Of a stretch of DNA of 64,000 nucleotides, positions 1-64,000 are shown in pieces. The notes under the pieces were generated by a model, which was not told the DNA's origin, searched no databases, and worked only from the letters and a program-made list of their open reading frames with translations. The DNA comes from Methylophaga nitratireducenticrescens (lineage in GTDB: Bacteria; Pseudomonadota; Gammaproteobacteria; Nitrosococcales; Methylophagaceae), in assembly GCF_000260985.4 (NCBI RefSeq), contig NC_017857.3:2365001-2429000 (forward strand), in the 5' to 3' direction. Each line of letters opens with the position of its first letter. The stretch's first letter is position 1. The translations under genes and the position numbers were made by a program.

Positions 1-33
1 AGGTAATTTTTACTTACTTTGGTGCTGGTAAAT

Positions 34-1056
34 CTAGAAATTGGTAAATAGTTGACGATATGCTCTAGGCGAACACCCGTAATATTTTTTAAAAATCCGG
101 CTGAAATGGGACATATTGTTAAAACCATATTGCATAGCAATCTGGGTAATCGAAAGGTGAGCATAAAAAGCGCTTGCCAGTCAATGCCGACACAACTCCA
201 ATCTCTCTTCCGTCAGGGAGCGCATTAGCGAGGTATTTTCTTCATTGAATAAGTTGTTGAGATAACGTTTCGATAAGCCTGTCGCATCGGCAATTTTTGT
301 TGCAGTGAGTTCTGGGTCGCTCATTGCACTCTTTATATATTGTTTGAGACGTATCAACATAATCTGACGGTGGCTGGTTGTTGTCAGCTTATTTTGAATA
401 ATCTGCCCTAGTGACAAGGTCAACATATCGACCACTGGCTGCGATAATGATTGAAACTGTGGTCTGGAAAATTGTTCCAGTTGTATAACGGTAGATTGAA
501 TAAAACTACTGGTGACTGATCCAATGCCCTCAGCCGAAGGAATCCGGGTAGCTGTAATTCTTCCAATATTATTTAGCCGTGGATCCAGAATCTTGCGGGG
601 GATAGAAATCAATATCTTGGAAAAAGCTTCTGGAATGGTAATTCTGTGCGGCTCTGTCGCGTCATAAATCGTCATTTCACCTGGTTTTAGAAAAACTTCT
701 CTCCCGCCCTGCTCTAACTTGTACTTCCCGGATGTAAGCAGGACCATGAAATAATAGTCCTGAATTGAATGGGAAGGTTCTTGAGGTAACCGCTCCAACG
801 TAATTGCATTGGATTGAATGGGTGACAGCCTTACACCTTCTTGCCAGGGATAAATCAACATATCATTGAACAACACCATATCCTGAGGCGGCGTAATATC
901 GACGTTAGCATATTCCCGACCAATGACTTCTTTCAGCCACTCTACCCGCTGACCGCTGGGTTGTTGCTCAGTACAGAATCGCTGCCCACCGAGACGAACA
1001 AGCGAATCAGGACCATCAGCTCTCTGGTCTGGAGGAGCAATCAGTGCGTTTGTCAT
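34..1056 (-). pseudogene. AraC-family transcriptional regulator interrupted by an in-frame TGA
   Basis: The first 291 codons give an N-terminal sensing domain (about residues 40-190) and the first helix-turn-helix of an AraC-type DNA-binding domain (residues 240-275, with TATKIADATGLSKRYLNNLF). A TGA at 181-183 then stops translation. Reading on in the same frame restores the second half of the domain, including [20 protein letters not shown] and a GCSPRAYRQ ending, up to a TAG at 34-36. The stop therefore removes the second helix-turn-helix. A CGA to TGA change would explain it. The reading frame after the stop is intact, so the damage is recent, or the stop is a sequencing error or is read through. 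It is divergent from the membrane-protein gene at 1162 and may once have regulated it. Confidence 0.85.
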
Positions 1057-1161
1057 AACTCATCACCCAAATGTACAAGGATTTCTGCCGTTAGAGTAAA
1101 GAATACTCATTTTAAGCTCGGCATACTGTTGTTGTATTTCAGAATAATAACAGGAGAGAGT

Positions 1162-1635
1162 ATGAAACAGAATGATAACCACACCGGTAATGTGGTGCTG
1201 ATAAGAGGAGCATGCTTATGGATATTGATGGCTTTATTACTGGCTTGGTCACTCGTTGGTATCTATAACCAGATTGGCTTTCTGGAGACTTTATTTCCGG
1301 GTAAACCTATGCGAGTGCTGCAGGCACACATCGACTTTTTACTGATGAGTGCTTTGATTCTGGGATTTTATGCTGCAAGGATTGGATTGCCATGGCATGT
1401 TCGCTGGGCGATGGTAACAGGAGCATTTACCAATTCCAGTCTTTTTTTATTGTATGCAATGTTTCCTGTACTGGATCCGCTATCAGAAACTTATATCCCA
1501 GTGGGTATCTGGTTCACAGCTTTTAATATCTATCTGTATTCGAGTCTATTAATAACCAGTTATGGCTTTGGTAAAGCTGCAGTCATTATATTTCGAACTA
1601 CGCTTGAGGATGAATCATGCGCAAAAAAATTGTAA
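1162..1635 (+). CDS. small integral membrane protein, four predicted helices
   Basis: 157 residues with hydrophobic segments at roughly 16-38, 55-72, 82-105 and 115-140, so a four-helix inner-membrane protein. The start is the ATG preceded by CAGGAGAGAG, which rules out the longer upstream frame that runs through the divergent AraC gene. Size, helix count and a conserved-looking AHIDFLLM segment after the first helix recall styrene-oxide isomerase and hydroxylaminobenzene mutase type proteins. That is a resemblance of architecture only, with no demonstrated homology. The divergent AraC-type regulator is the likely former controller. Confidence 0.65.
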   Translation: MKQNDNHTGNVVLIRGACLWILMALLLAWSLVGIYNQIGFLETLFPGKPMRVLQAHIDFLLMSALILGFYAARIGLPWHVRWAMVTGAFTNSSLFLLYAMFPVLDPLSETYIPVGIWFTAFNIYLYSSLLITSYGFGKAAVIIFRTTLEDESCAKKL

Positions 1636-1688
1636 GCGGTGTGGTCGCCAAGTTATCTAACACTGTGACGCAGATTAAAGCTCTTTAG
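1617..1688 (+). CDS. possible 23-residue ORF overlapping the end of the membrane-protein gene
   Basis: An ATG inside the last codons of the membrane-protein gene opens a frame coding for a short basic peptide that begins MRKKIVSGVVAKLSN and ends at a TAG before the tyrS 3' end. The overlap is typical of translational coupling, so this may be the stump of a longer downstream gene lost by deletion. No domain is recognisable. It may be chance. Confidence 0.25.
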   Translation: MRKKIVSGVVAKLSNTVTQIKAL

Positions 1689-1697
1689 AACATAGAA

Positions 1698-2897
1698 TTA
1701 GTTGGTGCTGATACGGGCAAACTTGCGCTTTCCTACCTGAAACACACCTTCGACGCCAGCCCCAATTATTAAGGATTTATCCTCTACTTTTTCGCCGTCG
1801 ATTTTGACAGCACCCTGCTGGATCATGCGCATTGCATCTGAGGTGCTACTTGTCAGCCCGGCTTCTTTAAGGACATTGGCTATTGGCATACCTTCTGCTC
1901 CAACAGTCAACGTTACTTCAGTGATGTCGTCGGGGATTTCGCCCTTTTTGAATTGATTTTCAAAATCCTGGCGAGCTTGTGGCCCAGCATCTTCGCCATG
2001 AAAGCGAGAAACAATTTCCTCAGCAAATAACTTTTTAATCTCAACCGGATTCCGGCCCTCTGCTGTTGATTGCTTCCAATCAGCAATTTCATCTAATGAC
2101 TTAAAACTGAGCAGCTCAATATAACGCCACATCAGTTCATCGGAAATTGACATGAGCTTGCCAAAGATATCCTTCGGACTTTCATCGATACCAATATAGT
2201 TACCCAGCGATTTTGACATTTTCTGCACACCATCCAGCCCAACCAGAAGTGGCATCGTCAGAACACACTGGGGTGATTTCCCATAAGCCTTTTGTAATTC
2301 TCGTCCCATCAACAAGTTAAATTTCTGATCCGTTCCACCCAGCTCTACATCAGCATCAAGCACAACGGAGTCATATCCTTGAATTAAAGGATACAAAAAC
2401 TCATGAATAGCAATAGATTGGCCGGTTGTGTAACGTTTGTGAAAGTCATCACGCTCCAGCATACGGGCAACGGTATGGTGAGAAGCTAACCGAATCATAT
2501 CCGCAGAAGACAACTCGTTCATCCAATGCGAATTAAAAACAACCTGAGTGCGAGCTGGATCCAGAATTTTGAATACTTGTTGTTGGTATGTTTCCGCATT
2601 GCATTTGACCTGTTCAGGCGTTAATGGCTGTCGCGTCACATTTTTACCGGTTGGATCGCCGATCATCCCGGTAAAATCGCCAATCAAAAATAGAATCTCG
2701 TGTCCCAATTCCTGAAACAGACGTAACTTGTTGAGGAGTACCGTATGCCCAAGATGCAAGTCTGGTGCAGTAGGGTCAAAACCAGCTTTAATACGCAGTG
2801 GCTTGCCGCTTTCCAGCTTTTCTATCAGTTCTTTTTCGACCAGAATTTCTTCTGCTCCACGACGGATTTCTGCCAAGGTTTCTTGTACAGTTGTCAT
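1698..2897 (-). CDS. tyrS: tyrosyl-tRNA synthetase
   Basis: Class I aminoacyl-tRNA synthetase that charges tRNA-Tyr in the cytoplasm. The HIGH-type motif is HLGHT near residue 43, the KMSKS motif is intact near residue 230, and the C-terminal 60 residues form an S4 RNA-binding domain. At about 399 residues it has the usual length of the TyrZ-like bacterial group. Two ATG codons are adjacent (2900 and 2897). GGAG lies 4 and 7 bases before them, so the second was preferred. The longer frame upstream runs into the divergent peptidase promoter region and is not coding. The gene is divergent from the M23 peptidase, a common arrangement in gammaproteobacteria. Confidence 0.97.
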
Positions 2898-3019
2898 CAT
2901 CGTTCTCCGCACTTTAAAAATTGGCGGGCAATATAACACAAGATCTTGCCCTGAAGGGGTTTCAATTCTGTGTAAATGCTGAGAGAATTGCACGAATTTA
3001 CTATAAACAGGGAATGCCC

Positions 3020-4612
3020 ATGAAGAAACGTAACAGACTTCTGAGCTCATCACAGCAATCAAAGTTATTTAAATCTGAATCGCTGTCTCCCCATAAAAAC
3101 CGACATATCACTATCTTGTCGTTACTCGCATTAACCGGTATTTTCATCACCGGGATTGTACTTGCTACAAGCGAACCCAGCGCCACGACAAGTCAAACCC
3201 TGCCAGTACAACTCCCGAACATACCTGAAAATGCTGAAGCCACGATCTCAGCATCAGAAACAGCTATTAACTTACCCTCTCAGCCCTCACCGGAACCTAC
3301 ACCCTCAGCTGATATTGTTACCATTCAAGAAGAACAACCTGTTACCACGAATGCTGCTTTGAATGAATCTGCTGAAATTGAACGGTTACATCTGAATCAA
3401 CCGAAAGCAGCCAGTGAAAATGAATCAGACATCACTATTCTAAACGATGCTTTATCAGCGTCTCCAGCTGACAATGTAACCACTTCAGATGAATTGAGTT
3501 GGCAAGAAGTTAAAGTAAAATCAGGCGATAACCTGTCCTTGATTTTCCCCCGTGTAGGTTTAACGGCACGTGATGTATATCTTGTTGCGCAGACAGCTGG
3601 TGAAGATGCAAAAGCTCTTCTCAATCTCAAACCCGGTCAGGTACTTCGTTTTGGAACAGTGACGGATAATGAGCAGAAGCTGGTACTGAAACAGCTGCAA
3701 TTACAATTAACTCCCATGAAAACATTGATCTTAACGTCAACTGAAAAAGGCTTTGAAACAGATCTCATTGAACGGGAACTTGATAAGCATCGTCAATTGG
3801 TTGCAGGTGAAATTCAAAGTTCACTCTTTTTAGATGCCCAGAAAGCCGGCATGTCAGACAAGTTAATTATGCAAATGGCGCATATTTTCGGTTGGGATAT
3901 CGATTTTGCATTGGATTTACGTCAAGGTGACAGTTTCAAAGTTATTTATAATGAAAATTTCCTGGATGGAGAGAAGATTGCTGATGGTGAAATTCTGGCA
4001 GCAGAATTTACCAATCGCGGCAAAACCTTCCGAGCTATTCGGTTCACTGACAACAATGGTGAAAGTCGTTTTTACACCCCAGACGGCGACAGCATGCGTA
4101 AAGCTTTTACTCGTACCCCTGTTCCCATTTCACGTATAAGCTCAGGCTTTAATCCAAATCGTAAACACCCTGTATTAAAAACTAACCGTCCCCACCGTGG
4201 TGTTGACTACGCTGCTGCAACTGGAACACCTATTCTGGCGACTGGCGATGGCAAAGTAGCATTCGTTGGTAATAAGGGCGGTTATGGTCGTACAGTTATC
4301 CTGTCACATGGTGGACGATACACCACGCTATTTGCCCATATGTCTAAATACAAGAGTGGTATTCGCGCTGGCCAACGGGTAAGACAAGGTGAAGTCATTG
4401 GATATATTGGTAGCAGTGGACTGGCAACCGGGCCACATTTGCATTACGAATTCCGAGTCGACGGCGTACATAAAAATCCATTAACCGTCACTTTACCAAA
4501 AGCTGAACCAATCCCTGGTCAATATCTGACAGAGTTCAAAACGCAGTCACAAACATTACTTGCCAGTTTGGATAATCTGCAAGTTCCAACATTGGCATTA
4601 CGTCAAGACTAG
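3020..4612 (+). CDS. M23 family murein endopeptidase, MepM-like
   Basis: 530-residue bitopic envelope protein predicted to cut peptidoglycan cross-links. After a basic N-terminus there is one membrane helix (about residues 28-48) and a low-complexity Pro/Thr/Glu linker. A LysM/OapA-like region follows ([11 protein letters not shown], near residue 165), then a second N-terminal-like domain and a C-terminal LytM/M23 domain. The zinc and active-site motifs [20 protein letters not shown] and GPHLHYEF are all present, so it is predicted active. The ATG at 3020 follows CAGGGA with good spacing, and the ATG at 3014 is an alternative. It is followed after 11 bases by anmK, linking murein cleavage and recycling. 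Confidence 0.93.
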
Positions 4613-4623
4613 CTATATCAGAG

Positions 4624-5751
4624 ATGGGACTTTATGTCGGTGTAATGTCAGGCACGAGTCTTGATGCAATTGATGCTGCATTAATCGAGACATCACCGAC
4701 CGACCAACCGAAATTAATTGGTTTTCATAGTGCGGATTTTTCAAAAGATCTGCAAACTGCTTTAAGAACATTGATCTGTTCTCAACAATGTCAGCTATCC
4801 CAATTAGGGGAGCTCGACATCCAGCTTGGCCATGCCTATGCAGAAGCGATTCTTAATCTACTGGAATCTTCAGATGTATCACCTCATCAAGTTGATGGTA
4901 TTGGTTGTCATGGTCAGACAGTTTTCCACTCTCCTGACTCAATTTATCCCTTTAGCATGCAAATCGGCAATGGTAATGTTATTGCTGAAAAAACCGGTAT
5001 AACCACAGTATGTGATTTCCGCCAGCGTGATATGGTAAATGGAGGTCAGGGAGCACCATTAGTTCCAGCATTCCACGCAGCTATTTTTCGTTCTGATAGT
5101 GAAAACAGGGTCATCGTCAATATTGGTGGCATTAGTAATATCACCATCTTAACGAAAGCTCCACATAGTTCACTTCAAGGATTTGATACCGGGCCCGGTA
5201 ACACCTTAATGGATTCCTGGATACAAAAGCATCAACATCAGGCTTTTGATAATGATGGGATATGGGCTGAAGGTGGGCAGGTTAATCAATCCCTGTTATT
5301 AACTTTAAAGTCTGATCCCTATTTCAAACGGGAGATCCCTAAAAGCACGGGTTGTGAATTATTTAACCAAAACTGGTTAATGAAGCAGATAATCACTGCT
5401 AATTGCGAAGATCTACCACCACAGGATATTCAAGCCACACTCTTGGCATTAACCTCGTCGACAATTGCAGATGCTATTCATCAATACGCTGCTCAAACAG
5501 ACAAACTTTATATCTGTGGTGGTGGGGCAAAAAACACTGCTTTAGTTGAGCAACTAAGGAAGGATTTATCCCCGATTATGGTTTCTACTACTGCTGAAAT
5601 CGGTTTAGACCCTCAATGGGTTGAGTCGGCCGCCTTTGCATGGTTTGCTGAACAGACTTTGCAACATAATGAACTTGATTTGCGTCATTTAACAGGTGCT
5701 CGGCAACCTAGTATATTAGGTGCCGTCTATTGGTCCAGAAAAGCCTCGTAG
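4624..5751 (+). CDS. anmK: anhydro-N-acetylmuramic acid kinase
   Basis: 375 residues, full length. The enzyme phosphorylates 1,6-anhydro-MurNAc, released by lytic transglycosylases, to MurNAc-6-P during cell-wall recycling. The N-terminal phosphate-binding loop GVMSGTSLDAIDAAL, the DFRQRDMVNGGQGAPLVPAF segment and the C-terminal ICGGGAKN motif mark the ASKHA kinase fold. It lies directly behind the M23 peptidase, probably in one operon. Its last 25 bases overlap the 3' end of gcvH on the other strand. Confidence 0.96.
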   Translation: MGLYVGVMSGTSLDAIDAALIETSPTDQPKLIGFHSADFSKDLQTALRTLICSQQCQLSQLGELDIQLGHAYAEAILNLLESSDVSPHQVDGIGCHGQTVFHSPDSIYPFSMQIGNGNVIAEKTGITTVCDFRQRDMVNGGQGAPLVPAFHAAIFRSDSENRVIVNIGGISNITILTKAPHSSLQGFDTGPGNTLMDSWIQKHQHQAFDNDGIWAEGGQVNQSLLLTLKSDPYFKREIPKSTGCELFNQNWLMKQIITANCEDLPPQDIQATLLALTSSTIADAIHQYAAQTDKLYICGGGAKNTALVEQLRKDLSPIMVSTTAEIGLDPQWVESAAFAWFAEQTLQHNELDLRHLTGARQPSILGAVYWSRKAS

Positions 5752-6116
5752 TCCGCTGCACTCATCAATTCTGCCGCTATTTCTTCATACGGAGCTTCAG
5801 AGCGAAAACGCACAATCCATCCATTGTTAAAAGGCTCCTGATTAATCAGTTCAGGCATTTCGACTAACTGCTGATTAATGGCAATAATTTCTCCATGAAT
5901 CGGCATAATTACATCGGATGCTGATTTTACCGATTCGATCACTGCACATCCTTCACCCGCTGCAAACTGCTGTCCTTCGGCAGGCAACTCGATAAAAACA
6001 ATATCTCCCAGGCTATCCTGAGCATGCTCTGTAATACCAAGCGTAAAAATCCCATCTCCCTGTTCTTCCAGCCAAATATGGGACTCACTAAAAAAATAAT
6101 CATCTGTATTATTCAT
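5727..6116 (-). CDS. gcvH: glycine cleavage system H protein
   Basis: 129-residue lipoyl carrier protein. The lipoylation motif ESVKSASD sits near residue 65, the normal place, and the flanking beta-barrel sequence is well kept. No gcvT or gcvP is seen in this window, so this copy is separated from the other cleavage-system genes. Its start overlaps the last 8 bases of malQ, so it is probably translated from the malQ message, an unusual partner. It may serve the glycine cleavage complex encoded elsewhere, or lipoate relay. Confidence 0.93.
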   Translation of the reverse strand: MNNTDDYFFSESHIWLEEQGDGIFTLGITEHAQDSLGDIVFIELPAEGQQFAAGEGCAVIESVKSASDVIMPIHGEIIAINQQLVEMPELINQEPFNNGWIVRFRSEAPYEEIAAELMSAADYEAFLDQ

Positions 6117-7566
6117 GAATGATACGTCCGTATAGCTGATTTAATTGTCTTAACTTATCAGAGCAATATTCTGGAAGCATATTCCAGTCAAATTGCCATT
6201 TCCAGTTACCCTCCGTAGTTCCAGGAATGTTCATCCGATGCTCTGATTCTAACTCAAGTAAATCCTGCATAGGAATAACAGCAAGCTGTGAGACTGATTT
6301 TAATGCTACTCGAATAAGTAACCAGGGCATTGCTTCATCGCTGGTTCCAATATATTGATGCAAATGCTGTCGGGCTGCATCATCAAGTTCATGATACCAG
6401 CCAAGACTGGTATTGTTATCATGAGTACCGGTATAGGTAATACTCTCTCTGCAATGCTGATGAGGCAGATACGGATTATCAGCATCGCCTCCAAATGCAA
6501 ATTGCAAAATCTTCATGCCAGGCATAGCAAACTTTTCACGCAGAGCAGTTACCTCCTCAGTGATGATGCCCAGATCTTCTGCAACAAGCGGAAGCTCCCC
6601 AAATTTTGCGACCAGTCTATTAAATAAAGCTTCACCTGGGGCTTTACCCCACTCGCCTTCCATTGCTGTTTCGCAACTGGCTGGAATTTCCCAGCATGAC
6701 TCAAAACCCCTGAAATGATCTATACGGATTAAATCAAACAGCTCCAGTTGGGTCGACAAACGTTTTACCCACCAATCAAAATTTTCATCAATGTGCGCCT
6801 GCCATTCATAAAGCGGATTCCCCCATCGTTGTCCTGTTGTGGAGAAATAGTCTGGCGGAACACCGGTTACTTTTGTAGCGTGTCCTGTTTCATCCAGAGT
6901 AAATAGCTCAGGTGCTGCCCAAACATCTGCACTGTCATGAGCAACAAATATTGGCATATCACCGAACAATTTGACGTGATTTTGATTGGCATAGGTTTTT
7001 AAGTTATTCCATTGCTGAAAAAAAAGAAATTGTTCAAAGCGACGAATATTCAGGGATTCGGCACGCTGCTCAGCCAGGTCTTTCAACGCAGCCGGATCTC
7101 GGTCACGAAATTCAACTGGCCAGTCAAACCAAGGCAGCGCATGATTCAGATTGCGTATCTCACGATACAAAACATAATCTTCCAGCCAGAATGCCTGTCG
7201 CTGACAAAAGCTATCAAACGCTGCCCAGTCAGCTTCATTAGCGTTTTCGTAGAATTGCTTGTAAGCATTTGCCACGATTGTGTAGATTTTTTTACCCGCC
7301 AGCTCTTCGGTGTGTACCCAAGGTTGAGCTTTAATATAAGCTTCACATAATAGTTTGTTATTGCCAGCGTGAGCCGATAAACATTGATAGGGCGAACCAT
7401 CATCATGTGTAGGTCCTAATGGCAGCATTTGCCAGACTGTTACCCCTGACTGGTGCAAGAAATCAACAAAACGGTAGGCATCAGCCCCTAAGTTTCTATT
7501 GGGTAAACTGGTGATATGCAGCAGTACACCCGTTCGACGGTTATCAAAAATATGTGCTTGTTTCAT
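6109..7566 (-). CDS. malQ: 4-alpha-glucanotransferase (amylomaltase)
   Basis: 485-residue GH77 enzyme that transfers alpha-1,4-glucan segments between maltodextrins. Visible GH77 features are GVLLHITSLPN near the N-terminus, LPLGPTHDDGSPYQC, the nucleophile region DLIRIDHFRGFE, the acid/base region PLVAEDLG and the TGTHDNNT motif. The ATG at 7566 lies directly after the GH57 stop codon. An in-frame TTG just before it is less likely. Together with the GH57 enzyme and glgC it forms a minus-strand glycogen/maltodextrin operon. Confidence 0.96.
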   Translation of the reverse strand: MKQAHIFDNRRTGVLLHITSLPNRNLGADAYRFVDFLHQSGVTVWQMLPLGPTHDDGSPYQCLSAHAGNNKLLCEAYIKAQPWVHTEELAGKKIYTIVANAYKQFYENANEADWAAFDSFCQRQAFWLEDYVLYREIRNLNHALPWFDWPVEFRDRDPAALKDLAEQRAESLNIRRFEQFLFFQQWNNLKTYANQNHVKLFGDMPIFVAHDSADVWAAPELFTLDETGHATKVTGVPPDYFSTTGQRWGNPLYEWQAHIDENFDWWVKRLSTQLELFDLIRIDHFRGFESCWEIPASCETAMEGEWGKAPGEALFNRLVAKFGELPLVAEDLGIITEEVTALREKFAMPGMKILQFAFGGDADNPYLPHQHCRESITYTGTHDNNTSLGWYHELDDAARQHLHQYIGTSDEAMPWLLIRVALKSVSQLAVIPMQDLLELESEHRMNIPGTTEGNWKWQFDWNMLPEYCSDKLRQLNQLYGRIIHE

Positions 7567-7569
7567 CAA

Positions 7570-9252
7570 TTAGCCGCCACGACGCATCGTACCGCCCTGC
7601 TCAGCATCCCCTCCTCCTAATGACACAACCTCTGACAATATTTGAGGCACTTCTTCTCCCAACATTTGATAAAGATTTGATAAATGCAAACGGAACAGCC
7701 GTTCAAAATCACTGACACTATCAGCTGCGTTGTAATCGCCAAACCACCAGAACCAGTCCGATCCCTCGCAAATAGCCAGCTGTTTATCGATTGCCTGTAG
7801 CAGATCGTCGTCAATCGCTGTAGCAGAAATTTTTTCGTCATACACCTGTTTTGCCTGACTCAACAGATCCCATGCACGATTTTTATCAACATCACCAATC
7901 CAGGTGGAGAAAGTACCGTAAACCCAGCTACCGGCTACCATTTCAGGTAATAACGCGGGTTTAACGCCGTTCTCCAGACAATCAGAGAAAGTTGTCAATT
8001 CTATATCCGGATGTCTGGAAAGCTGTTTATAAAGGTTTTGCAAAAAGTAAAACCCATTATAGGAATAATGTTCCCAGGCATTTTCTCCATCCAGAATGAC
8101 TGAAACAACTCTATCAGGATCATCCTCTGTAGTAGCTTTGATATTGGTCAGATGATAAATAAAGTCGTTAACAGCATCTTCTGCACTCCATTTTGTGTAA
8201 GTAAAACCAATTAAATCGGATAAACCATCATCTCGGAAAAAGCATGCAGGACCTACAGCTTCGAGCTGGTAAGGTTTGTGAATGCTACTATCTGGCAAAG
8301 CACTTTTTTGCAGACTGTTTCGTAAAACATTTTCACCACTGGCTGTCCAATTAAAACCGTGTTTCGCTACTGATTCAATGGTCTGTTTTGAAACCGCACC
8401 TTCAGATGGCCAACAACCTTTGGGACGGAAACCGAAGAATGACTCAAATACCTCAAGGCCTTTTTCCATATGCCATTCGGTACGGGCATCACCACCAGGG
8501 TACTGCCGAATTTGTGGCAACAGAGCATCTGGCATTGCTTCCAGTGTGCTATTGATATCCAGTAATAATGGCACTATCGGATGGGCGTAAGGCGTTACCG
8601 ATAACTCTACTTTTTTAGCTTCCGCGAGTCTTCGATAGCGTGGAATAACATCGCTCAGCAACTCACCAATCACGATCATCAATTGCCGGCGGTCATGAAA
8701 ACTAAATTGCTGACCTTTTTTCATTAAGGCCTGAATACGAATATCGTTGCGTCTCACCGACTCGCCCATCCATACCAGATGGTACCAAACCAGCATATCC
8801 ACCAGGAATTGATCATTAAGGTAGGCCAGACGCTGTTTCTCTTCCAATACCCAGCGTGCCATTTCAGCTAGTTTTGCAAATATGGGAAACGGCGCTATAA
8901 GTTTCTCATCATTGGCGCGCAGACAAGCACTTAGTATTGTCTGGCGTTCTTCAATATGAACCGGTTGTACCGGTGAATCCAGCGCAATTAACAAAGGATC
9001 TTTCAGACACCCCGTCCCTTTAAACCGGCCTTTCAGCTGCTGATCATAATCATCAATCTGTTCCAGCAAGGTAGGTGCGAAATTAACCACCGCACGAGCC
9101 TCAGGGATCTGTTCGAGATGCCAGGCCATATCGACATAATCTTTTATTGCATGCAGATAGGTCCACGGGAGCTGATAGCTTCCTCCCATTGGTTCACTAT
9201 ATTGAGGCTGGTGCATATGCCAGCACAGCACAACTTTTAATTTATCTGACAT
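7570..9252 (-). CDS. glycoside hydrolase family 57 protein
   Basis: 560 residues. GH57 conserved regions are visible: CWHMHQP at residues 10-16, GCWPSEGA near 278-285 holding the likely nucleophile Glu, and [12 protein letters not shown] near 375 holding the likely acid Asp. GH57 members include alpha-amylases, 4-alpha-glucanotransferases and branching enzymes. The exact activity cannot be read from the sequence, but the setting between malQ and glgC points to alpha-glucan remodelling. There is no signal peptide, so it acts in the cytoplasm. The first 11 bases overlap the glgC 3' end, so the genes are translationally coupled. Confidence 0.92.
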
Positions 9253-10510
9253 AACGGTAATTTTGTCCCAGCATTTCAGGCGTTACTAATACAACACCGT
9301 TGGGGGAAACTTCAAAACGTTGTGCATCCAATTCAGGATCTTCGCCTATAACTGTTCCCTCCGGTACGATGCAACCTTTATCAATTACTACGTTTTTCAA
9401 GCGACAATGCCTGCCAACACTAACATCCGGAAGCACCACACTGTCTTCTATAAGACTGAAACTATGAACCTCGACATTAGAAAACAATACTGAATGTCGA
9501 ACAGTGGAACCGGAAATAATGCATCCGCCCGAAACCATTGAGTCCACAGCCATGCCACGACGGTCGTCATCATCAAACACAAACTTGGCAGGTGGCAGTT
9601 GAGCTTGATGAGTCCAGATTGGCCAATCTTCGTCATAAAGGTTAAGCTCAGGTGTTACACCAATCAACTCAAGGTTCGCCGACCAAAACGCATCGATGGT
9701 CCCCACATCACGCCAATATCCAGGGTCGTTGCCCTGTACATCTTTATATGGAAAAGCGACAACTTTATATTGTTCAATTAACGATGGAATAATGTCGTGA
9801 CCAAAGTCATGGCTAGATTTTGGATTATCAGCATCCTTGATCAACTGCTCATAAAGAAAGCCTGCATTAAAAATATAAATTCCCATTGAGGCCAAAGCTA
9901 CATCATCATGACCCGGAAGGGGCGTTGGGTTTGCAGGTTTTTCGTCAAATGCAATGATTCGATGATTCAAATCAACAGACATAACCCCAAAAGCCCTGGC
10001 TTGATCCAGTGGTACTTCAATACAGCCAATGGTCATGTCAGCATTTTGCGCAACATGTTCAGCCAACATATCCCCGTAATCCATTTTATAAATATGATCA
10101 CCTGCTAGAATTAGTACATACTCAGGACCATGATTTCGAAGAATATCGATGTTCTGATACACCGCATCGGCTGTGCCGGTATACCATCCCTGTTCGGTAC
10201 GCTGAGAGGCGGGTAATAACTCCACAAATTCCCCCAGGGCGCCGCGCATAAAGCCCCAGCCTTGTTGTATATGTCTAATCAGTGAATGTGCCTTGTATTG
10301 CGTTAACACACCTACCCTGCGGATCCCGGAATTGACGCAGTTAGATAAGGGAAAATCTATAATCCTGAATTTTCCACCAAAGGGTACTGCGGGTTTTGCA
10401 CGCCAACTCGTCAGTTGTTTTAAGCGTGAACCACGTCCGCCAGCCAGGATCAGTGCCAGAGTATCTCTGGTCAGTCGACTGACAAAACGCGTGCTATTAT
10501 TTTTGGGCAT
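9242..10510 (-). CDS. glgC: glucose-1-phosphate adenylyltransferase (ADP-glucose pyrophosphorylase)
   Basis: 422 residues. The enzyme makes ADP-glucose from glucose-1-P and ATP and commits carbon to glycogen. The nucleotidyltransferase signature [17 protein letters not shown] is near residue 20, followed by [19 protein letters not shown], and a left-handed beta-helix hexapeptide region forms the C-terminus. The ATG at 10510 has GGAG 8 bases upstream and is preferred over a TTG two codons earlier. It is divergent from glgB, and the 106-bp gap must hold both promoters. No glgA (glycogen synthase) is present in the window. Confidence 0.97.
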
Positions 10511-10616
10511 ATTCAAATCTCCAGCCAGCTATGCAATGAAATATGTTGTAATGGCTTTAAGCGTGCCACATCGTTAAGGTGGACAGCAATAGAAAAATTT
10601 ATGGGACAGTATATCT

Positions 10617-12788
10617 ATGGTTTTTGAACAAAATTTGACAGATGACCAACTTAAAATCATAGAAGCCAGACATCATGATCCTTTTGCAGTTTTGGGTCGT
10701 CATCCGACCAAAAGCGGAGTGTATGTCAGGGCTTTCTTACCTCATACCGAATCCGCCACGGTAGGAAACAATCTACCTATGAAGCGGGTTGAAGGCACAG
10801 ATATTTTTGAGTGGACAGGTCGTTCTGATGACTTAGAAACGCCATACCAGATTCATCGTACCACTTCACAAAATCAAATTCAGAGTCATTACGATCCGTA
10901 CTGCTTCCCTCCGCAACTTTCAGACTACGATCTGTATCTTTTTGCCAAGGGTAAACACTGGCATGCCTATCGAATTCTGGGATCTCACAAGCGCACTGTA
11001 AACGGTGTAGAGGGTGTGATGTTTGCCACCTGGGCACCCAATGCCCAACGTGTCAGTGTTGTTGGCACTTTCAATCGTTGGGATGGCCGCAGCCACCCCA
11101 TGCGTTCCAGGGACAGTACTGGCGTATGGGAGTTATTTATTCCGGGTCTGGAAATCGGTGAGCTCTACAAATATGAAATACGTAACCATCATGATGGCAG
11201 TCTGCATCTGAAAATGGATCCTTATTGCCAGCAGGCAGAACTTCGGCCTGGTACAGCGTCAGTGATTTTTGACAGCAATTACCAATGGCATGACAAAGAA
11301 TGGATGTCCAACAGGGAACATACAAAATGGCTCCATGCGCCCCATAGCGTTTATGAAGTTCACCTCGGTTCCTGGCAAAAACGCAATGATGGCAGCTTTT
11401 GCAGTTATCGTGAACTTGCTGACAAGCTGGTGCCATATGTCAGCAAAATGGGATTCACCCATATTGAACTGTTACCTATCACCGAACACCCTCTGGATAT
11501 TTCCTGGGGTTATCAAACCACAGGTTATTATGCTGCGACCAGCAGGTTCGGCTCACCGGATGATTTTCGATATTTTGTCGACCAGTGCCATCAAAATAAT
11601 ATTGGCGTTTTACTGGATTGGGTGCCAGGACATTTCCCTAAAGACAACTTCGGCCTGGCCAAATTTGATGGTACCGCGCTCTATGAACATGAAGATCCCC
11701 GTCGTGGAGAACATCAGGACTGGGGTACATTAATCTTTAATTACGGCCGCAACGAGGTTCGTAACTTCCTGTTATCCAGTGCATTTTTCTGGCTGGAAGA
11801 ATGCCACATAGATGGATTACGCGTCGATGCTGTCGCGTCGATGCTTTATCTCGATTATTCGCGTCAGGAAGGTCAATGGTTACCTAATATTCATGGTGGT
11901 CGTGAGAATCTTGAGGTCATCAGCTTTCTCAAGGAAGTTAATACCATACTGCATCAGTCTCATCCTGGTTGTATTATCGCCGCCGAAGAATCCACCTCCT
12001 ATCCAATGGTTTCACGACCAGCCGATATGGGCGGACTGGGTTTCTCGATGAAGTGGAATATGGGTTGGATGCACGACATCCTTGAGTATATGAAACAAGA
12101 TCCCATTCATCGTCGTTATCATCATGATCAGCTTACCTTTGGCTTGCTGTACGCATTTACCGAAAACTTTGTATTGCCTTTTTCCCATGATGAAGTTGTG
12201 CATGGTAAAGGTTCGATGCGCTACAAAATGCCCGGAGATGAGTGGCAGCAATTTGCTAATCTGCGGTTACTTTATACCTTTATGTACAGCTATCCCGGCA
12301 AAAAATTATTATTTATGGGATCAGAGTTTGGTCAGGGCAATGAGTGGAATAGTGAAAAAGCACTGGAATGGTATTTACTGGATTACCCAAAACATCAGGG
12401 CCTGTTACAGCTGGTCACAGATTTAAATAAAGTCTACCGTGAAAGCCCTGCGCTTCATTATCATGACTTTGACGCGCATGGATTTGAATGGATTGATTGC
12501 AATGATCGGGAACAGTCAGTACTTAGCTACCTGCGTCAGGGACAGGACTCCATCGCTGTGGCCGTGTTTAATTTCACGCCTGTAGTGAGGGATAATTACC
12601 GAATTGGTGTGCCTGAAGCAGGTGAATATGAGGTTGCCATCAATTCTGACTCGGAGTACTACAGTGGCAGTAATTATTCTGTTAGTCAGGTAATTCAGAG
12701 CGAATCAACAAGCTGGTCCGACAGACCCTACTCAATTGTATTGAACTTACCACCTTTGGCTGGACTGATTATTCGTAAAAAGCATTAA
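10617..12788 (+). CDS. glgB: 1,4-alpha-glucan branching enzyme
   Basis: 723-residue GH13 enzyme that introduces alpha-1,6 branches into glycogen. An N-terminal N1 domain and CBM48 ([20 protein letters not shown], about residues 138-157) precede the catalytic barrel. The nucleophile is in [18 protein letters not shown] near 403, the acid/base in AAEESTSYP near 456, and [10 protein letters not shown] near 521. Length equals that of the usual proteobacterial enzyme. It is a single-gene unit bounded by a strong hairpin terminator. Confidence 0.97.
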
Positions 12789-12800
12789 CTTTTGATGATG

Positions 12801-12832
12801 AAAGCGGCTCGTAATAAGTTACGAGCCGCTTT
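12801..12832. terminator. bidirectional rho-independent terminator between glgB and pgi
   Basis: A perfect 14-bp stem (AAAGCGGCTCGTAA and its complement) with a 4-base loop lies between the convergent ends of glgB and pgi. Short A and T runs form its base on either strand, so it can serve both transcripts. Confidence 0.85.
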
Positions 12833-12839
12833 GATTTAT

Positions 12840-14477
12840 CTATTGGCGCAAGGTACGGATCAGTCTGATAAGTTCGGTAGTAGAACTATCATGCACTGAG
12901 ATTTCGGCATTACTCTGCAAATCCGGCAAAATAGCCTTTGCAAGCTGTTTACCAAGCTCAACGCCCCATTGGTCAAATGAATTGATGTTCCAGATAACCC
13001 CCTGGACAAATACTTTGTGCTCATAGAGGGCCACAAGCTGCCCCAACATTTCCGGCGTCAATTTAGGAAATAACAATACGTTACTCGGACGATTACCCGG
13101 GAAAACTTTGTGTGGCAATAATGCATCCAGGGCTTTGCCTTCATAGCCTTCCTTGACCAACTCTTCTCTGACCTCTTCAGCCGTTTTACCTTTCATCAAT
13201 GCTTCTGATTGTGCCAAACCATTGGCCAAAAGAATGGATTGGTGATCACATTCAGGATAATGACTGTTTACCGGTAACACAAAATCCACTGGAATTAACT
13301 GTGTACCCTGATGAATCAGTTGAAAATAAGCATGTTGACCATTAGTACCAGGTGTACCCCAGATAACCGGTCCCGTTTTATAACTGATACGAGCGCCCTG
13401 ACGGTTAATAAACTTACCGTTGCTTTCCATATCCAGCTGCTGCATGTGACTTGGAAAACGCGCCAGTGAGTGATCATAGGGAACGATTGCATGAGTCTGG
13501 GCATTAAAGAAATTGATATACCAGATCCCCAGCATTCCCATAATCAGCGGAATATTTTCTGCCAATGGCTTGGTACGGAAATGCTTATCCATTTCATGTC
13601 CACCATCCAGCAAACGAAGGAAATTATCCATACCAACATACAATGCAATCGGTAGCCCGATAGCACTCCATAAAGAGTACCGTCCACCCACCCAGTCCCA
13701 GATCTCGAACATATTGGCAGTATCAATACCGAACTTGGCAACTTCTTTAGCATTGGTCGATACGGCAACAAAATGTTTTGCTACATCGGCCTGAGTCCCT
13801 GCTTTCAAAAACCAGTTCCGTGCTGATTGAGCGTTAGTTATGGTTTCCTGAGTCGTGAAGGTTTTTGAGGCCACAACAAAAAGTGTGGTTTCAGGATTCA
13901 GTTTTTCCAGTGTTGTGCTGAGATCAGTGCCATCAACATTGGAAACAAAATGTGCCTGAATGCCATCAATACCGTAAGGCTCTAAAGCATCGCAAATCAT
14001 TGCTGGGCCAAGATCGGAGCCACCAATACCGATATTAACAATATCAGTAATTTTTTTATTGCTGAATCCTAACCATTTACCAGAATGCACCTGCTCGCAG
14101 AAAGCGGCCATTTTGTCGAGAACAGCATTGACCTGTGGCATAACATCCTGACCATCCACCATAACCGGCGTATTGGATCGATTGCGCAATGCGGTATGCA
14201 AAACAGCACGACCTTCGGTGTGATTAATTTGATCACCCGAAAACATTCGTTCTATCCATTCCTGAATATTCACCGCATCTGCCAGCGCAATCAGCTTATC
14301 GATGGTTTCCTGAGTAATGCGGTTCTTTGAATAGTCGAGCAGTAAATCCCCTGAGCGAATTGAGAAACGTTCAAAACGTCCTGAATCCAGTGCGAATTGT
14401 TCACGCATCGACAGGTATTTGATATCGGAATAGTGTCTATCCAGTGATTGCCATTCGGCGATATTTAGTGGCGTCAT
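12840..14477 (-). CDS. pgi: glucose-6-phosphate isomerase
   Basis: 545 residues, normal length. The enzyme interconverts glucose-6-P and fructose-6-P. Characteristic segments are GIGGSDLGP near residue 152, [14 protein letters not shown] near 265 and [14 protein letters not shown] near 380 carrying the catalytic His. It sits beside the glycogen genes, joining glycogen synthesis to the hexose-phosphate pool. It is convergent with glgB, sharing the terminator. The 24-bp gap to hisS suggests it may be the last gene of the hisS-side transcript. Confidence 0.97.
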
Positions 14478-14501
14478 ATTTCTACTTATTTTTGTTAACT
14501 G

Positions 14502-15770
14502 TTAGTTGAATGCCGAAGCAGAAAGAAAATTCGCTAGTTCAGACCAGGCTAACGTTTGTTGCTCGCCTGTTGCCATGGTTTTCACACCAATGGTTTGCTG
14601 CGCCATTTCCTCTTCCCCCAAAATTAAGGTCCAGCGCGCTCCGCTGCGATCAGCTCGCTTGAATTGGCTTTTAAAACTACCACCACCACAGTGGCTAATC
14701 AAGCGAAGTTGAGGAAGTTGGTCTCTCAGACTCTCGGCTAATAATAATGATTGTGCGGCGGCGACATCCCCTACTGCGACCAGATACACGTCAGGTCCGG
14801 CTATTTCAGGCAGTACTCCACCCGCTTCCAGTAGTGAAATCAGACGTTCGAGCCCGATGGCAAAACCTATCGCAGTGGAAGCCTTGCCGCCAAGTTGCTC
14901 TATCAGTCCGTCATATCGCCCGCCTGCACATACTGTTCCCTGGGCACCCAGTTGATCGGTTACCCATTCGAAAACTGTTTTGCCGTAATAATCCAGTCCG
15001 CGGACCAGACGCGGGTTAACTTCAAAAGCAATTCCAGCTTCCGTTAAGGTAGCGCATAATTGCTCAAAGTGCTCTGCTGACTCTGCATCAAGATAATCTA
15101 TCAACTTAGGTGCAGCCTGGTTAAGCGCCTGCATCTCAGGATTTTTACTGTCCAGAATGCGTAAAGGATTGCTCGACAAACGCCGTTGGCTGTCCTCATC
15201 AAGTTGCTCTTGATTAGCTTGATAGTATTCAACCAGCTTTTGACGGTATTTAACACGAGCTTCTGTACTGCCCAGTGAGTTTACCTGCAGAGAAATATCT
15301 TTTAATCCCAGCTTTTTCCATAACCTGGCCGTTAACAGAATCATCTCTGCATCGATATCGGGTCCACTGAAGCCATAGGCTTCGACACCTAATTGATGGA
15401 ATTGACGATAGCGGCCTTTCTGAGGACGTTCATGACGAAACATGGGCCCCATATACCAGAGGCGTTGTTGTTGATTGAATAAACTATGTTCCATGGCCGC
15501 CCTGACACATCCAGCGGTGCCCTCTGGACGCAAAGTGAGGCTGTCACCATTACGATCCTCAAAGGTATACATTTCTTTTTCAACGATGTCGGTGACTTCG
15601 CCGATAGAACGCTTGAATAATTCGGTTTTTTCCAGAATGGGTAACCGTATTTCCTGATAACCGTAGCCATCAAGAACCTGTTTCAGGCTGGTTTCCACTA
15701 CTTGCCAATACGGCGTCATTTCCGGAAGAATGTCATTCATCCCCCGGACAGAACGGATAATCTCTGCCAC
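14502..15770 (-). CDS. hisS: histidyl-tRNA synthetase
   Basis: 422-residue class II synthetase. Motif 2 region is [21 protein letters not shown], read as two adjoining blocks near residue 105-125. The histidine-specific [13 protein letters not shown] is near 260, and the C-terminal anticodon-binding domain is present. It belongs to the usual gammaproteobacterial operon with ispG, rodZ, pilW, rlmN and ndk upstream. Only 2 bases separate it from ispG. Confidence 0.97.
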
Positions 15771-15772
15771 CT

Positions 15773-16891
15773 TTAGCTTATGTCCTTTATCGGAATTATT
15801 TTTTCGGGTTGTTCACTACGCAAAGAAATCCGTTGACGAATTTCTTTTTCCAGTTGATCAACCAATGATTCGTTATCTAATTTATGATGCGGTTTTCCGT
15901 CACGATACAACAGGTTGGGTGAGCCGCCAGTTAAACCAATTGCCGCTTCTTTTGCTTCACCCGGGCCATTGACCACACAACCGATAACAGCCACATCCAT
16001 CGGTTCAATAATATCTTCCAGTCTGGCTTCCAGTGCGTTGACTGTCGAAATCACATCAAATTCCTGTCTGGAACAGGATGGACAGGCAATAAGGTTTATC
16101 CCTTTACTGCGAATGCGCAGACTTTTCAAAATATCAAAACCGACGCGAATTTCTTCGACGGGATCAGCCGCCAATGAAACCCGAATGGTATCGCCAATGC
16201 CTTCCGCAAGCAGCATACCCAAACCTATCGCTGATTTGACTGCTCCACTGCGCAGACTTCCTGCTTCCGTGATACCCAGATGCAAAGGCTGCTCAATCTG
16301 GTCAGCCAGCTGACGATAGGCATGCACTGTCATGAACACATCTGATGCTTTCAGACTAACTTTAAAATCCGGGAAATTAAGCCGATCCAGAATATCAATA
16401 TGACGTAAGGCCGACTCAACTAAAGCTTCAGGAGTGGGCTCACCATATTTTTTTTGTAATTCTTTTTCCAACGAACCGGCATTGACACCAATGCGGATTG
16501 GAATACCAAAATCCCGAGCCTTATCGACAACAGCCCGCACCCGATCTTCGCGACCAATATTGCCCGGATTGATACGCAGACAATCAACACCCAGCTCAGC
16601 CACACGCAGCGCAATTTTATAATCGAAATGAATATCGGCAATTAAAGGGATATCCACCAACTTACGAATCGCACCAAAAGCCTCTGCCGCATCCATTGAT
16701 GGTATGGAGACCCGAACCAGATCAGCCCCCACTTTCTGCAACCTCTGGATCTGATCGACGGTAGCAGCAATATCTGTTGTTTCGGTATTGGTCATGCTTT
16801 GAACGGCAATCGGCGCATCACCGCCTACTGGGACATTACCAACCATAATTTGACGGGATTTTCGACGTTTTATCGGTGAAGCAGTTTGCAT
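15773..16891 (-). CDS. ispG: 4-hydroxy-3-methylbut-2-enyl-diphosphate synthase
   Basis: 372 residues. This is an iron-sulfur enzyme of the MEP isoprenoid pathway that converts MEcPP to HMBPP. The cluster ligands are in [10 protein letters not shown] near residue 270 and [13 protein letters not shown] near 305. The N-terminal TIM-barrel sequence ([12 protein letters not shown]) is typical. The start codon overlaps the rodZ stop by one base, so translation is coupled. Confidence 0.97.
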
Positions 16892-17817
16892 TACGAATCT
16901 TCTCCCAAGGTAAATCGAGCCACATTACCGCGAGTGTATTCAGAAACATCGATAATATCGCCATCAAATCTGACAGAAGCGGCATTCGCCTGACCCAACG
17001 AAATCTGAAAAGGGGCCATTCCTGTAAGTTCAACTGTATTACCACCTTTGACCACACGGCTAATCAAAACCTGTTGACTCGCATCTTGAACCTCAACCCA
17101 ACAATCAGCATTGATATCAATGAGTAAGCTCTTCTCTCCGGAACTGGCTTCTGAAACCGGCTCAACTTCTTCCATTGTCAAAGACTCTGTGGTATTAACA
17201 GAAGAGGCTTCATCGGCAACAGGATCAATCGCTGAAATGGCTTCGTCGTTTTCATTTGATAGCACGGCCAGTTCCTCGGAATTGCTGGTGGGCTCATTAT
17301 TTCTCTCAGAAAGTGGCAGAGGATTGAATTCACTATCCGTTTCCGGTGTGTCCAATGGTTCAATCAATGGCTGATCTGACAACTCTTCAACCGGCTCAAT
17401 CTGAGTGAGTTGCCATTGCTGGAACACAAACCAGGTCATCCCTGCAACAAGAATCAGTAAAAGTAGTGCCAACCACGGAAACCCGGATTTCACCGGTTTC
17501 AGTTGCTGAATGGGGGCTACTGATGGACTTCGTTTATCAGTATCTGTGAATTCAATATTAAAGTCCGCCAACATTTCATCTTGGGGTAACCCTAAAAACT
17601 TTACATAACTCAAAAAGTAACCACGGGCATAAGTTCGTCCGTGCAATTTATCCCAATTCTGTTTCTCAAGATGAGCGATTGTGTCTCTGGTCACTCTCAA
17701 TTGTGCTGCGGCATCAATGATGGAGATTTTTTTTTCTTCCCGCGCCTCTCGCAGACGTTGACCTACATCCATAGATGATGAAACGACACTCGGTTCTTCT
17801 GTATGACTCTCAGTCAT
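16891..17817 (-). CDS. rodZ: RodZ-like cytoskeletal/cell-shape protein
   Basis: 308 residues. An N-terminal helix-turn-helix of the Xre/HTH_25 type (about residues 18-85, with [16 protein letters not shown]) is followed by a basic linker and a single membrane helix near 112-134. A long acidic Ser/Glu-rich periplasmic linker leads to a C-terminal DUF4115 beta domain (about 225-305). This is the RodZ layout. RodZ anchors MreB filaments and helps keep rod shape. Position between ispG and pilW is the conserved one. Confidence 0.92.
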
Positions 17818-17822
17818 AAATG

Positions 17823-18578
17823 TTATATACCTTCATTGACTATACGCATTTCATCAGAATCCGGAAATCGAGCACGCATAATTAACTTATAACTGGATAC
17901 AGCATCTTGATTTCCCAGTTTGGATTCCGTTTTAATTGCGGTTAACAAAGCCTGCGGAGTCCATGGAGAAACGCTACTAAACCGCTGAACATAAGCCCGT
18001 GCCTGCATGTAATCTCCTTGCTCATAGCTCAAATCTGCCATGCCCATCAAGGATTTGCTCAGATTAGGATTAATCTGTAACGCTCGTCTGAAATACGCTT
18101 CTGCTCGATCTAGATCCGGAATTTGTCTGGTACATAACGCTGCATTTTCATAAGCCATGGCAGCACTTTGATAAAGCGGGTTCTCCACCGCTATTAAAAA
18201 GCGCTGTTCAGCATCCTCATATTTGCCTTGCTGACACAGAAACACGCCGTAGTTATTTTGTGCTTCTGAATATTCCGGAGCCCTGCTCACCGCTTCTTTA
18301 AAATGATTCTCTGCTTTTTCTTTTTCCCCTAAGCGCTGATAAAGCAGAGCAATTGTATTATGGGCACTTGGTAAATTTGGATTCTGTTTTAACGCTTTAT
18401 TGAGCTTTTCCATAGCAATTTCATAATCACCACGCTGCAGATAACTCAATCCCAGCTGCATATTCAGTTCGGCAGCCTTGGGATCCGGTGCTATATGCTC
18501 GCGGGGGCCAGTAGTCCCGCATGCGCTAAGCACAAAAATTGATGCCGCCAGAAAACCTATTTTTAAATATGATTTCAT
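17823..18578 (-). CDS. pilW: type IV pilus biogenesis/stability lipoprotein PilW/PilF, TPR protein
   Basis: 251 residues. The signal sequence ends in the lipobox LSAC (cysteine near residue 20), so this is an outer-membrane lipoprotein. At least five tetratricopeptide repeats follow (for example [20 protein letters not shown] and [20 protein letters not shown]). PilW/PilF helps assemble the PilQ secretin. No other pilus genes are in the window, as usual for this locus. It overlaps rlmN by 4 bases. Confidence 0.9.
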
Positions 18579-19681
18579 TGGACGAACACAACCTCCTGTT
18601 CGGCGAACCTTTTAGTGCGACGAGTTTTATCCTGGACTTCACCTGCCAATTGCCCACAGGCGGCAACAATATCATCGCCACGGGTTTTTCGTACAGTCGC
18701 CACCAAACCAGCCGCTATTAATTGTTCTTTAAAACGAATAATTACATTCCTTGAAGAGCACTGATAATCCGTGCCCGGGAAGGGATTAAATGGGATGAGA
18801 TTGATCTTGTTCGGAAGTCCTTTCAAAATCCGGATCAAATCCCGTGCATCCTGTTCCGAATCATTTATTCCTGCGAGCATCACGTATTCAACTGTGATGT
18901 GTCGACGCAATTGCTCACCCGTCACGTAGCGTTTGCAAGCCGCTAATAATTCGGCAATCGGGTATTTATCGTTTAACGGAATAATCTCGCTGCGTAATTT
19001 ATCGTTAGCAGCATGTAATGATATGGCCAGACTGACATGACAATCTTCTTTCAAACGATCAATCATGGGCACGACACCTGAAGTGCTCAACGTTAACCGT
19101 CGCCAGGAAATACCATAGGCCAGATCATCACGCATAAGGTTCATCGCTGAAATCACATTATTGTAATTAGTCAGCGGTTCTCCCATGCCCATCATCACCA
19201 CATTGGTCACCATTCGATTACCTTTTGGATCTTTGCCTAATGCTTCATTGGCAATCCACAATTGAGCAATAATTTCTGCTGCACTGAGGTTGCGATTAAA
19301 GCCTTGTTGACCGGTTGAGCAAAAAGTACAGGTTAATGCACATCCCACCTGAGACGACACACATAAAGTCCCACGACCATTTTCTGGAATAAATACTGTT
19401 TCAATAGAATTATCACCATCCATTTTGATGATCCATTTACGGGTTCCATCAGTGGATATGTGCTCGTGTAACAATTCCGGTACCCGTATCTCGGCAATCT
19501 GGGTCAATTTTTCGCGCAATGATTTGCTCAGATTACTCATCTGGTCAAAATCAGTGACACGATATTGGTGAATCCATTGTAAAAGCTGACGCGCACGAAA
19601 GGGTTTCTCACCGATTTCGATGAAAAACCCTTCCAGACCCTTTAGATCCAGGCCAAGTAAATTGGTCAATGCGACAGTCAT
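18575..19681 (-). CDS. rlmN: 23S rRNA/tRNA (adenine-C2)-methyltransferase, radical SAM
   Basis: 368 residues. RlmN methylates A2503 of 23S rRNA and A37 of several tRNAs. The radical-SAM cysteines are in [11 protein letters not shown] near residue 113-121, and the catalytic second cysteine near residue 345 lies in DIVAACGQL. The ATG at 19681 is used. An in-frame TTG before it is unlikely. It is followed within 4 bases of overlap by pilW. Confidence 0.96.
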
Positions 19682-19691
19682 CAATTAACAA

Positions 19692-20123
19692 TTAGCGTGT
19701 GCGTGCGCACAATTGGTCTTCAGTAAAGAAATACGCGATTTCACGTGCTGCACTTTCAGCTGAATCTGAACCATGTACAGCGTTTTCATCAATACTTTGC
19801 GCAAAGTCAGCACGAATGGTACCAGGTGCAGCATCCGCAGGATTGGTTGCGCCCATCAGATCGCGGTGAGTAACTACAGCATTTTCACCTTCCAGAACCT
19901 GAATCATTACTGGACCAGAAGTCATAAAGCTCACCAAATCGCCAAAAAACGGACGTGCTTTATGTTCCGCATAAAAGCCTTCGGCTTGTTGCTGTGAAAG
20001 ATGCACCATACGCGCAGCTACGATAGATAAACCAGCTTTCTCGAAACGTGAGTAAATCTCACCAATAACATTCTTTGCTACCGCGTCCGGTTTGATAATT
20101 GACAGAGTACGTTCAGTCGCCAT
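19692..20123 (-). CDS. ndk: nucleoside diphosphate kinase
   Basis: 143 residues, the standard Ndk length, with the phospho-histidine in NAVHGSDS near residue 117. It balances NTP pools. The ATG at 20123 ([13 protein letters not shown]) is chosen because AGGAAACAC directly precedes it. The four-residue longer frame starts upstream of that site. It is the first gene of the ndk-to-hisS operon. The 167 bp to nadK hold the promoters but nothing else was recognised there. Confidence 0.97.
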
Positions 20124-20290
20124 GTGTTTCCTCATTAGATTGGATTAAATCAACATATTCTAGCATCTATAGGTGTTTGTGATAGTAACGTTCAGTGAGT
20201 TTTTATTGGGCGGTCAATTTTGCTTTGGATTTGATGACAAAACCATTACCATCAACAGACCATTTTTGATAAAACTCAATTGCAAATTCG

Positions 20291-21163
20291 ATGAAGAAAA
20301 ACACATTTAAACGTATCGGCTTGTTTATCCGCAAAGATGATCCTGTATTGGAAACAGCCCTGATTCAAGTCAGTGAATTCTTAAACTCCAGAAATTTACA
20401 GATATTCAGTAACGAGCCCATGAGTTTTCTCCCTGGTTTAGAAGTGATTTCAATCGCGGATTTCCCTTTAAAATGTGATTTGACCATTGCTATTGGTGGT
20501 GATGGAACAATGCTCTCGGCTTCACGGGCACTAGCGGGTACTGAATTACCAATCGTCGGAGTCAATGTGGGTCGACTGGGATTTTTAGCTGATGTGATAT
20601 TGAATAATCTGCAAGCTCAGTTAGCAAGGATTCTGGACGGCCAATATCGTCATGATCGTCGTTTTCTGATAGAAGCCCATTTGAATAGTGCTGAGGAGCC
20701 TATCAGTATCGCGATGAATGATGTGGTGATACATTCTTATCAAAGCTTGCATATGATTGAGTTTGAAACGCATATTAACGGACGTTTTTTAAACAGCCAA
20801 CGTGCTGATGGATTGGTCATTGCAACCCCAACAGGATCAACCGCTTACGCAATGTCAGCGGGAGGTCCTATACTGGATGTGGACTTGGATGTATTAGTTT
20901 TAGCTTCAGTATGTCCACATACCCTTAGTAACCGTCCTTTAGTGATAGCAGCCAGTAGTGTTATTGATATTACCTTGAGTGAAAAAAATATTACGACAGC
21001 TATGGTCACCTGCGATGGCCGACCAGGTCATTTATTGGAACCTGGCGACAGTATTCGTATTCTCCGTCATCCAAATCGAAGTGACTTACTGCACCTTGAA
21101 GATCACGATCATTATTCAATTTTGCGTGCCAAACTGGAATGGGGCCGAAAACTGACATGTTGA
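20291..21163 (+). CDS. nadK: NAD(+) kinase
   Basis: 290 residues. The enzyme makes NADP from NAD and ATP. The diagnostic GGDGTML motif is near residue 68, NVGRLGFLAD near 92, and TPTGSTAYAMSAGGPI near 180. Its TGTTGA end overlaps the recN ATG, so the two genes are translationally coupled. This is a widespread gammaproteobacterial pair. The ribosome binding site is weak. Confidence 0.96.
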   Translation: MKKNTFKRIGLFIRKDDPVLETALIQVSEFLNSRNLQIFSNEPMSFLPGLEVISIADFPLKCDLTIAIGGDGTMLSASRALAGTELPIVGVNVGRLGFLADVILNNLQAQLARILDGQYRHDRRFLIEAHLNSAEEPISIAMNDVVIHSYQSLHMIEFETHINGRFLNSQRADGLVIATPTGSTAYAMSAGGPILDVDLDVLVLASVCPHTLSNRPLVIAASSVIDITLSEKNITTAMVTCDGRPGHLLEPGDSIRILRHPNRSDLLHLEDHDHYSILRAKLEWGRKLTC

Positions 21164-22830
21164 TAGCGTTAACCGTTCGCCAGCTGGCGGTAGTAGAAGA
21201 TTTATCCTTAACCTTTAAATCCGGCATGACGTCACTAACGGGTGAAACGGGTGCCGGAAAGTCCATTCTGGTTGATGCGTTAGGCCTCGTACTGGGTGAT
21301 CGTGCCGACTCAAATATGGTACGCCATGGAAGTGAACGTGCTGAAATTGAGGCCAGTTTTGATATCAGCAACAACATACCACTTCAACAGTGGCTCAAAG
21401 AACAAGAACTTGATGACGAAGATCAATGTCACCTGCGCCGCACAATCAGCCGTGACGGTCGCTCCAAAGCATATATCAACGCACGACAGGTTCCATTAAC
21501 CCAACTGCGCAACATCAGTGAATTAAGTGTTGATATTCATGGTCAGCATGAACACCAATCCTTGTTACGCACTGAGACTCAGCGCGAGCTTCTGGATATT
21601 GTCGCTAACAATAAAGCACTCCTTAAATCGTTAAAACAAGCCTATGCCGAGTGGCAAAAGAACCAGCAACAACTGGCTGCAATCCGTCAACAATCTGAAC
21701 AGCAACTGGCACGTCAAGAGTTATTGAACTACCAGGTCAGTGAGCTGGAACCATTGGAGCTTACAGACGACAGTATCAACCTACTGCTGCAGGAACAGCA
21801 ACAGCTTGCACATGCCGCTCAACTTCTCCATATCAGCGAATCGACACTACATAACTTATTTGAGCAAGAGCATGGTGCGGCTTATGATCTGATTGGTTCA
21901 GCGCTGACCGAGCTGGAAAAGCTACAACAATACGAACCACGCTTTACCGAGATCATTGAGACATTGAATAGTGCGGCAATCAATCTTGATGAAACGGCCA
22001 CTTCGCTACGTCATTATTTGGACAGTACGGATCTGGATCCGGCGAGGCTGGAAGCTGTTGAAGATCAGTTAGCCGTGTTACATGATCTAGCGCGTAAACA
22101 TCATGTTGAAATTGAGGCATTACCTGCCCATTATCAGGCTTTGTGTAATGAATTGGACAGCCTGTCCATATCCCAGCAAAATCAGACAGACCTGTCTCAG
22201 CAAATCAAAACCCAAGAAAAGTTATGCCTGGATTTATCGGCACAGATTCGGGCAAACAGAGTAAAACATGCCAAACCTCTGGCAGAGACCATCACCCAGT
22301 CCATACAACAACTGGCCATTCCAGCTGGCCGCATAGAATTTGTTATCAGCCCCCTTGAAGATGGCAAATTCAGTGAACATGGTGCGGAGCATATTCAACT
22401 ACAGGTCAGTACCAATCCCGGCCAGCCGGCAGGAGAATTAGGCAAAATTGCATCGGGAGGTGAATTGGCGCGAATAAGCCTGGCCATTCAGGTAGTCACG
22501 GCAGGAAAACGTAGCGTTCCTACGTTAATATTTGATGAAGTTGATGTGGGAATAGGTGGCGGTGTTGCTGAAATTGTTGGCCAACATCTCAAACTACTGG
22601 CAACTACCCAGCAGGTGATTTGTATTACACATTTACCTCAAGTTGCTGCACAAGCCCATCAGCAACTACAGGTCACAAAAATTCTGGGTAAAGATAAAAC
22701 ACATACAGAAATCAGCGAACTTGATCGCGCACAAAGAGTTGAAGAAATTGCTCGAATGTTGGGGGGAATGAACCTGACCCAGAAAACTCGTTCACATGCT
22801 GAAGAGATGCTGGATCAGGGACAAAGCTAA
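21157..22830 (+). CDS. recN: DNA repair protein RecN
   Basis: 557 residues. SMC-like ATPase acting in double-strand-break repair. Walker A GETGAGKS lies near residue 33, a long central coiled coil spans about 155-360, and the ABC signature ASGGELARI and Walker B LIFDEVDVGIGG are near 435-470. The ATG at 21157 (MLIALTVRQLAVV) was chosen because it gives the family N-terminus. A frame starting 18 bases earlier would overlap nadK further. Confidence 0.96.
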   Translation: MLIALTVRQLAVVEDLSLTFKSGMTSLTGETGAGKSILVDALGLVLGDRADSNMVRHGSERAEIEASFDISNNIPLQQWLKEQELDDEDQCHLRRTISRDGRSKAYINARQVPLTQLRNISELSVDIHGQHEHQSLLRTETQRELLDIVANNKALLKSLKQAYAEWQKNQQQLAAIRQQSEQQLARQELLNYQVSELEPLELTDDSINLLLQEQQQLAHAAQLLHISESTLHNLFEQEHGAAYDLIGSALTELEKLQQYEPRFTEIIETLNSAAINLDETATSLRHYLDSTDLDPARLEAVEDQLAVLHDLARKHHVEIEALPAHYQALCNELDSLSISQQNQTDLSQQIKTQEKLCLDLSAQIRANRVKHAKPLAETITQSIQQLAIPAGRIEFVISPLEDGKFSEHGAEHIQLQVSTNPGQPAGELGKIASGGELARISLAIQVVTAGKRSVPTLIFDEVDVGIGGGVAEIVGQHLKLLATTQQVICITHLPQVAAQAHQQLQVTKILGKDKTHTEISELDRAQRVEEIARMLGGMNLTQKTRSHAEEMLDQGQS

Positions 22831-22836
22831 TTTATA

Positions 22837-23253
22837 TTATTTTTTGCAGTCTTCACGATTGCAAATGCCATAAATGTACAAGCTGTGGTCGGTCATTTCA
22901 AACCCATTTGCCTTGGCAATCTCTCTTTGCCGCTCTTCAATCACTTCATCATAGAACTCAATAATGCGATTACATTTTACGCAAAACAGATGATCATGAT
23001 GTTCACCATCTTCCAATTCAAAAACTGCATGTCCGCCATCAATATTCAGCCGCGAAACCAATCCCGCACCTTCAAATTGAGTAAGCACCCTATAGACGGT
23101 TGCAAGGCCAATTTCCTCTCCCATTTCCAGCAACGCCTTATAGACATCTTCTGCACTTAAATGGCGTTGTTTTGAACGTTCAAGAATCTCCAGCACCTTC
23201 AATCGTGGCAGAGTAATTTTCAATCCCGCTTTTCTTAAATCTTGTCTTTCCAT
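22837..23253 (-). CDS. fur: ferric uptake regulator Fur
   Basis: 138 residues. Metal-dependent repressor. The winged-helix N-terminus (LKITLPRLKVLEIL, ATVYRVLTQFE) is followed by the dimerisation/metal domain with HHDHLFCVKCNRIIEF (His-rich site and CxxC) and a second cysteine pair CNREDC at the C-terminus. It is divergent from bamE, as in many gammaproteobacteria, and convergent with recN with only 6 bases between stop codons. Confidence 0.96.
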   Translation of the reverse strand: MERQDLRKAGLKITLPRLKVLEILERSKQRHLSAEDVYKALLEMGEEIGLATVYRVLTQFEGAGLVSRLNIDGGHAVFELEDGEHHDHLFCVKCNRIIEFYDEVIEERQREIAKANGFEMTDHSLYIYGICNREDCKK

Positions 23254-23330
23254 TATTATTGTTGCCTCGTAGAATAGTTACGAATAGCGTATCATCGCAC
23301 TTTGGTCATCAACACAGAAACAAATACTAA

Positions 23331-23909
23331 ATGAAAAGCCTGCTTATTTATAGCCTTTCCTTGGTTATTCTCACTCTCAGCGCCTGTAGCAAAGATAAAA
23401 TCCCTGGTGTTTATCGAATTGATATTCAGCAAGGCAACCAGGTTACTCAGGAAATGCTCAGCAAGCTCGAACGAGGTATGACAAAAAGTCAGGTTTCTTT
23501 TGTGATGGGAACACCGATGTTAATTGATGTTTTCCACCCTAACCGCTGGGATTATCTATACAGTTTTCATCCAGGAAATGGTACTCGTGAACAGCGTAGA
23601 ATCACTTTATATTTTGATGATGCAGAAACTCTTGATTATATTGATGGCAATACCCAGATTGTTGAAAACATTCAATTAACTGAAGAACAGCGGACTGATA
23701 CAAATGTAGTTGTCCCCCTAAACGAGAAGAAAACAGGTCTCTTCAACAGCATATTTAATATGTTTGGTCTGGGCGAAGATGAAGCAGAAATTATCGAAGA
23801 TGATAACGAAACTGATGCAGCTGAGGAAAAGCAGAAAGAAGCACTGCCGGAAAACTCAGATGATTCAATGGGAAATCAGCCTGCGGGCCAACTCCCAGAT
23901 ATCCAATAG
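23331..23909 (+). CDS. bamE: outer-membrane assembly lipoprotein BamE (SmpA/OmlA)
   Basis: 192 residues. A lipoprotein signal ends at LSAC (residue 19), followed by the SmpA/OmlA domain (about 25-110) with RGMTKSQVSFVMGTPML and NRWDYLYSFHPG. BamE is a subunit of the beta-barrel assembly machine. The last 60 residues form an acidic, probably disordered tail (DEAEIIEDDNETDAAEE), longer than in the E. coli protein. It is divergent from fur. Confidence 0.93.
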   Translation: MKSLLIYSLSLVILTLSACSKDKIPGVYRIDIQQGNQVTQEMLSKLERGMTKSQVSFVMGTPMLIDVFHPNRWDYLYSFHPGNGTREQRRITLYFDDAETLDYIDGNTQIVENIQLTEEQRTDTNVVVPLNEKKTGLFNSIFNMFGLGEDEAEIIEDDNETDAAEEKQKEALPENSDDSMGNQPAGQLPDIQ

Positions 23910-23927
23910 GTTCTTCAAACGCAAATT

Positions 23928-24554
23928 CTAAACCGGTTCAAACAAGCCGGTTTGGGAATTAAAGCAAAATAACTCTCCAGCAGCCAAATCAAAATACCAG
24001 CCGTGTAAGGTCAAACGACCCTCTTCAACACGCTCACGAACGCATTCAAAACTCATCAGGTTTTCCAGGGACACAAGCACTGCACGCTGCTCACAGGCCT
24101 TTAACTGACTGGCTTCATCGTCCTTCATATTTTGACTTTTAACCCAGTCCTTTGCCGGTTGAGCTATTGAAACCCACTGATGGATGAATTTAGAGCTCTG
24201 TTGAGCTTCATCTTGCCATAAAGCACGGATACCACCACAATTCGCGTGCCCCATTACGATAATATTCTCAACCTGCAGATTATCCACTGCAAACTCAAGT
24301 GCTGAACTGGTGCCATGATGCAACCCATCATGTTCACAAGGAGGAACCAGATTGGCGACATTCCTGACGGTAAACAAATCGCCTGGATCACAATCTGTCA
24401 AAATGGCCGGGTCAACACGAGAGTCAGAGCAACCAACCATTAAGGTTTTTGCGGGTTGTCCCGTTTTCATACTGGCATAAAGACGCGTGTCCTGACCAAA
24501 ATAATGTTTTTTAAAACGCTGAAAACCTTCAATTAATCTATCTGTATTAGCCAT
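23928..24554 (-). CDS. can: beta-class carbonic anhydrase
   Basis: 208 residues. Interconverts CO2 and bicarbonate. The zinc ligands and catalytic residues of the beta class are visible: Cys and Asp in GCSDSRVDP near residue 42-46, and His and Cys in GHANCGG near 102-105. It is cytoplasmic, with no signal sequence. Four bases separate it from the hydrolase gene upstream, so the two form an operon. Confidence 0.94.
   Translation of the reverse strand: MANTDRLIEGFQRFKKHYFGQDTRLYASMKTGQPAKTLMVGCSDSRVDPAILTDCDPGDLFTVRNVANLVPPCEHDGLHHGTSSALEFAVDNLQVENIIVMGHANCGGIRALWQDEAQQSSKFIHQWVSIAQPAKDWVKSQNMKDDEASQLKACEQRAVLVSLENLMSFECVRERVEEGRLTLHGWYFDLAAGELFCFNSQTGLFEPV
23930..23953. terminator. hairpin at the convergent ends of bamE and the carbonic anhydrase gene
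   Basis: AAACCGG and CCGGTTT flank a 10-base loop. The hairpin overlaps the last codons of the carbonic anhydrase gene on the other strand. There is no clear T tract, so a terminator role is tentative. Confidence 0.4.
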
Positions 24555-24557
24555 TAT

Positions 24558-25199
24558 TTATGCATGTCTCAAAAACGTTAAAAAAGGATTATATTGTTTT
24601 TCATAGGCAAGCGTTGTGACCGGACCATGACCACTATGCATGCGTAAATGCCCGGGCAATTGCATTAACCGTTGTAAACTTTGCTGCATTATAGCCGGAT
24701 TCCCCATTGGTAGATCAGTGCGTCCAACACTACCAAAAAACAATGTGTCACCGACAAAAATATCCTGCTCGTCATAATAACAACCCTGCCCTGGAGTATG
24801 TCCCGGGGTCGATATAAACCTCAGTTTGGTATCCCCCAAGTGAATGTCATCACCATCGTCGACAAAATGATCAATTCGTCCACATGGTCGATTAAATGAT
24901 GGCTGACCAAACCAATCCCCCTGAACCGGCAAAGTCTCAAATAATGGAAGCTCTTTTCGCGGTAAGTAGGTAGGCACATCAAATTGCGATTGTAAGGCAA
25001 CCAAGCCTCCTGCATGGTCCAGATGGCCATGTGTTAACAATATCTTCTGGATGCGGGGTCGAGGATTGATTGACAGTAACTTTTGCACTAATTCATCTGT
25101 TTCGCCGGTATCAATAATAGCTGCATCACCAGTCGTTTCATCCTCAATTAAATAGGTATTCACCTGAAATGCACCAACGGTAAAGCAGGTGATTTTCAT
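24558..25199 (-). CDS. metallo-beta-lactamase-fold hydrolase (glyoxalase II-like)
   Basis: 213 residues. The zinc-binding motif THGHLDHAGG is near residue 55, with further ligands in STPGHTPGQGCYY near 128, GDTLFFGSVGRTD near 145 and HSGHGPVT near 190. It belongs to the short glyoxalase-II-like group (YcbL type), which hydrolyses thioesters. The real substrate is unknown. The ATG at 25199 (MKITCFTVG) was chosen, with GGGAG ten bases upstream. It is upstream of the carbonic anhydrase gene in the same operon. Confidence 0.88.
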   Translation of the reverse strand: MKITCFTVGAFQVNTYLIEDETTGDAAIIDTGETDELVQKLLSINPRPRIQKILLTHGHLDHAGGLVALQSQFDVPTYLPRKELPLFETLPVQGDWFGQPSFNRPCGRIDHFVDDGDDIHLGDTKLRFISTPGHTPGQGCYYDEQDIFVGDTLFFGSVGRTDLPMGNPAIMQQSLQRLMQLPGHLRMHSGHGPVTTLAYEKQYNPFLTFLRHA

Positions 25200-25215
25200 C
25201 CTGTATGATTCTCCC

Positions 25216-25251
25216 AAAAAAAAACAGCTGGTCGGTTAAACCAGCTGTTTT
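25216..25251 (-). terminator. rho-independent terminator after the WYEAN-repeat gene
   Basis: On the minus strand AAAACAGCTGGT pairs with ACCAGCTGTTTT across a short loop and runs into nine T residues. It closes the repeat-protein transcript before the hydrolase/carbonic anhydrase operon. Confidence 0.85.
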
Positions 25252-25272
25252 AATAATGACATTTAAGACGTG

Positions 25273-26505
25273 TTATTTATCTTTGTTTTTCTGTGCTTCA
25301 CGCGCTAAACGCATATTGTTTTCAAACCAATCACGTTTAATTTTTTGAGTACGTGCCAGACTGATATTAGCCTCATACCATTTCTTTTTGATATCCGCAT
25401 GTGGATCGGGATGCAGATTCGCTTCATACCATTTTTGATGGCTTTCACGAGCGGCCTGCAAATTGGCTTCATACCATTTTTTATCACTGGCAGTCTGCTC
25501 ATCACTGAATTCATACCAATGTTTATCCGTTGGTGTCTGATCCAGATTGGCTTCATACCACTTGCTATGCTGTTCACGAAATTTTGCCAGATTAGCTTCT
25601 TGAAAGCGTTTTTTCCAGTCAGTATCTCCCGCTTCTTTGAACTCATACCAGTGTTTATCCGTTGGCGTCTTGTCAAGATTCGCCTCATACCAGTGGCGGT
25701 TTGCTCTAACCATTTCTATTGCTGAACGCAAATTGGCTTCATACCATTTCTTCTTGGTATCAAGATGCTTCACCATATTGGCTTCATACCAATGCGTATC
25801 ACGCTGTTGGGCTGGACGCTGATTAGCCTCATACCATTTGGAGTTTTCCCGAGCAACATGGGTATTGTAGGCAAACCAATCGCGTTTGATTTGTTGAGTA
25901 CGTGCCAGACTGATATTAGCCTCATACCATTTCTTTTTGATATCCGCATGTGGATCGGGATGCAGATTCGCTTCATACCATTTTTGATGGCTTTCACGGG
26001 CGGCTTGCAAATTGGCTTCGTACCACTTTTTATCACTTGCTGTTTGTTCATCACTGAACTCATACCAGTGTTTATCCGTTGGCGTTTGATCCAAATTGGC
26101 TTCGTACCATTTGCTATGCTGCTCACGGAATTTTGCCAGATTAGCCTGTTGCCAGCGTTTTTTGAGATCACTGTATTGTGATTCGGCAAATTCATACCAA
26201 TGAGTTTCGGTGGGCGTATTATCCAGATTTGCTTCATACCAATGACGGTTTGCCCGCACTGCAGCAACAGCACTGCGGAGATTCGCTTCATACCACTTTT
26301 TCTTGGTATCAAGATGCTTCACCATATTGGCTTCATACCACGGCCGATCAGAATGTTTAACTGGATTCTGTGCCGCTTTGTACCAAGGCAGTTTTTTCAT
26401 TTTATCTCTCACTGCGTTTGCGGATTGCAATTTAGCTTTAATACTCTCTGTCGTTACGTGATTGCTCTCGTACCACTTTGTTTTAATATCTATTGTGCTA
26501 CTCAT
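25273..26505 (-). CDS. tandem WYEAN-motif repeat protein of unknown function
   Basis: 410 residues built almost entirely from about 25 copies of a six-residue motif, basic-W-Y-E-A-N. Fifteen are exact WYEAN, and variants include WYEFS, WYESN, WYKAA, WQQAN and WFENN. Tryptophans are spaced 14-18 residues apart by charged linkers rich in Lys, Arg, Gln, Asp and Thr. Trp makes up about 6 percent of residues. There is no signal peptide, no membrane helix and no recognised domain, so it is probably cytoplasmic. Residues 56-238 and 239-410 are two copies of one larger unit. The gene has a good ribosome binding site (GAGAGGT) and its own terminator, and both speak for a real product. The family is not one I recognise. 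A multivalent binding scaffold is an inference only. Confidence 0.85.
   Translation of the reverse strand: MSSTIDIKTKWYESNHVTTESIKAKLQSANAVRDKMKKLPWYKAAQNPVKHSDRPWYEANMVKHLDTKKKWYEANLRSAVAAVRANRHWYEANLDNTPTETHWYEFAESQYSDLKKRWQQANLAKFREQHSKWYEANLDQTPTDKHWYEFSDEQTASDKKWYEANLQAARESHQKWYEANLHPDPHADIKKKWYEANISLARTQQIKRDWFAYNTHVARENSKWYEANQRPAQQRDTHWYEANMVKHLDTKKKWYEANLRSAIEMVRANRHWYEANLDKTPTDKHWYEFKEAGDTDWKKRFQEANLAKFREQHSKWYEANLDQTPTDKHWYEFSDEQTASDKKWYEANLQAARESHQKWYEANLHPDPHADIKKKWYEANISLARTQKIKRDWFENNMRLAREAQKNKDK
25276..26340 (-). repeat. 549-bp internal tandem duplication in the WYEAN-repeat gene
   Basis: The segment 25792-26340 is followed directly by a second copy from 25791 down to the end of the gene. 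The order of motif variants and linkers matches one to one (for example MVKHLDTKKKWYEANLRSA and HADIKKKWYEANISLART occur in each). The period is 183 codons. Silent and a few coding differences show the copies have diverged under constraint. Confidence 0.9.
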
Positions 26506-26604
26506 TGTGTTTACCTCTCTGGGTAGTTTTACAATTCGATACTACCCCAGAAGTGAATCCTTCCACAAGTAAAACCGAAACAATGAGACATCCAGAATAC
26601 GTAT

Positions 26605-27021
26605 TTATTCAAAGCAATGTTTTTCTGCCTTTACCCGTTGCAACATCGATATTTTCTGTTCAATCAGCTGAGTGCGTCTGGCTTCTTTTTCATCTATTAG
26701 AGACGAATATCCCAGATAAGCCAACCCAAGCCATCCTTCCACAACCGGAATCGTATCAAAAGCAATTAATGTCGCGGCCAGTTTATTACTGCCATCATCA
26801 TAAAAGCCGGGCTTGTAACTGTAACGATATGGATGAAGCTGATTGATCGCACCATCAATTTCAACGCAGCTATGCTTACGGATTTCATCAGTAATTTCCA
26901 CTACCGGCGGTTCATAATAAATTGGCTCAGTTGGTACGGGGACAGGTGTTAACGCCTGTACTGGTAACACCATAAATCCAAACATCAAACCTAATGACTT
27001 GAGAAAAAATTGATTTTTCAT
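26605..27021 (-). CDS. hypothetical exported protein
   Basis: 138 residues. A signal peptide with a basic start and a hydrophobic core ends at VQA near residue 23, followed by a Pro-rich mature start (LTPVPVPTEP). The mature part has two cysteines (near residues 52 and the C-terminal CFE), a hydrophobic segment near 90-110 and a charged helical C-terminus. No family was recognised. It lies between the Lon-like protease and the WYEAN-repeat gene on the same strand, about 100 bp from the latter. Confidence 0.7.
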   Translation of the reverse strand: MKNQFFLKSLGLMFGFMVLPVQALTPVPVPTEPIYYEPPVVEITDEIRKHSCVEIDGAINQLHPYRYSYKPGFYDDGSNKLAATLIAFDTIPVVEGWLGLAYLGYSSLIDEKEARRTQLIEQKISMLQRVKAEKHCFE

Positions 27022-27093
27022 AGCTGACATACCTATACAATTTTTGCGTGTTTGCCTGTAGAGGTTAACGGCTGGCCTGACCGTAACTATAGC

Positions 27094-29487
27094 CTAATCA
27101 TTTGCTTCATGGCTGCTGTCCTTATCATGCTTGTGCAGTTCCGCCCAATTGGCCAGTCTTGCCGCGACAGCGCCATTAAAACTGTTTTCACGATAATTGC
27201 CATGTTCGTCTGCCGTGCCAGCCTCATATTCACTCAGCACGTTGATAGCATCGCTGATGTCATCAACAACATAAATATGAAACAGACCATTCTCAACGGA
27301 TTGTCTGACTTCGGGTTTTAGCATCAAATGCTGCATGTTACTGCGGGGAATAATCACACCTTGTGTGCCGGTCATTCCCACCAGACAACAGACATCATAA
27401 AAGCCCTCAATCTTTTCATTAACGCCACCGATAGCCTGAACCTGCCCGAACTGGTTCATTGACCCGGTAATCGCGATAGACTGTTTAAGTGGAATTCTGG
27501 CAATTGAAGATAATAAAGCACACAGTTCAGCGACCGTTGCACTATCGCCATCGATCTCACCGTAATTCTGTTCAAATACAATACTGGCAGCCATTGATAG
27601 CGGTTTATCTGCCGCATAAAAAGAACCCAGATAAGCAGCCAGAATCATCACGCCTTTTGCATGCAGGTTGCCCCCCAGCTCCACTTCCCTTTCAATATCT
27701 ATAATCGCATCATCACCATATCGACAACTCGCAGTGATGCGGGTAGGTTCGCCAAAATGAAAACTGCCGATGCTCAATACCGATAAGCCATTGACCTGAC
27801 CGATACGCTTGCCATTCACATCCAGTTGAATAATCTGCCGCTGGATTTGCTGATACACCACTGAACGAACGCGACCCACCCGTCTAAGACGCTGCTGCCA
27901 GGCGTGATTCACCGCATCAGCGGTAATTTCAGCCTGTTGGTATTTGCGAGTCCAATAGGCGGCTTCACGCAACAGGTCAGTCATATCGGCAATATGCAGC
28001 GACATCTGTTGACCATCATTAATTGATCTCGCGGCATATTCGATCATTAATGCCACTGCACCCTGTTGCAAAGCGGGCAAATGCTCATTCATTGCAGTCG
28101 AAGCAATCAATTTTGCCATTTGCATATGTGTTTCAGCTGTACGCGGTAATTCATCTTCCAAATCAGCCAGCACTTTAAATAATCCGGCAAACTCGGGATC
28201 CAATTCATAAAGCTGATAATAAAGATCCCGGTTCCCCAGTAGAATGACTTTGGCTGAAAGCGGGATGGGTTCAGGTTCAAGTGAAACTGTTGCCACCAGG
28301 CTATAAGTTCGTTCAAGGTTTTCCAGTGGAATTTCGGAAGCTTTTAACGCGGCCTTCAACCCTTCCCAGGCAAAAGGCTGCTCCAGAAGTTTTTCGGCAT
28401 CAACAATTAAAAAGCCGCCATTGGCACGATGTAATGCCCCCGCCTTAATCAACGTAAAGTCAGTCACCAGTGCGCCCATCATCGCCATGTTTTCAACACA
28501 GCCCAATAAATTCTGATGATTTGGCTGATTGAGGTACACCACCGGTGCTCCATGCAAATCGGCATTATCCACAATCAGGTTAATCTGATAGCGCTTCAGG
28601 CAGTTATCAACATTGACATCCTCCTGCCGCTCTTCATTTTTGAGGAACATCTCGATATTCCGCTGAATATCAAATTGCATGTCATCAAAATAATTCTGTA
28701 ACGCTTCGGATTTTGGATAAGCATGGCGTAAAAAATCGATTTGCCGGGTAATAACCTCTAACGCAACCTGATCATTCAGCGCGGTAATCTTATTAACCGT
28801 GTCATGTTCCCATTCATGAATTTCAATCAGGGTATCCTGCATGGACACCTGCAATTTCGCGATAGCCTCTTCTGTTTCCATTTTCTTGGCATAGGGCAGA
28901 TCTTCAAAATCTTCGCCAGATAAAGGCTCACCTTCATGCTGAGCGGCAAAGGCGTAGCTGCCATCTTCCATTCTGAGCAGTACCACACCCTGTTTATCTG
29001 CTTCAGTCTGCAGCGCACCAAACAGGCGTACCCGGTGCTGGCGACTGGATTCTTCAATTGCCCGCAGTCTTCCCCGATAATATTCGTCATCAAAAGCGTG
29101 AGGTAATTGTTGCTGTAGCGCTTTGATAACCCGCTCGATATCCAGTTTTAACTGCGCACCATCACCAGCGGGTAATGACAATGATTTAGGCTGCTGAGGT
29201 AAATCAAAATTATGTAAATAAGCCCAATCTTCGGCATCAGGCCGATTTGCACTATGTTTGGTGAGATATTCGCTGACCAGCGACTTTTTACCCATTCCGG
29301 CCTCCCCCATCACATACAGGTTATAACCATCTGCTTGAATATTTGCTGCAAATTCAATTGCTTCGCGGGCTCTGTCCTGGCCAATCAAGCCTGTTAAAGG
29401 CTCCACTGTAGCGGTTGTTTTGAAGGGCAGATCAGCCGGATTGCAGCCGTGATAAAGTTGTGACGCGTTTAGTTGAGTTACAGACAT
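27094..29487 (-). CDS. Lon-related ATP-dependent protease (S16 family)
   Basis: 797 residues. The N-terminal AAA region has Walker A GEAGMGKKS near residue 63, and a long insertion with coiled-coil character follows. Then comes a sensor/AAA part that includes ANGGFLIVDAEKLL, and a C-terminal S16 protease domain. The catalytic Ser is in GEIDGDSATVAEL near residue 643, and the Lys is about 43 residues later in GGVNEKIEGF. It belongs to the YcbZ/LonH-like branch, which lacks the classical Lon N-domain. It is predicted to degrade unfolded or specific substrates in the cytoplasm. Substrate unknown. Confidence 0.9.
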   Translation of the reverse strand: MSVTQLNASQLYHGCNPADLPFKTTATVEPLTGLIGQDRAREAIEFAANIQADGYNLYVMGEAGMGKKSLVSEYLTKHSANRPDAEDWAYLHNFDLPQQPKSLSLPAGDGAQLKLDIERVIKALQQQLPHAFDDEYYRGRLRAIEESSRQHRVRLFGALQTEADKQGVVLLRMEDGSYAFAAQHEGEPLSGEDFEDLPYAKKMETEEAIAKLQVSMQDTLIEIHEWEHDTVNKITALNDQVALEVITRQIDFLRHAYPKSEALQNYFDDMQFDIQRNIEMFLKNEERQEDVNVDNCLKRYQINLIVDNADLHGAPVVYLNQPNHQNLLGCVENMAMMGALVTDFTLIKAGALHRANGGFLIVDAEKLLEQPFAWEGLKAALKASEIPLENLERTYSLVATVSLEPEPIPLSAKVILLGNRDLYYQLYELDPEFAGLFKVLADLEDELPRTAETHMQMAKLIASTAMNEHLPALQQGAVALMIEYAARSINDGQQMSLHIADMTDLLREAAYWTRKYQQAEITADAVNHAWQQRLRRVGRVRSVVYQQIQRQIIQLDVNGKRIGQVNGLSVLSIGSFHFGEPTRITASCRYGDDAIIDIEREVELGGNLHAKGVMILAAYLGSFYAADKPLSMAASIVFEQNYGEIDGDSATVAELCALLSSIARIPLKQSIAITGSMNQFGQVQAIGGVNEKIEGFYDVCCLVGMTGTQGVIIPRSNMQHLMLKPEVRQSVENGLFHIYVVDDISDAINVLSEYEAGTADEHGNYRENSFNGAVAARLANWAELHKHDKDSSHEAND

Positions 29488-29569
29488 GGATATCTCTGGA
29501 CGAATGAACAGAACTTAGCTTAGGCTAGGGACATCTGATAGGCAACTGCATCTATAAGGGATAAAAATT

Positions 29570-29875
29570 ATGGCAGGTCAGGATTTTGAAGAAAAACGTA
29601 ATTATTTCCGAATGCGCGTCAACGGTCCGGTACAGATAAAGCGTCCGGATTCCACAGAAAGTTTTCAGGCAGAAGGAATCGATTTAAGCGCCAGCGGTTT
29701 GAGTTTGATAGCGGATGAAATGCTTAGCGAGGGGGAAATACTGGATATCAGTATTAAAAGTCATAATCCGGAGCTGGCTGACTTTGTTGCTCAGGCTGAA
29801 GTGGTCAGAGTTGAACCTTCCGAAGAACAAGCGGAACGTTTCAACATTTCATTGAAGTTTACGACAATCTATTGA
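29570..29875 (+). CDS. PilZ domain protein
   Basis: 101 residues forming a single PilZ domain. The c-di-GMP-binding signature is recognisable as RNYFRMRVNGPVQIKR near the N-terminus and the D-S-A-S-G-L-S motif near residue 43. It probably binds c-di-GMP and passes the signal to motility or surface processes. A diguanylate cyclase gene lies 0.7 kb away on the other strand. Ribosome binding site AAGGGAT precedes the ATG. Confidence 0.88.
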   Translation: MAGQDFEEKRNYFRMRVNGPVQIKRPDSTESFQAEGIDLSASGLSLIADEMLSEGEILDISIKSHNPELADFVAQAEVVRVEPSEEQAERFNISLKFTTIY

Positions 29876-29882
29876 AGTCAGC

Positions 29883-30527
29883 TTACAGCCAGTAACTGCT
29901 TCGGGTCATCACTTTCGACATTGGCTGCATGATTTTCTGCACCAGCCAGGGCAATTGAGCGCCACCGGCCGCTAAAGCAGTTTGCTGATGATGACTTTCA
30001 TCTTCACGCATTTGCGCCAGAATTGAACGACTGCGCAGATCTGCATCACTCATCTTGTGGAGATGTTCATCCAGATGTTCTATAACCTGTTTTTCAGTTT
30101 CGGCAACAAACCCCAGACTCCATTTATCACCAATTTTTCCTGCTACAGCACCAATCACGAAAGAACCGACATACCACAATGGATTTAACAGGCTGGTACG
30201 GCCCTCCAGTTCATCAATACGTTTTTCGCACCATAATAAATGGTCGTTTTCTTCAGCGGCTGCCTGACGCATTGATTCTCGGACATTGGTCAGTTCCGCT
30301 GTTAATGCCTGTCCCTGATACAAGGCCTGGGCAGATACTTCACCCGCATGATTCACCCGCATCAACGCAACTGATTGCCGACGTTCATTATCGGTAAGGG
30401 TTGTTTCTTCTATATCTCTTGCCGGGTTATCTCTGCCACTCGATGGTGGGGTACCAGCCAGAGTAGTTAATGCTTTATCCAGTTCAATAATAATTTTGTC
30501 AGCCAATAATAGATTTCGGAAGCTCAT
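29883..30527 (-). CDS. coq7: 2-polyprenyl-3-methyl-6-methoxy-1,4-benzoquinone monooxygenase
   Basis: 214 residues of the CLK-1/Coq7 type di-iron hydroxylase that carries out the late ring hydroxylation of ubiquinone synthesis. Iron ligands are visible in MRVNHAGEVSAQALY near residue 55-60, EENDHLLWCEKRI near 92 and EDESHHQQTA near the C-terminus. A hydrophobic stretch near 120-140 suits membrane association. It is convergent with the PilZ gene, 7 bases away. Confidence 0.95.
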   Translation of the reverse strand: MSFRNLLLADKIIIELDKALTTLAGTPPSSGRDNPARDIEETTLTDNERRQSVALMRVNHAGEVSAQALYQGQALTAELTNVRESMRQAAAEENDHLLWCEKRIDELEGRTSLLNPLWYVGSFVIGAVAGKIGDKWSLGFVAETEKQVIEHLDEHLHKMSDADLRSRSILAQMREDESHHQQTALAAGGAQLPWLVQKIMQPMSKVMTRSSYWL

Positions 30528-30545
30528 ATTTTTCCTGGGATTTTT

Positions 30546-31616
30546 TCAAAATAATTCAACGTCGGAGCTCGCTATTTTCTTCGGCTCGCTAATTTTACCT
30601 TCGGCCACGAGGGTATGGTAATTTTGTACTTGATTTCGACCTGCGTTTTTGGCGCTATACAGCGCCTCATCTGCCTGTCCAATAACATCAGTTGGCGATA
30701 ATTGTGCCGAAACTTCCACAAAACCAATACTGACGGTGACCTGACCAAGCTGAGGAAAGTTATGCTCCGCCACTACCCTGCGTATTCTTTCAAAAGCCTG
30801 CATCGCATCCGTTTCATTTGCAGCTTTGAGTAACACCACAAACTCCTCGCCACCAAAACGATAAATCAGATCATCATCGCGGATAACACCAGAAGTCATC
30901 AGCCTGGCGACCAGAATGATCACTTCATCACCATATAAATGGCCGTAGGTATCATTGATGGTTTTAAACTTATCAATATCCACAACGCCCAACCAATGCT
31001 TAATAGCATAGCGACGGCGTCGCGAGTCATTGGGTGAAGCCATCAGTTTGTTGAGTTCACTGCTCTGATTGACCAGAATCTTGGTTATCTGTTCATCCAG
31101 CGTTTCCCGATTATATAAACCGGTTAATTTGTCACGTTGAGATTTATCAATCAGCGCCAGATAATTGGCATATACCCTGAGAATTCCATGAACCAGTCGT
31201 TGGTCAATGCTAGACGGTAATTCCTGGCAATGGTGGACCAGGCTGGCGAATATTTCACCATGTGAATCATACGCCGGATAAATCACATTCCAGCCATTAT
31301 CTTCAGCAGGCCGATAAGAAACAATATCTTCCTTATCAATCGCTTCAGTCATTGCAGCTGTGAGCTCATCCGCCATTTCCTGATTTAGTTTGGGATGCTG
31401 TTCAGAAGATGAAATGACATCATTCACACAAAAAGCCAGCAGGCTGATATCGTGCATCAGATCATGGCGTCTGATTCTAAATAAACGTAGCGATTGTGCC
31501 GGAAACAATTCATTCAGCGTTTTGAGCAGACTTTTTTCCAAGACCTGCCGATCGTGATGTCGGGTAATTTCGGCAAGATTGTCGACAATTCGTATACTGC
31601 TATGACGATGTTGCAT
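30546..31616 (-). CDS. GGDEF-domain diguanylate cyclase
   Basis: 356 residues. A GAF-like sensory part (about 1-165) is followed by a GGDEF domain (about 168-335). The active-site loop FGGEEF is intact, so it is predicted to make c-di-GMP, and the domain carries the usual DIDKFKTINDTYGH metal/nucleotide motif. No membrane helix is seen, so sensing is cytoplasmic. It sits next to coq7, with 18 bases between, and near cheV and the PilZ gene. This suggests a role in motility control. Confidence 0.93.
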   Translation of the reverse strand: MQHRHSSIRIVDNLAEITRHHDRQVLEKSLLKTLNELFPAQSLRLFRIRRHDLMHDISLLAFCVNDVISSSEQHPKLNQEMADELTAAMTEAIDKEDIVSYRPAEDNGWNVIYPAYDSHGEIFASLVHHCQELPSSIDQRLVHGILRVYANYLALIDKSQRDKLTGLYNRETLDEQITKILVNQSSELNKLMASPNDSRRRRYAIKHWLGVVDIDKFKTINDTYGHLYGDEVIILVARLMTSGVIRDDDLIYRFGGEEFVVLLKAANETDAMQAFERIRRVVAEHNFPQLGQVTVSIGFVEVSAQLSPTDVIGQADEALYSAKNAGRNQVQNYHTLVAEGKISEPKKIASSDVELF

Positions 31617-31701
31617 TATTTGTTGCCTTCAACAGTTCGGATAATCGAAAAGACTCATTTACGCTGTTTGAACAGCCTTCATATTAAAATGGTATAAAAC
31701 A

Positions 31702-32661
31702 CTAATGAGTACTTTCAATAAAACCACGAATGGTTGCAGCCAATTCACGTGGTTGAAATTTTGATACATAGGCATCTGATCCTACTCCCCGGCCCATTGC
31801 CTGATTGGCAACGGCTGTCAGGGAAGAATGCATAATGACCGGTAAATGCGCCAGGCGAGGATCCGCTTTGATTTTTTGTGTCAGTACATAGCCGTCCATC
31901 TCCGGCATTTCCACATCGGTTAACACCACTTGAATTTCCGTTGTAATGTTCCGGTTTTCCTGTTCACATTGGGTCGCCAGTTTATCGAGCATTTTCCATG
32001 CCAGTGCACCGTTCACTACGCCAACATGGCCAACACCCAACTTATCTAATGTCTGAGTAATCTGTTTACGAGCAACATTTGAATCATCGGCATATAACAC
32101 TTTGTATTTCTTGCCATTTTCAATTTTTTCAATGCCTTCAAACGCAGTTTCATCATAAAAGTCACCGGTATCGGCCAGTACTTTTTCCACGTCCATGATC
32201 ATGACCAGACGTTTATCCTGTAATTCAGCTACCGCGGTGACCAGCCCACCCAGTCGTTTGGAAATCAACGGAGGCGGTTCTTTAACCTGCTGCCAGCTTA
32301 AACGTTGGATAGTATCAACTGAAGTCACCAGAAAGCCCTGTACATGGGTGTTATACTCGGTGATCATCAGGATTTTTGGGGTTTCGTGAGATTTTAATTT
32401 ACAAAATTTTTGCAAATTAATTATAGGCACCATATCGCCACGCAGGCTTACAAAACCTTCAATGCCATCAGGCATTTCAGGGGCGCCGGTGATTTCAGGG
32501 ACATTAAGCACTTCACGAACTTTAAACACATTTATGCCGAACAATTCATTTCGTCCGGTATCATCATTGGTGCCAAGACTGAATAGCAACACTTCAAGGT
32601 GATTTGTGCCTGCTAGTTTGGTACGCTCATCAATCGAGTCAATAAAAGTTGCCATGTCCAT
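31702..32661 (-). CDS. cheV: chemotaxis protein CheV (CheW-receiver fusion)
   Basis: 319 residues. A CheW-like coupling domain (about 20-160) is joined to a response-regulator receiver domain (about 190-315). The phospho-acceptor Asp is in VVLTDVEMPEMDGY near residue 245, and the Lys in SKFQPREL is near the C-terminus. CheV couples chemoreceptors to CheA and adapts the signal. Three start codons are close together (GTG 32667, ATG 32661, ATG 32655), and the ribosome binding site does not decide between them. It stands alone, with no other che genes nearby. Confidence 0.93.
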   Translation of the reverse strand: MDMATFIDSIDERTKLAGTNHLEVLLFSLGTNDDTGRNELFGINVFKVREVLNVPEITGAPEMPDGIEGFVSLRGDMVPIINLQKFCKLKSHETPKILMITEYNTHVQGFLVTSVDTIQRLSWQQVKEPPPLISKRLGGLVTAVAELQDKRLVMIMDVEKVLADTGDFYDETAFEGIEKIENGKKYKVLYADDSNVARKQITQTLDKLGVGHVGVVNGALAWKMLDKLATQCEQENRNITTEIQVVLTDVEMPEMDGYVLTQKIKADPRLAHLPVIMHSSLTAVANQAMGRGVGSDAYVSKFQPRELAATIRGFIESTH

Positions 32662-32863
32662 TCTCACTGTGCAAAGGCTGATTTTCCGTTGGGCACACTA
32701 CGAATGTACCTGACACGGTATGTTAAGTTGCACAATATCGTAACCTTAAAACAGGTTCAATAGCATTAATAATCAGAATGTGGAAATGTGGAACGAGAAA
32801 GATTCACCTGAAAGGACCAATAGCAGTTAAAATGGTCTGGTGACAATAGAGAAAAATTCGGAA

Positions 32864-32951
32864 TGGTGCCCAGGGGGAGACTCGAACTCCCACGTACATA
32901 CGTACACTAGCACCTGAAGCTAGCGCGTCTACCAATTCCGCCACCTGGGCA
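32864..32951 (-). tRNA. tRNA-Leu (anticodon CAG)
   Basis: 85 nt plus an encoded CCA. The acceptor TGCCCAGG pairs with CCTGGGCA. The D arm holds GGTAGACG, the anticodon loop is TTCAGGT between CTAGC/GCTAG stems, a long variable arm marks a class II tRNA, and the T arm is GTTCGAGTC. Confidence 0.97.
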
Positions 32952-32962
32952 AGAAGACGCGC

Positions 32963-32991
32963 ATCATATAGATCGAGATAAAAACTGTCAA
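32963..32991 (-). promoter_or_regulatory. sigma-70 promoter of tRNA-Leu
   Basis: On the minus strand TTGACA (32986-32991) and TATGAT (32963-32968) are separated by 17 bp, near consensus, 12 bp upstream of the tRNA 5' end. The -35 box shares its first base with the A of the rnr start codon on the other strand. Confidence 0.8.
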
Positions 32992-35159
32992 TGACTGAAC
33001 AAAACATAACTGACCCTTTTGAGGGTCGTGAAGCCGAGAAATACGATAATCCCATCCCTAGCCGTGAATTTATTCTCGAGCTCCTCAAACAACACAAAGC
33101 CCCTGTTTCCCGGAAAAATCTTTCCAAACTTCTGGACATCAAAGGGGAAGAACAAACCGAGGCACTTCGTCGCCGTTTGCGCGCCATGGAGCGCGACGGA
33201 CAGATCCTGCGCAATCGCAAAAATGCTTACGGCATTGTCTCTAAAATGAATCTGGTCAGTGGCCGTGTGATGGGGCATCCCGATGGCTTTGGCTTCTTAA
33301 TACCTGACGAAGGCGGTGAGGATTTATTTCTCAGCGAACGTGAAATGCGGGTGGTTTTGCATGGTGATCGTGCATTAGCCCGCATCAGCGGCACCGACCG
33401 TCGTGGTCGAAGAGAAGGCGCGATTGTTGAAATAGTTAAGCGTGCCAATCAGACTGTGGTCGGTCGCTTGCAGGAAGATGCCGGCCTCTATTATTTAATC
33501 CCGCATAATCGCCGCATCAGTCAGGATATTATGATTCCTGTTCCCGACTTAATGGATGCCAAAGACGGCCAAATCGTCGAAGCGGAAATTACTGAACATC
33601 CAAATAAGCATCGCTCACCTTTAGGCAAAATCGTTAATGTATTAGGCGATCATATGGCGCCGGGTATGGAAATCGATATTGCACTTCGCAGTTTTGAACT
33701 ACCGCATGTCTGGTCTCCAAAAGCACTGGCTCAGGCTGAAAGTTTCGGTGAAACCATTCCTCAGGATGCTATTCATGATCGCCTGGACTTACGCGAGTTG
33801 CCGCTGGTCACAATAGATGGTTCAGATGCGCGTGACTTTGACGATGCGGTTTATGCTGAAAAACTGGACTCAGGTAATTGGCGTTTATGGGTAGCTATTG
33901 CTGACGTTTCCTATTACGTAAAACCTGAAGATAATCTTGATAAAGATGCCCAGGAACGCGGCACATCTGTGTACTTTCCAAGTCAGGTCATTCCAATGTT
34001 GCCTGAAGCATTATCCAATGGTTTATGTTCATTAAATCCAGAGGTTGATCGTTTATGCATGGCCTGCGAAATGATCATCAATCAGGACGGCGAAATTGAA
34101 TCCTATAAATTTCATCAAGCAGTAATGAACTCCAAGGCACGGCTGATTTACGAGCAAGTTGCCAGCATTCTACAAGAAAATGATAGCGAATTACGCAATC
34201 AATACGCCCATGTCCTTCCAGGACTGGAAACCATGTATGAATTGTTTCATGTCATGCTCAAAGCTCGCGAAAAACGTGGTGCAATTGATTTTGAAATGAC
34301 TGAAACGCAATTTATGTTTGATGAAAATCGGAAAATTTCATCAATCGAACCACGTCAACGTAATGATGCGCATCGATTAATTGAAGAATTCATGATTGCC
34401 GCCAACGTCGCAGCAGCAAAATATCTGCTTGCCAGCAAACTGCCGGTTTTATACCGGGTTCATGAAGTGCCATCGGTTGAAAAACTATCAGCCTTACGTG
34501 AATTTTTAGGCGAGTTAGGCTTGTTTTTAGGGGGTGGAGATGAGCCCGAACCCGGCCATTATGCCTCTTTATTGAAAACGGTCAGCAAACGCCCTGATGG
34601 TCATTTGTTACAGACAGTTATGTTACGCAGTATGAAACAAGCTGTTTATTCTCCTGATAATCTGGGTCATTTTGGTCTTGGCCTCGAAGCTTATGCCCAT
34701 TTCACGTCACCGATTCGCCGCTATCCGGATTTATTAGTTCATCGTGCGATCAAGCATGCTATTACTAAACAGAAAAAGGCTACCTGGCATTATTCGGAAG
34801 AAGCCATGGTGCAACTCGGCGAACATTGTTCAATGGCCAGCCGTAGAGCTGATGAGGCAACGCGGGATGTTGCTGACTGGCTCAAGTGTGAATATATGCG
34901 TGATCGTGTTGGTGAAGTTCATGAAGGTGTTATCAGTGGTGTGACTGGTTTTGGTTTATTCGTGGAACTGAGTGATATCTACATTGAAGGTCTGGTTCAT
35001 GTCACTGCACTGAAAAATGATTACTATCAGTTTGATGCCAGCGGCCATCGCTTAATGGGTGAAAGATCACGCAAATCCTATCGTTTGGGTGATTCCATTA
35101 AAGTTAAAGTGGTACGAGTCGATCTGGATGAAAAGAAAATCGACCTGGAACTGGCCTAA
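32991..35159 (+). CDS. rnr: ribonuclease R
   Basis: 722-residue 3'-5' exoribonuclease. An N-terminal winged helix (about 20-80), two cold-shock domains, the RNB catalytic domain with the Asp cluster in DGSDARDFDDAVYAE (near residue 283), and an S1 domain (about 640-720) appear in the family order. The protein ends just after the S1 domain, without the Lys/Arg-rich tail of the 813-residue E. coli enzyme. There is no good ribosome binding site before the ATG, but the MTEQNITDPFEGREAEKY start matches the family. Confidence 0.96.
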   Translation: MTEQNITDPFEGREAEKYDNPIPSREFILELLKQHKAPVSRKNLSKLLDIKGEEQTEALRRRLRAMERDGQILRNRKNAYGIVSKMNLVSGRVMGHPDGFGFLIPDEGGEDLFLSEREMRVVLHGDRALARISGTDRRGRREGAIVEIVKRANQTVVGRLQEDAGLYYLIPHNRRISQDIMIPVPDLMDAKDGQIVEAEITEHPNKHRSPLGKIVNVLGDHMAPGMEIDIALRSFELPHVWSPKALAQAESFGETIPQDAIHDRLDLRELPLVTIDGSDARDFDDAVYAEKLDSGNWRLWVAIADVSYYVKPEDNLDKDAQERGTSVYFPSQVIPMLPEALSNGLCSLNPEVDRLCMACEMIINQDGEIESYKFHQAVMNSKARLIYEQVASILQENDSELRNQYAHVLPGLETMYELFHVMLKAREKRGAIDFEMTETQFMFDENRKISSIEPRQRNDAHRLIEEFMIAANVAAAKYLLASKLPVLYRVHEVPSVEKLSALREFLGELGLFLGGGDEPEPGHYASLLKTVSKRPDGHLLQTVMLRSMKQAVYSPDNLGHFGLGLEAYAHFTSPIRRYPDLLVHRAIKHAITKQKKATWHYSEEAMVQLGEHCSMASRRADEATRDVADWLKCEYMRDRVGEVHEGVISGVTGFGLFVELSDIYIEGLVHVTALKNDYYQFDASGHRLMGERSRKSYRLGDSIKVKVVRVDLDEKKIDLELA

Positions 35160-35172
35160 AGCTGAATTTCCC

Positions 35173-35200
35173 TTGACCAGAAAAATAAAGGCAGTACAAT
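35173..35200 (+). promoter_or_regulatory. promoter upstream of tRNA-His
   Basis: TTGACC (35173-35178), a 16-bp spacer and TACAAT (35195-35200), 60 bp before the tRNA. Confidence 0.6.
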
Positions 35201-35260
35201 TGTCGACTTCCTGAAGGTCACCCAGCTAATTTCGAGTGGTTTTCTGAATAGATTTCTGTG

Positions 35261-35336
35261 GTGAGTGTAGCTCAGTTGGTAGAGTCCCGGATTGTGATTC
35301 CGGTTGTCGTGGGTTCGAGCCCCATCACTCACCCCA
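35261..35336 (+). tRNA. tRNA-His (anticodon GTG)
   Basis: Acceptor GTGAGTG pairs with CACTCAC, followed by C73 and CCA. The base at 35260 is G and can act as the extra G(-1) that pairs with C73, the identity mark of tRNA-His. Anticodon loop TTGTGAT. T arm GGTTCGAGCCC. Confidence 0.96.
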
Positions 35337-35417
35337 TTTTTTGAAATCGACTATTTACCTCGCGACATTGAAAGTAAATAACCGATTCGGCATTATCTTT
35401 TAACAGGTGATTCATGC

Positions 35418-35446
35418 TTGCATGACCCCTACACTGTTTGTATAAT
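35418..35446 (+). promoter_or_regulatory. promoter of tRNA-Thr
   Basis: TTGCAT (35418-35423) and a perfect TATAAT (35441-35446) with 17 bp between them end 12 bp before the tRNA 5' end. Confidence 0.75.
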
Positions 35447-35458
35447 GCGCCTCTTGTT

Positions 35459-35534
<76 letters not shown>

Positions 35535-35545
35535 TAAAAATCAAG

Positions 35546-35578
35546 GCCTCAGCACTTTTAAGTTCTGGGGCTTTTTTT
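35546..35578 (+). terminator. terminator after tRNA-Thr
   Basis: GCCTCAG pairs with CTGGGGC (one T-G pair) around a short loop and is followed by seven T residues. Confidence 0.75.
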
Positions 35579-35604
35579 ATGGGTCGTGGTGTTAAATGAT
35601 TGTA

Positions 35605-35763
35605 GGCCGCCCACATGAATTGCGATCTTCGGCCACATGAACGATCTGGGCTGATTAGTCAGCAACAGGCTTAATCTCGCCTCGCTGGGCCAAACGTCTA
35701 AGCAGAACCTTTGCCATCCTCTCAGGCTGACTGCCTGCTAACTTAACCTGAGCTGCGCATAAG
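35605..35763 (-). mobile_element. probable insertion-sequence end with a coding remnant
   Basis: Two spaced direct repeats, near-identical around GGCC-CACATGAA and ending in GATC, occur at 35605-35627 and 35631-35646. Repeated blocks at a terminus are typical of IS21-family ends. On the minus strand next to them, a frame with no start reads AGSQPERMAKVLLRRLAQRG and stops at 35655, like the C-terminus of a lost gene. The rest of the element is absent, so this is a relic. It lies beside a tRNA gene. The family assignment is tentative. Confidence 0.4.
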
Positions 35764-35793
35764 AAAGGAGCGCTTATGCAGATCTGAGGTTAA

Positions 35794-37374
35794 TTATGAA
35801 TTAGTTTGTTTTGCCCAGAATTGAGCAGCCAAGGATTCAAAATTTGTTGTTAAGGCCATCATGTGAGAGCTGATGGAAACAGTATTATCTGCTTCCCTAA
35901 CATTATTTCCTGAAGAGTCTCTTATATTATGAATACTCTTACTTATTTCTTCAGCCACTGCACTCTGCTGCTCAACTGCAGAAGCAATTTGTGTGGTCAT
36001 TTCGTTGATTTTCTGGATGACATCAAGAATATTTGCAAAGGAGCTGACTGTGTTCTGATTATGACCAACACAAGCATCCGCCTGCTTCAAACCATCACTC
36101 ATCGCCTGAACAGCTGTAGCAGAATTATTTTGCAGTTTCTCCACCATTACACGAATCTCTTCAGTAGAAGTACGGGTTCTACTGGCAAGGGACCTAACCT
36201 CATCAGCAACCACAGCAAACCCACGTCCTGCATCACCCGCTCTGGCTGCTTCAATTGCAGCGTTTAAAGCCAGTAAGTTGGTTTGTTCAGAAATTTCGTT
36301 GATTACATCCAGCACGATAGCGATATCGTTACTACTTTTTTCAAGGGCTTTGATCGTTTCTGATGCCTGCTCAACATCACCTTGTAATACCTGCATCAAA
36401 TCGACACTGACCTGTACAAGCTTCTTGCCCTTCTCTACCTCTTCAACCCCATTATTGGCAATTAATGTACTGTTTTGAGCATTTCGGGAAACTTCCAGAA
36501 TGCTCGCCGACATTTCATTTATTGCAGCTGCAATTTGTTCAGTTTCATTAAACTGTTGCTCGGCATACACCTTTGAAGCTTTAATTGCACCGCCCAATAT
36601 AAAAGTATTAGACTCCATTGTTGCAGCACTATCCGCAACACGCCCTATTAGCCCTGCCGTTTCAGATTCTAAAAATTTCATTGCCAATGCAATATCACCA
36701 AGCTCATCTCGTCGCCCGCTATAGACATACCTCGCAACTGGATCCTTTATAATCCGTCTTGCATCAATAACAAGTTCTTTCAAAGGATTTAGCAGGATGT
36801 AAATCCCTCCCAATACAACACTGATACACAACAGCGAGATAATCATAACGGATAACCAGTTATGAAGGGCTAAACTTGCCACCAGTTGAATAATCATCAT
36901 GAGTGCTGATAACCCAGCTATTTTGAAGATTATTGAGAGAGAGCTGTTCAGTTCAACCGCTTTTTTTCCTTTACCCAACTTTTCATAAAGTGCTGCAGCA
37001 CGATCAACATATTCTCTTTTGGGCTTTCTTCTTATTGATTGATATTCTCGTGTTCCATCATCTTTGGTTCTCGGTGTCACATAAGCATCAACCCAGTAGT
37101 GGTTGCCGTTTTTGCAACGATTTTTAACTATGCCCATCCAGGATTTATCAGATTTAACTTCCTCCCACAAAGTGGAAAATGCTGCAGGAGGCATATCTGG
37201 ATGCCTTACTACATTATGGTTTTTACCTACAAGCTCATTTTCAGCAAACCCACTTATATCAACAAAGTCCTGATTGACATAAGTAATAATTCCCTTGCTA
37301 TTTGTGATGGTAAATATGTTTGCATCGCTTTTGTATGCTTCTTCAATTTGCGTAACCGGTTTGTTTATCTTCAT
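35794..37374 (-). CDS. PAS-domain methyl-accepting chemotaxis protein (Aer-like)
   Basis: 526 residues. An N-terminal PAS domain (about 15-120, with [16 protein letters not shown] and [14 protein letters not shown]) is followed by two close membrane helices (about 148-200). A short HAMP-like linker leads to a methyl-accepting signalling domain with the hairpin tip [20 protein letters not shown] and [15 protein letters not shown]. There is no large periplasmic domain. As in Aer, the signal is probably redox or energy state read inside the cell. It is the only receptor in the window, and cheV is 3 kb away. Confidence 0.93.
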
Positions 37375-37469
37375 AAACTACTATAACGTCCTTGAGGGCG
37401 GGAATTGATGTAAAGAATCTTACAAGGCTCTTTTTGTTTAAACAATAGTGAGCTACATGGATGTCTCTC

Positions 37470-37545
37470 ACAAACGGCTCTAATCGAGTCTTGATTTGGG
37501 CTTTTCAGTCACAACAGCAACGACGATGAAAGATCAAACCGACCA
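37470..37545. repeat. degenerate copy of a dispersed palindromic repeat; gdhA upstream region
   Basis: The 466-bp stretch 37375-37840 holds no gene. Within it the segment CAGTCACAACAGC-ACGACGATGAAAGATCAA (from 37506) resembles the repeats at 39630-39690, 42520-42560 and 42787-42828. A preceding ACAAACGGCTC is shared with the 39.6-kb copy. Apart from the gdhA promoter nothing else was recognised. Confidence 0.5.
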
Positions 37546-37777
37546 CAGGTTCATGTAGGACACATAGACCCGCGTGTTGACATATGATGGAATAATGCTG
37601 GGGGTGCGGCACCGTACGTGGTTGCAAGTGATACAATTTCAGCCTCAAATCAAACTAGCATTCATAATGACTTTAAAAAACTAGATACCGCTATATCACT
37701 TACAACATCATAGTGTTCGATTCATCCAACAAAATTTGACGATAACGCTAATAAAATAGCTTGTTATCTCTGAGAAA

Positions 37778-37805
37778 TTGATTGGCTTCTGTTAGATTGT
37801 ATATA
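37778..37805 (+). promoter_or_regulatory. candidate gdhA promoter
   Basis: TTGATT (37778-37783) and TATATA (37800-37805) with a 16-bp spacer lie about 35 bp before the gdhA start. An AAAGAGG ribosome binding site follows. Confidence 0.45.
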
Positions 37806-37840
37806 CGAGTGTCAATTGAATAATAAACAAAGAGGTTTAA

Positions 37841-39193
37841 ATGTCTTATATTGAGACAACCCTGAGAAATCTGCAACGCAGCAGCCCATGCCAACCTGAA
37901 TTTTATCAAGCAACTGAAGAAATTCTGCAATCCATCTATCCACTGCTCGATAAAAATCCGCACTATCTGCAACAGAATATTGTAGAGCGCATTGTTGAAC
38001 CGGAACGACAGATCATGTTCAGAGTTGTCTGGCAGGATGATGAAGGTAAGGTGCAGGTCAACAAGGGATACCGTGTTCAGTTCAGCTCAACCCTGGGACC
38101 CTATAAAGGTGGTATTCGTTTTCATCCTTCCGTCAATGCCAGCACAATCAAATTTCTCGGATTTGAACAGATTTTTAAAAATGCATTAACCGGCTTATCG
38201 CTTGGTGGCGGTAAGGGTGGCTCAGACTTTGATCCCAAAAACCGTTCTGATAATGAAGTAATGCGTTTCTGCCAGGCGTTTATGACTGAGTTATACCGAC
38301 ATATTGGTGCAACTATTGACGTACCGGCAGGAGATATTGGAGTAAGTCAGCGTGAGATTGGTTACCTTTTTGGTCAATACAAACGCTTGAATCGCCATTT
38401 TGAAGGTGTCCTGACCGGAAAAGCACTTAATTGGGGGGGCTCGCTGGTTCGGCCTGAGGCGACAGGATACGGTCTTGTCTACTTTACCGAGAATATGCTG
38501 CAAGCAAATGATGACTGCCTTGATAGCAAAAAATGTCTGGTTTCAGGTGCGGGCAATGTGGCTATTCATACTATTGAAAAATTGTATCAATGTGGAGCTT
38601 TGCCAATAACATGCTCTGATAGTACGGGTACGATTCATCACGCCAAAGGTATTGATTTAATTCTGCTTAGAGAATTGAAAGAAGAGCGACGTGGCTCCTT
38701 AATTGAGTATCTGGATTCGCATCCCGATGCTGAGTTTATACCGCGCAAAAATTATCCAAACGATGGCCATGCCGTCTGGCGCATTAAAGCTGAGGCGGCT
38801 TTCCCGTGTGCAACACAAAATGAACTCTCAGAAGCGGATGCGAAGGCTCTGTGCCAGAATGGTATTACCTGTATTGTAGAAGGTGCCAATATGCCTTGCA
38901 CAGCTGAAGCACAAGCACTGATTCTCGCGGCTGGAATTCATTATGCTCCTTCCAAAGCGGCTAATGCCGGTGGCGTGGCTACAAGTCAACTGGAAATGGC
39001 CCAAAACGCCGGTATGATCCAATGGTCTTTTGCTGAAGTCGATCAACGCTTGCAAACGGTTATGAAAGATATTTATCAACGTTGCGCAGAGACAGCGATT
39101 GAATTTCATCAACCGTCTAATCTAATGCTAGGTGCCAATATAGCTGGATTTCGTAAAGTTGCGGATGCCATGCTGGAACAAGGATTGGTTTAA
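37841..39193 (+). CDS. gdhA: NADP-specific glutamate dehydrogenase
   Basis: 450-residue hexameric-type enzyme that aminates 2-oxoglutarate with ammonia. The active-site segment is GPYKGGIRFHP near residue 88, followed by LTGLSLGGGKGGSDFDPKNR with the catalytic Lys near 125. The dinucleotide-binding fold includes SGAGNVAIHTIEKL near 238. The final region AGGVATSQLEMAQNAG is typical. It is a monocistronic gene preceded by an AGAGG site. Biosynthetic ammonia assimilation is the probable role. Confidence 0.97.
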   Translation: MSYIETTLRNLQRSSPCQPEFYQATEEILQSIYPLLDKNPHYLQQNIVERIVEPERQIMFRVVWQDDEGKVQVNKGYRVQFSSTLGPYKGGIRFHPSVNASTIKFLGFEQIFKNALTGLSLGGGKGGSDFDPKNRSDNEVMRFCQAFMTELYRHIGATIDVPAGDIGVSQREIGYLFGQYKRLNRHFEGVLTGKALNWGGSLVRPEATGYGLVYFTENMLQANDDCLDSKKCLVSGAGNVAIHTIEKLYQCGALPITCSDSTGTIHHAKGIDLILLRELKEERRGSLIEYLDSHPDAEFIPRKNYPNDGHAVWRIKAEAAFPCATQNELSEADAKALCQNGITCIVEGANMPCTAEAQALILAAGIHYAPSKAANAGGVATSQLEMAQNAGMIQWSFAEVDQRLQTVMKDIYQRCAETAIEFHQPSNLMLGANIAGFRKVADAMLEQGLV

Positions 39194-39339
39194 CAACACT
39201 GGCGCTTAGTAATAAGACCCTATTTTATGGATAACCTTGAAAGACAATTATGGGATAACCGCGGGCATAATATTCGCATCATTACCCCTGACATTTCCCA
39301 CCTAAGTTAAGTAGACACGGTCGAGTGAAAAATAATCTT

Positions 39340-39582
39340 TCAGCAACAAAGCCCTATTCCTAATGCGGTGATTGAAAGCCTGAGCAACCGGTTCGAATTC
39401 GATACAAAAAAGCCTTCAAGTGTCATTTGATGTTCAGCTTTGTTGTAGATACGAACGTTTTGATACATCAGTCTGGATAGCGTTTGCCAGCGTTCGTCGG
39501 TTAATATGAGTCTTTGCAGAGTTGTTAAACGTAAACGTTGTTTGTGGTAAAGCATATTATACTGAGTCACCATGCTGCTCAA
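39340..39582 (-). pseudogene. degenerate IS5-family transposase fragment
   Basis: The N-terminal half reads LILTDERWQTLSRLM and MTLEG, as in IS5-group transposases whose next words are an YRxRTG motif. That motif is present here as YRIRTGCSG, but in another frame, after a shift within the T run near 39405. The rest of the transposase is missing, so this is a relic. Most of the 558-bp gap 39194-39751 is explained by this fragment and the repeat at 39630. Confidence 0.5.
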
Positions 39583-39629
39583 TATTTAACCCACTACAGC
39601 TCAACAGCCCCTAAAGAGACATGATGGAT

Positions 39630-39690
39630 AGCACAAACGGAGCTTCTCACCATTTCAGTCACAGCAGGCGGCATGAAAGATTGGGCAGCC
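39630..39690. repeat. dispersed palindromic repeat copy
   Basis: CACAAACGGAGC followed by TTTCAGTCACAGCAGGCGG and CATGAAAGAT matches the repeat family seen at 37.5 and 42.5-42.8 kb with several differences. Confidence 0.5.
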
Positions 39691-39751
39691 ACTGGCTGAA
39701 ACAGACAGGTCAAGTAATTCAGCAAAGTTAATTGATAACGCCATGCTCAGC

Positions 39752-41503
39752 TTAAGGCAAGCGCCAGACCTTGATTTTCTGCCCGGTTTTAAAGCCAAAC
39801 AGTCTATTGCCACCGACAGCTACGGCAATATGTTGTTTACCATTAATACTGTAGGTGATAGGTGGAGCATTCACTCCCGCCTCGGTTTTACCACTCCAGC
39901 GTTTTTCTCCCGAATCAGCGTCAAAGGCCATTAATTCGCCACGCCCCTCTCCTGTGAATACCAGCCCACTGGCTGTACTCAATACGCCACCAATCAATGG
40001 ATTTTCAGTTTTAACCTGCCAGACTATTTCACCATTATCCAAATCAATGGCTGTTAATAAACCATGCTTTTCAGGCGTATTTAACGGTGACATTGAAGAA
40101 TATCGTATCGCTGCTTCCCCATTCCTGGCGGGCTGTTGGTGTAATTTATATTCCACCGGCCAATGAATAGCAGCAATAAACACCAAACGTCTGCGAGCAT
40201 CTACCGAAACGGGAGACCAGTTTGCCCCTCCCATTACACCCGGATAAATAATCGTGCCTTCACTGGTAGGAAGTTCAAACATATTTTTTTGTGGGACAAA
40301 GGCTTCACTTTTATAAAGAAACTTTCCATTACGTCTGTCATGCACATAAAACCAACCCGTTTTACCGGCTTGCCCAATTGCCGGTATCGGCTTTCCTTTG
40401 ATCGTAATTTCAAACAATACTGGCGGACTGGCCACATCATATCCCCAGCTATCATGTGGGACTTGCTGGTAATGCCAGCGATAATCACCACTGTTGGCAT
40501 CAAGGGCAAGCAATGAACTGCTATAGAGATTATCCCCTGGCCTGGATGAACCTTCCATTTGTGGTGATGGATTACCAGTCCCAAAATGCAGAATTCCGGT
40601 ATAAGGATCGATAACTGGGGTACTCCACGCTGAAGCACCACCATAACGCCATGCATCACTATATTTTTCTAAAGAGGCTCTTTCTTTGGCAATGTCACGA
40701 GGCAACTCAACACCATCAGCGGTTTTAGTTACAAAATCACCTTCCCAGTTCTTAGACTTTATGGTATCAAACTGCCATTTTTGTTTGCCGGTTTTCATAT
40801 CATAGCCTGCCATAAAACCACGACGGCCATATTTTCCAGCAATTCCGACGACAGCCCCCAAGGGTGAATCAGAATCCGTAGCGTCAAGATGTAATCCATA
40901 CCCCACACCGGTAATACCTATAATGACGGTATCCTGATAAATCATCGGTGCCATGTTGATACCCGCCCCCGACGTACCTGAAACACTGCCAAGTTCAGAA
41001 TCATCCAAGCGACTAACCTCTTCACGGATACCAGTATTGTCACCAACAACCCGATTATCCCAACGTTTTTCACCTGTTTTAGCATCCAATGCAATCAACC
41101 TGGCATCAATAGTACCAGTGAAAACCATGCCATTTGAAACTGCCACGCCGCGATTCGCCGGGCCACAGCAAATGGGATAATCTTCATCTAAATCATGTTC
41201 ATAGCGCCACAATTGTTTTCCACTTGCAGCGTCAAGTGCGACTACATCGTTAAACGGTAACGAAACATACATCACCCCATCCTGAACCACGGGCGTCGCC
41301 TGAAAAGTAGCATTTATACCCGTATCAAATTCCCATGCCTCAACCAGGCCTGAAACATTATTTTTAGTAATTTGTGTCAGTTTACTGTGACGCTGATGCA
41401 GGTTATCACCACCATAAACCGGCCATTCAATCTCTGTGGCTGAAACAGGGAAAGACAATACTGTCAGCAATCCTCCCATCCAGATGATGTCTTTTAAATG
41501 CAT
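39752..41503 (-). CDS. secreted PQQ-dependent (quinoprotein) dehydrogenase
   Basis: 583 residues with a signal peptide ending at VSA near residue 22, so periplasmic. The eight-bladed quinoprotein propeller shows repeated W-docking motifs (DAASGKQLWRYEH, DAKTGEKRWDNRV, DMKTGKQKWQFD, DANSGDYRWHYQ). Adjacent cysteines in YPICCGPANRG (near residue 115) match the disulfide ring over PQQ in alcohol dehydrogenases. RPGDN near 320 lies in the active-site Asp region. There is no cytochrome c domain. It oxidises an alcohol or similar substrate, and the sequence does not tell which. No PQQ synthesis genes are in the window. Confidence 0.92.
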   Translation of the reverse strand: MHLKDIIWMGGLLTVLSFPVSATEIEWPVYGGDNLHQRHSKLTQITKNNVSGLVEAWEFDTGINATFQATPVVQDGVMYVSLPFNDVVALDAASGKQLWRYEHDLDEDYPICCGPANRGVAVSNGMVFTGTIDARLIALDAKTGEKRWDNRVVGDNTGIREEVSRLDDSELGSVSGTSGAGINMAPMIYQDTVIIGITGVGYGLHLDATDSDSPLGAVVGIAGKYGRRGFMAGYDMKTGKQKWQFDTIKSKNWEGDFVTKTADGVELPRDIAKERASLEKYSDAWRYGGASAWSTPVIDPYTGILHFGTGNPSPQMEGSSRPGDNLYSSSLLALDANSGDYRWHYQQVPHDSWGYDVASPPVLFEITIKGKPIPAIGQAGKTGWFYVHDRRNGKFLYKSEAFVPQKNMFELPTSEGTIIYPGVMGGANWSPVSVDARRRLVFIAAIHWPVEYKLHQQPARNGEAAIRYSSMSPLNTPEKHGLLTAIDLDNGEIVWQVKTENPLIGGVLSTASGLVFTGEGRGELMAFDADSGEKRWSGKTEAGVNAPPITYSINGKQHIAVAVGGNRLFGFKTGQKIKVWRLP

Positions 41504-41636
41504 GGTTCTCTCTCTTGATTATTCTTGATGATGTTAACAATTACGATCTTACTCTGTTTACTTGAGTTGCTGATCCCGTTCAATACCAAGAACAATACCT
41601 CAACAGCAAATACGTTTTCACCCTGAAAGCAAGTTT

Positions 41637-41650
41637 TTGACTTAGGTCAT
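41637..41650. promoter_or_regulatory. candidate FNR/DNR-type binding site
   Basis: TTGACTTAGGTCAT has the TTGA(C/T)-N4-(A/G)TCAA layout with one mismatch, 134 bp upstream of the quinoprotein dehydrogenase start. It lies in the 304-bp gap 41504-41807, where nothing else was recognised. On chance alone such sites are not rare. Confidence 0.3.
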
Positions 41651-41807
41651 GAATCGGATAAGGTGACATATAAAGGTCCTCTATAAGGAATATTCACATA
41701 AAAAATATCTGTATTAGCCCAGATCATTCCACAAGCAGCAATCATTCCGAAAGCTTTTAAAGTTTATTAGCCCAAAAATATGCTAACGGTTAATTTCCCT
41801 TCTGTAT

Positions 41808-42410
41808 CTAATCAGGCAACTCGGCCACACTATCGACCACAGCAGCATATAAATCCCGCGTTGATGCAATAGCGGCATCCTGAACTTGCTCCGCCGAAAC
41901 CATTTTTCCATTCGCCGACAGCAGTGGGCGGGTCGCCGTAGCACTTGCCACAACAGTTGGCCTATAGCCCAGATTGAAACCACCATGAGCCGTAGAATTC
42001 ACACACATATGCGTCATAAAGCCAGCCAACACAATATGCTCAATATTGAGTGATCTCAAACGTTCATCCAGCTCTGTCTGGATAAACGAATTGGGGAAAT
42101 TTTTAGTAATGACATATTCACCCTCCTGAGGGGCTACTTCACTGGAAATCTGTCCTATATTGGTTGTCAGATCATATGGTGAACCCGTCCCACCATCATG
42201 CTGGATATGAAAGACCGGAATAGCTAACGCTCTCGCCCTCTCCAGTAAAGCCTTTGCTTCAATAATCGCCTTTTCCACTCCTGTAAGCTGCATTACACCC
42301 GTGCGATAAGTATTCTGACAATCAATCATGATGAGCGCCGCCGTACTCAAATTTGCCGGCTGATGCCCTAAACCGACAATCTCTCTCAATGTTTGTGATG
42401 CCTGAGTCAT
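41808..42410 (-). CDS. isochorismatase-family cysteine hydrolase
   Basis: 200 residues. The catalytic triad of the family can be placed as Asp in MIDCQNTY near residue 29, Lys in VITKNFPNSF near 103, and Cys in GFMTHMCVNSTAHGG near 136. The adjacent cis-peptide motif GFMTH is typical. Members hydrolyse amides such as nicotinamide, N-carbamoyl compounds or isochorismate. The substrate here is not predictable. It starts at an ATG preceded by AAAGAGG. Confidence 0.9.
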   Translation of the reverse strand: MTQASQTLREIVGLGHQPANLSTAALIMIDCQNTYRTGVMQLTGVEKAIIEAKALLERARALAIPVFHIQHDGGTGSPYDLTTNIGQISSEVAPQEGEYVITKNFPNSFIQTELDERLRSLNIEHIVLAGFMTHMCVNSTAHGGFNLGYRPTVVASATATRPLLSANGKMVSAEQVQDAAIASTRDLYAAVVDSVAELPD

Positions 42411-42488
42411 GACAATCCTCTTTAAAAGTGAAAAAATAATTCTGCCCCAGTGCTTTTAGGCATTAGACAAAACTTATGTATTACTAAC

Positions 42489-42828
42489 ACCACCACTGTT
42501 GTGGCCCGAATACTCTTTCAGCTCACAACAGAGGCGGCTATGAAAGATCAACAGACCCTAGGGCTTGTTTATCTTCCATCTCCACCACTGCTGGCGGCTA
42601 TTTTTGTGTCCGACAAGGCGGAAAGCACGCCGTGTAGCCTTCCTACATAAGTGATTGACAACGCAGGCGGCCGCAAAAATAGTCCCAGCCCTTTGGGTTG
42701 TGACTGAAAAAGCGCCACTCTGCGTTTCTCGTCGCTTATTTAGAATAACTAAAAGGCGCTCCTCGTGCCTTGATTGACGCTTTTTTAGCTCACAACAGAG
42801 GCGGAGATGGAAGATAAACAAGCCCTAG
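42489..42828. mobile_element. MITE-like palindromic elements with perfect 26-bp inverted repeats
   Basis: A 271-bp non-coding element, 42558-42828, is bounded by perfect 26-bp inverted repeats (42558-42583 and 42803-42828, with outer bases CTAGGGCTTG). It abuts a second, shorter copy at 42489-42560, whose right end repeats the same terminal sequence in direct orientation (AGCTCACAACAGAGGCGG in both). No transposase is encoded. The right arm supplies the stop codon of the catalase-related gene. The stretch 42411-42824 contains nothing else. Confidence 0.75.
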
Positions 42829-43817
42829 TCCAGACGATGCTGAAAACTTACTGCATAAGCGCCGGGTCTGGCCAATAAAATCGGGTCAGCTGATGGTTCA
42901 ATACCTTCAGGCAATGCCAGAGGGTTAAACATGGTTGCTTTTTCATAGGCTGCGGCGTCTGCTATCGGGGCATTAATGACGATAGTCCCTAGCTCGACTA
43001 TCTGACGATCGTCAGACCAAATAACCGTTGCATCATTTACCTCATCGCCTGGTTCAGCAATTTGCACAGACAGACGAAATTCGACGGGTTGTTGTGCGAG
43101 TCGTTCATGAATTTCATTCATCAGATAATTTTCGTCTTGTTTTTCAGCCTCCGCTTTCTCCAATGTTTTCATCCCGCCTAATGGCATCACAATATAACGG
43201 CCATATACTGACTCACCCTCAGCATTAGTAAATTTAAAAGCATTGATGCCGTGATAAGACAATTTAGCAAAACTTACCGGAAAGGGCTTGGGGTACTCAA
43301 CAAAATGTTTGGCTTTGGGATGATCCGCTAAAAAATGCTGGATCGGTTTAATTTCAGCGTCCGAGCTGGCCGAGTCCCGTACCGCTGTGAGCATTTCAAG
43401 AAAAGCTTCTGGTGTAGCCACTGGAAATCGTGGCACTGAGCTTAATACCATGTCGGTATAGCCTTCATCCCCCAAATCTATCCGCATTGCCATGCCTTTC
43501 GCTAAGCCTTTTGGGTCATTATCCGCAATATCCGGAAACCCGGTTGCATTGGAAAAGCGTACGACGATGGGTGAAGCATTCTGCTGTAAGTGAACTGCTG
43601 TTGTAATTTGACGCGCCGACTCGGCTGGATAAAACTCACCACTCAGCACGACACCTTTGGTGTGATTAGAACGTAAACCTTCGCGGGGCCCATTGAATAA
43701 ATCGTGTTGCACATCCACAATCTTTTCGACGGTGGACTTTTCTCTCTCCTCTGCCAACCCAGAACTCATCCCCATCACCAGAAACAATGCCAATGGCAGA
43801 TAGTTGATTATTTTCAT
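42825..43817 (-). CDS. catalase-related peroxidase, exported
   Basis: 330 residues. A signal peptide (hydrophobic segment, about residues 5-20, ending near GLA) is followed by a small catalase-like domain of the SrpA group. RSNHTKGVVLSGEFYP near 50 carries the distal-His region, VVRFSNATGFPDIADNDPKG near 85 carries the Asn, and the C-terminal part is much shorter than in true catalases. Such proteins act as periplasmic haem peroxidases. The proximal Tyr may lie in ESVYGRYIVMP, but this was not aligned. Its stop codon lies in the MITE arm. It is divergent from the TetR gene and may share its operator. Confidence 0.85.
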   Translation of the reverse strand: MKIINYLPLALFLVMGMSSGLAEEREKSTVEKIVDVQHDLFNGPREGLRSNHTKGVVLSGEFYPAESARQITTAVHLQQNASPIVVRFSNATGFPDIADNDPKGLAKGMAMRIDLGDEGYTDMVLSSVPRFPVATPEAFLEMLTAVRDSASSDAEIKPIQHFLADHPKAKHFVEYPKPFPVSFAKLSYHGINAFKFTNAEGESVYGRYIVMPLGGMKTLEKAEAEKQDENYLMNEIHERLAQQPVEFRLSVQIAEPGDEVNDATVIWSDDRQIVELGTIVINAPIADAAAYEKATMFNPLALPEGIEPSADPILLARPGAYAVSFQHRLD

Positions 43818-43975
43818 GCCCATTTACCTTCTGCTTGTTGATATTCAGTGACCAAATCTTGAAACAAACCCAGCTTATACCTTTATGAGCCTTTTACCTG
43901 AATTTAAGTTCATGCTGAATGAAACGATTCAATTTAATAACACAAAAGTTATTACCCATGAAGGTTTGCAATTAC

Positions 43976-43990
43976 TAGACGACCGGTCTA
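43976..43990. promoter_or_regulatory. probable TetR-family operator (autoregulatory)
   Basis: TAGACGACCGGTCTA, with arms TAGAC and GTCTA, lies 36 bp before the regulator start and 159 bp from the divergent catalase-related gene. It is like the boxes of NemR/AcuR-type regulators. A second half-site, GGTCTA, occurs at 44018-44023. Confidence 0.55.
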
Positions 43991-44025
43991 TTATTGACGT
44001 CATATCTCTAGCCGATTGGTCTAAT

Positions 44026-44619
44026 ATGACGCGTATTGAAACACGGCAATTATTGATTCAGGTAGGTACCGAAGTCATTGGCAAGCATGGTTTCAACCCT
44101 ACTGGTTTGAATACTGTTTTAAAAATGGCAGGAGTTCCCAAGGGCTCTTTTTATTATTACTTTGCCAGTAAAGAAGAATTCGGAATGGCGATCATTGATG
44201 AATTCGCCATCGCCTACGATGAGAAAATCGCCCACTTTCTTAGCAACAGTAACATCCGTCCACTGAAGCGTATTCGCGAATATCTGGAAGATGGGCTGGC
44301 AACAATCCGAGAAGGTAAATGCAAGCGTGGTTGTTTAATCGGTACATTGGGACAAGAACTTTCCAGCCAGAATGAAACGTTCAGAAAGCGGCTGGATCGG
44401 GTCTTTGAAGGCTGGAAAAAACAGTTTAATCAGTGCTTGAAACAGGCTGTTGAGCAAGGTGAGCTGTCTGAGTCAATGGATATTGAGCAGCTTTCCGAAT
44501 TTATCCTTTCTGGGTGGCAAGGTGCCATTTTGCGCGCTAAGATGAATTCCAGTATCATCCCTCTCCAGGCCTTTATTGATATCGTGTTTGACCACGTATT
44601 GATACCCCCTAAACATTAA
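44026..44619 (+). CDS. TetR-family transcriptional regulator (NemR/AcuR-like)
   Basis: 197 residues from the ATG giving MTRIETRQLLIQVGTEV. A longer frame upstream is rejected because it would cover the palindromic operator and has no ribosome binding site. The helix-turn-helix is near residues 22-45 (LNTVLKMAGVPKGSFYYYFASKEEF). The C-terminal ligand domain has KRGCLIGTLGQELSSQ with a cysteine at the position used for electrophile sensing in NemR. It probably represses itself and the two genes after it, which follow in the same direction. Confidence 0.88.
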   Translation: MTRIETRQLLIQVGTEVIGKHGFNPTGLNTVLKMAGVPKGSFYYYFASKEEFGMAIIDEFAIAYDEKIAHFLSNSNIRPLKRIREYLEDGLATIREGKCKRGCLIGTLGQELSSQNETFRKRLDRVFEGWKKQFNQCLKQAVEQGELSESMDIEQLSEFILSGWQGAILRAKMNSSIIPLQAFIDIVFDHVLIPPKH

Positions 44620-44642
44620 TCAAAATATACCGGAGGTTTTTT

Positions 44643-45632
44643 ATGACCAGAACCGTTCGTTTTCATCAAACGGGTGGCCCAGACGTTTTACAATTGGATG
44701 AGTTGACTGTATCAGCCCCACTGAACGATGAAGTACTTATCAAGATAAATACCATTGGGCTCAACCGGGCTGAAACCATGTTTCGCAGCGGTCAATATCT
44801 GGAAACACCAACACTTCCTGCACGTCTGGGTTATGAAGCTTCCGGTGTCGTGGAACATCTTGGTCCAAATGTCACCCGGTTCAACGTAGGCGATAAAGTT
44901 AATGTCATTCCAGCATTTTCGATGAACCAATATGGAACCTATGCAGAAAAAGCCGTTGTGCCCATTCATGCCCTTGTTAAACAGCCCGCTAATATTTCTG
45001 ACAGCGAAGCCGCCGCTGTGTGGATGCAATATCTCACAGCATGGGGAGCTTTAATTGATATTGGCCAGTTGTCAAAAAACCAGATCTTATTGATCCCTGC
45101 TGCATCCAGTAGTGTCGGCCTGGCGGCCATCCAGATTGCCAATCAGGTTGGTGCGATTCCGGTAGCGATAACCCGCAGTGCGAATAAAAAAGACCTGCTA
45201 CTGAAACATGGCGCAAAGCATGTCATTATCAGTGAATCACAACAGATAACCGAACAGGTACTGCTGATAACGGGCGGTAAAGGTGCAGATATGGTGTTTG
45301 ATCCGGTCGCGGGTCCAACATTAAATGATCTAGCCAATGCCTGTGGTCAATTTGCACAGATATTTGTCTACGGTGCATTAAATCCACAGCCCACACCGTT
45401 TCCATTATTAACCGCTTTGGGAAAAGGCCTGAACTTTCGTGGTTATACCCTGTTTGAATTCACCCAGGATGCCGAGCGTCTACAAAAAGGTGTTGAATTT
45501 ATCGAAAACGGCCTAGCGGCGGGCCATCTCAAACCCATCATCGCCAAAACCTTTGCCTTGGATGACATTGTTGCTGCCCACCAGTACATGGAATCCAATC
45601 AACAAATTGGCAAGATTATCGTCAAAACATAA
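44643..45632 (+). CDS. zinc-independent quinone oxidoreductase-like alcohol dehydrogenase (MDR family)
   Basis: 329 residues with GroES-like N-terminal and Rossmann domains. Family marks are LGYEASGVVEHLGPNVTRF near 60 and LIPAASSSVGLAAIQIANQVGA near 150, where the NADPH-binding AxxGxxGxxA-type loop is replaced by AASSSVGLAA. The zinc ligands of classical alcohol dehydrogenases are not seen. It has a strong GGAGG site 23 bases after the TetR gene. Reduction of quinones or reactive enals is the likely role, in line with a NemR-like regulator. Confidence 0.9.
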   Translation: MTRTVRFHQTGGPDVLQLDELTVSAPLNDEVLIKINTIGLNRAETMFRSGQYLETPTLPARLGYEASGVVEHLGPNVTRFNVGDKVNVIPAFSMNQYGTYAEKAVVPIHALVKQPANISDSEAAAVWMQYLTAWGALIDIGQLSKNQILLIPAASSSVGLAAIQIANQVGAIPVAITRSANKKDLLLKHGAKHVIISESQQITEQVLLITGGKGADMVFDPVAGPTLNDLANACGQFAQIFVYGALNPQPTPFPLLTALGKGLNFRGYTLFEFTQDAERLQKGVEFIENGLAAGHLKPIIAKTFALDDIVAAHQYMESNQQIGKIIVKT

Positions 45633-45665
45633 CTTTGCAAATTTTTTTATTAATGGAGGATATCC

Positions 45666-47606
45666 ATGAAATTTACACTCAAAACGCTCAGTTTTTTAAC
45701 ACTCTCTTCACTTGGCATGATCAGCACAGCCAGCTTTGCCGATGCAGCTGATGTCGAAAAAAACCTGCATAAACTCAATGTGCCTGATGGCTTTAACGTT
45801 GAAGTCTATGCCGAAGTGCCAGGCGCACGGCAAATGGCACTGGGCCAGTCCACCGGTACAGTGTTTGTCGGTACGCGTGGCGACAAGGCTTATGCTGTAG
45901 TGGATCGGAATAAAGATCGTAAAGCCGATGAAGTGATCACTATTCTTGACGATCTTAAAGTTGGTAACGGTGTCGCCATGTATCAGGGCAACTTATACAT
46001 TGCCGAACAAAACCGCATTGCCCGCTATGCAGCGCCCGGATTTGATCTGACACTGCCCTTTAAAGAAATGCGCGAAGTGATTTATGACGATCTGCCTGAT
46101 AAAGCGCATCACGGCTGGCGTTATATCGACTTTGGACCCGATGGCAAACTGTATGTCACTGTTGGGGCTCCCTGTAATATCTGCGATGTTAAAGGCCAGG
46201 AAGCAACTATTATCCGGATGAACCCGGATGGCAGTGATGCTGAGATTTATGCCGAAGGTATCCGTAATTCTGTCGGTATGGATTTCCAACCGGACACCGG
46301 AACATTGTATTTTACCGATAACAATACCGATATGATGGGTGATAACATTCCACCGGGTGAATTAAACGCTGCACCTGAAAAAGGCATGCACTTTGGCTTC
46401 CCCTACTATGCTGGCGGTAAAGAACGTCATGAAGACTGGGCCGATAAAACACCGCCCAAAGAAGTCACCTTCCCGGTAGCAGAATTTCAGGCCCATACTG
46501 CTGCACTGGGCATGAAATTTTATACTGGCAACATGTTCCCGGAAGACTTTAAAGGTGATGTCATCATTGCCCAGCATGGCTCATGGAACCGCACAGAACC
46601 AGTTGGCTATCAGTTAATGCGTGTCACGTTTGATGAAAACAATGAAGTCAGTGGTCATGAAACCTTTATTGATGGCTGGTTAAATGATGGTGAAGCGTGG
46701 GGACGTCCTACTGATGTCCTGCAATTACCTGATGGCTCGGTGCTGGTCTCTGATGATTTTAATGGTGTGATTTACCGCGTCAGTTACGGTGAAAAACAGA
46801 GTGATGCTCAAACCACCAGCACAAGACATGGCAACAACACGATAGAAGATCTGATGATGCCGGAATCAGCTATCGCCCATCCGGATGGACGGGTATTTGT
46901 CACTGAAATCGGTGAGTTTGGTAAAAATGGTGATGGTAAAGTCACTGTTGTGAACACGGATGGCAGCACTGAAACGCTGGTCGATGGCCTCAATGATCCC
47001 AAAGGCATCGATATGTTTAACAACACTTTATATGTCGCCGATGTTGATCAACTGGTGAAAATCAACCTGGATGGTCAAAGCGAAGTGATGGTTAAACCAA
47101 GTGATTTTCCAGGTAAACCAGTGTTTCTCAATGATGTCGAAATCGATGGCCATGGCAACATCTATGTGTCCGACAGTGGCGACGATAACGGCAAAGATGC
47201 CGGTATTTATCAAGTTACCGCCAAAGGCAAGGTAACTGAAGTCATCAACCATAAGTCCGGTATCAAACGTCCCAACGGTTTGTTAATGGATGGCTATAAC
47301 AAGATGCTGGTAGCTGATTTTGGCACTGGTGACTTATTTCAACTTGATATTGCCTCTGTAAAAGCCACCAAAGTGAACAGTGGTTTTGGGGGTGCAGACG
47401 GACTGGTTCGGGATACTGATGGATTTTTATATATCAGTGACTGGAATAACGGCAAGGTATGGCAGTTAAATGAAGCGAAAGCTACGCCACAACTGATCAC
47501 CGACGAGTATGAAGCCGCAGCTGATATTGCTTTATCAGCCGATGGCAAACATATTCTGATGCCCGATATGAAAGCCGGAAAATTGTATTTCTTGCCAATC
47601 AAGTAA
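45666..47606 (+). CDS. exported double beta-propeller protein: sorbosone dehydrogenase-like plus SMP-30/NHL-like
   Basis: 646 residues. A signal peptide ends at ADA near residue 27. Residues about 30-375 form a PQQ glucose/sorbosone dehydrogenase-like propeller (GKLYVTVGAPCNICDVKG, EIYAEGIRNSVGMDFQP, VIIAQHGSWNRTEPVGY, LPDGSVLVSDDFNGVIYRV). After a short linker, residues about 395-645 form a second propeller of the SMP-30/NHL kind (GLNDPKGIDMFNNTLYVAD, RPNGLLMDGYNKMLVADFGTG). It is predicted periplasmic. Third gene of the TetR-led cluster, with a GGAGGA site. Confidence 0.85.
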   Translation: MKFTLKTLSFLTLSSLGMISTASFADAADVEKNLHKLNVPDGFNVEVYAEVPGARQMALGQSTGTVFVGTRGDKAYAVVDRNKDRKADEVITILDDLKVGNGVAMYQGNLYIAEQNRIARYAAPGFDLTLPFKEMREVIYDDLPDKAHHGWRYIDFGPDGKLYVTVGAPCNICDVKGQEATIIRMNPDGSDAEIYAEGIRNSVGMDFQPDTGTLYFTDNNTDMMGDNIPPGELNAAPEKGMHFGFPYYAGGKERHEDWADKTPPKEVTFPVAEFQAHTAALGMKFYTGNMFPEDFKGDVIIAQHGSWNRTEPVGYQLMRVTFDENNEVSGHETFIDGWLNDGEAWGRPTDVLQLPDGSVLVSDDFNGVIYRVSYGEKQSDAQTTSTRHGNNTIEDLMMPESAIAHPDGRVFVTEIGEFGKNGDGKVTVVNTDGSTETLVDGLNDPKGIDMFNNTLYVADVDQLVKINLDGQSEVMVKPSDFPGKPVFLNDVEIDGHGNIYVSDSGDDNGKDAGIYQVTAKGKVTEVINHKSGIKRPNGLLMDGYNKMLVADFGTGDLFQLDIASVKATKVNSGFGGADGLVRDTDGFLYISDWNNGKVWQLNEAKATPQLITDEYEAAADIALSADGKHILMPDMKAGKLYFLPIK

Positions 47607-47624
47607 ATCCGTATCAAAGCAATC

Positions 47625-47653
47625 AAAAAGCCGGGATTCTTCCCGGCTTTTTT
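47625..47653 (+). terminator. terminator of the TetR-led cluster
   Basis: AAGCCGGGA pairs with TCCCGGCTT around a TTCT loop and is followed by a run of T residues. Confidence 0.9.
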
Positions 47654-47728
47654 GTCTCCAAACAGACCCAAAGCCCATTAGCTGATAAATCACTATCAGT
47701 TAAATAGCAAACTCAATGCAGATTTAAA

Positions 47729-47746
47729 CCCGTCGAAATCGACGGG
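47729..47746. other. short perfect palindrome in the gap before the CRISPR array
   Basis: CCCGTCGAAATCGACGGG, a 7-bp stem with a 4-base loop, is flanked by AT-rich sequence that extends the symmetry (TTTAAA and TTAAAT). It may be a second terminator or a protein site. The rest of 47654-47998 shows no gene. Confidence 0.4.
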
Positions 47747-48118
47747 ATTAAATAATTAGCTCTATCGCCCCGCCCCTCACCAAAAATACATATTTTCTAT
47801 CCACAACATCGATTGCTCATGAATACTGACATCAACTAGCCTGGCAGTTTAAAATGTAATTTGGTGTCAGATGCTGGGATGTGCCCCAAAAGCATCAACG
47901 CACTGCCCGCCCGGCACATCGGGAGTGAGGGCTTCAGAATATTGCTCTTACATATACCTAAAAGTTGTAACAACAAGCTTCTCATTATTTTAATGATGAC
48001 TTCATGCTGCCTATTCGGCAGTAAACCAGTTACCTGAACTCGGAGCTACGAGAAAGCATTTCTAAGCTGCCTGTTCGGCAGTGAACCTGGTCGCGTGGTA
48101 TTTTGACGGGCATGTGAT

Positions 48119-49018
48119 TTTCTAAGCTGCCTGTTCGGCAGTGAACTGTTTAAGTGAGGTGCGTTCGGTGCCGGAACTTTTCTAAGCTGCCTGTTCGGCA
48201 GTGAACGTAGCCGGTGCAGCCAATAGTGTATTCCCGGCTTTCTAAGCTGCCTGTTCGGCAGTGAACAATCGCGCCCATTTTCGGCAAGTCGCTGATTTTT
48301 TCTAAGCTGCCTGTTCGGCAGTGAACAGCCGCGCATCCGGCGAATATTCCAGGCGGTTTTTCTAAGCTGCCTGTTCGGCAGTGAACACATGGTGCTTAAT
48401 TAAATGAGGTGTTATTATTTTCTAAGCTGCCTGTTCGGCAGTGAACTGCCCCATGTATATACATAAAGAATTGCTTCTTTTCTAAGCTGCCTGTTCGGCA
48501 GTGAACAATGACCTTCTTAGATGCTTTACAGCATGCCTTTTCTAAGCTGCCTGTTCGGCAGTGAACGTCCAGCAGCAGGGCAGCCAGAATTTGCTACATT
48601 TCTAAGCTGCCTGTTCGGCAGTGAACAATGACAATGGCAGCGATAAAAGGCCAGATTTTTTCTAAGCTGCCTGTTCGGCAGTGAACAAAACAACCAGCTA
48701 CGTGCTGATGTTGATGCTTTTCTAAGCTGCCTGTTCGGCAGTGAACAAGCTGAGACAGACGTTTTATTGCTTGATGCTTTTCTAAGCTGCCTGTTCGGCA
48801 GTGAACCTATAGCTCACCCTCACGGCTATTCCGATCAGTTTCTAAGCTGCCTGTTCGGCAGTGAACCCAGAAACAGTTGAGGCCTCGGCATCGGTGTATT
48901 TCTAAGCTGCCTGTTCGGCAGTGAACCGGGGGCGGCTCCATTATCCACGCTGGAACTATTTCTAAGCTGCCTGTTCGGCAGTGAACGACGATAACTAACA
49001 GCAGCAAAATACAAGTCA
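48119..49018. repeat. leader-distal copy of a 15-spacer duplication
   Basis: Fifteen consecutive repeat-spacer units recur at 50460-51359 in the same order. All spacers match by eye except the first base at 48147 (T here, C at 50488). Confidence 0.97.
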
Positions 49019-50459
49019 TTTCTAAGCTGCCTGTTCGGCAGTGAACCGGCAGGAACTTCTTACGATAATACATCTTCTTTTCTAAGCTGCCTGTTCGGCA
49101 GTGAACTTTGTTTATTGCATTTAACAGCATACATTGACTTTCTAAGCTGCCTGTTCGGCAGTGAACGCCGAAATCAGTCAGGCGTTTTTAACCGCACATT
49201 TCTAAGCTGCCTGTTCGGCAGTGAACGGATGAGTGAATTAATAAAACCATATGTAAAATTTCTAAGCTGCCTGTTCGGCAGTGAACGAGCCAGCATCTAC
49301 CGTAGCTTACATGCCGTGTTTCTAAGCTGCCTGTTCGGCAGTGAACATCAGAAAGGTTATCGACGGTACACGTGGTGATTTCTAAGCTGCCTGTTCGGCA
49401 GTGAACCCGTTTTTGTGCCAATCAATGACGTTCTGTATTTTCTAAGCTGCCTGTTCGGCAGTGAACCAGGTTTTTGCGTTTGAGTCAGATGGCAGTCATT
49501 TCTAAGCTGCCTGTTCGGCAGTGAACAATGGCAATCCCTAACCGCAAACGGCACAAGTTTTCTAAGCTGCCTGTTCGGCAGTGAACTTTAAAAGCGACCA
49601 TTTAGGCGTTGCTGATTTTTTCTAAGCTGCCTGTTCGGCAGTGAACCAAAAAGCGATAGACCGCAGAAGCGACTATCATTTCTAAGCTGCCTGTTCGGCA
49701 GTGAACTACCTGAGACCCTGCCACCCCTGAAAATGTCATTTCTAAGCTGCCTGTTCGGCAGTGAACCGAGTAAAACTGTGATTAAAAAAACGGTGATTTT
49801 TCTAAGCTGCCTGTTCGGCAGTGAACTATCAGGAATTTTTCTGTTAATTAAATGAATATTTCTAAGCTGCCTGTTCGGCAGTGAACTCAGTGGAAAAGCG
49901 GGATTCTGATATAGCTTATTTCTAAGCTGCCTGTTCGGCAGTGAACAACGACATAAGCGCGCCACAAGCATCGAGCATTTTCTAAGCTGCCTGTTCGGCA
50001 GTGAACATCATCTTTGCAGACGGCAAAGTACAATGCTCTTTCTAAGCTGCCTGTTCGGCAGTGAACAGATAAAGCAATTTTTTGAGGGGATGATAAATTT
50101 TCTAAGCTGCCTGTTCGGCAGTGAACTGGTAAAGGCGAGCTAAAGCCAAAACGCAACTTTTCTAAGCTGCCTGTTCGGCAGTGAACGCGCTATCAAGGGT
50201 GCAACATGGCATATCCAATTTCTAAGCTGCCTGTTCGGCAGTGAACAACCACCCTCAGCAGATAGCACAACTGGACTTGTTTCTAAGCTGCCTGTTCGGC
50301 AGTGAACGTGGATAGTCGTGAGATGGGTGATGAGCTAACTTTCTAAGCTGCCTGTTCGGCAGTGAACGAAGGATCACCTCTAGGTTGTCAGGATGCATAT
50401 TTCTAAGCTGCCTGTTCGGCAGTGAACTGAAAAGCATTTCTTTGAATACCAACAGTTAT

Positions 50460-51359
50460 TTTCTAAGCTGCCTGTTCGGCAGTGAACCGTTTAAGTGAGG
50501 TGCGTTCGGTGCCGGAACTTTTCTAAGCTGCCTGTTCGGCAGTGAACGTAGCCGGTGCAGCCAATAGTGTATTCCCGGCTTTCTAAGCTGCCTGTTCGGC
50601 AGTGAACAATCGCGCCCATTTTCGGCAAGTCGCTGATTTTTTCTAAGCTGCCTGTTCGGCAGTGAACAGCCGCGCATCCGGCGAATATTCCAGGCGGTTT
50701 TTCTAAGCTGCCTGTTCGGCAGTGAACACATGGTGCTTAATTAAATGAGGTGTTATTATTTTCTAAGCTGCCTGTTCGGCAGTGAACTGCCCCATGTATA
50801 TACATAAAGAATTGCTTCTTTTCTAAGCTGCCTGTTCGGCAGTGAACAATGACCTTCTTAGATGCTTTACAGCATGCCTTTTCTAAGCTGCCTGTTCGGC
50901 AGTGAACGTCCAGCAGCAGGGCAGCCAGAATTTGCTACATTTCTAAGCTGCCTGTTCGGCAGTGAACAATGACAATGGCAGCGATAAAAGGCCAGATTTT
51001 TTCTAAGCTGCCTGTTCGGCAGTGAACAAAACAACCAGCTACGTGCTGATGTTGATGCTTTTCTAAGCTGCCTGTTCGGCAGTGAACAAGCTGAGACAGA
51101 CGTTTTATTGCTTGATGCTTTTCTAAGCTGCCTGTTCGGCAGTGAACCTATAGCTCACCCTCACGGCTATTCCGATCAGTTTCTAAGCTGCCTGTTCGGC
51201 AGTGAACCCAGAAACAGTTGAGGCCTCGGCATCGGTGTATTTCTAAGCTGCCTGTTCGGCAGTGAACCGGGGGCGGCTCCATTATCCACGCTGGAACTAT
51301 TTCTAAGCTGCCTGTTCGGCAGTGAACGACGATAACTAACAGCAGCAAAATACAAGTCA
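50460..51359. repeat. leader-proximal copy of the 15-spacer duplication
   Basis: Offset from the other copy is 2341 bp, that is 39 units plus the one extra base of the 33-nt spacer. Twenty-four unrelated units lie between the copies. Confidence 0.97.
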
Positions 51360-54327
51360 TTTCTAAGCTGCCTGTTCGGCAGTGAACGCTTACGCGGATT
51401 AAAACGCTTAGCTGATGAATTTCTAAGCTGCCTGTTCGGCAGTGAACTAGAACTTATTTCTGACTTGGGTTCTGGTGATTTTCTAAGCTGCCTGTTCGGC
51501 AGTGAACAGAAACTTCACATTCAACAGTAACAGGCCATTTTTCTAAGCTGCCTGTTCGGCAGTGAACGGCGTGCTTCTGTTTCGACGTCAAGAGTGGCTT
51601 TTCTAAGCTGCCTGTTCGGCAGTGAACGAATTGCTTTAACATCGCTGGCCACCTTTTCATTTCTAAGCTGCCTGTTCGGCAGTGAACGTACCCTTCTGTC
51701 TGCTGACTGATATAGTTCATTTCTAAGCTGCCTGTTCGGCAGTGAACCATTAGTTCACCTTTGATAAATTGCGGGGAAATTTCTAAGCTGCCTGTTCGGC
51801 AGTGAACGTGCCTCTTTGGGCGTGCTTTCGTTATAGTTTTTTCTAAGCTGCCTGTTCGGCAGTGAACTTATCAATAATACTTGAAGATGCAGCAAGTAAT
51901 TTCTAAGCTGCCTGTTCGGCAGTGAACAAGGCAACCCCCCATACTGCAATAACTGAAGCTTTCTAAGCTGCCTGTTCGGCAGTGAACACAGGGGGGTCTT
52001 CGGACCCCCCCTTTTTTTTTTTCTAAGCTGCCTGTTCGGCAGTGAACTTTCAGAAGAACCCCATGGGGAAGAGGTGAATTTTCTAAGCTGCCTGTTCGGC
52101 AGTGAACGCAGAGCCGGAAGCGGTCGAAGTGGTCAACATTTTCTAAGCTGCCTGTTCGGCAGTGAACCTTCAAACCCATCAACCAGCAATCCTTTAATAT
52201 TTCTAAGCTGCCTGTTCGGCAGTGAACATCATTTCAACTTGAAGTCCCTAATTATGTCTTTTCTAAGCTGCCTGTTCGGCAGTGAACTCAAGCCGATCTG
52301 GATGCGTTGGCCTTTTATTTTTCTAAGCTGCCTGTTCGGCAGTGAACTGTTGATGCCCATCGTTCAACTGGCAACGGTTTTTCTAAGCTGCCTGTTCGGC
52401 AGTGAACCAAGTGATGCCCATCCTGTAAGTGAAATCGGTTTTCTAAGCTGCCTGTTCGGCAGTGAACGGGTAATAAGCACTTACATTCGATTAGGCGCAT
52501 TTCTAAGCTGCCTGTTCGGCAGTGAACTTTATGACGGACTGTTTTCTTTGCCCTGTTTTTTTCTAAGCTGCCTGTTCGGCAGTGAACTTCCAGCGTTCTT
52601 TGAAACGCCATTTCATTAATTTCTAAGCTGCCTGTTCGGCAGTGAACATATTTTTCGCTGTGTTCTTCTACGCCATAAATTTCTAAGCTGCCTGTTCGGC
52701 AGTGAACAGCACATGAATACATAACCCAATACAAGTTAATTTCTAAGCTGCCTGTTCGGCAGTGAACGCCAACTTGCAGCGGGCGGTTTAACGCGCTCAT
52801 TTCTAAGCTGCCTGTTCGGCAGTGAACTTTGCAGCACCTTCATCGGCTTGCTGACTGATTTTCTAAGCTGCCTGTTCGGCAGTGAACGTCGGATGAATTG
52901 GCGCGATGTATTAAGCAGTTTTCTAAGCTGCCTGTTCGGCAGTGAACGAAACCGCTTGCCGGAAAATCATCACCAGCAATTTCTAAGCTGCCTGTTCGGC
53001 AGTGAACAACCGGTCATACAGCCAAAGTCGTTCACTCATTTTCTAAGCTGCCTGTTCGGCAGTGAACCTATCTGTGCGCTGCGGATTGGCAATCGGCGTT
53101 TTCTAAGCTGCCTGTTCGGCAGTGAACGTCTTTCAATCACATCATCAGTCAGCGGTTTATTTCTAAGCTGCCTGTTCGGCAGTGAACGTTTTCTTTGCTC
53201 TGTTTTGGGATTTGGTCAGTTTCTAAGCTGCCTGTTCGGCAGTGAACCCTGTGCTTTCTGTTTCTCGTGCTGCTGGTATTTTCTAAGCTGCCTGTTCGGC
53301 AGTGAACGCTTGCGGGGATTAAAACGCTTAGCTGAAGAATTTCTAAGCTGCCTGTTCGGCAGTGAACTCATGATGAACCTCTGAAAAAGTTTTAGGAAAT
53401 TTCTAAGCTGCCTGTTCGGCAGTGAACACATGGCGCTTAATTAAATGAGGTGTTCTTATTTTCTAAGCTGCCTGTTCGGCAGTGAACATGGTCAATGCGT
53501 GAACGAATGGTTTCATGGTTTTCTAAGCTGCCTGTTCGGCAGTGAACACCTGTTATTCCTGATTCTACTATCACTGATGTTTCTAAGCTGCCTGTTCGGC
53601 AGTGAACACTCTAATCAAAACCGTTTAACTGTTGCTGGTTTTCTAAGCTGCCTGTTCGGCAGTGAACGCGGCTATGACGCAGCCCCATTCATTGAGTCTT
53701 TTCTAAGCTGCCTGTTCGGCAGTGAACACTTGGTACACCGATAACCATAAAGGCTGGCATTTCTAAGCTGCCTGTTCGGCAGTGAACCAGCAATTGAGAC
53801 TGGCGCCTCTTGACCGTCTTTTCTAAGCTGCCTGTTCGGCAGTGAACCCGTAAGTGTCGCGACCTCATCAAGTCAGACTTTTCTAAGCTGCCTGTTCGGC
53901 AGTGAACTCAACCACCGCGACCGCTATTGATCTAGCTAATTTCTAAGCTGCCTGTTCGGCAGTGAACACGACTATGACCCAAATGCCTATGCCGGATATT
54001 TTCTAAGCTGCCTGTTCGGCAGTGAACATCGCACAGCCTCACCACTAGAAAGGTGGAAATTTCTAAGCTGCCTGTTCGGCAGTGAACGATAGCTATGGAC
54101 GCGCTCAAAACAAGATATGTTTCTAAGCTGCCTGTTCGGCAGTGAACAAGTTATGGCCGAACACGGGCAGAGTGATAAATTTCTAAGCTGCCTGTTCGGC
54201 AGTGAACGCTGTGGTTATGGCGGCTACCAAGATTTGTGATTTCTAAGCTGCCTGTTCGGCAGTGAACTGGGTTAGGATTGAAATGCCTACGGGCTTAATT
54301 TTCTAAGCTGCCTGTTCGGCAGTGAAC

Positions 54328-54608
54328 TGAAGTTTAACGCAAAAAAAATAAGTTACAACAATCATTTACTCTCATTCTTCAGGTTTTATGAATGATAAAA
54401 CGATTACATGTAACTTATTAATAATTAAATGTTTTTTTAAAGAACTAAAAAGAATGGTTAAATTTTGATAAAACCTATTTAGAATCTGACTGTAGCGGTC
54501 CACTGATGCCGGACACCATTTTAAAGCCATCGAATTCGATGACTTTAAATCCAAGACTTTAGAAATTTGCAGTTTGCTTTTCGGCATTCTCCTTACTTAG
54601 AATCACTT
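54328..54608 (-). promoter_or_regulatory. CRISPR leader
   Basis: AT-rich 281-bp stretch between the newest repeat and cas6f. It holds an 11-bp inverted repeat, AATAAGTTACA (54347-54357) and TGTAACTTATT (54409-54419), and a smaller one, TTTTAT-GAATG-ATAAAA. In I-F systems this region carries the array promoter and the site for integration, often with IHF binding. No clear promoter boxes were fixed. A 71-codon frame here lacks support and was not called. Confidence 0.8.
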
Positions 54609-55160
54609 TCAGAACCAAGGAACAGTTGCACTTTTCGAAAGCCCAAAGCAGTCAAACTGGCCGTGCGTAGCCTCACCTTTAAGTTCACCGAATTCGATAT
54701 AGCGTCGATGCTTTTGTCCGGTTGAACTGCTCACCAACTCTAAATATGGGTTATCTAACCCTCGGGCAAACATTTTAGCTTTGTATTGTTGGATTTCATC
54801 TTCAGAGATACTGCCACGCTTCAAAAGTCTCCTTAGTTTGGATTGACTCATTGTGGTTTGTTTACGACTTACAGTACAAAATTTAGCACTGTCCGGCACT
54901 GGCTGAATCCCACTGATATTGCAGTATCCACTCATTCCACCAATCCAGTTTTGATCCTGCAAAACACGCAATGTTTTCTCATCACCATGGATTCGTAAAA
55001 TATTTCCCAAGGTAATATTGTGGTTTGGAAAGCTGACACCTATATTTTTTGCACGAAGATCAAAAATAGCTTTGTGGAGTTTTGTGTAAACCGTGTTCAA
55101 TAGAACGTTAATACGCATTTCAGCATTCGGATTTATAAGTACATCGATGTAAAAATTCAT
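54609..55160 (-). CDS. cas6f: Cas6f (Csy4) crRNA-processing endoribonuclease
   Basis: 183 residues. It cuts the pre-crRNA at the base of the repeat hairpin and stays on the 3' end of the crRNA. The catalytic His is in TKLHKAI at residue 29, as in Pseudomonas Csy4. The Ser partner lies in SSTGQKHR near 149. The Arg-rich RNA-groove helix is SKLRRLLKR near 107-116, and the C-terminus ends in the family pattern GLSKSATVPWF. It is the last gene of the cas operon, next to the leader. Confidence 0.96.
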   Translation of the reverse strand: MNFYIDVLINPNAEMRINVLLNTVYTKLHKAIFDLRAKNIGVSFPNHNITLGNILRIHGDEKTLRVLQDQNWIGGMSGYCNISGIQPVPDSAKFCTVSRKQTTMSQSKLRRLLKRGSISEDEIQQYKAKMFARGLDNPYLELVSSSTGQKHRRYIEFGELKGEATHGQFDCFGLSKSATVPWF

Positions 55161-55171
55161 AAGTACTCTCC

Positions 55172-56191
55172 TTACCGAACGTCAATATGGGAAACATAAG
55201 CTAAGCCTTTTTTCCCAAGATAAAATGCCGAGACTCCGGCATTATCAATCATTGTTTTCAATTCAATCGCCTTATCCAAGTCAATGTCTAAATGGATTGA
55301 TAGTTGTCCAGATGCTTTAGTCAGAAAATGCTTTACTTTTCCTTCGCCTTTTACAAACTCCTCACGTACATAAGGATTTCCATAAATTAGTTTTTTTGCA
55401 CCTGTTGTGTATTTATCCATAAAGTCTTTAGGCGTGAAGCCGTTGTTAGAAATGCCGCTAATCCCTCCCATTTTTGATTTGGCATTTATCATATTAAATC
55501 CTCGTTCTTCTAACCGTTGTAACTGAAGATATAAAGCCGAGCAATACATGCTTAGAAGAAGGATTTGTCCTTTTTGATTTATTGGCTTGTATTTCTCAAA
55601 ACGGTTCACCAAAAATTCAGATGCCGCATTTGCTTTATTTAAATTTTCTAATGGTTTCAGTTTTTTTATATATTCAAGCCGACTCATAATACTGAGAGGG
55701 TCGAGCGAAATATCAGTTTTTGACAGCTTATCTTCTAGAATAAAATCGAAAAGCGACTCGGTGTCTAACCCTAATACCCCCCAAAATAAAGGAGAGTAAT
55801 CTGATTGAAAAATTGGATCATTTATACGAATCATTCCTGTAAATGCGTTTTGATCAGTACTGCCCTTCATATTACGGATATAAGCTGTTTCTTGATTTAT
55901 AACTATTGGGTTATCTTCAAAGGTAATGGCACTTTCAATATTTGAGAAGTAATGCGGTATGTCCTCAAAACTGCTCCGAGATTGATAGAGTTTTCGCTGT
56001 TCGCCTATTAATCTATTCAATACACCCAACACAGTATCTTTCGTAACATGTTTTGGCATGAAATTTTCTACTTTTTGTAACTCTGTCATCGAAGCGACGA
56101 AATTTCGACCTTTTTTTGGCAGCGGTTCATTATTACTGCCATCTAAAAAAGAATTTCGCCACGATGATTCATAATCAATAATAATTTTCAT
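55172..56191 (-). CDS. cas5fv: Cas5fv, crRNA 5'-handle and PAM-sensing subunit of type I-F2
   Basis: 339 residues. The sequence begins MKIIIDYESSWRNSFLDGSN and ends AFYLGKKGLAYVSHIDVR, with GGISGISNNGFTPKDFMD near 245, matching the Cas5fv (Csy2-variant) of Shewanella putrefaciens CN-32 as I recall it. In that minimal complex Cas5fv carries an extra helical domain that recognises the PAM and replaces the missing large subunit Cas8f. Eleven bases separate it from cas6f. Confidence 0.9.
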   Translation of the reverse strand: MKIIIDYESSWRNSFLDGSNNEPLPKKGRNFVASMTELQKVENFMPKHVTKDTVLGVLNRLIGEQRKLYQSRSSFEDIPHYFSNIESAITFEDNPIVINQETAYIRNMKGSTDQNAFTGMIRINDPIFQSDYSPLFWGVLGLDTESLFDFILEDKLSKTDISLDPLSIMSRLEYIKKLKPLENLNKANAASEFLVNRFEKYKPINQKGQILLLSMYCSALYLQLQRLEERGFNMINAKSKMGGISGISNNGFTPKDFMDKYTTGAKKLIYGNPYVREEFVKGEGKVKHFLTKASGQLSIHLDIDLDKAIELKTMIDNAGVSAFYLGKKGLAYVSHIDVR

Positions 56192-56206
56192 CCCTGCGCG
56201 CCCCTT

Positions 56207-57151
56207 TTACTGAGCTTCGAAGTAAGTCGCAAAATGCTCTCTAGGGTGTGACATAATCTGATCTGGCGTACGTTTAATACGCATCATCTGGTTACTGTCG
56301 TTAAAGTCGACAACAAGTTCGTCAACATACATGTATGCTTTTGCCTGTCGAATTGAGAGATTCCGAAGCATTTCCAACGAAGTATCAATAAGACTTTGCA
56401 CAGCATCTTCATTTAGTAAAATGCCAGCTTCTCCCACTTCAAAAATTGTTCCTTTACGAACATAGTTCGGATGAAAAACTGCTTTGGGATTAAGTTCAAG
56501 ATTCAGGCTTTTAATGAAATCTTCTACAGCTTTCGCAACATTCTCCCCCTGATTGTCTTTAATCACCATCGCGGCACGATCAAACTTGTTGTCGAGAGAA
56601 ATAAACTGTAGTTGTTCAATACTAATTGAGCCGTAGGAAATATATTTAGTATCACCGAAGGTGGTTTTAGAGAAAAAAGATGAATTATCTCTTTCTCCTG
56701 CCTGTCCGAACTGCTCAAAATTACCATTACCTAACTGATCAACAAAGTCTTCCAAAAGCAGTGGACTAGTTCGTTTGCACTGGCTCGATGGCACAACATA
56801 ACCACGAACCATTCCAGTTATTGAAGCCAATACTTTTTCAAGATTCTTTTCTGCTGCGAAGTGCAAATCAAATGCCTGCTCACGAAACAAATGATGACGA
56901 ATACAATTCTGACTTATATAAAGTGGAGTTTCTTTAAAGTTAATATCAGTCGCTTCCTTTTTATATTTATACCCAGTCTCGTCTTTTATTTTTCCTGTAA
57001 GATTTGTATATCCTCTAAGTTTTGGCAGGGTATGGTTGTCGACGGTACGGCCTTCATTACTAAGTGTTGTTGGTCCATTCCAATTCACTACCCCATGACC
57101 CAATGCTGTTATCTTAAAATCAACACTTTTGATACCTGTAATTTTTTCCAT
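56207..57151 (-). CDS. cas7fv: Cas7fv, backbone subunit of the type I-F2 Cascade
   Basis: 314 residues. It forms the filament that holds the crRNA spacer. The start is the ATG giving [14 protein letters not shown], because AAGGAGAG lies just upstream. An earlier in-frame ATG touches the cas2-3 stop and lacks a site. Recognisable parts are [13 protein letters not shown] near 82 and [20 protein letters not shown] near 118. It is shorter than and diverged from ordinary Csy3. Fifteen bases separate it from cas5fv, which leaves no room for cas8f. Confidence 0.9.
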
Positions 57152-57175
57152 AACTCTCTCCTTTTTGAATAACAA

Positions 57176-60151
57176 CTATTCAGCTGTTTGTGATTTAAGC
57201 TTGTTTTTAAGTTTTGCAATCGACATCGCACCAACGGGTTGTCTATTGCTTATGACGTAATACACGGCTTGAGGGTGAGGATTACTATTCACTAAACTGA
57301 GGTCTTTCGGTGTATAACTAAGGTAAATTGGACTTTCTGGTGAACGAGCCTCTTTAATCAACTCCCATTCGTTTCGTGCTTTTTTGTATCCCTCATCAGA
57401 TTTGATATTGTGATGTTTCTTCTGCATGAACTGAACTAGATTCGCATCATCATTGCCATATCCACGCATTGTTTCGATTGATTCTGTCAGTGCCGATGGT
57501 GGTTGATTTGGATTAAAGGTTTCACTGGAAGCATAATTTTCAGAAAAAAATAGTTGCTGATCTTCCAACACCTCACAAACTGCCATTTGCACAAAACGAT
57601 TATCGCCACGAAGTGAGTTAGCTGATATTTTGATGATGCCTTGTTTTAATTTAGACTTTGGCGGCACCGAAATCGGGTCAATAATTTTCTTGTTAATAAG
57701 TTCGACACTTTTTTTCAATGAAAGCAGAAAGTCCTGCTTAAGCCATTCTTGTGCCTGCTTGTCGGTATAAAAAGATCGATAAATCTCGTAAAGCTGATTA
57801 ATAGTGACTGTTTTCTGAGTCTCTAATCGTTCTTTCAAAAAACTCAACCAAGCTTTGGTACTATTCCATACACACATCTGATTCAAAAATCTTGCACAAC
57901 TGCTAGTCTGTTTACCATTTATTTCTAGACTCTTTGGTATCACAGTAATATATGGATTGACCCCTTCATTCTCACCAAAACGGTCGAGACGCCCTAAGCG
58001 CTGGAGCCAGTTTTCAGCATTGGTGATTTCAGTCAACATTCGGTCACAGGTGATATTCAGAGATGCCTGAACTATTGGCCCACTTCGTAGAACTTCGTAT
58101 CGCTGACTCCCGTTACGTTTGAAGCTATTGAACACCGCATCGAACCAATAGGCCTTGTCTTGTTTTGTATATTTAGAATGCAGCAAAACACTATTTTCAA
58201 TTCCATGATGCTGCAAATAGCCCAATTGTGCATCCAATGCAGTATTTGTGATAACGAAAGTCTTCCCCTGCTGGGATTCCCTGATTAAAGGGCTGAGTTC
58301 TTCTTTTTCATCATAGTTTATAAAGTCAATCTGATATCTTGAGGCGTTAAAGCTATCGATTGTGATGATATCTTCTTTTTGAATACCTAAAAATTGGGTC
58401 AGATAGAAATAATTTGGGGTTGCAGACACTAACAACGTATTGGCGTGTTCACCCTGCTGTTTTTTGGCCTCAATAAGTTCTGCAAACAATAGGTTAAAAG
58501 CAGGCATATTGACCAATTCATGAAACTCGTCAAACACTACATGTGCATTCATAAATTGGATAAATGTGTCTACATGGCTGTGAGATCGAATTGAGTTAAC
58601 CACTTGGTCAATTGTGGTTATCACAATATCCCCACTGAAGTAATCCGACTCATCGGTATCGGGAACATCTTCAAAGCTACGGCCATTACCTAAGATTTTT
58701 TTGTATTCCCCTGTAAATATCTCAATTTGTCCATCAGGTAAATATTCTTCTGCCGTCAAGTCATGCAATAAGCCAAGGCAAACCTGTACTCGTGGGCATA
58801 CCCATATAATTTTTTCAGCATCTGTTTTCAATGCCCATTCAAGGGCTATTTTTGTTTTACCACACCCGGCAGGCCCTTGAAGCACCCCAATATTTGCAGA
58901 GTTATTGAGTTTAGCTATTTTCTTTAAATCAGCCAGAGATTTTGCTGCATGACTTTGAGCTTCGTTACGTTGACTATTTGGATAGGCACTTATAAAGCCA
59001 TATAAACACTGTTCAATTCCTTCTTTTAGTAATGATTTATCTTGTGTAATTTCTATATTGTTAAGCTCGGCCAAAGAACCTTCAGCAAGATATTCTTCCA
59101 AGTCTTCAGAAGAACGACTTGAGACCAATCGATCAGCACTAATTACTGCTGATCTGACAAGATTATTCAATGCGTTTTCACGCACATTACTCTGAAATTC
59201 GGGTATATCATCCGCCCATCCATCATATTTTTTGTAATCAGGACACGTTTTTGACGTCAGGCTAAATGAATTATTTAAGCCAACAAGGAAATTTTCTACT
59301 TCAAACTTTGAAGCCATATAGCCAACATCTTTAATAACGGCTAGGACTTTATTGAATACATCCTCAAACTTGTCTTTTGCCAATGACTTTTTAAACACTG
59401 CATAGATGGCTTCTGGATTAGTAAATTTGTCCTCCTTTCTAAATGGTTTGGTGTGATGCCAATAGATGGCATGTGCAATCTGTTTGCGCTGTCCATCATT
59501 TAAGGAACAACCGTCCATCAAAGACTCAGCAAAAATCCATGACAGCTCATGATGTCTTGGATGTTTCTCAAAAGAAAATTTCGCAGGAGAATCAATGTGA
59601 ACACCATCATCGGGAACGAAGTCATCTGGAATTTTCCCGAGCTTTTTATTCACCCAGTTTTGAAACTCTGGATCTATTTTTCCAATGTCATGGAAAATTC
59701 CCGCGATAAAAACCGCTTGCTTGAGGTTTTGGTTATTGATCTGTAAAGCATCCAATATTTGATGAGCAACAAAACCGGCAGCAAAAAGATGCTTGCTTAA
59801 TGCTTGAGCACGGGTATTAGCAAGCAAATCACCAGTTTCTATAGGTAATCTATCCATAATGACTTCCTTCGATGTAAAGTTAACAGGCACTACACCTCGA
59901 TGGTTAAATACATGGGTACGACCCACCACCCAAACCAACTCAGACCTTGACCGACTACGTATCCAATGACAACTGACTGCTGTGTTTTTACTTGCCGTTT
60001 TTCTCAGGAGTTTTCTGACGGCATTGAGTCCTTCTTGTGTAATCACTGTTTGCCAGGTGTTATCACCAATCCGATCAGCAAAGGCGTCCAGTACTCGCCT
60101 GGTTCGAGCTAGCGCCTTCTTTTCACATTGAGAGACAAATGTCACCATCAT
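57176..60151 (-). CDS. cas2-3: Cas2-Cas3 fusion nuclease-helicase
   Basis: 991 residues. The N-terminal Cas2-like part (about 1-95) is joined to an HD nuclease (GIFHDIGKID near 155, KHLF...AHQ near 120) and a superfamily 2 helicase. The helicase has Walker A GPAGCGKT near 428, DEFH box VVFDEFHEL near 540 and SATP near 575, plus a C-terminal domain. It both joins Cas1 in spacer capture and destroys targets. All motifs are intact. Its ATG overlaps the cas1 stop (ATGA). Confidence 0.96.
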   Translation of the reverse strand: MMVTFVSQCEKKALARTRRVLDAFADRIGDNTWQTVITQEGLNAVRKLLRKTASKNTAVSCHWIRSRSRSELVWVVGRTHVFNHRGVVPVNFTSKEVIMDRLPIETGDLLANTRAQALSKHLFAAGFVAHQILDALQINNQNLKQAVFIAGIFHDIGKIDPEFQNWVNKKLGKIPDDFVPDDGVHIDSPAKFSFEKHPRHHELSWIFAESLMDGCSLNDGQRKQIAHAIYWHHTKPFRKEDKFTNPEAIYAVFKKSLAKDKFEDVFNKVLAVIKDVGYMASKFEVENFLVGLNNSFSLTSKTCPDYKKYDGWADDIPEFQSNVRENALNNLVRSAVISADRLVSSRSSEDLEEYLAEGSLAELNNIEITQDKSLLKEGIEQCLYGFISAYPNSQRNEAQSHAAKSLADLKKIAKLNNSANIGVLQGPAGCGKTKIALEWALKTDAEKIIWVCPRVQVCLGLLHDLTAEEYLPDGQIEIFTGEYKKILGNGRSFEDVPDTDESDYFSGDIVITTIDQVVNSIRSHSHVDTFIQFMNAHVVFDEFHELVNMPAFNLLFAELIEAKKQQGEHANTLLVSATPNYFYLTQFLGIQKEDIITIDSFNASRYQIDFINYDEKEELSPLIRESQQGKTFVITNTALDAQLGYLQHHGIENSVLLHSKYTKQDKAYWFDAVFNSFKRNGSQRYEVLRSGPIVQASLNITCDRMLTEITNAENWLQRLGRLDRFGENEGVNPYITVIPKSLEINGKQTSSCARFLNQMCVWNSTKAWLSFLKERLETQKTVTINQLYEIYRSFYTDKQAQEWLKQDFLLSLKKSVELINKKIIDPISVPPKSKLKQGIIKISANSLRGDNRFVQMAVCEVLEDQQLFFSENYASSETFNPNQPPSALTESIETMRGYGNDDANLVQFMQKKHHNIKSDEGYKKARNEWELIKEARSPESPIYLSYTPKDLSLVNSNPHPQAVYYVISNRQPVGAMSIAKLKNKLKSQTAE

Positions 60152-61107
60152 AGTGCTGTTGTCTCCCAGTCTTGCTTGAGCGCGATCTCTTTGACCTGAT
60201 TAAACATAAACTCCAGCGCGTTATGATCTGTAAATGCTTGTAAACACTGCTGGCGAAATTCCTGTTCTGTGCTTTTTTCTTTTGCACAAATAAATGCCCA
60301 CGGCAGAATCAAAGCGTCTTTGACTAAATCCGCCACATCAAATACCAACGCACCTCGCCGTGTTTTGCCATGCATCACCGCAAAGCCATGAGGTATTCCT
60401 AAAACCCAAAGAGTCGTAGCCGCTAATCCGTAGGCCAGGTAATTACCATGATTGAGAAACGTGTTGGCGGTGTCGATTGCTTCGCGTTCACGGGTAAAAT
60501 CACCGTAATTACTGGTTCGAGCAGCAAATTTATAAAGTTGTTTGGTGAGTTCTGCTTCACCTTGCATCAAGCCACTCACCTTCTTAGCCGCTGTCACTTT
60601 TTGTAAACTGCTTTCGAGGGCTCGTTGTAAAAGTGGATCAGCCATATCAAATCCTTCGGCTTTCAGATCGCGATCCTTGCTCCATATCTGCTTTAAAAAC
60701 TTTATCCTTTCTTGCTGGAATTGTTTTGCAGCCTCTAATCGTTTGGCCTCATCAAACCAAAACTGCATCCATCCTTGTATATATTCTGTTGGCCGATATT
60801 CGCTTTGTGGAGTGAGCCACTCTATTTCGTTCGCCATCAACAAAGGCGTACCTCCACCGCCTGAAAAACCGACTAACACGCCTGCTGAGGCAAGCATGCG
60901 CATTGCGGCCTGGGTAATCGAAGTTCCTGTCCCCAAAAGCAAACAAGTCGTATTGGCGATGGGGATATTCCAATACTGGTTCTCGTTTTTTTCTTCTGTG
61001 AGATAAAGCACCCGCCCATCTTTTTGCATGACACGGCATTTTTCGAGGTAATAAATATTTGCCCGTTTTGAATGTAGTATCGCTTTCAGGTCTGTTAATG
61101 CTTCCAT
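60148..61107 (-). CDS. cas1: Cas1 integrase, type I-F
   Basis: 319 residues. Integrates new spacers at the leader end together with the Cas2 part of Cas2-3. The active-site region GIPHGFAVMHGKTRRGALVFDVADLVKDALI near 235-265 holds the metal-binding His and Asp (read in two pieces, GIPHGFAVMHGKTRRG and ALVFDVADLVKDALI). The ATG at 61107 follows AAAGGGTGGTT and is preferred to a GTG two codons earlier. It is the first gene of the cas operon. Confidence 0.95.
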   Translation of the reverse strand: MEALTDLKAILHSKRANIYYLEKCRVMQKDGRVLYLTEEKNENQYWNIPIANTTCLLLGTGTSITQAAMRMLASAGVLVGFSGGGGTPLLMANEIEWLTPQSEYRPTEYIQGWMQFWFDEAKRLEAAKQFQQERIKFLKQIWSKDRDLKAEGFDMADPLLQRALESSLQKVTAAKKVSGLMQGEAELTKQLYKFAARTSNYGDFTREREAIDTANTFLNHGNYLAYGLAATTLWVLGIPHGFAVMHGKTRRGALVFDVADLVKDALILPWAFICAKEKSTEQEFRQQCLQAFTDHNALEFMFNQVKEIALKQDWETTAL

Positions 61108-61139
61108 AACCACCCTTTGAAAACTGGTTTAGCTTTCAT
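61095..61139 (-). CDS. possible 14-residue leader peptide overlapping the cas1 start
   Basis: AAGGGTGAGAGT precedes an ATG that codes for MKAKPVFKGWLWKH and stops at 61095, inside cas1 and in another frame. The ribosome binding site is better than that of cas1. Its ribosomes would end 10 bases past the cas1 ATG, so coupling or attenuation is possible. It may be chance. Confidence 0.4.
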   Translation of the reverse strand: MKAKPVFKGWLWKH

Positions 61140-61172
61140 ACTCTCACCCTTAAGTCCTAAATTCCGATACTT

Positions 61173-62135
61173 TCAAAAATATTTTTTCAGTGTTTTTTCC
61201 AGTTCTTGTTTGACTTGTTCACGTAACGATTCTGGGCTTAGCACTTCAATATCACTGCCAAAACGTAGGATGTCTCGGGTCAGTTCTCGGGTGTCGCTGT
61301 AGGGTACTGATAGCTGATATTCGCCTAGATCTGTCCAATGGCTTTGCTGATCGGGGTGCCAGTTTTCGCGACTAACGCGTTTGGAAATAGCTTTGGAGAA
61401 TTTAAGCTGTGCAATCCCTTGAACTTGTCCGGCAAAGATGCCGTAACCTGGTGTTACGTGGGCATTGAGTTGTTCGCTGTCAATATCTTCGGCGGTGTTT
61501 GCTATTTGTTTGCTGCGACAAATGGCATCGACTGAGAAGGTGCGCAGGGCTTGTCGTTTGTGACACCATGCATCGAGATACCAATTATCACGGTAGTAAA
61601 CGAGACGTTGCGGGCTGATGATGCGGGTTTCGGTGCTGTCGGTTTGCCATTGCCAATAATCAATTTCCAGCTGTTGTCTGGTGAGTAAGGCGTGTGACAC
61701 GTTGATGAAGTGGTCGGGTTCACACAGGCGTTGCCATTGTGTGGCTACTTTAATGCGGTGCTGCCAGTCGTGTTGGCTAATATGTTGTTTGGCGAGCAGT
61801 TGATGCAGGCGCTTTGATACGGGATGCAGCAGTTGTTTAACGACTTCGGGCTGTAGTGTTTCGCTGAGTTGTTCAAGCAGGGCCAGAGAGACGATTTCTT
61901 TGGCGCTGAACCATAAACCGGGCAGTTCATAGGTTTCACCGGATTTCAGGTCATAAAAATAACCTTCCCCTTTTCGGTTTTTGAGCGGTGCACCCAACAC
62001 GTCACATAGGTAGTTACGAGCAATATTGAAGGTGTTTTTGCTGAATTCAAACTCATTAAGAATATCGTTTAGCGGCACCGGGTAACGACGATTGGAAAAA
62101 AACTTGTGCAGTGCATATATCCGTTCAAAATCCAT
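61173..62135 (-). CDS. WYL-domain transcriptional regulator
   Basis: 320 residues. A winged helix at the N-terminus (RIYALHKFFSNRRYPVPLND, then FEFSKNTFNIARNYL) is followed by a WYL domain (about 150-215, DYWQWQ...ISPQRLVYYRDNWYLDAW) and a WCX C-terminal extension. WYL proteins often sit beside CRISPR and other defence genes and bind nucleic acid or nucleotide ligands. It is transcribed toward cas1, 65 bp away, so it may be part of the same message. The start codon lies in an inverted repeat. Confidence 0.9.
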   Translation of the reverse strand: MDFERIYALHKFFSNRRYPVPLNDILNEFEFSKNTFNIARNYLCDVLGAPLKNRKGEGYFYDLKSGETYELPGLWFSAKEIVSLALLEQLSETLQPEVVKQLLHPVSKRLHQLLAKQHISQHDWQHRIKVATQWQRLCEPDHFINVSHALLTRQQLEIDYWQWQTDSTETRIISPQRLVYYRDNWYLDAWCHKRQALRTFSVDAICRSKQIANTAEDIDSEQLNAHVTPGYGIFAGQVQGIAQLKFSKAISKRVSRENWHPDQQSHWTDLGEYQLSVPYSDTRELTRDILRFGSDIEVLSPESLREQVKQELEKTLKKYF

Positions 62136-62187
62136 TCAGGGCATCCCTACTTCACAAGCTTAGAAGGTAAGCCATCCTGAATGGATT
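62129..62187. promoter_or_regulatory. perfect 12-bp inverted repeat across the WYL gene start
   Basis: AATCCATTCAGG (62129-62140) and CCTGAATGGATT (62176-62187) are exact complements 35 bp apart. The first arm contains the start codon. It could be an operator for the regulator or an mRNA hairpin hiding the start. Confidence 0.7.
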
Positions 62188-62240
62188 GTCGACTGTTTCA
62201 CATTTTAGCCATCACTTTTTCAGATTAGAATTCTGAGGAC

Positions 62241-63953
62241 TCAATCCAATAGTTGATAAAGCAATATCAGGTTAAATAACACACTCAAAGCGGCACAGGT
62301 TTGCCAGAATCGCACCGGATGACGTTCAATCAATGGCACAAATTCAGTTTGTAAAAATGCCGGGTTGGGTTTTAGCAGGTCCGTCTGCAGTTCGGATAAG
62401 GCTTCATAGCGTCGTTGTGGATTAAGCTGTACGGACTTTTCTATCGCTTTATCAACCCACACAGGAATATCGTTTGTCACTTGCGTCAGAGATTGATAAT
62501 TCAGTCGACTCAATTGCTGACGATTCATGTGTTTTTCGAAACGCTTTTCGTAAGGTAACTGTCCGCTCAGTAATTGGTAAATAATCGAGCCCAAAGAAAA
62601 CTGATCAGCCTGCACCCCTGCCTGTTCTCCCAGCAGATATTCCGGTGCAGTAAATTCTTTGGTTCCCAGCAGTTTTTTGCGTTCTATCGGCGAAGCCACA
62701 TCCGCAATACCAGCAATACGGGTCGAACCAAAATCGATAATTTTTATGACCCCTTCATCACTCAGCATGATATTGCCGGGCTTAAGATCCTGATGCAGCA
62801 TATCCAGGCGATGAAAGGCCCGTAATCCAGAGATGAGTTGTGGCAGTATCTGTCTTACTTCATTCAGGCTCAGCGGCCCTTCATCATCCAGTTTCTGTTG
62901 CAGGGTTTTGTCTGCCACATATTCCATCACATAATAAAGAAAGCGCCGTGGGCGCTGTTGCTCAACGATGCGAACTACATGAGCATTGTCAATTCTCCGG
63001 CCAATCCATTCTTCCAACTGAAAGCGTTCCAGATAAGCGAGATCATCTTCAAAGTTCACTGAAGGCGTTTTCAACACCACTTTCTGCTGGGTTTCGGTAT
63101 CGATTGCCAGATACAACTGACTGGTCGAACTGGCGTGCAGCTCACGTAATACCCGGTAACCATCAAGCATGACACCTTCATATAATTCTGGTGGAAACGG
63201 TAACGCCGTTAATCGGGCATAGACTTCATCTGGCTTGGGAGCAGACAACTCGTCAATACAAAACACCTGGCAACTTACATTGTCAGCACTGCCGTTTTGC
63301 AGCGCTAACTCGCATAATTCTTTGGCACACTGCTCAGGATCAGCATTGTCGCTTAACTGCTGTTTAATGACATTGTCGGCAACAAACTCATAAACGCCAT
63401 CCGTCATCAAGATAAAGACATCACCGCGTTCGACAGCCACATTCTTGTAATCAATTTCCAGTGCGTAATCGACACCAAGCGCCCGCCCCAGATATTCTTT
63501 TTCTTCATCCAGTTTTATCCGGTGATCCTGGGTCAGTTGTTCCAGTGCATTGTTACGAAAAAGATAGATTCGGGCATCACCGACATGAAACAAATGCGCG
63601 GTAACTGACTTGATAATCACCACAGAAAAGGTAGTGGCAAAGCCTCGTGACATTTCCCGAAACTGATGACTCTGCCCACACAGCCAGACATTAATCGCCG
63701 TTAAAACCTTGCCACCGGATTGTTTAACCGACCAGGTATCTGGCGTACTGAAATAATCGGCAATAAATCCGGTGATGGCTGCATGACTGGCCTCGCGGGC
63801 CTGTTCGCTGCTACTGATGCCATCAGCAATTGCGCAGATAGCCCCCTTACTTTCCAGCAACAAGCTGTTCTCCGGGGCATAAAAACCAATCGCATCCTGA
63901 TTTTCGGCTTTCACTCCGGCCCGCGAGTATTGTCCGCAACGGACTTTCAGCAT
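62241..63953 (-). CDS. fused PP2C-type phosphatase and Ser/Thr protein kinase, membrane-anchored
   Basis: 570 residues. The PP2C domain (about 1-240) has ADGISSSEQ, FHVGDARIYL, ILMTDGVYEF and SADNVS. The Hanks-type kinase (about 268-520) has VVLKTP (ATP Lys), HQDLKPGNIM and KIIDFGSTRIAG, all apparently active. The last 20 residues are a membrane helix. Similar fusions accompany nitrate assimilation operons in gammaproteobacteria, which may be the setting here, but the neighbouring gene is cut off. Its substrate is unknown. Confidence 0.9.
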   Translation of the reverse strand: MLKVRCGQYSRAGVKAENQDAIGFYAPENSLLLESKGAICAIADGISSSEQAREASHAAITGFIADYFSTPDTWSVKQSGGKVLTAINVWLCGQSHQFREMSRGFATTFSVVIIKSVTAHLFHVGDARIYLFRNNALEQLTQDHRIKLDEEKEYLGRALGVDYALEIDYKNVAVERGDVFILMTDGVYEFVADNVIKQQLSDNADPEQCAKELCELALQNGSADNVSCQVFCIDELSAPKPDEVYARLTALPFPPELYEGVMLDGYRVLRELHASSTSQLYLAIDTETQQKVVLKTPSVNFEDDLAYLERFQLEEWIGRRIDNAHVVRIVEQQRPRRFLYYVMEYVADKTLQQKLDDEGPLSLNEVRQILPQLISGLRAFHRLDMLHQDLKPGNIMLSDEGVIKIIDFGSTRIAGIADVASPIERKKLLGTKEFTAPEYLLGEQAGVQADQFSLGSIIYQLLSGQLPYEKRFEKHMNRQQLSRLNYQSLTQVTNDIPVWVDKAIEKSVQLNPQRRYEALSELQTDLLKPNPAFLQTEFVPLIERHPVRFWQTCAALSVLFNLILLYQLLD

Positions 63954-63967
63954 GATCTCGATCCCGT

Positions 63968-64000
63968 TTAATGCACATCGATCAGTTGCACGGTTCCATC
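63968..64000 (-). CDS. 3' end of an upstream gene (partial)
   Basis: The last ten codons read DGTVQLIDVH before a TAA at 63968-63970, 14 bases upstream of the kinase/phosphatase start. The spacing suggests one operon. The product cannot be identified from this piece. Confidence 0.5.
   Translation of the reverse strand, partial: DGTVQLIDVH

Follow-up and report, generated by a model that had tools for sequence, protein, structure and literature searches.

The described systems closest in proposed mode of working are PYCO1, the N-terminal repeats of CsoS2, and GvpC. PYCO1 is a diatom Rubisco linker in which the Trp of the Lys-Trp motif is essential. Like the protein considered here, it repeats a short Lys-Trp motif; it is also multivalent and helical when bound (PMC10288592), as we propose for our protein. 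PYCO1 is described there as intrinsically disordered, its prion-like domains and its client being known, whereas the present array has conserved spacing and linkers. The CsoS2 repeats are conserved and belong to a largely disordered bacterial scaffold that binds its client multivalently, as we propose below for our protein, but they are four in number, use R..RR..GK-type motifs, and serve the carboxysome (PMC12918739). GvpC is an all-helical tandem-repeat protein whose one conserved face docks on a lattice, again as in our proposal; it differs in its 33-residue repeats, its Leu/Phe/Arg contacts, and its gas-vesicle partner (PMC9994262). Pfam gave no GvpC row for 17 members of the family described here (E 0.1), and the motif spacing in the family is mostly 14–19 residues. 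The likeness to PYCO1 and CsoS2 would lie in the mode of working.

The window analysed is a stretch of 64,000 nucleotides from Methylophaga nitratireducenticrescens, and it encodes a protein in which the motif WYEAN recurs (the WYEAN protein). A literature search for the motif returned no relevant paper, as judged by title. The available portions of PMC6548844, PMC11526790, and PMC5918138 make no mention of the protein; the last of these, from a search for Methylophaga and tandem repeats, treats other repeats in its available portion. The nuclease-repeat string gave nothing in the literature, and HNH with a 15-residue repeat gave nothing related, as judged from the listing. Our preferred reading, held tentatively and at somewhat less than even confidence, is that the WYEAN protein is an abundant cytosolic, helix-forming, multivalent docking scaffold derived from a nuclease-free, lineage-specific repeat expansion.

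The WYEAN gene and its neighbourhood

The gene lies at 25273..26505 on the minus strand and encodes 410 residues from an ATG start. A sequence-only reading had described about 25 tandem motifs of the form basic-W-Y-E-A-N, and the count holds. The protein has 25 Trp and 15 exact WYEAN motifs, compared with a mean of 0.0008 in 20,000 shuffles of the same composition; the remaining motifs are variants (WYEF, WQQAN, WFAYN, WFENN, and others). The residue preceding the Trp is mostly K or H and sometimes R, but it may also be P or D, so the label 'basic' is right only for most motifs. The spacing, given as 14–18 residues, applies to 21 of 24 W-to-W intervals (14, 15, 17, or 18); single intervals of 11, 19, and 30 depart from it. 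An internal duplication had been overlooked. Super-repeat copy 1 (25837..26385, minus strand, residues 41–223) and copy 2 (25288..25836, minus strand, residues 224–406) are each 183 residues long, with borders set by eye. At an offset of 183 they are 68% identical, and their W register agrees at 11/13 positions. The protein has no Cys, one Gly, and a pI of 9.15, and the genome (a single contig of 3.135 Mb) carries one copy of the gene.

No hydrophobic N-terminus was visible in the sequence, in agreement with the earlier view that an export signal is lacking. The statement that no known domain is present was also upheld, since Pfam, NCBIfam, and PDB gave no credible match. The window protein showed four weak Pfam rows, each under its cut-off. 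Scans of 17 WYEAN members at E 0.1 against Pfam, NCBIfam, and PHROG gave scattered rows to unrelated or unnamed families, with best E-values of 1.8e-4, 1.6e-4, and 1.2e-4, respectively; cut-offs were shown for the first member only, which stayed under them. In a PDB profile search the best match was a Sel1 repeat protein (E 0.061), and no TPR or Sel1 rows appeared for the 17 members in Pfam (E 0.1).

The ribosome-binding site and terminator of the sequence-only reading were both located. The Shine-Dalgarno-like site AGAGAGGT is seen by eye at 26513..26520 (minus strand), and a hairpin search placed an intrinsic terminator with a 13-pair stem and a T-run at 25221..25251 (minus strand). An Rfam ncr1015 match over the terminator was rejected, as its 31.3 bits fell below the gathering score of 60. 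Directly 5′ of the gene, a conserved promoter-like element, TTGT-N19-GTAGTATC, occupies 26538..26568 (minus strand). When the upstream region in the window was aligned with those of 15 named loci (out of 22), the 16 regions shared TTG(T)-N18/19-GTA(G/C)TATC, in which TTG, GTA, and TAT are invariant, with small departures in L042, L044, and L048. A sigma-70 consensus scan did not call this element and found 2 sites versus 4.8 expected by shuffle. Used as a regulon probe in four genomes, the element gave 4 matches versus 5 for the reversed-pattern control, and its own genome held one match besides the WYEAN gene. The gene appears, from these upstream sequences, to have its own promoter.

The codon adaptation index (CAI) of the gene, 0.709, ranks second among 46 window ORFs, behind nucleoside diphosphate kinase, and equals the mean of the ribosomal region (0.707, 30 ORFs). 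This ribosomal-like codon usage suggests that the WYEAN protein is probably abundant. Frames starting at 48000–54000 were left out of the calculation, as they fall in a CRISPR array. This array (48059–54327) gave 105 Rfam direct-repeat matches, mostly at 60-base spacing, and lies beside a type I-F variant cas set (Csy4, Cas5fv, Cas3 with a Cas2 domain, and Cas1), array and cas genes together spanning 48059–61113 of the window.

The gene order Coq7-PilZ-LonB-EXP-WYEAN-MBL-CA-BamE-Fur-RecN is old, and the WYEAN gene has the same location in all 22 named loci, which comprise isolates and MAGs of Methylophaga together with MAGs whose titles give Piscirickettsiaceae or Gammaproteobacteria. The neighbours were correctly described by the sequence-only reading as a metabolic hydrolase, a carbonic anhydrase, and an exported protein, but their use as functional clues is not supported. 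The MBL-fold (glyoxalase II-like) hydrolase (24558..25217, minus strand) adjoins 14 and the beta-carbonic anhydrase (CA; 23928..24554, minus strand) is near 17 of the 20 homologues with downstream sequence (tblastn 1e-6), and the WYEAN gene has its own promoter-like element and terminator. An operon with either was rejected, because both are missing beside several homologues. On the upstream side, 21 of the 22 named loci gave a match to EXP and 15 a match to LonB (tblastn 1e-6).

EXP (26605..27030, minus strand) is a companion gene encoding 141 residues. Its product carries an LHPYRYxYK motif and gave no match in Pfam or NCBIfam. EXP occurs in 31/58 relatives and the WYEAN gene in 32/58, the sole difference being G010, and all EXP carriers belong to the family of the WYEAN gene. 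At L035 (1700–2482) the EXP frame is apparently degraded and the WYEAN gene downstream is intact; the L035 WYEAN protein is identical to that of G010. By eye, EXP has a signal-peptide-like start, which together with two conserved Cys places it probably outside the cytoplasm. A direct partnership of EXP with the WYEAN protein is not supported.

Distribution and constraint

Across the order, the WYEAN gene was found in 53/63 genomes: 53/57 in its own family, by inference Methylophagaceae, and 0/6 in the order's other family. Homologues with conserved motifs, the lack of which in related genomes would have told against the sequence-only reading, are thus present in most of the family. The hosts are methanol-eating marine bacteria. 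The family genomes without a match are G003, G024, G025, and G803. In G003 the contig stops within the carbonic anhydrase, short of the position of the WYEAN gene, and in G024, a 1.1-Mb genome, RecN was likewise not found. In G025 (L085), RecN-Fur-BamE is followed by other genes, and the LonB-EXP-WYEAN-MBL-CA block is absent at the locus. Since G025 has the RuMP formaldehyde-fixing enzyme, the WYEAN gene is not needed for RuMP metabolism. A strict tie to RuMP formaldehyde fixation was rejected; HxlA was above the cut-off in 33/58 genomes, including G025.

The class sample contained the gene in 4/369 genomes, all 4 from the same family. The phylum sample gave 2/398 matches, the genome of the window itself and a false positive. 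The latter, G416 (E 7.8e-7), belongs to another class and was rejected as a distant relative, since its translation reads as a pentapeptide-repeat protein. Viral contigs gave 40 pattern matches, none confirmed, and no plasmid encoding a WYEAN protein was found. A 7.7-kb query of window DNA returned 23 plasmid records, with at most 5% covered among the 5 matches listed. WYEAN-coding DNA occurs, as exact matches, 145 times in 11 genomes and always inside the WYEAN gene, so the exact motif is in no other protein of those genomes.

The codons of the W..N motif are under tighter constraint than the remainder. Motif pN was lower than linker pN in 14/14 homologue pairs, which were hand-picked, non-independent, and in many cases near synonymous saturation. 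Where defined, dN/dS was 0–0.023 for motifs and 0.020–0.143 for linkers. Synonymous codons differ among motif copies within one gene, which indicates that the copies are old and maintained by selection. The WYEAN ORF is a genuine gene under constraint. An apparent frame break near residue 300 interrupts it in L036 (M. muralis) and L010, leaving a 305-aa frame and a second frame with the remainder.

Resemblance to phage and plasmid repeats

A single phage match (E 7e-4) was obtained, to gene 20 of Chlorobiaceae phage CV-1-33. This gene encodes ~11 tandem 15-mers of type WRAENPEKVREYQRK; Pfam showed no nuclease domain, and a PDB search gave no match. Its product matches 39 phage and 13 plasmid records, and an HNH endonuclease or endonuclease VII annotation is found in 11 of the 30 phage matches listed and in 2/13 plasmid records. 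Among 8 translated repeat proteins, two CxxC pairs precede the repeats in 5 and the end is HNH-like in 5, as judged by eye; Pfam confirmed HNH in 1 of 6 scanned. Similar 15-residue aromatic-xxx-N repeats were seen in plasmid proteins of Microbacterium (L129, 833–2014) and Rossellomorea (L131, 815–1912); neither has an NCBIfam model, and the former has no Pfam model. No Pfam model was found for the repeat [WY]xxxN..E..[RK]E..RK. PHROG matches were 14214, 10829, and 17714 (function unknown) and 7091 (HNH endonuclease). The phage protein matched 17714 and 7091, and one WYEAN member each matched these weakly (E 0.074 and 0.071, respectively).

The WYEAN unit and these repeats share a 15-residue period in tandem, K/R before W, N at +4, R at +9, and E at +10. 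The residues by which the repeat is recognised (aromatic at 0, N at +4, R/K at +9, E at +10, K/R at +14) are all found in the WYEAN unit. The two differ at the positions between: the phage and plasmid repeats most commonly have Arg at +1, Glu at +3, and Pro at +5, compared with Y, A, and L in the WYEAN family. Several of the repeat proteins have two CxxC pairs and an HNH-like end, whereas the window protein has neither Cys nor nuclease, and no Pfam HNH row appeared for it or for the 17 members (E 0.1). Because Cys and HNH are absent, the WYEAN protein does not belong to the nuclease family.

Profile comparison supported the likeness. hhalign gave 95% for the WYEAN family against the phage protein, and 94.7% with E 5.7e-8 for 30-mer profiles of WYEAN against phage/nuclease repeats. 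In a background scan of 339 frames, only 3 of the 5 WYEAN frames reached the list at E ≤10, although these took ranks 1–3. Column permutation reached the observed score in 1/20,000 trials, and in 42/20,000 without the W and N columns; an earlier form, with units picked by W/Y and N, gave 0/20,000, and 9/20,000 without W. Only the in-phase one of 15 rotations of the unit profiles scores. Selection of the nuclease-type 30-mers required an aromatic residue at 0 and N at both +4 and +19, which favours the W and N columns.

An HMM of the phage/plasmid repeats (38 30-mers from 7 proteins) gave a mean best-domain score of 15.5 bits on 22 WYEAN proteins, with a maximum of 27.8. Control maxima were 11.5 for 220 shuffles keeping W and N, 9.5 for the 106 of 110 plain shuffles listed by hmmsearch, and 2.4 for the 17 of 22 reversed sequences listed. 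The best-domain score exceeded 11.5, the best listed control, in 17/22 WYEAN proteins. By full-sequence score, 15/22 were above the best control and 7/22 within the control range. In the reciprocal test, a WYEAN HMM on the phage/plasmid repeats gave best domains of at most 6.3 bits (6/7 proteins listed), against W/N-keeping controls of up to 10.5. This reciprocal failure and the 7/22 scores in the control range make the origin of the array uncertain. From these comparisons, remote kinship or strong convergence between the two units is probable. The earlier remark that no family of this kind is known therefore stands for curated families and gives way in one respect, in that the unit resembles repeats found in phage and plasmid proteins, of which some are HNH nucleases.

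This resemblance is the ground for the main alternative, an unlikely one but the most serious that we considered. Tandem basic aromatic helices could bind DNA or RNA lengthwise, as a nucleoid- or RNA-associated protein that keeps the presumed role of the HNH repeats. The pI of 9.15 speaks for it, and fixed spacing would suit a regular polymer. However, DNA binding by the phage and plasmid repeats is itself only presumed, and the WYEAN units are less basic than most of them. Net charge per 15 residues is +0.37 to +1.18 in the 22 WYEAN proteins, compared with 0.00–4.00 in the repeat sets, of which 5/7 exceed 1.5 and lie above the WYEAN values. The helices would also present a Tyr/Ala/Leu face. 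The low net charge, and Y/A/L in place of R/E/P, favour protein contacts.

An ordered array and its proposed role

Spacing was counted over 450 W-to-W intervals in 22 proteins. The distinct WYEAN proteins numbered 37 after L022 and L039 were dropped for runs of N, and were thinned by eye to 22 for the spacing and HMM counts and to 19 for the comparison of halves. The commonest intervals were 15 (204), 17 (107), 14 (60), 19 (26), and 18 (14), and a spacing of 16 was nearly empty (10/450). Across Methylophaga, at 60–70% identity, the series of spacings is unchanged but for a few one-residue shifts or a missing Trp, and it is kept in part across the whole family. All 17 genus members examined have the tandem duplication at an offset of 183–186, and two members of another genus have it at 187. 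In L013 the W register of the halves agrees within one residue at 11/13 positions (exactly at 6), with a linker identity of 29%. Trp counts in the family range from 15 to 29, and the shorter relatives (228–241 aa, 15 Trp) hold about one module.

The linkers are conserved as well. Aligned linkers are 49–61% identical among three Methylophaga proteins, whereas W-anchored flanks compared between positions within a single protein reach 13–16% identity (183-offset pairs excluded), so that every position carries a conserved linker of its own. The rate of gap openings is 0.54 per 100 aligned residues (5 loci), compared with 0.00–1.11 in 8 neighbouring proteins. Flexible linkers of the kind expected in multivalent linker scaffolds such as PYCO1 and CsoS2 would be free in length and sequence, and those of the WYEAN protein are not. 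The sticker-and-linker pattern proposed by the sequence-only reading is weakened on this account, since linkers are conserved in both respects; what persists of it is a conserved protein with many motifs. The WYEAN protein is an ordered array and not a loose sticker-and-linker chain. Such linkers are odd for a flexible scaffold and would suit a folded repeat equally.

A folded helical-repeat or filament protein, in which the W/Y/N faces pack on one another, inside a chain or across chains, to give a rod, solenoid, or polymer, is accordingly the next alternative, though an improbable one. The conserved linkers, a gap rate inside the range of the neighbours, and the clustering of the most conserved residues on one helical side (E at +2 excepted) are consistent with it. 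Structure prediction is less so. AlphaFold2 gave the window protein helices parted by Pro-containing turns with no tertiary fold (pLDDT 49.6, pTM 0.17), and a 234-aa relative, with 27 alignment rows, likewise reached a pLDDT of 59.0 and a pTM of 0.21. FoldIndex was negative in 8/8 WYEAN proteins, and the unit length is irregular (mostly 14–19) with Pro breaks. With low confidence, the models suggest that the WYEAN motifs form helices; W, Y, A, N, L, and A at +8 would then share one side, with E at +2 off it.

LEA-type proteins are hydrophilic helix-formers that shield other proteins. The WYEAN protein is charged, Cys-free, nearly Gly-free, negative in FoldIndex, and ribosomal-like in codon usage, and its hosts are marine, which would suit an abundant stress or osmotic protectant of this type. 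We regard this reading as highly improbable, as bulk shielding would not demand a W/Y/A/N motif this close to invariant or a spacing this fixed, and the protein is Trp-rich. Phasins and perilipins are amphipathic coats on granule surfaces, and a similar coat on a granule or membrane, which tandem Pro-punctuated helices with Lys, Trp, and Tyr might form, is the least probable reading, given a conserved Asn inside the conserved face and a hydrophobic moment equal to that of shuffles. The mean helical moment was 0.225 versus 0.234 in shuffles (n=706), and a longer frame gave 0.214 versus 0.205. These values speak against an amphipathic helix that binds membranes, and that candidate was rejected.

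In the docking scaffold that we tentatively prefer, each unit (basic residues, WYEANL, and ..AR) would form a short helix that exposes W, Y, A, N, and in many cases L. About 25 such faces would stand at fixed distances and in fixed order along a chain interrupted by turns that contain Pro, and would bind many copies of one partner, or one another. The array would have arisen, probably in Methylophagaceae, from the 15-residue repeat type of phage and mobile-DNA proteins, without carrying along the zinc ribbon and nuclease domain, and would have been duplicated in the Methylophaga ancestor or earlier. We infer the cytosolic place, the scaffolding, the nature of the partner, and the repeat origin. 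A bolder version, speculative and quite improbable, is a lineage-specific bacterial molecular ruler, similar in principle to nebulin or GvpC. Its ~25 near-identical helical docking sites would be set at fixed distances on an ordered lattice or filament of protein within the methylotroph cytosol, the ruler again having evolved from mobile-element repeats.

If the scaffold reading is true, Methylophaga would contain an abundant scaffold for which no name or family was found, and a repeat of phage or mobile DNA would have been turned into a structural protein of the host. The WYEAN protein would then offer a tractable bacterial system for the multivalent organisation of the cytosol beyond carboxysomes. 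Even with a nucleic acid as its partner, the array would represent a new type of binder, made of tandem helices whose spacing follows a fixed code.
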